DNA of 26,314 bases, from the IMG/VR virus record IMGVR_UViG_3300037486_000325, positions 1 through 26,314 of that record. The stretch is one strand, 5' to 3'. Source of the DNA: a virus. Below the pieces are notes generated by a model. It was not told where the DNA came from, searched no databases, and saw only the letters and a list, made by a program, of their open reading frames with translations. The translations under genes were made by a program, and so were the position numbers. This document shows positions 1 to 26,314 of this stretch, in pieces (position 1 is the stretch's first letter; every line of letters begins with the position of its first letter).

Positions 1-116
1 AAGTCAGTCTCACCGATAGTGGTATTGCGTAGCACTCCACCGTTCGACAAGCTCATGTCGTCATATCTAGGCTTGAACGCTATTAGTTCGTTGTCGTTTC
101 GTCCACCACTTAGCAT
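1..116 (-). CDS. Partial virion-type protein, N-terminal 38 residues
   Basis: An open frame begins with ATG at 114-116 on the minus strand and runs off the left edge without a stop. It begins MLSGGRNDNELIAF and ends at the edge with TIGETD. A GGTGAG ribosome-binding site lies about 8 nt upstream, inside the end of the preceding gene, and only two bases separate the two genes. The position at the downstream end of the structural operon suggests a virion protein, but too little is visible to name a family. Confidence 0.6.
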   Translation of the reverse strand, partial: MLSGGRNDNELIAFKPRYDDMSLSNGGVLRNTTIGETD

Positions 117-118
117 AG

Positions 119-451
119 TTAGCTCACCATCATTAGTTCATATTTTGTTCCAGCGTCATTTGACTTCAATTTGATCTTATCTCCGTTTGGACCATAGCCT
201 TTTCCCGTCCAGAAAAAGGATGTACCGCGTTGGATGGTCGTGTAGTTGACGCCATCCCAAGAGATATAGATTATTGAGTTGCTGCTATTTCTGTTCACTC
301 CGGTTGTCGGATTGTAGATGTAGAGGAGTTGGATTGACCGACCAGTGCTTGTCGCAATTTCAATTGGTGTAAGAGCAGCAGGAATACTAGATTCCCACTG
401 GTCGGTGGTTCGCTCTTGGTTGTTCTGAATCTCAGTTTGAATCTCTTTCAT
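119..451 (-). CDS. Small virion-type protein of unknown function
   Basis: This 110-residue protein starts at an ATG preceded by GAGGGTGTAG. It is rich in Asn, Thr, Ser and Gly and has no membrane segment or signal peptide. The middle reads like beta strands around IIYISWDG (about residues 60-67), and the C terminus KIKLKSNDAGTKYELMMV resembles small beta-sandwich proteins of phage virions. The layout (strand, short 'xxDG' turn, variable loop, C-terminal strand pair) recurs in the neighbours at 1461-1925, 1928-2206 and 2534-2836. It lies in one transcription unit with the capsid genes. A head-decoration or tail/fibre accessory role is inference from context only. Confidence 0.7.
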   Translation of the reverse strand: MKEIQTEIQNNQERTTDQWESSIPAALTPIEIATSTGRSIQLLYIYNPTTGVNRNSSNSIIYISWDGVNYTTIQRGTSFFWTGKGYGPNGDKIKLKSNDAGTKYELMMVS

Positions 452-465
452 CTACACCCTCAATC

Positions 466-1173
466 TTATGTCCAATATCCGTTGACTCCACCAGACACGT
501 TCGCATCCACGCTCCCACCTCGCAACCTTATTGCTTGTACCCTCAGCGAGATTGTCGCACCCCCGGTGACCTGAACCGTTCTAGGGAAAACAATTTGAAT
601 AGTTCCTAAGTTTTCTGTCAGGAGTATTTTTCTGATATATTTGACAACCTCAGCTCCGGGGAGTTGAGAGCTGTCCCACTCGACAACGCGGAACTGGCAT
701 AATTTGTCCGCAGAGACATCGAAAGCCTCCATCTGGTATAGTTGTCCAACTGGAACCGGAATAGTGACAACGTCCACCCAAGCGGCCAACCCTACAGCCG
801 GGATTTCACCAATGCCACTCGCAGCAGCACAAGTGTCCCCCTGTGCTCCGGGAGCTGTCGATGAAACACGCAACCGACCTAGGTTGTCCACTTGGAGAAA
901 TGTAAAATCTTTGTCGTGTGATACAAGGGTTCCCTCGTCATCATTTCTAACGGCAAGAATACCAAAGCCAGTCTCACCTATTGGTACGCTCGCAGCTGCA
1001 TCGTGCGTGAGAACCCGAACTAGGTCTATCCCGTCCCCAACTTTTATCGAGGAGGTGGTGTGGTCAGTTATCAGCCGTGACTTCGCGTCCAACGCTAGGA
1101 TGCTATGTTGCTTATCCGCTAGGGAGAGGAGCGTTGAGTTATATTGTCCAACTATGGTGGAAAAACTTTGCAT
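466..1173 (-). CDS. Virion structural protein, head-fibre or decoration-like
   Basis: This is a 235-residue protein with a strong start (GGAGGTGTTCT before ATG). The segment at about residues 70-104 contains GILAVRNDDEGTLV, DKDFTFLQVD and NLGRLRV, a pattern I associate with phage structural proteins found downstream of capsid genes. The N-terminal region carries the text SRLITDHTTSSIKVGDGIDL, and the C-terminal half looks like a beta-rich domain ending in a Gly/Val-rich tail. There is no signal peptide or transmembrane segment. It is the largest of the small proteins at this end of the operon. A virion role is likely from context and composition; the exact role is not determined. Confidence 0.7.
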   Translation of the reverse strand: MQSFSTIVGQYNSTLLSLADKQHSILALDAKSRLITDHTTSSIKVGDGIDLVRVLTHDAAASVPIGETGFGILAVRNDDEGTLVSHDKDFTFLQVDNLGRLRVSSTAPGAQGDTCAAASGIGEIPAVGLAAWVDVVTIPVPVGQLYQMEAFDVSADKLCQFRVVEWDSSQLPGAEVVKYIRKILLTENLGTIQIVFPRTVQVTGGATISLRVQAIRLRGGSVDANVSGGVNGYWT

Positions 1174-1191
1174 AGAACACCTCCAAAAATG

Positions 1192-1449
1192 TTATGATTT
1201 TTTCACAAATCTACTTTTAGTGTTCTGTGTCGTTAGGTTCTTTGCGAAAATTTTATCATTTTTCGCATTCCACCTATTGCACTTATCAAACAACTGAGTC
1301 AGCCGTGACGCCAGCAAAGAATATTCTTCAGATATCTCCTCTGCCTCGTTGACTAACTTATCGACCTCCTCCGATGGAATGAACTGCTCATCGGTTCGAC
1401 ATCTCACATAAATTTTATATGTCTTTTCATCCCAAACCAATAGTGCCAT
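1192..1449 (-). CDS. Hypothetical small protein with helical middle
   Basis: This is an 85-residue protein starting MALLVWDEKTYKIYV. I chose the ATG at 1449 over a GTG nine bases upstream because AGGAG sits 8 nt before the ATG but directly against the GTG. A short beta N terminus is followed by an acidic, probably helical stretch (about residues 25-55, rich in Glu and Leu) and a very basic C-terminal tail (KNDKIFAKN, KSRFVKKS). It is not recognised as a named family. It lies between two virion-type genes in the same operon. The acidic-then-basic helix could be an assembly or chaperone-like element, but that is speculation. Confidence 0.65.
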   Translation of the reverse strand: MALLVWDEKTYKIYVRCRTDEQFIPSEEVDKLVNEAEEISEEYSLLASRLTQLFDKCNRWNAKNDKIFAKNLTTQNTKSRFVKKS

Positions 1450-1460
1450 TCGGTTCACTC

Positions 1461-1925
1461 CTAGTACATGTATCCATTAATAATAGCATAACCCTTTCCG
1501 GTTTGGTTTACACCGTTCATCTTTGCGATAACCCGAACGAACCCACTAGGGGAACCCACGATGGGTATTGGAACCCCGAACCTCTCGGAAAAGGGAACTT
1601 GAACACCCAACCAATATTCCCGGATAACCTTGGTGGTGGTTCCATCATAATGCTCGAGCACAAAGTGAGTTGAAAAACCAACAAATGTGACCATTACCTC
1701 TAGGAGTTGGAATGTCTTGAGTGGGTCGGTATGGGTGAAGCGTACAATCTCGGTGTATCCGGTCTCAACCAGATCCACACTAGTATTTGGCCGCACATCG
1801 ATGGGGGTGTTCGCTCCCGGGGACGGGACAGTGTTCACGTTTATCGAAAGATCAGAGTTCACGCCAAGAACATGTCCACTCTGACCTTGGATCATCTTGG
1901 TTTTCTTGGAAAGGAAAAGCCTCAT
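1461..1925 (-). CDS. Virion-type beta-rich protein of unknown function
   Basis: This 154-residue protein has a very good start: GGAGG seven bases before ATG, placed within the last codons of the preceding gene. The N terminus (LSKKTKMIQGQSGHVLGVNSD) is followed by a Pro/Asn/Thr linker and a beta-rich C-terminal part with FVLEHYDGTTT and FVRVIAKMNGVNQTGKGYA. The 'yDG...I..y..G' layout resembles the small proteins on either side. No signal or membrane segment is present. It is probably a virion component from composition and operon position. Confidence 0.7.
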   Translation of the reverse strand: MRLFLSKKTKMIQGQSGHVLGVNSDLSINVNTVPSPGANTPIDVRPNTSVDLVETGYTEIVRFTHTDPLKTFQLLEVMVTFVGFSTHFVLEHYDGTTTKVIREYWLGVQVPFSERFGVPIPIVGSPSGFVRVIAKMNGVNQTGKGYAIINGYMY

Positions 1926-1927
1926 AT

Positions 1928-2206
1928 CTATGCCTCCGCGAAAACCCGGAGATGTGTTCCACTCGGATTATTTGTTTTAAACCAAATCCTCCCTATCTCA
2001 GCTCCAGATAAAACAAGTTGCTCGTCATCCCATTTAATAACCCCACCGAGGTCTCTCCCGTTGAGAGAAAATTCGATGGTGTCGGTTAAAGTGTCCGGAA
2101 TGATCAAGACTGTATTGGCAATAAAGGGAAAATCAATTGATGGCTGTTCGGTGTACACCAAATTAGCCACAAAAATTGGATCAAATTTGTGTCCACCTAC
2201 AGCCAT
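1928..2206 (-). CDS. Small virion-type beta protein, possible paralogue of 2534-2836
   Basis: This is a 92-residue protein starting at ATG 2206. The Shine-Dalgarno is weak (GCGAGAA). It contains IEFSLNGRDLGGVIKW and ends with GAEIGRIWFK then THLRVFAEA. The arrangement matches the protein at 2534-2836, which has MSIDGKEVH then GIGISRLYFRK and IIEVYAYG. I see about the same spacing of 'S-x-x-G-[RK]', 'G..I.R[IL][WY]F[RK]' and a terminal beta strand, so the two may be diverged copies. It is likely a head or tail decoration protein; the function is not established. Confidence 0.65.
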   Translation of the reverse strand: MAVGGHKFDPIFVANLVYTEQPSIDFPFIANTVLIIPDTLTDTIEFSLNGRDLGGVIKWDDEQLVLSGAEIGRIWFKTNNPSGTHLRVFAEA

Positions 2207-2223
2207 TCAGTTCTCGCTTTTCG

Positions 2224-2523
2224 CTAGAATACAAGAACTTTAAACTTGGCACCTGACGTTACAGTAACAAGAACGTTAGATGCTGTATGAGTTCCCTCAA
2301 CCACAGCTGCAGACGTTGTCACACTCGTGAGACCAACCAATACAGCAGCCGGAACTTTCCCGAGCGTATGGGGTAGGGATTGGGCTGCTCCGGTTCCGGT
2401 GAACTCACCTAGAACTTGGGGTGTAACAACCGCGTTCAATAGTTCTTCAAGGGTTTTATCGGAACCTCTGCGAGTTCCTTCATTAAGGTTCTGCTCACCT
2501 TCAAAATGCTTTGATAATGTCAT
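2224..2523 (-). CDS. Small virion-type protein with GxFTGTGAAQ motif
   Basis: A 99-residue protein with a near-perfect ribosome-binding site (AGGAGGTG seven bases before the ATG region). A charged N terminus (MTLSKHFEGEQNLNEGTRRG) leads to a beta-rich domain starting VLGEFTGTGAAQSLPH and ending in VLVTVTSGAKFKVLVF. The FTGTGAAQ-type motif also occurs in the protein at 6827-7132 (GTFIGTGAAKVIAL). It is a recurring motif in small phage virion and fibre proteins, as far as I recall. No enzymatic residues are apparent. Confidence 0.7.
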   Translation of the reverse strand: MTLSKHFEGEQNLNEGTRRGSDKTLEELLNAVVTPQVLGEFTGTGAAQSLPHTLGKVPAAVLVGLTSVTTSAAVVEGTHTASNVLVTVTSGAKFKVLVF

Positions 2524-2533
2524 TTAACACCTC

Positions 2534-2836
2534 CTAATCTAAGCCATATGCGTACACTTCAATGATTGCACCCGTCTTGCGAAAATACAACCGACTAATG
2601 CCAATTCCTTTAAAATCATAAACGGTAGCACTGTGCCCTGTAGCCGGTCTAGGGAGAGCGGCATGAACCTCTTTCCCGTCAATAGACATCTCCGGATCAG
2701 CCGTTGATGTCGCTAAAACCACCACCTTCAAATTCTTGGCATCAAAATCCCAAGAAAGTTTATCCCAAGTGCTATCACTCGAAGGTGATCCACGATAACT
2801 AGCAAAGTTGCTAATTTTCTTTTCAATCAACGCCAT
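2534..2836 (-). CDS. Small virion-type beta protein
   Basis: This 100-residue protein starts at ATG 2836 with GAGGAG about 9 nt upstream and overlaps the end of the preceding gene by 14 bases in another frame. Central strands KNLKVVVLATS and MSIDGKEVH are followed by GIGISRLYFRK and a terminal IIEVYAYGLD. It resembles the protein at 1928-2206 in layout. There are no catalytic motifs, signal sequence or membrane segment. It is likely part of the virion from context. Confidence 0.68.
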   Translation of the reverse strand: MALIEKKISNFASYRGSPSSDSTWDKLSWDFDAKNLKVVVLATSTADPEMSIDGKEVHAALPRPATGHSATVYDFKGIGISRLYFRKTGAIIEVYAYGLD

Positions 2837-3209
2837 GGGCTGTACTCCTCTTGGGGATGAATCTTTGCTTTCCCACTTTTTTCAGCTCAATCCTAGCCAT
2901 CTTTGGACATGTATTATAATACACTAGGATGGTTAAGCGAACATCATCAGCGTGGCAGACAATTTTTTCCCCGATAGTCTGCTCAATTCCGTTCTTAAAA
3001 TGCTTGACTTTCTCAACACCATAAGTGACGTTGCGAAAGTTTTTAGGGAGAGTCAGAGCATGCCAGAATGTATTAAACAAACTGTTGATGCCCGTTATCT
3101 CCCCGATAAAAACATCATCGTCTAATTTTTTCTGGATATCGATGTACTCGGCATCCTTTTCCAAATCAAACGAAAGTGTTTTCCCATCTTTTTTGTTGAC
3201 CTTTATCAA
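2823..3209 (-). CDS. Hypothetical structural-module protein, TTG start
   Basis: The frame encodes 128 residues, IKVNKKDGKTLSFDLEKD onward, from a TTG at 3209. No in-frame ATG near the N terminus exists, and AAGGAG lies about 10 nt before the TTG, so I accept the rare start. The protein is charged, with a mix of strands and helices. It includes a segment LVYYNTCPKMARIELKKVGK near the C terminus and a basic tail KQRFIPKRS. I do not recognise the family. Co-transcription with capsid genes suggests a head or head-tail joining role, which is inference. Confidence 0.62.
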   Translation of the reverse strand: MIKVNKKDGKTLSFDLEKDAEYIDIQKKLDDDVFIGEITGINSLFNTFWHALTLPKNFRNVTYGVEKVKHFKNGIEQTIGEKIVCHADDVRLTILVYYNTCPKMARIELKKVGKQRFIPKRSTAHGVD

Positions 3210-3279
3210 GGTTTTTCAGCTCCTTTTGTAGTCCAAATAAGGAACTAAAACCCCAGATGTTAGATGCTTTGTCTACAAA

Positions 3280-3465
3280 TTAAAGTGGCTTGAACTCCGC
3301 AAAACGAAGTTCTGGCCTGACCTTTTTAATGTAGGCATACTCACCACTAGAGAGGACGTACACCCTCCCTGGCATGAGATGCAGAGCACCGCTGAAGGTT
3401 CTCTGTATATTTGCAGGGAACCCATCAACATCTACGGGAGACTGTCCTAAGTATTGAACTCTCAT
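3280..3465 (-). CDS. Very small virion-module protein
   Basis: This is a 61-residue protein starting at ATG 3465 with AAGGAG seven bases upstream. It begins MRVQYLGQSPVDV and includes LMPGRVYVLSSGEYAYIKK, a beta-hairpin-rich pattern. The neighbour at 3498-3785 contains a similar 'LPGRTRIMEEGE' stretch, so both could be tiny SH3-like or head-completion folds. There is no clear family match. It lies 32 bases after the upstream gene in the same operon. Confidence 0.65.
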   Translation of the reverse strand: MRVQYLGQSPVDVDGFPANIQRTFSGALHLMPGRVYVLSSGEYAYIKKVRPELRFAEFKPL

Positions 3466-3497
3466 GTTTGTCTCCTTGTGACCGAAAATTAAAAACC

Positions 3498-3785
3498 CTA
3501 TTCCTCACTGCGTTCCTCTTTGGTCTCCACACCCTCGGTCTTTTCCTCGTGGTTGACTTCGGGGGCAGTTGGTTTTTTCCGTTTGAAGCCAGCAGCCTGT
3601 TTTGCTTTGTCTTCAGCCGGAGTATCACCAGCAGCCACTTGAAGCAAAAAAACACCAGCGTCTTGGAATGGACCAATCTCCCCCTCTTCCATGATTCTAG
3701 TCCTGCCTGGCAGGAACTTTCGACCATCGGGGAGTGTATAACTAACGCACTTGCTTGGATCTAATGTAACTGAATATTTTTTCAT
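3498..3785 (-). CDS. Small protein with acidic/charged tail after the capsid gene
   Basis: This is a 95-residue protein directly downstream of the major capsid gene. The first half (KYSVTLDPSKCVSYTLPD, then FLPGRTRIMEEGE) looks like a small beta fold. From about residue 55 the chain turns into a low-complexity Ala/Glu/Lys/Thr tail with no predicted fold. The Shine-Dalgarno is weak (GGGGAT about 7 nt upstream). A place right after the capsid gene is typical for head-decoration or head-completion proteins, but no diagnostic motif supports either. Confidence 0.68.
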   Translation of the reverse strand: MKKYSVTLDPSKCVSYTLPDGRKFLPGRTRIMEEGEIGPFQDAGVFLLQVAAGDTPAEDKAKQAAGFKRKKPTAPEVNHEEKTEGVETKEERSEE

Positions 3786-3817
3786 TTTCTAATCCCCAAA
3801 TGTGCTCAGTTAACTCT

Positions 3818-5017
3818 CTACTTGAGACCTACGTTTTTGGCCCAAACGACAGCTTCAAGGTTTTCAATCTCCATGCAAACCTTTGCGGTGATCGCATACT
3901 GGTTTACACCACGGAAAATGTCCCGGTCTCTCTCAATGCGGATTTCACGGCCAATGCCCGCAATCAAGTTCCGGTATTCTGTGAGAGCAATCTGAGCTTC
4001 AGATTGATAAGTGATCTTCACGGTCGCACCATCGGTAATGGCACCACCAGATTTGCGTGCTATCGTACCATTTACATAGTCAATAGCATAGTCAGCAGAT
4101 GTCCCGAAAGGTGAAGTTGGAGTTCCGTTCAACCCGGCTAGAGTAACAACTTCACTAGCTGCTACTATGTTTTTGAAAAGCAAACTAACAGCTGTTGTTC
4201 CGTTTAACACAACATGCTCAGTTGCTCTCGGTGTGGATGCCCACAAGGAAAATGGCTCCAACGGAATACCAAACGGAGTCAGCAAGCTAGTTGACGACAG
4301 AGCAGTGTCACCCGAGGAGGTTGCTCTAGAGCCAATCACCTGACGATAGTTCTGCTCAATGTTTGTCGAGCAGAAAAAGCGGAGGTTCGCTTTGTTGCGT
4401 TTGTATTTTTCTGGTAAAGCGTTGATCATCTTGCTGAACAATGTCGAGTTGATGTTTGCACCAGCAGCATCAACCACATTGCCGCCACGCATTTTCTTGA
4501 GCCAGCCATCGCCTAGTGCCATGTAGCTGTCTTTAACAACGTGAGCAAGGCTTCCACCGTCAAACAGGTCTCCCTGATAACGTGCTGGACCAAGTTTTTC
4601 GCCATCGATATACAGCTCCTCGATGTCGTTGCCCATTTGAGTAGCCATCATACGAATGATATGGTCTTCAACGTCCATACCTTCGATGTTGTACTCCATG
4701 AAGTCATCGGATATCTCGAAAGGAACCATGATCTCAAATGGAGTCAAGGTCACTTTAGAGGTCGATACACCTCTGCGAACTTGTGGGTCAGTTGCTTCGG
4801 CTTTCGCAACCGCTGCCCGTTGGCCAACGTTGATCTTGTCGATGTCCATTTGGTCTGGCCTGAACCGAACGGTTCTGACTTTGTTTTTTAACCCGGTTAG
4901 GTCATAAACGTAGTCAATGAATCTGTCTGCTTGTTGTGGATTGAGTTTACCAGCAGCCGCAATAGCATCTGTCGTGATCTGCGCCTTGCTGATGATCTCT
5001 TTGTTAGTCATTCCCAT
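3818..5017 (-). CDS. Major capsid protein, HK97 fold
   Basis: This is a 399-residue protein of the usual size for HK97-fold major capsid proteins. It starts at ATG 5017 (GAGGAG 8 nt upstream; a second ATG two codons later is possible). The N-terminal part has KLNPQQADRFIDYVYDLTG and the E-loop-like region VTLTPFEIMVPFEISDDF. The segment ANLRFFCSTNIEQNYRQ is a common P-domain strand and helix. The end, DIFRGVNQYAITAKVCMEIEN, matches the typical C-terminal strand of this family. Between about residues 270 and 350 there is an extra beta-rich stretch (YAIDYVNGTIARKSGGAI, then GATVKITY) that looks like an inserted surface domain. It follows protease and scaffold genes, the standard order. Confidence 0.9.
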   Translation of the reverse strand: MGMTNKEIISKAQITTDAIAAAGKLNPQQADRFIDYVYDLTGLKNKVRTVRFRPDQMDIDKINVGQRAAVAKAEATDPQVRRGVSTSKVTLTPFEIMVPFEISDDFMEYNIEGMDVEDHIIRMMATQMGNDIEELYIDGEKLGPARYQGDLFDGGSLAHVVKDSYMALGDGWLKKMRGGNVVDAAGANINSTLFSKMINALPEKYKRNKANLRFFCSTNIEQNYRQVIGSRATSSGDTALSSTSLLTPFGIPLEPFSLWASTPRATEHVVLNGTTAVSLLFKNIVAASEVVTLAGLNGTPTSPFGTSADYAIDYVNGTIARKSGGAITDGATVKITYQSEAQIALTEYRNLIAGIGREIRIERDRDIFRGVNQYAITAKVCMEIENLEAVVWAKNVGLK

Positions 5018-5049
5018 CTGAAATTCTCCTCAAATGCTATGTTAATATT

Positions 5050-5070
5050 CTAGCCGACCATCCGGACTAG
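5050..5070 (-). promoter_or_regulatory. Hairpin between scaffold and capsid genes
   Basis: CTAGCCG and CGG-A-CTAG form a 7-bp stem with one bulged base and a 6-nt loop in the gap between the scaffold stop and the capsid start. No U-run follows on the minus strand, so it is not a simple terminator. It could be an RNA processing or stability element that separates scaffold from capsid messages; this is inference. Confidence 0.35.
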
Positions 5071-5087
5071 AAAATGACACCAAGTTT

Positions 5088-5951
5088 TTAGACCACGCCT
5101 CTCCAGAAACTATCGTTCTTTTTCACGTCGATAGTTGCATCAACCGAACCACCCTTTGCTTCGGCTGGAGTTTTTTCCATATCTGAAACTTTGCTTTTCA
5201 GTACAGAAATTTCAGCATCTTTTTCTTTCATCTTGTCGTCAAACTTTTTCTCAATTGCCTCCAGTCTCTTGGCAATATCGGTGTCTTTTTCTTCAGCCGG
5301 TTTTTCTTCAGCAGCCGGTTTAACTTCGGCTGGCTTTTCTTCAGCCGGTGTTGTTTCAGTCACCTTTTCCTCGGGTTTAACTTCGGTGGGTTTTTGCTCT
5401 GTAGATTGCTCTTCAGTTTTCTGAACCTCCTCCGTCTTTGTTACATTCTCCACTTCGCTTTCCTCCACTTCGTCTAGTAAACTTTTAAGAGTAGCAAAGG
5501 CACTTTTAATTTTATCCATATTCTTGGATGAAATCTTGGCACCCTTTTTCCCCACCTCGATCATACCGTTCAAATTTTTAACCACAGCAATAAGGGAATC
5601 AACACCCTTATTCATTGGAACGTACATGGATGCAGCTAGAGATGTCCCCTCAAAGAGAGCAGCATCATTGACCACATATCTGAATTCATAATCAGATTCT
5701 TTGTACTCACCTATTTCTGGATCAACTCCCTGACTGATCAAAAAATCCTTCACGGATTGGATATCAGGATATTCATACTTCCAGAAATTAATGGAGTGGA
5801 TAGCAACCTCTAGTTTTTTTAAAACCTCGGTTCCTTTTCCCCCATGCTTATTTTTTATCACTAGAAAATCTTTTTCATTTGCCGGAGTATCCACGAAAGA
5901 GACCTCCCTTGGTCGAATATTGGTTAACCTTTTCTTTGCGTCACTAGCCAT
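5088..5951 (-). CDS. Prohead scaffold protein
   Basis: This is a 287-residue protein placed between protease and capsid, as scaffolds usually are. I chose the ATG at 5951 (GAGG about 9 nt upstream) over a TTG six bases earlier. The first 40 residues (RLTNIRPREVSFVDTPANEK) resemble the N-terminal peptide seen in XkdF-type phage protease/scaffold proteins. Residues about 165-225 are a Pro/Glu/Lys/Thr low-complexity linker built of TPAEEKPAEVKP-like units. This is followed by a predicted coiled coil (IAKRLEAIEKKFDDKMKEKD) and a short C-terminal tail ending SFWRGVV, which may contact the capsid protein. Charge, coiled coil and location all fit a scaffold. Confidence 0.8.
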   Translation of the reverse strand: MASDAKKRLTNIRPREVSFVDTPANEKDFLVIKNKHGGKGTEVLKKLEVAIHSINFWKYEYPDIQSVKDFLISQGVDPEIGEYKESDYEFRYVVNDAALFEGTSLAASMYVPMNKGVDSLIAVVKNLNGMIEVGKKGAKISSKNMDKIKSAFATLKSLLDEVEESEVENVTKTEEVQKTEEQSTEQKPTEVKPEEKVTETTPAEEKPAEVKPAAEEKPAEEKDTDIAKRLEAIEKKFDDKMKEKDAEISVLKSKVSDMEKTPAEAKGGSVDATIDVKKNDSFWRGVV

Positions 5952-5953
5952 AA

Positions 5954-6820
5954 TCAATCCTCACCATCAAGTGTTTCAGCGTCTGCGAGACCACGGATTG
6001 AGAACCCGTTGTAGTCACCGCTTTCTACTTTTTCCCATAGATCATCGTTATCAACGTACAACTTCAACAGCCAAGTTCCCTTTTTGACTATTTTTTCGCC
6101 AAGGGAAAACTCAACCGGAGCCACATAGCTCTCCAGGACGGTTGCCTGTTTTTCTTTCAGCATTTTGCTGTGCATCTCACCGAGCTGTTGAAATTCCTTC
6201 ATCCAATAGTGAGCTGCTTTCTCAACCTCCTGTTCGGAGTATATGTGTCCTTGAGCGTCAACTGTGTTGGGAACTAGAACTTCACCGAACACAATCCTTT
6301 CAGCCGTTTTTTTGATGATGGGAACCTGAAAATTAACCGGGGGGTTGGATTTGGATATGGCCGATGTCACTACACCTCTCACTAGAGGGTTCGGTGGCTC
6401 CGGTTCCTCAGTCTCACCTTCATCCTCGGTCTCCTCCTCGGTCTCCTCCTCGGCAAAATATTTTTTGAGGGCATCAAGCCCGGAGGATAACTGATACATG
6501 ATCTGCTCCTCCTCGCTCATCCCCTCTGTAGCCAGCCCAGCATTATCCGGAACGATGGAATCTGAATCAGTGACGTTTGCTAGAGTTGTCTCATCACTGA
6601 CCACTAGACCAACCACAGCCTTCACACCACTGCCTAGAGATATCTCCTGAAGAGATGCCTCATTAAATTTATCCTTAGCAACCTGCTCAAAAATGTAAAA
6701 TTGTTCCACCTCTTCATAGGTGGAAAATCTAACACTTTTCTCATCTAGCCACGCAGCACACTTCTCATAACTTGAAAAGTATTCCTTGGAAAATCTAATG
6801 GTGTGAATCTTGATAATCAT
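5954..6820 (-). CDS. XkdF-like prohead protease
   Basis: This is a 288-residue protein. The C-terminal half contains RIVFGEVLVPNTVDAQG, then EKAAHYWM, GEMHSKMLKEK, VESYVAP-like text, KKGTWLLKLYV and YNGFSIRGLA. This is the pattern of the PBSX XkdF / Peptidase_S78_2 family, in which the conserved His (HSK) and Ser (GFSIRG) are the likely catalytic pair. The N-terminal half (about residues 1-160) is an unusual acidic region with an EETEEETEDEGETEE run. The start is uncertain: ATG 6820 has GAGG 11 nt upstream, while a TTG at 6826 has the same GAGG at 5 nt. The stop overlaps the beginning of the scaffold frame. It would cleave scaffold and capsid N termini during maturation. Confidence 0.82.
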   Translation of the reverse strand: MIIKIHTIRFSKEYFSSYEKCAAWLDEKSVRFSTYEEVEQFYIFEQVAKDKFNEASLQEISLGSGVKAVVGLVVSDETTLANVTDSDSIVPDNAGLATEGMSEEEQIMYQLSSGLDALKKYFAEEETEEETEDEGETEEPEPPNPLVRGVVTSAISKSNPPVNFQVPIIKKTAERIVFGEVLVPNTVDAQGHIYSEQEVEKAAHYWMKEFQQLGEMHSKMLKEKQATVLESYVAPVEFSLGEKIVKKGTWLLKLYVDNDDLWEKVESGDYNGFSIRGLADAETLDGED

Positions 6821-6826
6821 GGACAA

Positions 6827-7132
6827 TTATGCCTCAGCAAAATAACTGATATGGTCACCAGAACCGTTACAAACAGCATCAGTTCCCACTGTAAATTCGT
6901 GGTCACCTAGGACGATGCCTTGTGCAGCTGTGAGTGCAGACATATCACCAGCGGTGATTCTTTTCACTCCACCCTCTTTAGTTGCGACATCTGAGTCAGC
7001 GTATTTTTCGGCTGAAGCAAGATCAGTCAAGTTTAATAAGCGAACATATCGCGGTGTAAAATCAAGAGCGATAACCTTTGCAGCTCCTGTACCAATAAAT
7101 GTGCCGACCTTTTTATGACATCCACTTGACAT
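6827..7132 (-). CDS. Small virion-type protein upstream of the protease
   Basis: This is a 101-residue protein starting at ATG 7132 with AAAGGAGCACAAG ahead of it. It begins SSGCHKKVGTFIGTGAAK and contains PRYVRLLNLTD, then ends DHISYFAEA. The GTFIGTGAA.VI.L motif matches the one in the protein at 2224-2523, so the two are probably related folds. It is the first gene after a 75-bp AT-rich gap and may be transcribed from its own promoter. A decoration role is plausible; it is not an enzyme as far as I can see. Confidence 0.7.
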   Translation of the reverse strand: MSSGCHKKVGTFIGTGAAKVIALDFTPRYVRLLNLTDLASAEKYADSDVATKEGGVKRITAGDMSALTAAQGIVLGDHEFTVGTDAVCNGSGDHISYFAEA

Positions 7133-7140
7133 CTTGTGCT

Positions 7141-7207
7141 CCTTTCAGTTTCATGAAACAAATATACTTATAATTATAAATAATTATAACGCCATGTAAA
7201 GGGTTTA
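7141..7207 (-). promoter_or_regulatory. AT-rich promoter candidate before protease-capsid genes
   Basis: This 75-bp gap (7133-7207) is very AT-rich. On the minus strand it holds TTTACA, then TTATAATTATTTATAATTATAAG, plus a 12-bp palindrome GTTTCATGAAAC at 7149-7160. A TATTTATA octamer at 7175-7182 is shared with the gaps before 11477 and 25236. A promoter driving heavy capsid expression here is plausible; spacing to a -35 is not ideal. Confidence 0.4.
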
Positions 7208-8194
7208 TTAAACCATGTCTACAAAACACTCGCAACGAAAATGAAAGGGAGGTATCTGAATGTTCCCCTCCACGATAGTTTGGGCCTTTGCACTTGCCTC
7301 TGCCAAACCCTTTTCGGAGTATTCGTCAGGGGTTTTAAAGTGGAACCAAGGTTGAGCCTCTTTTAAATCATCAATATTATCAGCAGCTAGGAGTTTGTTC
7401 ATGTGGGTCTTGACCGTTGATACCTTGTAGGTCTGCCCGTCCATAGCTATACACCCGACACAAGTTCTGTTAGAACGAACCGAGCGAACCACCATAGTTT
7501 GGACATCTATTTCATCCATGGTCGTTATCGCACCCATCGTCCGGGATATCGATGCAGTATGGTCGGCCAGCCCGGAAAAATAACTTTCTGCAGTTCCCCG
7601 GTAGCCAGCAGGAACCACCTCGGATTCCAATTGCCCGGGTTCCATCTTGAGTGCTTTGCTAAGGTCACGCTGCATTCGTGCAACTGCCTCCTCCCTAGAA
7701 AGGTTGCTTTCTAGCACGTTTTTCTGAATGCTATCCCGAACAACCTGTTGGACACTCCCCTTGTAAAAGTTCCCGGTGGATTGGGTGGACATCCGGGTTA
7801 TGGCTTCAAGTGCCTCGATATCTTTCTCAACCCACAATATGGGGACTATCTCCGGAACCTCCGCTGCCTTCGCCACAACCTTAATTTTATTTTTCTTGAT
7901 GAAATCATTTTTGAAGTATTTGTACAAATAGTCAACATATTGGATTTGGTCATCTTTGATAATGTCCGGGAACTCTCCCATGGTCTTATCTATCTCGGCA
8001 ATAAAAGAATCAACCCACCCCGTCCCCGAGGTTGATTTTTCTCCAGCAGCCTTGATAAGAGGTTTGGCCAATTTTGCCCATTCCGAAAACATGTACAAGC
8101 CAAACGAAGCGACAACGTTTATGGCTGTTGGGCTTTTTGTGGCTTTATCTAGGAGTGCCGAGGTTAGTTTAAATGTCGCTTGTTTTTGGTCCAC
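7208..8194 (-). CDS. MuF-like minor head protein
   Basis: This is a 328-residue protein beginning with GTG at 8194, two bases after the portal stop. The C-terminal region has the signature of the Phage_Mu_F family: TCVGCIAMDGQTY (about residues 242-254), and at the end IPPFHFRCECFVDMV, the 'PP.H..CRC' type terminus. The central part is helical with RDSIQKNVLESNLSREEAV. MuF-type proteins sit next to the portal and are minor capsid components, sometimes fused to toxins; no fused domain is visible here. The ribosome-binding site is weak, and translation may be coupled to the portal gene. Confidence 0.85.
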   Translation of the reverse strand: MDQKQATFKLTSALLDKATKSPTAINVVASFGLYMFSEWAKLAKPLIKAAGEKSTSGTGWVDSFIAEIDKTMGEFPDIIKDDQIQYVDYLYKYFKNDFIKKNKIKVVAKAAEVPEIVPILWVEKDIEALEAITRMSTQSTGNFYKGSVQQVVRDSIQKNVLESNLSREEAVARMQRDLSKALKMEPGQLESEVVPAGYRGTAESYFSGLADHTASISRTMGAITTMDEIDVQTMVVRSVRSNRTCVGCIAMDGQTYKVSTVKTHMNKLLAADNIDDLKEAQPWFHFKTPDEYSEKGLAEASAKAQTIVEGNIQIPPFHFRCECFVDMV

Positions 8195-8196
8195 GG

Positions 8197-9852
8197 TTAA
8201 ATCTCATATAAAATTTCATTATAAATGTCTTTGTACAGTGCTTTGCGTATTGTCGTGAGGAGGTTCTTGGCCACCTCATCCGCTGTCGCGTTCGCTGGTA
8301 CGCTCCCGGGGGAGAGCTGTCCTTGGTTTGGTGCGATCACCCCAGTTTGCGAATTGCCTCCGACATTCTGAGACATCTGAACTAGCGTCATGGACATTGG
8401 TATGTCCGGATCAAATCCGACATCACTGCCATATTCCGGTAGTTCCCTATTGAGAATGTCCGAGAGGATTTGTCTAGCAAGGTTAGGTGTAACGCCACCT
8501 GTCTTTTCGGAGTTGGAAAGTATCTTGACCAAATCCTCGTCATTTGTCACATTCGCTGAATTAGATACAAAGGAATGGTATTGCATACTGAACTCGGTCA
8601 TGAGGATTTTGTTCATGATCCTATCGAACTCTCTACGCTCCGGTGAGAACACTTGTTCGTCTGCTAGTTTTCGGCTTTCTTGAGCTGTAGCCCGGTTGTA
8701 GTCATCTGACTTGCCCACGAATATTGGAGGCAATCTCCAACATCGTCGTATTTTTTCAGAATTATTTTTATCATAGTTCTGAAAGAGCTGGTCATCTTTC
8801 TGAGCGTTCGTCAAATCCTTGATATCCATCTTCATGGTTCCCGGATTCAACTGTGCTTCGTCAGCCGGTTCGGCTTCAATAATTAAAAAACTAGACCTGT
8901 TGCCTTCACCTTTAATTTTGGTCTCAACAAACTCCTCTATCCGTTTTATTGAACTGTCCGTCAACTGGCCGTTGGACACCATGACTATCATGCTAGGGAT
9001 GTTATTATTTTGGAAGGTAACAAAGTTGATTTCCTCAGCTGCCCTTGACCCATAAATAGAAAACAAATTGCCTATATGTCGCGGTATCCCGTATGCACTT
9101 CTGTTGGACTTTATTTTAAAATGGTACACTGGGTTTGCCAGCTCATCGCTGCGTTTATCGAGTTCGTTATCTGGAATCACGGAGCCATCCATTGACGATA
9201 TGTTTCTTGGATCACCCCATTCCTTAAAATATACTTTTTTTGTAGTGACAATTTGAACAAAACGTCTGAATTTTTTCCTTACAATTTTCTCTTCAAATGC
9301 ACCGGTGAATTCGTTATAAAATTTCACCTTAACCTTGGTGGAAAGATCATCCAACGTCACTAGCCGTACAGTATGTGCGTTGAGCCGTTCTATCGAACTA
9401 ATACCAGCTTTATTAGCATAAGGGATCAACTCCCAATATGCGTTCCCGGTCTCCTCTATCTCATTCCTAGTCTCACGTCTCAAAGAGGTTATATCATCCT
9501 CAAAGTTGATGTTGTCCAGGAATGCTCTGATGTTGCTCTTTTCCTCAAGCAACTTCGGATCATCGGGTTTGGTGCCTTTTCGTTCCAATAGACGATAGCC
9601 AAAACTGTCGATATTTGTGGACATCGCATCGATACATTGGCGCAACTCGGTTGAGTTTTCTTTAAGCATAGATAGGACTAAAAGCGGAAATGGAGGTTGT
9701 ATGACGCCATCTAAGTTCTCAAATGGATCTTCCAATATCGCTTTTGACTCCTCCTCTCCCACAGCCTTTATGACTAGAGAGCGAAGCACTCTTGCGTTGG
9801 CTTTATCTTGGCCCTTTTCAACTACTGTTGCTGCTTGTGCCTGTCGTTTCAT
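8197..9852 (-). CDS. Portal protein, PBSX/XkdE-like
   Basis: This is a 551-residue protein of portal size, starting at ATG 9852 with GAGGGG about 8 nt upstream. Residues about 50-130 (PPFPLLVLSMLKENSTELRQ, then MSTNIDSFGYRLLER) match the start of PBSX-family portals. Later sections read WELIPYANKAGISSIERLNA, YGIPRHIGNLFSIYGSRAAEE and RRCWRLPPIFVGKSDDYN, which are typical portal core segments. The tail is low complexity. It forms the dodecameric DNA gate of the head, between TerL and MuF in the usual order. Confidence 0.9.
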   Translation of the reverse strand: MKRQAQAATVVEKGQDKANARVLRSLVIKAVGEEESKAILEDPFENLDGVIQPPFPLLVLSMLKENSTELRQCIDAMSTNIDSFGYRLLERKGTKPDDPKLLEEKSNIRAFLDNINFEDDITSLRRETRNEIEETGNAYWELIPYANKAGISSIERLNAHTVRLVTLDDLSTKVKVKFYNEFTGAFEEKIVRKKFRRFVQIVTTKKVYFKEWGDPRNISSMDGSVIPDNELDKRSDELANPVYHFKIKSNRSAYGIPRHIGNLFSIYGSRAAEEINFVTFQNNNIPSMIVMVSNGQLTDSSIKRIEEFVETKIKGEGNRSSFLIIEAEPADEAQLNPGTMKMDIKDLTNAQKDDQLFQNYDKNNSEKIRRCWRLPPIFVGKSDDYNRATAQESRKLADEQVFSPERREFDRIMNKILMTEFSMQYHSFVSNSANVTNDEDLVKILSNSEKTGGVTPNLARQILSDILNRELPEYGSDVGFDPDIPMSMTLVQMSQNVGGNSQTGVIAPNQGQLSPGSVPANATADEVAKNLLTTIRKALYKDIYNEILYEI

Positions 9853-9889
9853 CTTTCATCCCCTCTGGTCGGTAATGTACCACCAATTT

Positions 9890-11293
9890 TTAAATAATAC
9901 CAAACTCTCTCCGTTCCTTTTTCAGCTTTTTAAAACTATTGGAGATGGCTATTTCAATAGCATCAAAATCATCGTCGTGGTCGCAATCCGGAAACATCAC
10001 TAGATTGTCCATCAATTCCTGCATACCCCACTTAGGAAAATACACGTTGCCATTCTCAAATTTGCTGGAGAGTGTCCAAGCCCGGGTGACCTTATCTCTT
10101 ATCGTGATGACCGGCTTCACGGGGACGGTGGACACAACCTGTAGGATTTGTGACTGAGCATCCTGATAAGCGTTTGCCTCGATGAATACCCTCCTAGGGT
10201 GGAACTGATTCGCCTTTTCAATAATCTTATTGCTTTGCTGGAGGAAAGTCAGCCTGTCTTTATAAAGGTCAATCAAATAAACCCGACCAAATTCATCTTT
10301 CCCTATGGTCGCAATGCAAAAATAGTCGGCTGTATTGCTCTTGGATATAGCCAAATCCACACCCTGAACGATGACCAGTTTTTCGGGGAGCGAGTCATAG
10401 AACTTGAACCACTCGAACTTGAATATTTTTCCGACCATGAGGGTGGTGTCGTTCTGATACTGTGTATTAAAGATCACAGTTCCCATGGCTTTTCGTTTTT
10501 TCTCTAACCAATCCATTGGCATTTTTTCCGGCCAAATGGAGTTCGCTTTTTTATCAATAGCCGGATAAACCCTAGCTGCGTAGTCCGAATCAACCTCAAT
10601 CAAGTGATAATAGTGGTCATTCGGGTTGTACCGGGTTCCGTGGATATAGAACCGGCCATCGGGTTCCAAGGTCGGATCCAACACCTTGTAGTACCATATT
10701 TTAAATTTTTCACGCTGCATGTCTGTCCGGGAGTTCTCTTCATCAACCAAGTCATCCCCGATAATGAGGTCATAGTGTCTCCCGATAATGGCACCACCTA
10801 CACCGCAACAGCTCACCGTTGACTCTTTCGCAAAGGTGGTTCTGCCTCTCAGGTTTATCTCTCGGGTGTCCCACTTTTCCCCCACCTGCTCCCCAAAGAC
10901 AGCAACCAAGGTAGGGTTCCCCTTGAGGTGGTCTTTGATCTCCCGCAAGAATATCTCCGCTTGTAGCTGAGTATTCGACACAATCAATATCCGGATATTG
11001 GGGTTACAAAGAACCTCATAAATGATCCTAGCGATGGTCAAGCAGACAGATTTTCCAATACCACGAGGAGCTAGAGTGAGCGAATGGGAGCTGGATGATT
11101 GGTGGATAAGCATAGACATATGACACGGTTGAACGCTATACCCTAGGACATATTCCATAAGGTGATCAATCCGACCATATTTGAGAATAGATGCCCGGAG
11201 TACATCATATTGTGTCCGGATAGCATCTTGGTATTGATCCTCTAGTTGGGTTCGGTATTCCAATGCACTGGCAATATCGGGTGTGTTACTCAT
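9890..11293 (-). CDS. terL: Terminase large subunit
   Basis: This is a 467-residue packaging motor. The ATPase domain has Walker A APRGIGKS (residues 75-82) and Walker B LIIGDD (176-181), with DLVDEENSRT following. The RNase-H-like nuclease domain has VQGVDLAISKSNTAD (Asp 313), VFIEANAYQD (Glu 372) and HDDDFDAIEIA (Asp 441/442), so all acidic metal ligands are present. It starts at ATG 11293, overlapping the upstream small gene by 8 bases. It cuts concatemeric DNA and drives it through the portal encoded next. Confidence 0.93.
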   Translation of the reverse strand: MSNTPDIASALEYRTQLEDQYQDAIRTQYDVLRASILKYGRIDHLMEYVLGYSVQPCHMSMLIHQSSSSHSLTLAPRGIGKSVCLTIARIIYEVLCNPNIRILIVSNTQLQAEIFLREIKDHLKGNPTLVAVFGEQVGEKWDTREINLRGRTTFAKESTVSCCGVGGAIIGRHYDLIIGDDLVDEENSRTDMQREKFKIWYYKVLDPTLEPDGRFYIHGTRYNPNDHYYHLIEVDSDYAARVYPAIDKKANSIWPEKMPMDWLEKKRKAMGTVIFNTQYQNDTTLMVGKIFKFEWFKFYDSLPEKLVIVQGVDLAISKSNTADYFCIATIGKDEFGRVYLIDLYKDRLTFLQQSNKIIEKANQFHPRRVFIEANAYQDAQSQILQVVSTVPVKPVITIRDKVTRAWTLSSKFENGNVYFPKWGMQELMDNLVMFPDCDHDDDFDAIEIAISNSFKKLKKERREFGII

Positions 11294-11477
11294 CTAGCCC
11301 TTTCTCCAGAAAGAACTGCTCGAGCACTTTGTTTATCAAAATACCAAGATTCAGTTTGTCACCCTTGCCTCTCTCTTCAATTGTACGGTTATTGGACGCA
11401 ATGTAAATTTGCGCTTTTTCCTTCAATTCCACCGACATGTTAAATGTCGTTGCTATAGTTTTCGGTTTGTTCTTCAT
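11286..11477 (-). CDS. Small ribbon-helix-helix-like protein at small-terminase position
   Basis: This is a 63-residue protein that starts at ATG 11477 with GGAGG 5 nt upstream. The text TIATTFNMSVELKEKAQIYI followed by LGILINKVLEQFFLEKG has the strand-helix-helix spacing of ribbon-helix-helix DNA-binding proteins. It overlaps TerL start by 8 bases and opens the whole leftward operon, which is where a small terminase would normally be. It could be a regulator of the operon or an unusually short DNA-recognition subunit. Normal small terminases are longer and helix-turn-helix, so I do not call it TerS. Confidence 0.7.
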   Translation of the reverse strand: MKNKPKTIATTFNMSVELKEKAQIYIASNNRTIEERGKGDKLNLGILINKVLEQFFLEKGLDE

Positions 11478-11575
11478 TGCGCCTCCACCCCTTATACATA
11501 TATAAATACAATACGAGCCAGTTGTAGAACAACCTAAAATGATTCATCATCCCAAAATAACACAATGGGGGGCAT
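11478..11575. promoter_or_regulatory. Divergent promoter region between head operon and nuclease gene
   Basis: These 98 bases separate two divergent genes. On the minus strand the 13-mer ATTGTATTTATAT (11500-11512) lies 22 bases before the start codon at 11477, and the identical 13-mer precedes the minus-strand modification operon at 25312-25324. On the plus strand the same bases read TATAAATA, equal to the T4 late promoter core. This is the likely promoter of the head operon; whether it also fires rightward is unknown. Confidence 0.55.
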
Positions 11576-11905
11576 ATGGATTTTGAGAATGTCGAATATA
11601 TTAAAAATTATGACGGGGACACCATAACTGTCAACATATCAAACGTGCACCCCCTCCTAGGTCACGCTGTACCTGTTCGTGTTCGAGGGGTTGATACCGA
11701 GGAGATGAAGAGTCACACCGAACTCTCGTACAAATCCAAGATGTATGTTGAGCGAATAATGAGAGGTGCGACAACCATCACGCTCCGGAACTGCGAACGG
11801 TGTAAGTATTTTCGGATTGTTGCTGATGTGATGGTAGATGGGCGGTCACTAGCGGAGTTGCTCATAAAAAACGGGTATTCCAAATCTATGAAATACCCGA
11901 AGTAA
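11576..11905 (+). CDS. Staphylococcal-nuclease-like (thermonuclease) protein
   Basis: This is a 109-residue protein starting at ATG 11576 behind GGGGGG. It carries YDGDT (residues 12-16), then VRVRGVDTEEM, giving Arg35, Asp40 and Glu43 at the same numbers as in staphylococcal nuclease. Further on, CKYFRIVADVMVDGRSLAELL supplies the second catalytic Arg (Arg80). Thus all key residues (Asp15, Arg35, Asp40, Glu43, Arg80) are present and the enzyme is probably an active Ca-dependent nuclease. No signal peptide is visible, so it acts in the infected cell, perhaps on host DNA. It is shorter than the secreted family members and stands alone on the plus strand. Confidence 0.85.
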   Translation: MDFENVEYIKNYDGDTITVNISNVHPLLGHAVPVRVRGVDTEEMKSHTELSYKSKMYVERIMRGATTITLRNCERCKYFRIVADVMVDGRSLAELLIKNGYSKSMKYPK

Positions 11906-11938
11906 TAAGGCGAATTATTATGGAGGTCAAGTATGGCT

Positions 11939-13909
11939 TCAAATAATGGCACGTCCCACTAACTTATTAAATTCTAACTCATTTATGATTTTTATCCCAT
12001 ATTTTTCTGCCTTGTCCAATTTAGTGGAACCGGGGAGGTCTCCAATAATGAGATAGTCTAGTTTTTTGCTCACGCCACCTTTGGGAATACCACCAAGGGA
12101 TTGGATGTATGCCTCGAACGCTGGACGTTCCTTGGTGAGCCCACCGGTGATACAAAACGTTTTCCCGGATATCGGGGTGACCGCACATGGGGTTGCGGGA
12201 ATGTAGGGGGGAACTTTGACACCCAATAGGAGGAGTTCCCCGATAGTTCCCCTCCACCTCTCGATGCTTTGGTACATCAAATCCTTTCGGGTTTTCCCTA
12301 ACCCCTCCACCTCGGTCTCGAAAAATTCTGCGTCAATCTCGGAGTTGCCTGCATTTATTGATAGTATATGATCCAACGAATTGAATTTGGTATTCTTAAC
12401 AAACATCGACCAAAGGGAGGTTCCCACGTCCGGGGTGTTAAACGCACCAAGGAAAACAATTAGAGGTATCTCCTTGAACTCTTGGTATGTCAAAATATTC
12501 TGAGCCATCTTGCTTGGTTCGCTGTCGGTTCCCTTGAGATCCAACGCACCCATAACTGACCTTATATCCACCCTATATAAATCACAAATGTCCGTCACTA
12601 GGTTGCAATCATACAGCTTTTCGATGGTCTCTGGTCCAATCCCGGTGAAACGAAAGTATGCCTTGAGTTCCTCAATCCACTTGAGAATGTCTCCCAGTTT
12701 TCTGGTTCCGCAACTAGGGTTCGGACAAATTAGGAATGGCCCGTCATATGAGGTCATTCCCCCACAGCCGGCACATTCGGTCGGAACCTCTAGCGGTGTC
12801 CCGGTCTCGCTAGAACTAACCACCCCCTCAACTTTCGGGATAACGTCCCCCCTCCTCGATACAAGAATCACGTCCCCGGTTCGCGGTGTCTCCCCGTTCC
12901 ATAGTTTTTTTATCACATCGAGGTTTGCCAAACTTGCCCGGGTGACGTTCACCCCTAGGTCTATTTCATCGAATATGGCCACCGGGGTGATGTGGGAACC
13001 CTTTCCCACGCTCCACTCGATATCTCTCAACGTGGTCTCTTTCGCGTTGCTAGGGAACTTGATAGCCACCTTGTATCGCGGTCTCCCCCGGGTATCAACT
13101 CCCATGTCTTGTTTTTGTCCTTGGGAGTTGACGCAAACCACCATTCCATCTGCCTCAAAATCCATATCACTCCGACCAGATGCCATACACTCGTACACGC
13201 TCGCTAGAGAGAGCGAGGTCATCTGCTCTGCGATAACTGGGTCAGCAAAACAATAGGCATACTCTCCCGGGGAGATAACGTCACACTCCTCTAGCAACCC
13301 GAACACCATACGTTCGGAACCCCAAAGCCCATCGTTCACTCCATAATATTTCAAGGTACAAAACCGGCAATTGTTCCCGTTGTGAGACCGAGCTGCACCA
13401 CTCGCACCGTTCCGAGGGTTCGTGTAGGGGTTTTTATCTTTGGTGGTGGATATGTAACTTTGATAGTCGGATTTCAACATCAATATTTCAGCCCGGAGGG
13501 AACCCGTGAACTCTCTCGGGATAAACAAAACTAGGTTTTTCATTTTCCTCACGCTGTCCGTTATATCCTCCCCCCATTCCCCGTCCCCCCGGGTGACCGC
13601 TTGGGTGAAGGTTCCGTTTTGGTATTTAAGTTCAACGGCCAGCCCGTCATATTTCCAAGTGGCAATTAGGAGGGAACCCCCGAAGTTCCGGAGGATGGTA
13701 TCAACGTCCAATTCACCTTCGCTATTCACGCACGATAATTTTGAAAGCGAACCCATAAAAAAGGAATGCTTCACTTTATTGGTCGCGGAGGGGGTGTCCA
13801 TATCGCTTGCCTCGGAACCGAAAAGTTGGTCATACCTTTGGTCACTCACGATAGGGTTCCCGTCCCGATAACGTTTGTCTGCTAGTTCTTTGCTTATCTT
13901 AAATCCCAT
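11939..13909 (-). CDS. ligA: NAD-dependent DNA ligase
   Basis: This is a 656-residue, full-length enzyme. It starts at ATG 13909 behind CGGAGGGGG; a longer frame upstream is an artefact overlapping the lipoprotein gene. The order is: short Ia-like N terminus with RYDQLFGSEA; adenylation domain with the nucleotide-binding WKYDGLAVELKY (Lys86), RGDGEWGEDIT, and later VAIKFP; OB domain (VGKGSHITPVAIF); zinc finger with Cys379, Cys382, Cys395 and Cys400; helix-hairpin-helix region (TGIGPETIEKLY); and a BRCT domain from residue 580 (ISGKTFCITGG). It seals nicks with NAD as cofactor and gives the phage a ligase independent of ATP-dependent phage types. It is transcribed with the small lipoprotein gene and converges on the nuclease gene. 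Confidence 0.95.
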   Translation of the reverse strand: MGFKISKELADKRYRDGNPIVSDQRYDQLFGSEASDMDTPSATNKVKHSFFMGSLSKLSCVNSEGELDVDTILRNFGGSLLIATWKYDGLAVELKYQNGTFTQAVTRGDGEWGEDITDSVRKMKNLVLFIPREFTGSLRAEILMLKSDYQSYISTTKDKNPYTNPRNGASGAARSHNGNNCRFCTLKYYGVNDGLWGSERMVFGLLEECDVISPGEYAYCFADPVIAEQMTSLSLASVYECMASGRSDMDFEADGMVVCVNSQGQKQDMGVDTRGRPRYKVAIKFPSNAKETTLRDIEWSVGKGSHITPVAIFDEIDLGVNVTRASLANLDVIKKLWNGETPRTGDVILVSRRGDVIPKVEGVVSSSETGTPLEVPTECAGCGGMTSYDGPFLICPNPSCGTRKLGDILKWIEELKAYFRFTGIGPETIEKLYDCNLVTDICDLYRVDIRSVMGALDLKGTDSEPSKMAQNILTYQEFKEIPLIVFLGAFNTPDVGTSLWSMFVKNTKFNSLDHILSINAGNSEIDAEFFETEVEGLGKTRKDLMYQSIERWRGTIGELLLLGVKVPPYIPATPCAVTPISGKTFCITGGLTKERPAFEAYIQSLGGIPKGGVSKKLDYLIIGDLPGSTKLDKAEKYGIKIINELEFNKLVGRAII

Positions 13910-14144
13910 TATTGAACCCCCTCCGGACAATATAACCTTTCTTGACTTCGCGGAGGACAATGTAGTTTGATACCTCCGAGCAATCTCGTTCACCCACCCC
14001 AATGATAATATCCTCGGAACTCACTTCAATGAATTCGCAAAGCCCGGAGGGAACGGGAGTTGGGGTTGGGTTCGGGATTTGGGATGGCGGTGAATCCGAA
14101 CACCCATAAACGATAACGAAAAATAACATACAAAAAAATCTCAT
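13899..14144 (-). CDS. Small lipoprotein
   Basis: This is an 81-residue protein. The N terminus MRFFCMLFFVIVYGCSDSPP is a short signal peptide with a lipobox ending at Cys, followed by a Pro/Thr-rich linker (IPNPTPTPVP). The mature domain contains EFIEVSSEDIIIGVGE and ends YIVRRGFNNGI. I start it at ATG 14144 with AGGAG 7 nt upstream, not at the preceding TTG. It overlaps the ligase start by 11 bases. Phage lipoproteins of this size can be outer spanins or superinfection-exclusion proteins; neither is proved, and no inner spanin is seen next to it. Confidence 0.78.
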   Translation of the reverse strand: MRFFCMLFFVIVYGCSDSPPSQIPNPTPTPVPSGLCEFIEVSSEDIIIGVGERDCSEVSNYIVLREVKKGYIVRRGFNNGI

Positions 14145-14356
14145 CAAAAATCTCCTAGGGTTAAAAAACGATGATAAGGAATATATATAAACCCCCCTCG
14201 GATATCTAGGCTTTTAAACCTCTTTCAACGGTTCCTGTAGCTTAGAATTTAACCCGCATTATATCCCAATAAATACCCAAAATTATGCTTCAAAATTAGA
14301 ACTCTAGAAAGGTTCCGAAAATTTTTATCTCAACCCCGAATGGTGGTTATGCCCTT
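14145..14356. other. Divergent intergenic region, AT-rich
   Basis: This stretch separates the leftward lipoprotein-ligase pair from the rightward accessory block. It has no gene. Next to the lipoprotein start the minus strand has GGGGGGTTTATATATATTCC, a likely promoter segment. The rest is AT-rich with scattered A/T runs and no clear inverted repeat or terminator. Confidence 0.5.
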
Positions 14357-14447
14357 AAAAAATTATTTTATTAAAGTATTTTTATAAAGTTCCGATAATA
14401 GAGTTATACAGGGACAGAACACCGAACAACTAACCGAGGAGCGAACC
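14357..14447 (+). promoter_or_regulatory. Promoter-leader repeat, copy 1
   Basis: First of three nearly identical elements (others at 15454 and 17567). The core is AATTATTTTATTAAAGTAT, then TTTATAAAGTTCCGATAA. A -35-like TTTATA (14381-14386), 17-bp spacer and -10-like TTATAC (14404-14409) can be drawn, then GGGACAGAACA and the leader ending GGAGCGAACC-ATG. It drives the small gene at 14448. Confidence 0.7.
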
Positions 14448-14624
14448 ATGAACAACGATAACAAACACGGAATCAGGTGGATAGAGTTCAAAGGCAAAAA
14501 CGGCCAGATGGTTACAAAGGAAAAATTCTTTAACACCGAGGCAGAGCTAGAAAAGTTCGCAGAAAAGTTAGCAGAGAAAGACAACTTTCACCAGATAGAA
14601 GCATACACGGAACCCCGCAAATAA
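14448..14624 (+). CDS. Small protein (58 aa) behind promoter copy 1
   Basis: The frame encodes MNNDNKHGIRWIEFKGKNG and then an acidic, helical stretch TEAELEKFAEKLAEKDNF ending IEAYTEPRK. The start has GAGGAGCG upstream and the repeated promoter element in front. The layout (two strands, one helix, one strand) resembles the 77-residue protein at 15538, which has TKAEAQTIVRELKAESDNL at the same place. The function is unknown. Small proteins behind strong early promoters often act on host factors, but that is only inference here. Confidence 0.8.
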   Translation: MNNDNKHGIRWIEFKGKNGQMVTKEKFFNTEAELEKFAEKLAEKDNFHQIEAYTEPRK

Positions 14625-14630
14625 GGGTTC

Positions 14631-14642
14631 CCCCTAGAGGAG
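14631..14642 (+). promoter_or_regulatory. Intergenic element CCCCTAGAGGAG, copy 1
   Basis: This short element lies just after the stop of the 58-residue gene, in a gap of about 50 bases. Close copies lie after the stops at 15771 and 17849. It may be an RNA processing or regulatory site between genes; the role is unknown. Confidence 0.35.
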
Positions 14643-14674
14643 ATTTTCAACCAACAGCTAACGAGGAGCGAACC

Positions 14675-15283
14675 ATGAAAAAGAAAACCTACACTATTCA
14701 GTCGAGCAAAGATGGTGGACTGAGTTCCCGTCCAACTAGGGTGAAGCAGATAACGGGAACCGTTGAGGAGCTGACCAAATACTTCGGCTACACTCTAGCT
14801 GTCGGGAACTCCCACGATAAGAGAGTCAACGAACACCCCAAGACTATTAAAAGCCTTATAAGCAATCTCACTCGGGCATTCGGGATTGTCGAGGGTTGCT
14901 GCTACTCTAGGACATCCATCGACCTCATCACCGTTCCCGAGCCAACAGCGGAGGTTCTAACCTCCGAACCCGAACCAACTCCCGAACCCGAACCAACTCC
15001 CGAGGAGGTTCCCGTTCAACTCCAATCCGGTGACCGGGTTATCATAACGAAAGAGGGTGTAATCAAGCACTCCAAATCAATTCCTAGCCATCTAGGATAC
15101 ACATCGGAGCAGTTCAAGTGGCGGCAAGAACTCTCTCGCTTGTGTGACGCGAAAGAGGTGGGAACCGTCCGGGTGTCAAATTTAAAAATATCCTCGGAAC
15201 CGGGAACGGGGGTTGACGTATTTTTCGGTGAATCTCTTTTCTGGGTTCCCGCATACATGTTGGAAAAGATAGGTGGACTGTGA
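14675..15283 (+). CDS. Two-domain phage protein with Pro-Glu linker
   Basis: This is a 202-residue protein starting at ATG 14675 behind GAGGAGCGAACC. The N-terminal domain (about residues 1-90) includes FGYTLAVGNSHDKRVNEHPK and TIKSLISNLTRAFG. This 'NxxPKTIKSLxxNLxxA' pattern recurs in small phage proteins of unknown function. A linker of PEPTPEPEPTPEE units (about 92-112) joins a C-terminal domain that starts GDRVIITKEGVIKH and ends VDVFFGESLFWVPAYMLEKI, an SH3-like or Mib/Herc2-like beta barrel pattern. No catalytic residues are obvious. The last base of its sense region overlaps the next small gene (GTGA). Confidence 0.8.
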   Translation: MKKKTYTIQSSKDGGLSSRPTRVKQITGTVEELTKYFGYTLAVGNSHDKRVNEHPKTIKSLISNLTRAFGIVEGCCYSRTSIDLITVPEPTAEVLTSEPEPTPEPEPTPEEVPVQLQSGDRVIITKEGVIKHSKSIPSHLGYTSEQFKWRQELSRLCDAKEVGTVRVSNLKISSEPGTGVDVFFGESLFWVPAYMLEKIGGL

Positions 15284-15423
15284 AGAAAATAGACGCAACC
15301 AGAGAGCTATTAGCTAGAACCTCACACCTAAAAAGTCACAAACTTTTAGTTGGTTTTGGTATCGGGTTCCTCATAAGTGTTGGATTTTGGGTGATGATAA
15401 TATTGCTCATCTATCTCTTTTAA
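15280..15423 (+). CDS. 47-residue membrane protein
   Basis: A GTG at 15280 overlaps the previous stop as GTGA and opens a frame of 47 codons: a basic N terminus (VKKIDATRELLARTSHLKSH) and then one long hydrophobic span (LVGFGIGFLISVGFW, then VMIILLIYLF). AGGTGG lies just upstream, so translation is likely coupled. The N-in, positively charged start with one membrane segment is compatible with a small holin-like or host-membrane-targeted protein; no sequence motif decides this. Confidence 0.6.
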   Translation: MKKIDATRELLARTSHLKSHKLLVGFGIGFLISVGFWVMIILLIYLF

Positions 15424-15453
15424 ATCCTCAATTTTTTCTGTCCGTTAAAAAAT

Positions 15454-15537
15454 AAAAATTATTTTATTAAAGTATTTTATAAAAGTTCCGATAAGAGGTT
15501 TATAGGGAAACAAAAACAACAACCGGAGGAACCAACC
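15454..15537 (+). promoter_or_regulatory. Promoter-leader repeat, copy 2
   Basis: This is the second copy of the element at 14357. It has the same AATTATTTTATTAAAGTAT block, AAGTTCCGATAAGAGG, a -10-like TTATAG (15500-15505) and an upstream TTTATA with an 18-bp spacer. The leader ends CCGGAGGAACCAACC-ATG. It drives the gene at 15538. Confidence 0.7.
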
Positions 15538-15771
15538 ATGAACAAGCTAGAACAAAACAAAAAAGGTTACATCATCTTCATCAACAACCAATACCACACC
15601 ACCACCCGAACCAAAGCCGAAGCACAAACGATAGTTCGGGAACTAAAAGCGGAGAGCGATAACCTCGACACCTACAAAATAAACCCCTGTTCTATCCCGG
15701 TCTCTCAAGTTTTCGGAACCTATCTCAACGGCAAACGAACATACGTTTCAATTCCAGACCGTGAAGACTGA
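15538..15771 (+). CDS. Small protein (77 aa) behind promoter copy 2
   Basis: The protein begins MNKLEQNKKGYIIFINNQYH and continues with a helix TKAEAQTIVRELKAESDNL. It ends with VSQVFGTYLNGKRTYVSIP. The start codon has GGAGGAACCAACC directly ahead. It has the same strand-strand-helix-strand plan as the 58-residue protein at 14448 and may be a paralogue. It has no membrane segment or Cys cluster, and no known family is recognised. Confidence 0.78.
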   Translation: MNKLEQNKKGYIIFINNQYHTTTRTKAEAQTIVRELKAESDNLDTYKINPCSIPVSQVFGTYLNGKRTYVSIPDRED

Positions 15772-15775
15772 GGAA

Positions 15776-15787
15776 CCCCTAGAGGAA
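15776..15787 (+). promoter_or_regulatory. Intergenic element CCCCTAGAGGAA, copy 2
   Basis: This is the same short element as at 14631, again starting a few bases after a stop codon and followed by a CAACTAACC-type leader with AAGGAGCGAA before the helicase start. Confidence 0.35.
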
Positions 15788-15821
15788 AGAACTAACCAAC
15801 TAACCAAGGAGCGAAAGAATC

Positions 15822-17342
15822 ATGTTTAAACCATCTATCTACCAACAAGCGGTCTTTTCGTTCATAACGAACGACAACGGTTCATCCATCATTGAAGCGG
15901 TGGCAGGTTCCGGGAAAACGACAACCATCGTACAAGCACTCAACCTGATACCTAAGAACAAATCCGTTGTGTTCCTAGCTTTCAATAAGAGCATAGCAAC
16001 CGAACTCCAAGAGAGGGTTCCGAGGGGGGTTCAGTGTTCCACTCTTAACAGTCTAGGTCATCAGGCTTGGTATCGACACGCTGGAAAGGTTCGCGTCAAC
16101 GGGAGCAAAACCCGGGACGTTATCCGTTCCGAGCAATTTGAAAGCGAATACGAGAGGAGAGATATCAACCGGCTGGCATCCTCCGTTATCCGGATGGTGT
16201 CCATAGCCAAGGCAGTCGGGTTGGTTCCGAGCTCCGTCAAAGACGCAAACAGCCTAGTTCCCGATAGTCGGGAGGTTTGGGACAGTCTCATAGACCATTA
16301 CGACATCCAGTTTGGGGACGGGAAAACCCCCAACCAAGACACCGACGATGACAAAGACACAGCCATCCGGATGGCCAGAACCGTTCTAGATATCTCCTGC
16401 AAAATGGGTTCGGTGGAGATTGATTTTGATGACCAGCTCTATCTCACCGTCATATTCCGTGCCCCGGTTCCCAAGTTTGATTTTGTATTCGTTGACGAAG
16501 CACAGGATGTCTCGGATATCCAAAGAGCACTCCTAGCAGCTGCGATGAAACCGGAGGGGAGACTGATAGCAGTTGGAGACCCACACCAAGCAATCTATGG
16601 GTTCCGGGGAGCAGATTCAAATTCCATCGAAAACATAGCGAGGTTATTCAACGCAGTTCGCTTGCCTCTATCTATCTCATACCGTTGCCCCAAGGCAGTT
16701 ATCCGGGAGGCACAGCGGTATGTCTCGCACATCGAGAGCCACGAATCAGCTATTGAGGGAGAGGTCAGAACCCTCGGGGAGTACAAGTCAGAGATGTTCA
16801 AGCCGGATGACCTTGTAATTTGCCGCAATATGTCTCCGATAGTTCGGCTGGCATACAGGCTTATCTCCGCGAAAGTTCCGGCCAGAATCATAGGACGGGA
16901 TATGGCCGCTGGTTTAATAAGCCTTATCAATAAGCTCAACCCAACTAGCATCGAGCACCTTATCAGCCGGTTGGTGGAGTGGAAAGAGCGTGAGATTTAT
17001 CGCTTGCGAACCAAGGATGAGGATGCTGACATCTCGAAAATTGAAGACAAATACGATGTTATCCATTGTTTCCTAGATTGCTCCGGAGCTAGAACCGTCC
17101 CCGAACTTATCCAAGCCATCGAACATCTCTTTGGGGATAGGAAAACGGGTGTAATTCTATCGACCATCCACCGAGCGAAGGGATTGGAAGCAGACAACGT
17201 GTTTATCCTAGACAGTTGGCTTATGCCATCCAAATACGCAAAGCGAGATTGGCAGAAACAACAGGAGACCAACATAGCATATGTCGCAATAACGAGAGCC
17301 AAGGTCACGCTCTCGTACATCTCATCACCTAGAAAAGTTTAA
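15822..17342 (+). CDS. UvrD-type superfamily 1 DNA helicase
   Basis: This is a 506-residue helicase with motifs in order: Q motif region IYQQAVFSFI; Walker A AVAGSGKTT (residues 26-34); motif Ia VVFLAFNKSIA; motif II FVDEAQD (223-229); motif III GDPHQAIYGFRGA (252-264); motif IV SISYRCPKAV; motif V STIHRAKGLEADNVF; motif VI IAYVAITRAK. All are intact, so it should be an active 3'-5' helicase. It is shorter than UvrD or Rep (about 700 residues) and lacks much of the 1B/2B insertions. It starts at ATG 15822 behind AAGGAGCGAAAG. It probably works in replication or recombination of phage DNA, alongside the ligase. Confidence 0.93.
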   Translation: MFKPSIYQQAVFSFITNDNGSSIIEAVAGSGKTTTIVQALNLIPKNKSVVFLAFNKSIATELQERVPRGVQCSTLNSLGHQAWYRHAGKVRVNGSKTRDVIRSEQFESEYERRDINRLASSVIRMVSIAKAVGLVPSSVKDANSLVPDSREVWDSLIDHYDIQFGDGKTPNQDTDDDKDTAIRMARTVLDISCKMGSVEIDFDDQLYLTVIFRAPVPKFDFVFVDEAQDVSDIQRALLAAAMKPEGRLIAVGDPHQAIYGFRGADSNSIENIARLFNAVRLPLSISYRCPKAVIREAQRYVSHIESHESAIEGEVRTLGEYKSEMFKPDDLVICRNMSPIVRLAYRLISAKVPARIIGRDMAAGLISLINKLNPTSIEHLISRLVEWKEREIYRLRTKDEDADISKIEDKYDVIHCFLDCSGARTVPELIQAIEHLFGDRKTGVILSTIHRAKGLEADNVFILDSWLMPSKYAKRDWQKQQETNIAYVAITRAKVTLSYISSPRKV

Positions 17343-17367
17343 CGGGGGAACCCAGAAAGGAAAATTT

Positions 17368-17568
17368 ATGCAATCTATCGTTATGGAAAGAAAGAGATAT
17401 GAACTTACCAAGGATGCCCGGGAGCTGTTCACCTCTGGACAACTCAAAACACCGGGAGACATCCCGAACCATTTTTCCACAGATGAAATAGCATTAATTG
17501 CGGATTATTTAATTCAGACGTTCGAGCTGCTCCGGAACCTTCAATTTTCTCTGGGAGATAAAAAATAA
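17368..17568 (+). CDS. Hypothetical small helical protein
   Basis: The frame encodes 66 residues, MQSIVMERKRYELTKDAREL onward, with an AAGGAAAATTT ribosome-binding site and a gap of 25 bases after the helicase. It appears all-helical with a charged N terminus and a hydrophobic second helix (EIALIADYLIQTFELL). It is not recognised. Its last codons run into promoter copy 3, so its stop lies inside the start of that repeat. Confidence 0.7.
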   Translation: MQSIVMERKRYELTKDARELFTSGQLKTPGDIPNHFSTDEIALIADYLIQTFELLRNLQFSLGDKK

Positions 17569-17657
17569 AAATTATTTTATTAAAGTATTTTTATAAAGTT
17601 CCGATAAGAGATTTATACAGGGACAGAACACTAACAAACTAACCGGAGGAACCAACC
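17567..17657 (+). promoter_or_regulatory. Promoter-leader repeat, copy 3
   Basis: Third copy: AATTATTTTATTAAAGTAT, TTTATA (17590-17595), 17-bp spacer with AAGTTCCGATAAGAGA, then TTATAC (17613-17618) and GGGACAGAACA. Downstream comes CTAACCGGAGGAACCAACC and the ATG at 17658. It agrees with copy 1 almost base for base through GGGACAGAACAC, and the leader near the ATG matches copy 2. Confidence 0.72.
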
Positions 17658-17849
17658 ATGAACAACAACAAATTCGCAGTAACACAAAAATATATCCCAG
17701 AGGAGAGAGCATATGTTTGGTGTGTGTCTAGGTACGATGGTTGTTCATTCCGGGACGGGGTTCTAGGTTACAATTTTCCATACAACGAGCAAGGTGCACT
17801 GGACGCTATCGAGTGCAGAAAGCAACTTGAGAAAGAATACGAAGGATAA
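17658..17849 (+). CDS. Small protein (63 aa) behind promoter copy 3
   Basis: It begins MNNNKFAVTQKYIPEERAYV, continues WCVSRYDGCSFRDG and ends with a helix ALDAIECRKQLEKEYEG. The start has CCGGAGGAACCAACC in front. It has two Cys in the middle and one in the helix, no membrane segment and no recognised family. Like the products behind copies 1 and 2, it is a tiny soluble protein with strands first and a charged helix near the end. Confidence 0.75.
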   Translation: MNNNKFAVTQKYIPEERAYVWCVSRYDGCSFRDGVLGYNFPYNEQGALDAIECRKQLEKEYEG

Positions 17850-17863
17850 GAGGGGGACGCAAA

Positions 17864-17876
17864 CCCCATAGAGGAG
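17864..17876 (+). promoter_or_regulatory. Intergenic element CCCCATAGAGGAG, copy 3
   Basis: This is the third occurrence of the post-stop element (one extra base relative to the others). It is preceded by AGAGGGGGACGCAAA, so GGGG and CCCC could pair in RNA. Confidence 0.35.
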
Positions 17877-17913
17877 TTCTATCACTTTTTCAACAACCAA
17901 CAAGGAGCAAACT

Positions 17914-18636
17914 ATGAAAAAGTCACCAACCACCGCACCAGCACCCGTTATCGCAGACAACAGCATAGCAACGTATCTCCAAGAGGCAGCATTGTTAAGG
18001 TTCGTCACCCCCGAGGCACAAAACGCATACGTCAGTGCTAGGTTCGATGGTGCCCAAATTGTGGCCGCAGGTGCAGTTGCTAGGGATGTGGACGCAAAAC
18101 AAGCGGAGGTTAAACCAGAACCCAAGAAAGCAGCGGTCAAAGCGAAAGCCGAACCCAAGAAAGCGGTCAAAGCGAAAGCCGAACCTAAGAAAGCCGAACC
18201 CAAGAAAGCGGCCAAAGCGAAAGCCGAACCTAAGAAAGCAGCGGCCAAAGCGGAGGTCAAGCCAGAACCTAAGAAAGCAGCGGCCAAAGCGAAAGCCGAA
18301 CCTAAGAAAGCAGCGGCCAAAGCGAAAGCCGAACCTAAGAAAGCAGCGGCCAAAGCGAAAGCCGAACCCACACAGCTAGCACAGCCCAAGGTGTGGAACT
18401 TTCAGAAAGTCAAAGCGAAAGCCGAACCCGAGAAAGCAGCGGTCAAGCCAGAACCTAAGAAAGCGGAGGTCAAAGCCAAACCAATACCAGCTGCAGTCTC
18501 CCTAGCCAAAGCGGAGGCAGCAAAAAACCTCTCGTGTCCATTTAACTCGGGCAATGCCTGTCAAGGGGACAAGTGTGCTCTGTGGGTGGGTTCGATGTGC
18601 TCTTTTCGGTTCCTGTTTTTTATCGGGGAAAAGTAA
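17914..18636 (+). CDS. Histone-H1-like Lys/Ala/Pro/Glu repeat protein with Cys4 tail
   Basis: This is a 240-residue protein with three parts. Residues 1-65 are a non-repetitive head (NSIATYLQEAALLRFVTPEA, then AYVSARFDGAQIVAAG). Residues about 66-190 are tandem units such as KAKAEPKKAAA and KPEPKKA, giving a very basic, extended region like histone H1 tails or bacterial H1-like proteins. The C terminus has CPFNSGNACQGDKCALWVGS followed by MC, i.e. C-x7-C-x4-C-x7-C, a likely metal-binding knuckle. The start is ATG 17914 behind CAAGGAGCAAACT. It probably binds DNA or RNA through the basic region. The repeat DNA shows near-identical 33-bp units, so length may vary between strains. Confidence 0.8.
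   Translation: MKKSPTTAPAPVIADNSIATYLQEAALLRFVTPEAQNAYVSARFDGAQIVAAGAVARDVDAKQAEVKPEPKKAAVKAKAEPKKAVKAKAEPKKAEPKKAAKAKAEPKKAAAKAEVKPEPKKAAAKAKAEPKKAAAKAKAEPKKAAAKAKAEPTQLAQPKVWNFQKVKAKAEPEKAAVKPEPKKAEVKAKPIPAAVSLAKAEAAKNLSCPFNSGNACQGDKCALWVGSMCSFRFLFFIGEK
18111..18480 (+). repeat. In-frame coding tandem repeat (33-bp and shorter units)
   Basis: The unit AAAGCGAAAGCCGAACC-TAAGAAAGCAGCGGCC (33 bp) occurs back to back twice perfectly from 18288, with partial and variant units on both sides. It encodes KAKAEPKKAAA. Units differ by whole codons, as expected of slippage or unequal recombination. Confidence 0.85.
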
Positions 18637-18663
18637 CAGTCAATTTTCAAGGAGGATATAACC

Positions 18664-18852
18664 ATGCAGAAAATTTTAAACCTACTCAAGCCCAAGGCAA
18701 TCTCGATAACGGAGCAACAGTGGGAGTTCATAAGCGAGGATATGGCTCAACTAGGGATACACAATTTCAGCGAGTACATCCGGATTTTGATTGAAGCGAG
18801 GAGGGGGGAGGTTCCCCCTCCGAAAAACCACAAAAAGGTGTCCAACAAATAG
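18664..18852 (+). CDS. Ribbon-helix-helix-type DNA-binding protein
   Basis: The 62-residue product begins MQKILNLLKPKAISITEQQW and continues EFISEDMAQLGIHNFSEYIR then ILIEARRG. This is the CopG/MetJ-like pattern: a strand followed by two helices with 'S.YIR.LIE'. A basic tail (PPPKNHKKVSNK) follows. The start has AAGGAGGATATAACC ahead. It is a likely transcription regulator of this accessory block; the twin palindrome at 19549 or the promoter repeats could be its targets, but this is not shown. Confidence 0.78.
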   Translation: MQKILNLLKPKAISITEQQWEFISEDMAQLGIHNFSEYIRILIEARRGEVPPPKNHKKVSNK

Positions 18853-18872
18853 GATAACCGGAGGAGCGAACC

Positions 18873-19136
18873 ATGGACAAGTCACTATTAGCAACCGTCA
18901 AGAAACAAGCAGCCAAATACTATGGCAAAGAACTCAACATTGTCCAGACATACGCTGACCCAAAGGTGTCGGGTTGCTGGGTTGTCCGGGTTGAGGACAA
19001 GGGAGGGAATTGGTGCTTTGTTTTCAACACCTCTTTCGGCAAAACGCTGGATGACTGGATGCTTGAGGACGGGATTGACCTAGAACCGGGCCAGAAAATA
19101 ACAAGCAAACTATTCGGGGAACCAAGATTTTTCTAA
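18873..19136 (+). CDS. Hypothetical small alpha/beta protein
   Basis: This 87-residue protein begins MDKSLLATVKKQAAKYYGKE and continues with strands VSGCWVVRVEDKGGNWCFVF and a helix TLDDWMLEDGIDL. The end is LFGEPRFF. The start has CCGGAGGAGCGAACC upstream. It is not recognised; the helix-strand-strand-helix layout and acidic surface give no function. Confidence 0.75.
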   Translation: MDKSLLATVKKQAAKYYGKELNIVQTYADPKVSGCWVVRVEDKGGNWCFVFNTSFGKTLDDWMLEDGIDLEPGQKITSKLFGEPRFF

Positions 19137-19152
19137 TCTAGGAGGAAAACCA

Positions 19153-19422
19153 ATGCAGATAACAGTCAAGTTTGACATTCGTCGGTATCACCTAGAGTGG
19201 GCAGCATACATGCTAACCCACCTACACGATACTAAGTTGACCAAGACTGCCGTCAGGAACTATCTGAAAAGCCAGCTAGAAATGTTCGGTATTGACGATG
19301 ATTCGTTGATGGGCGAGGCAAACAGAGCGATATTCGTGGACGATATATGTCCGGAATACGATGACCCATCACTAGAATTGGTACGCAGATGGGTGAAAAA
19401 CAACTACAAATTTGAAGCCTAA
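19153..19422 (+). CDS. Hypothetical small protein
   Basis: This is an 89-residue protein starting MQITVKFDIRRYHLEWAAYM behind TAGGAGGAAAACCA. A first strand is followed by helices (TKTAVRNYLKSQLEMFG) and an acidic C-terminal stretch with DDICPEYDDPSLELVRRWVK. It is the last gene before the modification genes. I do not recognise its family. Confidence 0.75.
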   Translation: MQITVKFDIRRYHLEWAAYMLTHLHDTKLTKTAVRNYLKSQLEMFGIDDDSLMGEANRAIFVDDICPEYDDPSLELVRRWVKNNYKFEA

Positions 19423-19548
19423 CCCAACTTTCCCCTGTAAATTCACTATCTTAACTAACATCCACTCAAAAATCCAACAAACCTCAACAAACACCCACTC
19501 GAAAATTCCTAGCACATAAACCCTCACGCGGTGTCAATCAATTGTCGC

Positions 19549-19562
19549 TCCGTTGCAACGGA
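19549..19562. promoter_or_regulatory. Perfect 14-bp palindrome, operator candidate
   Basis: TCCGTTGCAACGGA is its own reverse complement and lies about 47 bases upstream of the TATAAATA box. This is a suitable place for an operator bound by a dimeric repressor or activator. Confidence 0.4.
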
Positions 19563-19608
19563 TTGTTCCCGGGGACGTTCCTAGGTTGCATCAACCCACA
19601 CATACAGA

Positions 19609-19616
19609 TATAAATA
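19609..19616 (+). promoter_or_regulatory. TATAAATA box before radical-SAM gene 1
   Basis: TATAAATA ends 32 bases before the ATG at 19649, with the ribosome-binding site CCGGAGGA in between. The octamer equals the T4 late promoter core and recurs in three other gaps of this window (7175, 11501, 25313). It is a likely promoter element. Confidence 0.5.
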
Positions 19617-19648
19617 TCAAACAAGACAAGTTCAACCGGAGGAACCCG

Positions 19649-20944
19649 ATGAAATATTATGGTAGCCCACGCTGGACGGGAGAGATATTGGATTGCTCTA
19701 TGCCCGTCACCCTCGATACATACAACAAGTGCTCTTATAATTGCCTGTATTGCTTTTCGTTTTTCCAAAAATCCCACAGTATGGGCAAAGGGGGAACCCG
19801 AAAAAAGGATACAACCGAATATTCCTACCAAGGCGAGGACATATGTTGGATAAATCCCAAGCAAATAGAGCGAATGGTGTCACTAGACCCAACCCTAGGT
19901 GCGGGGGAACTCCAGTTTGAGTCATATTTTCGTGACCGAAAGGTTATTCAATGGGGAGGATTGGCCGACCAATTTGACGAATACGAGAGAAAACATGGAA
20001 TCACCCTAGAGGTTCTGAAGATATTCAAGCAATTTGACTATCCTATCTGCTTTTCCACCAAGGCAACGTGGTGGGTTTATGATGAGAGGTATCGGGAGCT
20101 ATTCCGGGGACAGAAAAATTGGAACGTCAAGATATCCATTATCAATCTCGATGAAACGAGAGCCAAGCGAATGGAAAAGGGGGTTGACTCTCCCCTCCAA
20201 AGATTGGCCGCAATGAAGGAACTCACATCACTAGGGATAGGAGGGGTCACCTTGCGGTTGCGTCCATTCATTATCGGGTTCACGAACCGAAAAAATGAGC
20301 ACCTCGAACTTATCCGGCTGGCAAAGGAAAACGGAGCAACAGCGGTCTCCACGGAGTTCTTTTGCCTTGAGGCAAGAGCAGACGATAAACTGAAGGAAAG
20401 ATACACCCGGATGAGCAACCTTGTCGGGTTCGACATTTATGAGTTCTATAGGACACAAAGCAAGGGTGCCGGATATCGCAGGCTCAATTATGCTATCAAG
20501 GAAAAGTTCGTCAACGAGATGCAGGAGGAGTGCGACAAGCTAGGTATGAGGTTTTATGTCTCCGATGCACATCACAAGGAGCGTTGCCCGAACGGGAGCT
20601 GTTGCGGTCTCGATGATTCGTGGAACTATTCCCGGGGGCAGTTCACCGAGGCACTAGTGATAGCGAAAAACAAGGGGAAAGTTCTTTTCAGTGACATCGA
20701 ACCCCATCTAGAGATGTATAAAAAATTCCAGTGGTGTCGAGCAACGGGGTTTAACACCTCGACTATGGCTGAAACCAGCCGGAGATATTACACCATGTAT
20801 GATTATTTTCGAGAGATTTGGAACAGCCCAAATTCCGCAAAAAGCCCATACAAATATTTTTCCGGTGTGCTCTATCCGATAGGATTGGACGAACAGAAAA
20901 ACGTCATTTATGAGTTCCGTCAACCCACTGACATACCCGGCTGA
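19649..20944 (+). CDS. Radical SAM protein 1 (SPL-like CX3CX2C)
   Basis: This is a 431-residue protein starting at ATG 19649 with CCGGAGGAACCCG in front; the longer frame upstream has only a TTG and crosses the promoter. NKCSYNCLYCFSFF (Cys28, Cys32, Cys35) is the canonical cluster motif that binds the 4Fe-4S and SAM. Later come IQWGGLADQFDEYE, YPICFSTKATW and GGVTLRLRPFIIGF, consistent with the radical-SAM barrel strands. The C-terminal half has more Cys (HHKERCPNGSCCGLDDSW), maybe an auxiliary cluster. It overlaps the convergent kinase gene by 41 bases. In the context of the modification operon it may act on the amino acid attached to the base; spore-photoproduct-lyase-like repair of DNA is another option. 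Confidence 0.85.
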   Translation: MKYYGSPRWTGEILDCSMPVTLDTYNKCSYNCLYCFSFFQKSHSMGKGGTRKKDTTEYSYQGEDICWINPKQIERMVSLDPTLGAGELQFESYFRDRKVIQWGGLADQFDEYERKHGITLEVLKIFKQFDYPICFSTKATWWVYDERYRELFRGQKNWNVKISIINLDETRAKRMEKGVDSPLQRLAAMKELTSLGIGGVTLRLRPFIIGFTNRKNEHLELIRLAKENGATAVSTEFFCLEARADDKLKERYTRMSNLVGFDIYEFYRTQSKGAGYRRLNYAIKEKFVNEMQEECDKLGMRFYVSDAHHKERCPNGSCCGLDDSWNYSRGQFTEALVIAKNKGKVLFSDIEPHLEMYKKFQWCRATGFNTSTMAETSRRYYTMYDYFREIWNSPNSAKSPYKYFSGVLYPIGLDEQKNVIYEFRQPTDIPG

Positions 20945-21467
20945 AAACCAACTCCTGTTCTAGTTCGGTATTGTTCGACATGAGCTGAATATCGTCCGGG
21001 AACTCGGAGATGATGTTGTTGTACTTGGTTTTCCTCCCCTTGAGGAACTTATCTGATTGGGTGTCGTTCCGTTGGGTGTGTCTATCGGCTAGGGTGGTGT
21101 CGTTCGCTTGTAGGAGGATGAAGTGAGACACATACTTTTCCATCAATTCCCGAATACATTTGGCGTTGAATAGCCGGTCACCCTCGAATAGAACTGTGTA
21201 CCCGTCATAGCACTGGTTCTTGTTAATCATTTTCAGAAAGTTAAAAAATACCGGCTGGACTGCCATGGAAAGTTTATCGGTTCCCCCAAATAAACTGTCG
21301 TCATAAATCCCGGCTACAATCATCTTGCTCTTTTCACTCATCATCCCACGGAAAACCTGATAATGGAATGTCCTCCGGACATCATAGAGTTCTATCAATC
21401 TCCGGAACAATGTCGTTTTTCCAGTTGCCGGCTCACCGCCCACTCCAATAACAGATTTTATGCCCAT
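20904..21467 (-). CDS. P-loop kinase, putative 5-hydroxymethyl-dU DNA kinase
   Basis: This is a 187-residue protein. I start at ATG 21467 (AGGGGA 6 nt upstream), which overlaps the stop of the transferase gene by 10 bases; a longer frame is an artefact. The P-loop is GGEPATGKTT (residues 10-19). Later features are FRGMMSEKSKMIVAGIYDDS, VLFEGDRLFN (a Walker-B-like Asp/Glu strand) and HTQRNDTQSDKFLKGRKTKY (lid Arg residues). The size and neighbourhood fit the kinases that phosphorylate 5-hydroxymethyluracil in phage DNA, giving the activated base used by the amino acid:DNA transferase encoded just upstream in the operon. Substrate identity is inferred from context. Confidence 0.8.
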   Translation of the reverse strand: MGIKSVIGVGGEPATGKTTLFRRLIELYDVRRTFHYQVFRGMMSEKSKMIVAGIYDDSLFGGTDKLSMAVQPVFFNFLKMINKNQCYDGYTVLFEGDRLFNAKCIRELMEKYVSHFILLQANDTTLADRHTQRNDTQSDKFLKGRKTKYNNIISEFPDDIQLMSNNTELEQELVFSRVCQWVDGTHK

Positions 21468-22336
21468 ACTATCTCCCCTGTGTTCATGTAAATTGCCTTT
21501 CGTTCTTTCCGAACCCCAACCCAACCTCGGAGTTCACCCAAATACTCCCGGGGAAAACACTCCCGTCTAGCATCCCAGTATATATTGGGGAGACCTGCGA
21601 TGTCCTCCATCTGTTTATCGATATCATGGCCCACATAATAGCCACCTTTGGCCATCGAGTTGAAATCACATAGAGATGTCTCCAACTCCTCTAGGCCATC
21701 AAATGGAATACATTTCTGGGAGCAATACAAATAGAAAATTTTCTGGAGATGAAAGTCAACGGCACATATCTCCGGTGCTCTCCCGGTCAGTCTAGAGAGA
21801 CCGGGGACTGGTCCAACAACCTTTCCCCCACCCCCTAGTCCAATGTCCGGAGAGGTGATGTCATAACCTAGAACGTTCTTACAAAGGTCACACCACTTGA
21901 ACGCAGCCCACGAACCGTTCCCCGGAATTTGCTGAACCGCGTTGTACATTGACTTCCAACCGGCCATTCCCCCTAGAGCAACGTGGCGTTCAACCCACTC
22001 TAGGAGGTCACCGATATTCTGATACATCCAATTCAGTTGCTCGACACCCTTATTGGAACCACGAATACCACGCCTTTCAACCCCGGTTTTCAAGATAAAC
22101 TCAGCGTCAATTTTACACTGTTGAGGATAGCTTTTCCAAACAGTCTCGCCACTCCCTAGATTGTACCAAGTCATATAGAGGAGCGTGTGCCACGCTGCAT
22201 CTCCCTTCGACAACCCCCGGAGTTGGTGCACCGTCTTGAGAACGGGATACACTGGGTCAATATCTCGGGAATGGAGTTGGTGGAGGGAAAAGGTTTTGAA
22301 ATCCTCGAACAACTTTGGTCTCACGGGAACTTTCAT
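21458..22336 (-). CDS. Amino acid:DNA transferase-like protein (aGPT-PPlase family)
   Basis: This is a 292-residue protein. It begins at ATG 22336, sharing ATGA with the stop of the radical-SAM gene. The N terminus HQLHSRDIDPVYPVLKTVHQ followed by WHTLLYMTWYNLGSGE, and the helix-hairpin-helix-like centre ERRGIRGSNKGVEQLNWM, then IPGNGSWAAFKWCDLCKNVL and DITSPDIGLGGGGKVVGPVP, match what I know of the predicted glutamyl/putrescinyl-thymine pyrophosphorylase family, now shown to install amino acids on phosphorylated 5-hmdU. A later conserved-looking stretch is APEICAVDFHLQKIFYLY. It should act on DNA after replication, together with the kinase encoded right behind it. Which amino acid it uses cannot be read from the sequence. 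Confidence 0.8.
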   Translation of the reverse strand: MKVPVRPKLFEDFKTFSLHQLHSRDIDPVYPVLKTVHQLRGLSKGDAAWHTLLYMTWYNLGSGETVWKSYPQQCKIDAEFILKTGVERRGIRGSNKGVEQLNWMYQNIGDLLEWVERHVALGGMAGWKSMYNAVQQIPGNGSWAAFKWCDLCKNVLGYDITSPDIGLGGGGKVVGPVPGLSRLTGRAPEICAVDFHLQKIFYLYCSQKCIPFDGLEELETSLCDFNSMAKGGYYVGHDIDKQMEDIAGLPNIYWDARRECFPREYLGELRGWVGVRKERKAIYMNTGEIVWA

Positions 22337-23754
22337 TCATACCCCCAATGGCTTTTATTGTAGTCGGCTGACCCAAGTGCCGGTGCTTTGTATAGCATAT
22401 CCACCTTACACGGTGGACCACCGGGGTTGGTCTCCTCGCAATATAAGCAGCCGCAAGGTGGGCAACCTTTAAATGGTCGGAACTTGTCGTTGACCTTAAC
22501 ATACAACGGGGAACGCTGGCCGTGACACTGGTCTCCTGTACAGAACTCTCTCCCTAGGGAGGTTCCCGTTTTGTTTAGGATGTTGCCCTTGCCGTCCCGG
22601 TCATATCCATACTCATAACATAGTCCCATCGTGATTCCGGCTTTCTGAGTTTCACGCTTGAAGAGTTCTAGGGAGGCAACCCGGTATTTTTCGTTGATGG
22701 TTCGCATGCCGCCCATGTTTTCTGTGAAGAGAGATTTAAAACGTTCCACTCTATCGGGGAACAACTTGCCCATTTTCCGAATCATAGCAGGAACCGAGGG
22801 GGAGACAATTTCAACGAACTTGAAAATGACGTGATTGGCTCCGGCTTTGGCTAGTTCGTGGATGAGACCAACCACGTTTTCGTTTTCGATGATACCGGCT
22901 ATGATGGGGTTGACCTGGATAGATACATAAATGCCCATCTTTCTCTGTTCGGTTATCATCTTCAGAATATCATCTAGGTCGGCAGCTCCCGGGGACATCT
23001 TTTTGTAGTCGGTTCTGTCGTTCGTGATGATAGAATATTGCTGGTATGAGTGTTTATTTTTTAGGAGGTTCTGAATTGCCCAATCCGGTGGGATTTGTCG
23101 AGTCAGATAGAACAGAGGCAACCCATAGTCCACGATGTACTTGGACAGCCGTTCGGTGTTGTGGTAGCGTTCTTCAATTTTCTGGAACGGTTCGGTGAAA
23201 GAACTCACATAGGCATTCCATCCGAACTTCATCTTGTCGAGTTGGGCCTTCACTTTTTCCGGATAGGTCGGATCAACCACCGTGATGCCTTGTCCCCGAT
23301 ATCCTCGAATGCCGTTATTCACATAACAGAATACGCAACGAACCGGACACGAACCCCCGTATGGTTGGGTGAGGAGTGCCTCGGTGAAACATGGTCTCGC
23401 ACGAACCCGTTCCGGTTCATATTTGGATTTGTACCATCCTCGGAGGGGAACGTTTTGATCTAGGATAACGTGGGGAGCAGGATCAAGGAAAACCTTCATC
23501 TTTTTCTTGTTCGCATCCTTTGCGTTGCGAACCATTCCGATATCCCACCACTCATATCTCAGCCCGTCCTCAATTCCACCCTTTTCCCGGGTGTGAGATT
23601 CATTATCTAGAAAGTCATCATAGCCCGTTTCACCCTCGGTCTGTTTATCTTTCTCAACCCACGCTGGACAAGCCAATTGGGTCACATCGCTCTCATACCT
23701 GTTACAGATTTTGCTGTTGTAACAGTCCACGCAATATCTTTTTTCCACGGTCAT
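22333..23754 (-). CDS. Radical SAM protein 2 with extra Cys clusters
   Basis: This is a 473-residue protein from ATG 23754, which shares ATGA with the stop of the PLP gene. A GTG at 23748 has the better spacing (GGAG seven bases upstream) and could be the real start; an upstream TTG lacks a ribosome-binding site. An N-terminal Cys set (Cys8, 11, 17, 29) precedes the canonical GGSCPVRCVFCYVNNG (Cys136, 140, 143). Barrel segments include YVSSFTEPFQKIEE, YVSIQVNPIIAGIIE and HVIFKFVEIVSPSVP. The C-terminal part holds FCTGDQCHG and CPPCGCLYCEE with a further Cys, suggesting one or two auxiliary Fe-S or zinc sites. It differs strongly from radical-SAM protein 1. Role by context: a carbon-skeleton or H-abstraction step on the DNA-bound (or free) amino acid. 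Confidence 0.87.
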   Translation of the reverse strand: MTVEKRYCVDCYNSKICNRYESDVTQLACPAWVEKDKQTEGETGYDDFLDNESHTREKGGIEDGLRYEWWDIGMVRNAKDANKKKMKVFLDPAPHVILDQNVPLRGWYKSKYEPERVRARPCFTEALLTQPYGGSCPVRCVFCYVNNGIRGYRGQGITVVDPTYPEKVKAQLDKMKFGWNAYVSSFTEPFQKIEERYHNTERLSKYIVDYGLPLFYLTRQIPPDWAIQNLLKNKHSYQQYSIITNDRTDYKKMSPGAADLDDILKMITEQRKMGIYVSIQVNPIIAGIIENENVVGLIHELAKAGANHVIFKFVEIVSPSVPAMIRKMGKLFPDRVERFKSLFTENMGGMRTINEKYRVASLELFKRETQKAGITMGLCYEYGYDRDGKGNILNKTGTSLGREFCTGDQCHGQRSPLYVKVNDKFRPFKGCPPCGCLYCEETNPGGPPCKVDMLYKAPALGSADYNKSHWGYE

Positions 23755-24563
23755 GCTCCTATATTCCAAAATAATATTTTCCCGTCAATCCTAGGTGCGT
23801 TCTTTCCGAGCCACTTCCACGCTTTCAAGTCATAATACTTGTTACACGGGAACGGACAGGGTGAATCCACTGCATCCTTGTATCCATATCCCTCGTCAAC
23901 GAACGTCAATTTGATTTTCCCGAACTCCCCGACCTTCGACAATAGATATTTTTTAATTGCCGTTTCAGGTCGGCTGTACCCCATGTGGATAATGAGGTTC
24001 ACTTCAGCCATCCTCCGCACGAGACCTAGCAGAACCCCCGCACCTATCGTTCCGGAACTCACCGATACAACCCAAGTGGTGTCTCGCATAAATTCATCCG
24101 GAATAGAACTCACTTCACTAGCAGTCTCATCCACGCTCTCGATAAGTTTCAGAGCATTGGGCATCATATATGAGTCAGAAAAATTATGAGCCAATAGTTT
24201 TTTCGCGGTGTGGTACAAGATACAACTGCGACCAGCCGGAATACCCTTCAAGGTGGCACCCAACCGCTTGGCATTCATCTGAGGTTCCCGGAGGTACAAC
24301 TCACTTTTATATTGGGGATAGAAAACGACAACCCTCTTGCCCATCGCTCCCCCGATATGTGAGCAACCCCAACCGGCTTTCGAGTGATAGCTGTCTAGAA
24401 CACCAATCCACTTTTCCCTCCGGGTGAGGAGGTGGCTGTACACTCCTCGGAGCTTGCTGAAGTTGGCTTCATCAACGCATAAATCCTCTCGCTTCACCCA
24501 AACCTCACGACCACCTAGAGAGTACAACTCCAGAGGGGTTCCCGTCCTAACGAGGCAACTCAT
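23751..24563 (-). CDS. PLP-dependent enzyme, fold type II
   Basis: This is a 270-residue protein starting at ATG 24563 (GAGGG 5-6 nt upstream), overlapping the ParB-like gene by 17 bases. The sequence follows the tryptophan-synthase-beta / ACC-deaminase / D-cysteine-desulfhydrase layout: VWVKREDLCVDEANFSKLRG (Lys37 as the probable Schiff-base lysine), VLDSYHSKAGWGCSHIGGAM (substrate loop), VVVFYP, and SVSSGTIGAGVL (169-176, the phosphate-binding Gly-rich loop). It is shorter than housekeeping relatives (about 320-340). This fold mainly does beta-replacement or beta/gamma-elimination, not decarboxylation, so it would either make an unusual amino acid or modify one. Its reaction is not readable from sequence. 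Confidence 0.82.
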   Translation of the reverse strand: MSCLVRTGTPLELYSLGGREVWVKREDLCVDEANFSKLRGVYSHLLTRREKWIGVLDSYHSKAGWGCSHIGGAMGKRVVVFYPQYKSELYLREPQMNAKRLGATLKGIPAGRSCILYHTAKKLLAHNFSDSYMMPNALKLIESVDETASEVSSIPDEFMRDTTWVVSVSSGTIGAGVLLGLVRRMAEVNLIIHMGYSRPETAIKKYLLSKVGEFGKIKLTFVDEGYGYKDAVDSPCPFPCNKYYDLKAWKWLGKNAPRIDGKILFWNIGA

Positions 24564-25236
24564 CTTTTCCCTCTAGTGCTTGTGCGAACACCGTCCAACT
24601 AACTTTTCTAGCAGTTCCCGGAATAGACAACTTTTCTTTCACCTTTCGATATTGCTCTTCATCATCAAAGTACACAACGATGTACGGGGTTTTCTCGGGA
24701 ACCTCTCCCCCTAGGTCAACATTCGGCAGACTACCCTCCGCGACATCCGGGAGGTCATCCAACTCGACATCATCGAACTCTAGCCCATCGGTGTCTCGGA
24801 ACAGCTTGCCGAATGAGTCACGGTCGATATCGGAAAACGCAAAGTCATCGATGTCCCCTAGGTCCAAATCCTCGGAACGCATGAACTCTAGCAGACTAGC
24901 GGAGGTCATCTTGCCGAACTGAGAGGTCAGAGCCAACACAATCTTTTTTGCCTCTTTTCGATCTTTCGCCTTAACAATACTCACCGGGATAGGGGGAACC
25001 TTTACACCCTCGGTCTCCATTCGCTTAAGTGCCTTGATCCGTTGGTGCCCGTTCAATATGTTATCCTTCCAGATAACCACCGGCTCACAGAACCCTAGTG
25101 TCAAAAGATCATTTTTCAACCGTTGATAGTTTTCCTCGCTCAACGCTTTCAACTCGCCTTGGAACTCCTCTAGGGTGTGGATGTCTCGAACCTCTGTGCC
25201 CTCGCACTTAATTGCTACTTTCGCTGTAAAGCCCAT
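24547..25236 (-). CDS. ParB/Srx-fold protein of the modification operon
   Basis: This is a 229-residue protein from ATG 25236. The N-terminal ParB-like domain (about residues 20-110) has LEEFQGELKALSEENYQRL, then FCEPVVIWKDNILNGHQRIK, where NGHQR takes the place of the GxRR nucleotide-binding box. A long acidic middle (DDLPDVAEGSLPNVDLGG and neighbours) leads to a small C-terminal domain starting TPYIVVYFDDEEQYRKVKEK. There is no helix-turn-helix of the chromosome-partition type and no ParA partner. Members of this fold can be nucleases, CTPases or free-serine kinases (SbnI, SerK). As first gene of the operon and neighbour of a PLP enzyme, a nucleotide-dependent amino-acid kinase is attractive but unproved; a DNA-binding accessory role is equally possible. 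Confidence 0.75.
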   Translation of the reverse strand: MGFTAKVAIKCEGTEVRDIHTLEEFQGELKALSEENYQRLKNDLLTLGFCEPVVIWKDNILNGHQRIKALKRMETEGVKVPPIPVSIVKAKDRKEAKKIVLALTSQFGKMTSASLLEFMRSEDLDLGDIDDFAFSDIDRDSFGKLFRDTDGLEFDDVELDDLPDVAEGSLPNVDLGGEVPEKTPYIVVYFDDEEQYRKVKEKLSIPGTARKVSWTVFAQALEGKDELPR

Positions 25237-25298
25237 ACTCTTTTTTCCTTTCTAAACTTCTGTTCTACTTTTAATTTACATTATCTAGGTGACGGTGC

Positions 25299-25313
25299 TA
25301 CTGGTTTATTGAT
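25299..25313 (+). repeat. 15-mer direct repeat, copy A
   Basis: TACTGGTTTATTGAT occurs here, immediately before the TATAAATA box at 25313-25320, and again at 26297-26311 at the right edge of the window. Confidence 0.7.
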
Positions 25314-25324
25314 ATAAATACAAT
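25312..25324 (-). promoter_or_regulatory. Promoter motif ATTGTATTTATAT before the modification operon
   Basis: The same 13-mer is found before the head operon (11500-11512), in the same orientation relative to the operon. Here it lies 75 bases before the ATG at 25236. On the plus strand it contains TATAAATA. It is a shared promoter signal that would link expression of the modification and head operons. Confidence 0.55.
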
Positions 25325-25381
25325 TCTCAAGGTTCGGTTCGTTTCAATATGCCTCTTGTCCTAGACATGAGGAACTCCTAG

Positions 25382-25417
25382 CCCGGGGGTGCTCACATAC
25401 ACGCTCCCGGGTTTTTG
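25382..25417 (+). terminator. Candidate rho-independent terminator
   Basis: Two CCCGGG boxes (25382-25387 and 25406-25411) can pair as a 6-bp stem around an 18-nt loop, followed by TTTTTG. The T-run is on the plus strand. The stem is short and the loop long, so strength is uncertain. It could end a short plus-strand transcript starting near 25325. Confidence 0.45.
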
Positions 25418-25493
25418 TTCTTTTATCGTATTCCCGTATTCCCGTTTTAACATCTATCTCTCTTTTCGGTTCTAGGTTCTGACCAGCTCCCGG

Positions 25494-25533
25494 AGATGTA
25501 TTGTTACATCTGAATTGGATGTATTGTTACATC
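25494..25533. promoter_or_regulatory. Twin palindromes, operator candidate
   Basis: AGATGTA-TTGT-TACATCT (25494-25511) is followed 23 bp later by GATGTA-TTGT-TACATC (25518-25533). Two identical inverted repeats on a 23-bp period, about two helical turns, are typical of tandem operator sites for a dimeric protein. Confidence 0.55.
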
Positions 25534-26042
25534 TGAACCTCTCAACTCCTCGGTTCCCTATCCGAACCTCCCGGGTGCTTAATTTATCATATTCCTAGCC
25601 TTGAAATCATTGGGTTTTTTCCTCGCATTTCTGAACTGCGTCACTTTTTATAACTGCATGATATTTCTAGGTATTCATTACCTTCTCCACCGGGGAGTAC
25701 TGACCTATTTTGGGGTGCTTCGGAACCCTCTCTTTTCTAGGGTTCCCGGGAACCTCGCAAACTAGGGTTCCAACCTTAAAATATAGACATAAGGTGCGAT
25801 AAAAATTGGCTCGTATTATTTTGGGGCCAGGCACAGTGCACACCACGCAAAAACCACCGAACATTCCACACCCCGGGGGTGGGTGAGATCCACAGTTTTC
25901 AATAATTAAAAAACTAGGAATTTGAGAATGCAATTCACATAAGTGATTGAACCATTCGATAGGTTATGATTGCCCTATGATACTAGGTTAAAGGGTTAAA
26001 TAAGCAGACAATAAAGGGATGGGGTGAGGCGTGGCATTCTTA
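25534..26042. other. Non-coding stretch with CCCGGG palindromes
   Basis: No credible gene is seen. It includes CCCGGG at 25570, 25745 and 25872, a 14-bp perfect palindrome GGTTCCCGGGAACC at 25741-25754 and an imperfect CACCCC-G-GGGGTG near 25869. The region ends in an AT-rich part before the iterons. Confidence 0.45.
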
Positions 26043-26117
26043 TACATTTAACTTTTCTACATTTAACTTTTCTACATTTAACTTTTCTACATTTAACTTT
26101 TATACATTTAACTTTTC
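26043..26117. repeat. Five tandem 15-bp iterons
   Basis: TACATTTAACTTTTC is repeated five times head to tail (26043, 26058, 26073, 26088, 26103); unit four ends in A instead of C, and a sixth unit starts at 26118 but breaks after five bases. It is non-coding. Such arrays serve as initiator- or regulator-binding iterons in replication origins or as recognition sites; here no initiator gene is adjacent within the window. Confidence 0.85.
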
Positions 26118-26314
26118 TACATATTGGTCATGTCTGTCTAGGTTCTGTGTCCTAGGTTATGGGTCTCTGGTCTAGGAGAGGAGGAGATAGGTTGTCTGTT
26201 ATATGGTCGATGGGCTATTGGTTGATTGGTCGGTAGTCTATTGGATAGTACAGATCTGGAATTGTGAATCTAATTGGAAATTGGTAGATGTCTTGTTACT
26301 GGTTTATTGATTTA
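26118..26314. other. G-over-C-skewed non-coding right edge
   Basis: In 26161-26280 I count 41 G and 11 C on the plus strand, with short degenerate words such as CTATTGG, GATTGG and GGTCGGTAG. No gene is visible. The second copy of the 15-mer TACTGGTTTATTGAT lies at 26297-26311, suggesting that another promoter region begins just past the edge. Confidence 0.5.

Follow-up and report, generated by a model that had tools for sequence, protein, structure and literature searches.

Pseudomonas phage M6, whose hypermodified base is 5-(2-aminoethyl)dU, has a single cluster of genes for an amino acid:DNA transferase (ADDT), a PLP enzyme (gp52), a radical SAM protein (gp53) and a DNA kinase (gp54), and obtains 5-hydroxymethyl-dU (5-hmdU) via the thymidylate synthase (TS) homologue gp58. 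The actinophages Tonitrus, Phelemich, Kozie and MakoManhole follow a post-replicative logic, with a leading ParB gene (as annotated, in three of the four phages), ADDT and kinase genes, an O2-dependent TET/JBP enzyme, and no radical SAM or PLP gene annotated beside the transferase. In a further type of cluster, genes for ParB and a base-oxidising enzyme accompany TET-associated glycosyltransferases (TAGT, PF20691). As TET/JBP enzymes require O2, the origin of post-replicative 5-hydroxymethylpyrimidine DNA in phages of strict anaerobes had been an open question.

Organisation of the gene cluster

The window, i.e. the whole stretch of DNA analysed, is a 26-kb genome fragment (26,314 nt) from the virus record IMGVR_UViG_3300037486_000325. 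It includes a minus-strand operon (25236-20904) of ParB/Srx, PLP enzyme, radical SAM (rSAM1), ADDT and P-loop kinase genes, and a second radical SAM gene (rSAM2) on the opposite strand, arranged as follows.

24547..25236, minus strand: ParB/Srx-fold protein, encoded by the gene that opens the operon (ATG at 25236, stop at 24547)
23751..24563, minus strand: PLP enzyme of fold-type II, 17-bp overlap with the ParB gene
22333..23769, minus strand: rSAM1, radical SAM protein, listed with a TTG start codon, alternatively ATG at 23754
21458..22336, minus strand: ADDT, amino acid:DNA transferase (aGPT-Pplase2 type), 4-bp ATGA overlap with the rSAM1 gene
20904..21467, minus strand: P-loop kinase, predicted 5-hmdU DNA kinase, 10-bp overlap with the ADDT gene
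20904..20944, no strand assigned: 41 bp shared by the kinase and rSAM2 genes, whose 3' ends converge here, from the ORF coordinates
19649..20944, plus strand: rSAM2, second radical SAM protein, converging on the minus-strand operon
19638..19642, plus strand: Shine-Dalgarno sequence GGAGG, 6 nt 5' of the rSAM2 ATG, read from the sequence

The six ORFs given in the preliminary description, and the overlapping operon that faces rSAM2, are all present in the sequence. The P-loop GGEPATGKTT of the kinase and the DIDPVYPVL segment of ADDT were read directly, as were the CX3CX2C motifs of rSAM1 (CPVRCVFC) and rSAM2 (CSYNCLYC). The gene set was found again in independent contigs (L040/L107, L109, L110, L112 and L114); hence, the cluster did not arise by chance. 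PADLOC detected no defence system, apart from a weak MTase_II match of the ParB protein.

The operon shares the ADDT, PLP enzyme and radical SAM genes and a predicted DNA kinase gene with M6, which, unlike the window, has neither ParB nor rSAM2, and it shares the leading ParB gene, ADDT and kinase with the four actinophages. Metagenomic TET clusters (L111, L113, L117, L136 and L159) include the same tailoring set as the rSAM2 clusters, with TET replacing rSAM2. The M6-type tailoring set was already known, and what is new is rSAM2 as a seemingly O2-free first step.

Tailoring genes and the predicted end product

ADDT matches the Pfam family PF18724 (27.2 bits against a cut-off of 26.2, E 3.9e-6) and phrog_6364 (E 2e-24), and its family profile matches the PDB entries 8z2m, 'Glycinyltransferase' (E 1e-4), and 25qc, 'Amino acid:DNA transferase'. 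The transferase assignment made earlier is therefore upheld, except that the family number given, PF18723, should read PF18724. ADDT is 53–55% identical to its counterparts in L107 and L112, 34% identical to those of Tonitrus and Phelemich, and 21% identical to M6 gp51. Its predicted role is to join glycine to phosphorylated 5-hmdU in DNA. The kinase, which had been proposed to be a 5-hmdU DNA kinase, gave only Pfam scores under the cut-offs (AAA_18, E 7.8e-6; Ploopntkinase3, E 4.6e-5) but matches the kinases of the ADDT operons of Tonitrus (E 1e-9) and Phelemich (E 2e-6), and a profile of its family recovers M6 gp54 (E 5e-9). On this homology, the proposed function is retained as a prediction. 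Identity to the TET-type locus L111 is 44% for ADDT and 36% for the kinase, as compared with 21% and no BLAST match, respectively, for M6; hence, as judged by sequence, both proteins resemble those of TET-type operons more than those of M6. The match of ADDT to PF18724 and to solved structures, together with the homology of the kinase to kinases of such operons, bears out the earlier recognition of a thymidine-hypermodification cluster.

rSAM1 is 43% identical over 456 aa to M6 gp53 and belongs to phrog_9252 (E 4.6e-116). The PLP enzyme is 47% identical over 277 aa to M6 gp52 and belongs to phrog_7093 (E 6e-66), with a PALP match (E 6.6e-7) under the Pfam cut-off; the Pfam Radical_SAM matches of the two radical SAM proteins (5e-4 and 2e-4) are likewise under the cut-off. 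The isomerase role given to gp53-type radical SAM proteins and the decarboxylase role given to gp52-type PLP enzymes reportedly rest on work by Lee and co-workers in 2022. By analogy, rSAM1 is predicted to be the isomerase of the attached glycine, and the PLP enzyme the decarboxylase yielding the aminoethyl group. Given that the two proteins are related to gp53 and gp52 and that their operon corresponds to the M6 set, the pathway is predicted to end in 5-(2-aminoethyl)dU, as in M6, and the suggestion in the preliminary description that the final base may be undescribed was rejected.

A scan of viral contigs with the single ADDT sequence gave nine stretches that fit the pattern and no relatives. 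The census of loci was built from rSAM1, because the ADDT alignment is too diverse for a pattern scan.

Known and proposed genes for the first step

No gene for a TS-type dUMP hydroxymethylase was found in the 26-kb record of the window, which is a fragment, and no TET/JBP Pfam match was found among the six cluster proteins. TS was present in none of 40 rSAM2 records searched over their full length. The TET/JBP model (PF12851), which finds TET in all four actinophages used as a control, found no match in the 40 viral rSAM2 records or in 11 rSAM2 genomes. Among 48 rSAM1 records, 31 include TS and five include rSAM2, with both in none, and TET occurs in two of the 17 that lack TS. The M6-type loci, 80 in total, have TS (40), TET (5), rSAM2 (5) or none seen (30, judged within the stretch examined only), and never two of these together. 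Among records 40 kb or longer, TS was found in 0/20 with rSAM2 versus 25/28 rSAM1 records without rSAM2 (Fisher p about 1e-10, uncorrected for relatedness). Flavin-dependent ThyX was set aside as a candidate hydroxymethylase, being present in one of 38 rSAM2 records.

The gene order is ParB-ADDT-PLP-rSAM1-kinase-rSAM2 in L109 and ParB-ADDT-x-PLP-rSAM1-kinase-TET in L111, and the kinase stop overlaps by 4 bp with the start of rSAM2 in L112 and with the start of TET in L113. TET and rSAM2 thus occupy the same place, after the kinase. Overall, rSAM2 adjoins either ADDT and kinase genes or TAGT genes, is fused to TAGT in L013 and L018, and heads TAGT clusters without amino-acid chemistry, where it takes the place of TET; no rSAM2 record searched in this comparison included TET/JBP. 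The amino-acid and TAGT contexts alternate in the rSAM2 tree, its well-supported branches requiring 17 and 16 changes. Both amino-acid and glycosyl tailoring need a hydroxyl handle.

In the preliminary description, rSAM2 was taken for one more tailoring enzyme and a hydroxymethylase gene was to be looked for elsewhere in the genome, its absence being listed among the findings that would speak against the pathway. The comparative evidence instead places rSAM2 at the first step, which explains why such a gene is absent from the fragment and generally from rSAM2-carrying records. rSAM1 and rSAM2 are distantly homologous (hhalign 97.7%), so rSAM2 could act after the transferase or glycosyltransferase, e.g. 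as an rSAM1-like isomerase or cyclase, and, as the window and most rSAM2 relatives are on fragments, a TS-type gene supplying 5-hmdU could lie outside; in the window, rSAM2 is also outside the operon and on the opposite strand. Such a late role is unlikely, given that TS is missing from all 40 rSAM2 records, 20 of them at least 40 kb long, from the five with both radical SAM genes, and, together with TET, from an intact-looking rSAM2-carrying prophage of B. fragilis S82, and given that rSAM2 heads glycosyltransferase clusters and sits at the TET position.

The ParB/Srx protein of the window matches phrog_620, phrog_723 and phrog_498 (E 1e-9 to 2e-15). Because the Pfam model ParB_N lacks the sensitivity needed for such proteins, a home-made profile was used; it recovers the gene 1 proteins of the TET-type actinophages (E of 1e-31 or lower), uniting them with the window gene that heads the operon, and finds nothing in M6. 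ParB lies near rSAM2 in 79 of 96 loci, usually preceding it, and in M6-type clusters is present in 9/10 TET or rSAM2 loci versus 0/40 TS loci. It is not specific, because ParB also accompanies unrelated base-modification genes, e.g. CmoX (PMC12783734). ParB/Srx probably serves post-replicative thymine modification as a DNA-targeting or accessory factor.

The rSAM2 family and its proposed reaction

Relatives of rSAM2 were not found in 50,697 phage records but are encoded in 177 viral contigs and 14 bacterial genomes, and the bacterial carriers (GTDB) are nearly all of anaerobic lineages. CSYNCLYC is invariant in 68/68 homologues, as are four further Cys residues. An AlphaFold model from three sequences was poor (pLDDT 59), and the model from the 68-sequence alignment (pLDDT 92.3, pTM 0.91) was used instead. 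In a Foldseek search of the PDB, ranks 1–6 were all spore photoproduct lyase (SplB; E 6e-8), with a moderate TM of about 0.57 and about 14% identity; the barrel fold is common to many radical SAM enzymes. The mechanism of spore photoproduct lyase passes through a thymine allylic radical (PMC5368176). A PDB sequence search with the rSAM2 profile found no spore photoproduct lyase, PDB searches with the rSAM2 and rSAM1 profiles gave spurious matches or none, and NCBIfam gave weak matches of rSAM2 to the PA0069/Rv2578c radical SAM families. SAM synthetase is encoded in 27 of 96 rSAM2 loci. Although SplB is the closest solved fold, rSAM2 differs from it: it forms a phage family, has four additional invariant Cys and a C-terminal extension, and is found in a base-modification rather than repair context. 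No radical SAM enzyme is known to us to hydroxylate thymine in DNA. In a literature search of partial coverage, no case of a radical SAM enzyme standing in for TET came up; as evidence of novelty, this is weak.

rSAM2 is best read as an O2-independent thymine-methyl hydroxylase giving 5-hmdU in DNA. We assign a probability of about 0.65 to an M6-type pathway in which rSAM2 performs the first step in place of a TS-type hydroxymethylase or TET/JBP dioxygenase. In step 1, ParB/Srx would perhaps select sites, and rSAM2, with SAM and a [4Fe-4S] cluster, would abstract H from thymine in DNA, at the 5-methyl group; oxidation of the resulting allylic radical and its trapping by water would then give 5-hmdU. 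The net reaction, SAM + H2O + T -> Met + 5'-deoxyadenosine + 5-hmdU, would be redox-neutral and require no O2. The kinase would phosphorylate 5-hmdU (step 2), ADDT would displace the phosphate with an amino acid, probably glycine (step 3), rSAM1 would isomerise the adduct (step 4), and the PLP enzyme would decarboxylate it to 5-(2-aminoethyl)dU (step 5). The pathway is built on gene content, homology, synteny, the replacement pattern and the predicted fold; from these we infer all chemistry of step 1 and its sequence specificity, and steps 2–5 are carried over by homology from M6 and its relatives.

rSAM2 might also make a handle other than 5-hmdU in thymine DNA, by oxidation of 5mC, by acting on free nucleotides, or by installing a different group on the 5-methyl, e.g. 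a thiol or a carbon unit. Activity on 5mC has been reported for phage TETs, and other radical SAM enzymes insert sulfur. C5-methyltransferases occur in 5/40 rSAM2 records, a C5-methyltransferase-like gene lies between ParB and rSAM2 in L101, and the B. fragilis S82 prophage has one as well; hence, in some phages rSAM2 could act on 5mC. As a general reading this is improbable, since 35 of the 40 records have no C5-methyltransferase, the presence of a kinase and of TAGT genes implies a hydroxyl, the window operon otherwise consists of the M6 thymidine set, and the best structural matches act on thymine. That rSAM2 is an ordinary SplB-like lesion-repair enzyme or a passenger gene, as its fold, the weak NCBIfam matches and its separate transcription in the window might suggest, is hardly credible in view of the conserved clustering with ParB plus ADDT/kinase or TAGT in 96 loci, the rSAM2-TAGT fusion, and the strict alternation with TS and TET.

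On the reading of rSAM2 as the first-step hydroxylase, we consider it rather probable that a large unannotated SplB-like family in phages of anaerobes hydroxylates the methyl group of thymine, and in some perhaps of 5mC, in DNA without O2. This would be a third independent route to 5-hydroxymethylpyrimidines beside the TS-type and TET/JBP routes, feeding both amino-acid and sugar hypermodifications. If so, rSAM2 would represent a new enzyme activity, in which a C-H bond of a DNA base is hydroxylated anaerobically, and may serve as an oxygen-free tool enzyme for hydroxymethylating DNA. As a marker, it would also point to phages with modified DNA in anoxic metagenomes, and it would account for the entry of phages of anaerobic hosts into the same hypermodification chemistry.

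Gene content of the window

The six genes that the preliminary description placed at 19649-25236 were all found as described:

25236-20904, minus strand: five-gene operon in the order ParB/Srx protein (ParB), fold-type II PLP enzyme (PLP), radical SAM enzyme (rSAM1), amino acid:DNA transferase (ADDT) and kinase, the genes tightly overlapping
19649-20944, plus strand: second radical SAM enzyme (rSAM2), convergent on the operon with a 41-bp 3' overlap and with a good Shine-Dalgarno sequence

Portal protein, terminase and NAD+-dependent ligase genes occupy the left part of the window, and a UvrD-like helicase gene the middle. Between the terminase-side genes and the ligase, a small staphylococcal-nuclease-like protein (VEYIKNYDGDTITVNI...VRVRGVDTEE; 11576-11905, plus strand) was recognised by eye. 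The Lys/Ala/Pro/Glu repeat protein at 17914-18636 (AKAKAEPKKA units, Cys-rich C-terminus, coding DNA repeating at 15- to 45-base periods) had no family match in profile searches. At the right end (26043-26122), TACATTTAACTTTTC occurs in 5.3 tandem copies, possibly representing iterons or an origin. The tetranucleotide CTAG, which bacterial and phage DNA usually contains only rarely, is strongly over-represented in the window, where its 158 copies (6 per kb) are 1.94 times the number expected under a Markov model. It is similarly frequent in locus L009 (6.2 per kb) and absent altogether from the L040 and L092 stretches. GCGC (0.16) and GATC (0.41) are depleted in the window.

Relationship to the M6 and actinophage pathways

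The DNA of M6 contains 5-(2-aminoethyl)dU, made via 5-hmdU and a 5-hmdU DNA kinase (PMC6449724). The M6 set comprises gp51 (ADDT), gp52 (PLP), gp53 (radical SAM) and gp54 (kinase); gp58, a homologue of thymidylate synthase (TS), is encoded nearby. After the kinase has acted, glycine is reportedly transferred to the base, isomerised by the radical SAM enzyme and decarboxylated by the PLP enzyme (Lee et al. 2022). The window PLP and rSAM1 are 47% and 43% identical to gp52 and gp53, respectively, and the window operon belongs to the M6-type pathway. Given this relationship, the base of the window's phage is predicted to be that of M6, and the undescribed base proposed previously is not required. 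The window rSAM1 further includes an N-terminal Cys-rich extension (CVDCYNSKICNRYESDVTQLACPAW; 23640-23754, minus strand), possibly a zinc-binding tail, that is missing in gp53 and in the L040 rSAM1.

The transferase assignment held, as the window ADDT passes Pfam PF18724, and the family profile matches two solved structures, 25qc ('Amino acid:DNA transferase') and 8z2m ('Glycinyltransferase'). However, the window ADDT is 21% identical to that of M6 and the kinase has no BLAST match to M6; both are nearer to their counterparts in ParB-TET/JBP-ADDT-kinase operons of actinophages (34% identity to the Tonitrus and Phelemich ADDT), where TET/JBP is an O2-dependent dioxygenase. The Tonitrus gene set was called a thymine hypermodification system by its authors (PMC11955845). 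M6 has neither ParB/Srx nor rSAM2. No TS homologue was found in the window record, whose 26,314 bases are probably a fragment.

Proposed replacement of TS or TET by rSAM2

In whole-record searches, TS and TET were each found in 0/40 rSAM2 records, and ThyX in 1/38; the TET search recovered 4/4 TET-positive actinophages and was negative for M6. Among 48 rSAM1 records, 31 include TS, five rSAM2 and none both (a sixth rSAM2 match, in record G052, was its own rSAM1 and was left out), and TET was found in two of the 17 lacking TS. At 80 rSAM1 loci, TS was present in 40, rSAM2 in five and TET in five, none was seen in 30, and no two occurred together. ParB was found in 9/10 of the TET/rSAM2 loci versus 0/40 TS loci. 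Fisher tests, which ignore relatedness, gave p of 1e-8 to 1e-13.

The rSAM2/TET exchange is visible in place. Viral locus L109 has the order ParB-ADDT-PLP-rSAM1-kinase-rSAM2 versus ParB-ADDT-x-PLP-rSAM1-kinase-TET in L111 (rSAM1 62% and PLP 44% identical), and the kinase stop is overlapped 4 bp by the start of rSAM2 in L112 or of TET in L113. A Bacteroides fragilis S82 prophage (~546-599 kb of its contig, with host genes on the flanks and an integrase-like gene near the end) carries ParB-ADDT-kinase-rSAM2; no TS or TET was found within the 100 kb examined. In L109 (4700-7282), an intein-like insertion splits rSAM2 right after the last Cys of CX3CX2C (CIYC followed by ALRGTKIRMADGTTKPIENINIG...GEHPV), and the remainder picks up again after about 6041.

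The rSAM2 family and its predicted function

rSAM2 represents a large phage family without annotation. None of 50,697 phage records matched, but an alignment-based scan recovered it from 177 viral contigs, of which 80 were retrieved. The scan also gave 17 loci in GTDB genomes; full-length relatives make up 16 of these loci and are spread over 14 genomes. Carriers are B. fragilis S82, Phocaeicola, Mediterranea, Prevotella (two), other Bacteroidaceae (two), Azobacteroides, Victivallales, Clostridia, Selenomonadaceae, Spirochaetaceae, one Bacteroidetes/Chlorobi MAG and one Patescibacteria MAG; most are MAGs, making host assignment approximate. Except for the last two named, the carriers come from lineages usually regarded as anaerobic. 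TET was found in 0/11 of these genomes searched.

Neighbours at 96 rSAM2 loci include ParB (79), P-loop kinases (53), ADDT (48), GNAT (37), Pfam-confirmed SAM synthetase (27), TET-associated glycosyltransferase (TAGT; 24), GATase (7) and a few HAD/APH and cytidylyltransferases. ADDT and TAGT occur together in only one, and TAGT is fused N-terminally to rSAM2 in single 698-residue ORFs (L013:6135-8231 and L018:9197-11293). On well-supported branches of the rSAM2 tree, the ADDT label changes at least 17 times and the TAGT label at least 16, and the three nearest relatives of the window rSAM2 lie in one ADDT and two TAGT clusters. ParB and rSAM2 are thus the constant pair, and the tailoring genes the exchanged part. 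This would be expected of an upstream enzyme whose hydroxylated base serves kinase/ADDT and glycosyltransferases.

The AlphaFold model of rSAM2, built from 68 sequences, is confident (pLDDT 92.3, pTM 0.91). Foldseek against the PDB ranked spore photoproduct lyase entries 1-6 (E 6e-8 to 2.4e-7; TM 0.56-0.57 on target), followed by other radical SAM enzymes ~100-fold weaker. Spore photoproduct lyase acts on DNA thymines via a thymine allylic radical (PMC5368176). rSAM2, a distant homologue of rSAM1, retains CX3CX2C and four more invariant Cys (C16, C239, C318 and C319) that might be auxiliary cluster ligands or radical relays.

In the proposed reaction, a SAM-derived radical would abstract H from the 5-methyl of T, and the allylic radical would be oxidised and capture water to give 5-hmdU. 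The balance would be redox-neutral and each base would cost one SAM, in keeping with the phage-encoded SAM synthetases, e.g. L050:6417-7445 and L031:6456-7487. Such genes are unusual in phages and are consistent with heavy SAM use. Alternatively, rSAM2 may make a different handle or use 5mC as substrate in some phages, given that a C5-methyltransferase is present in 5/40 rSAM2 records and adjoins rSAM2 in L101. Comparative genomics and the predicted fold point strongly to rSAM2 as a candidate O2-independent thymine hydroxylase. The family may have been mentioned in earlier literature; the window operon, with rSAM2 where TS or TET would stand, is a new form of the M6-type pathway.
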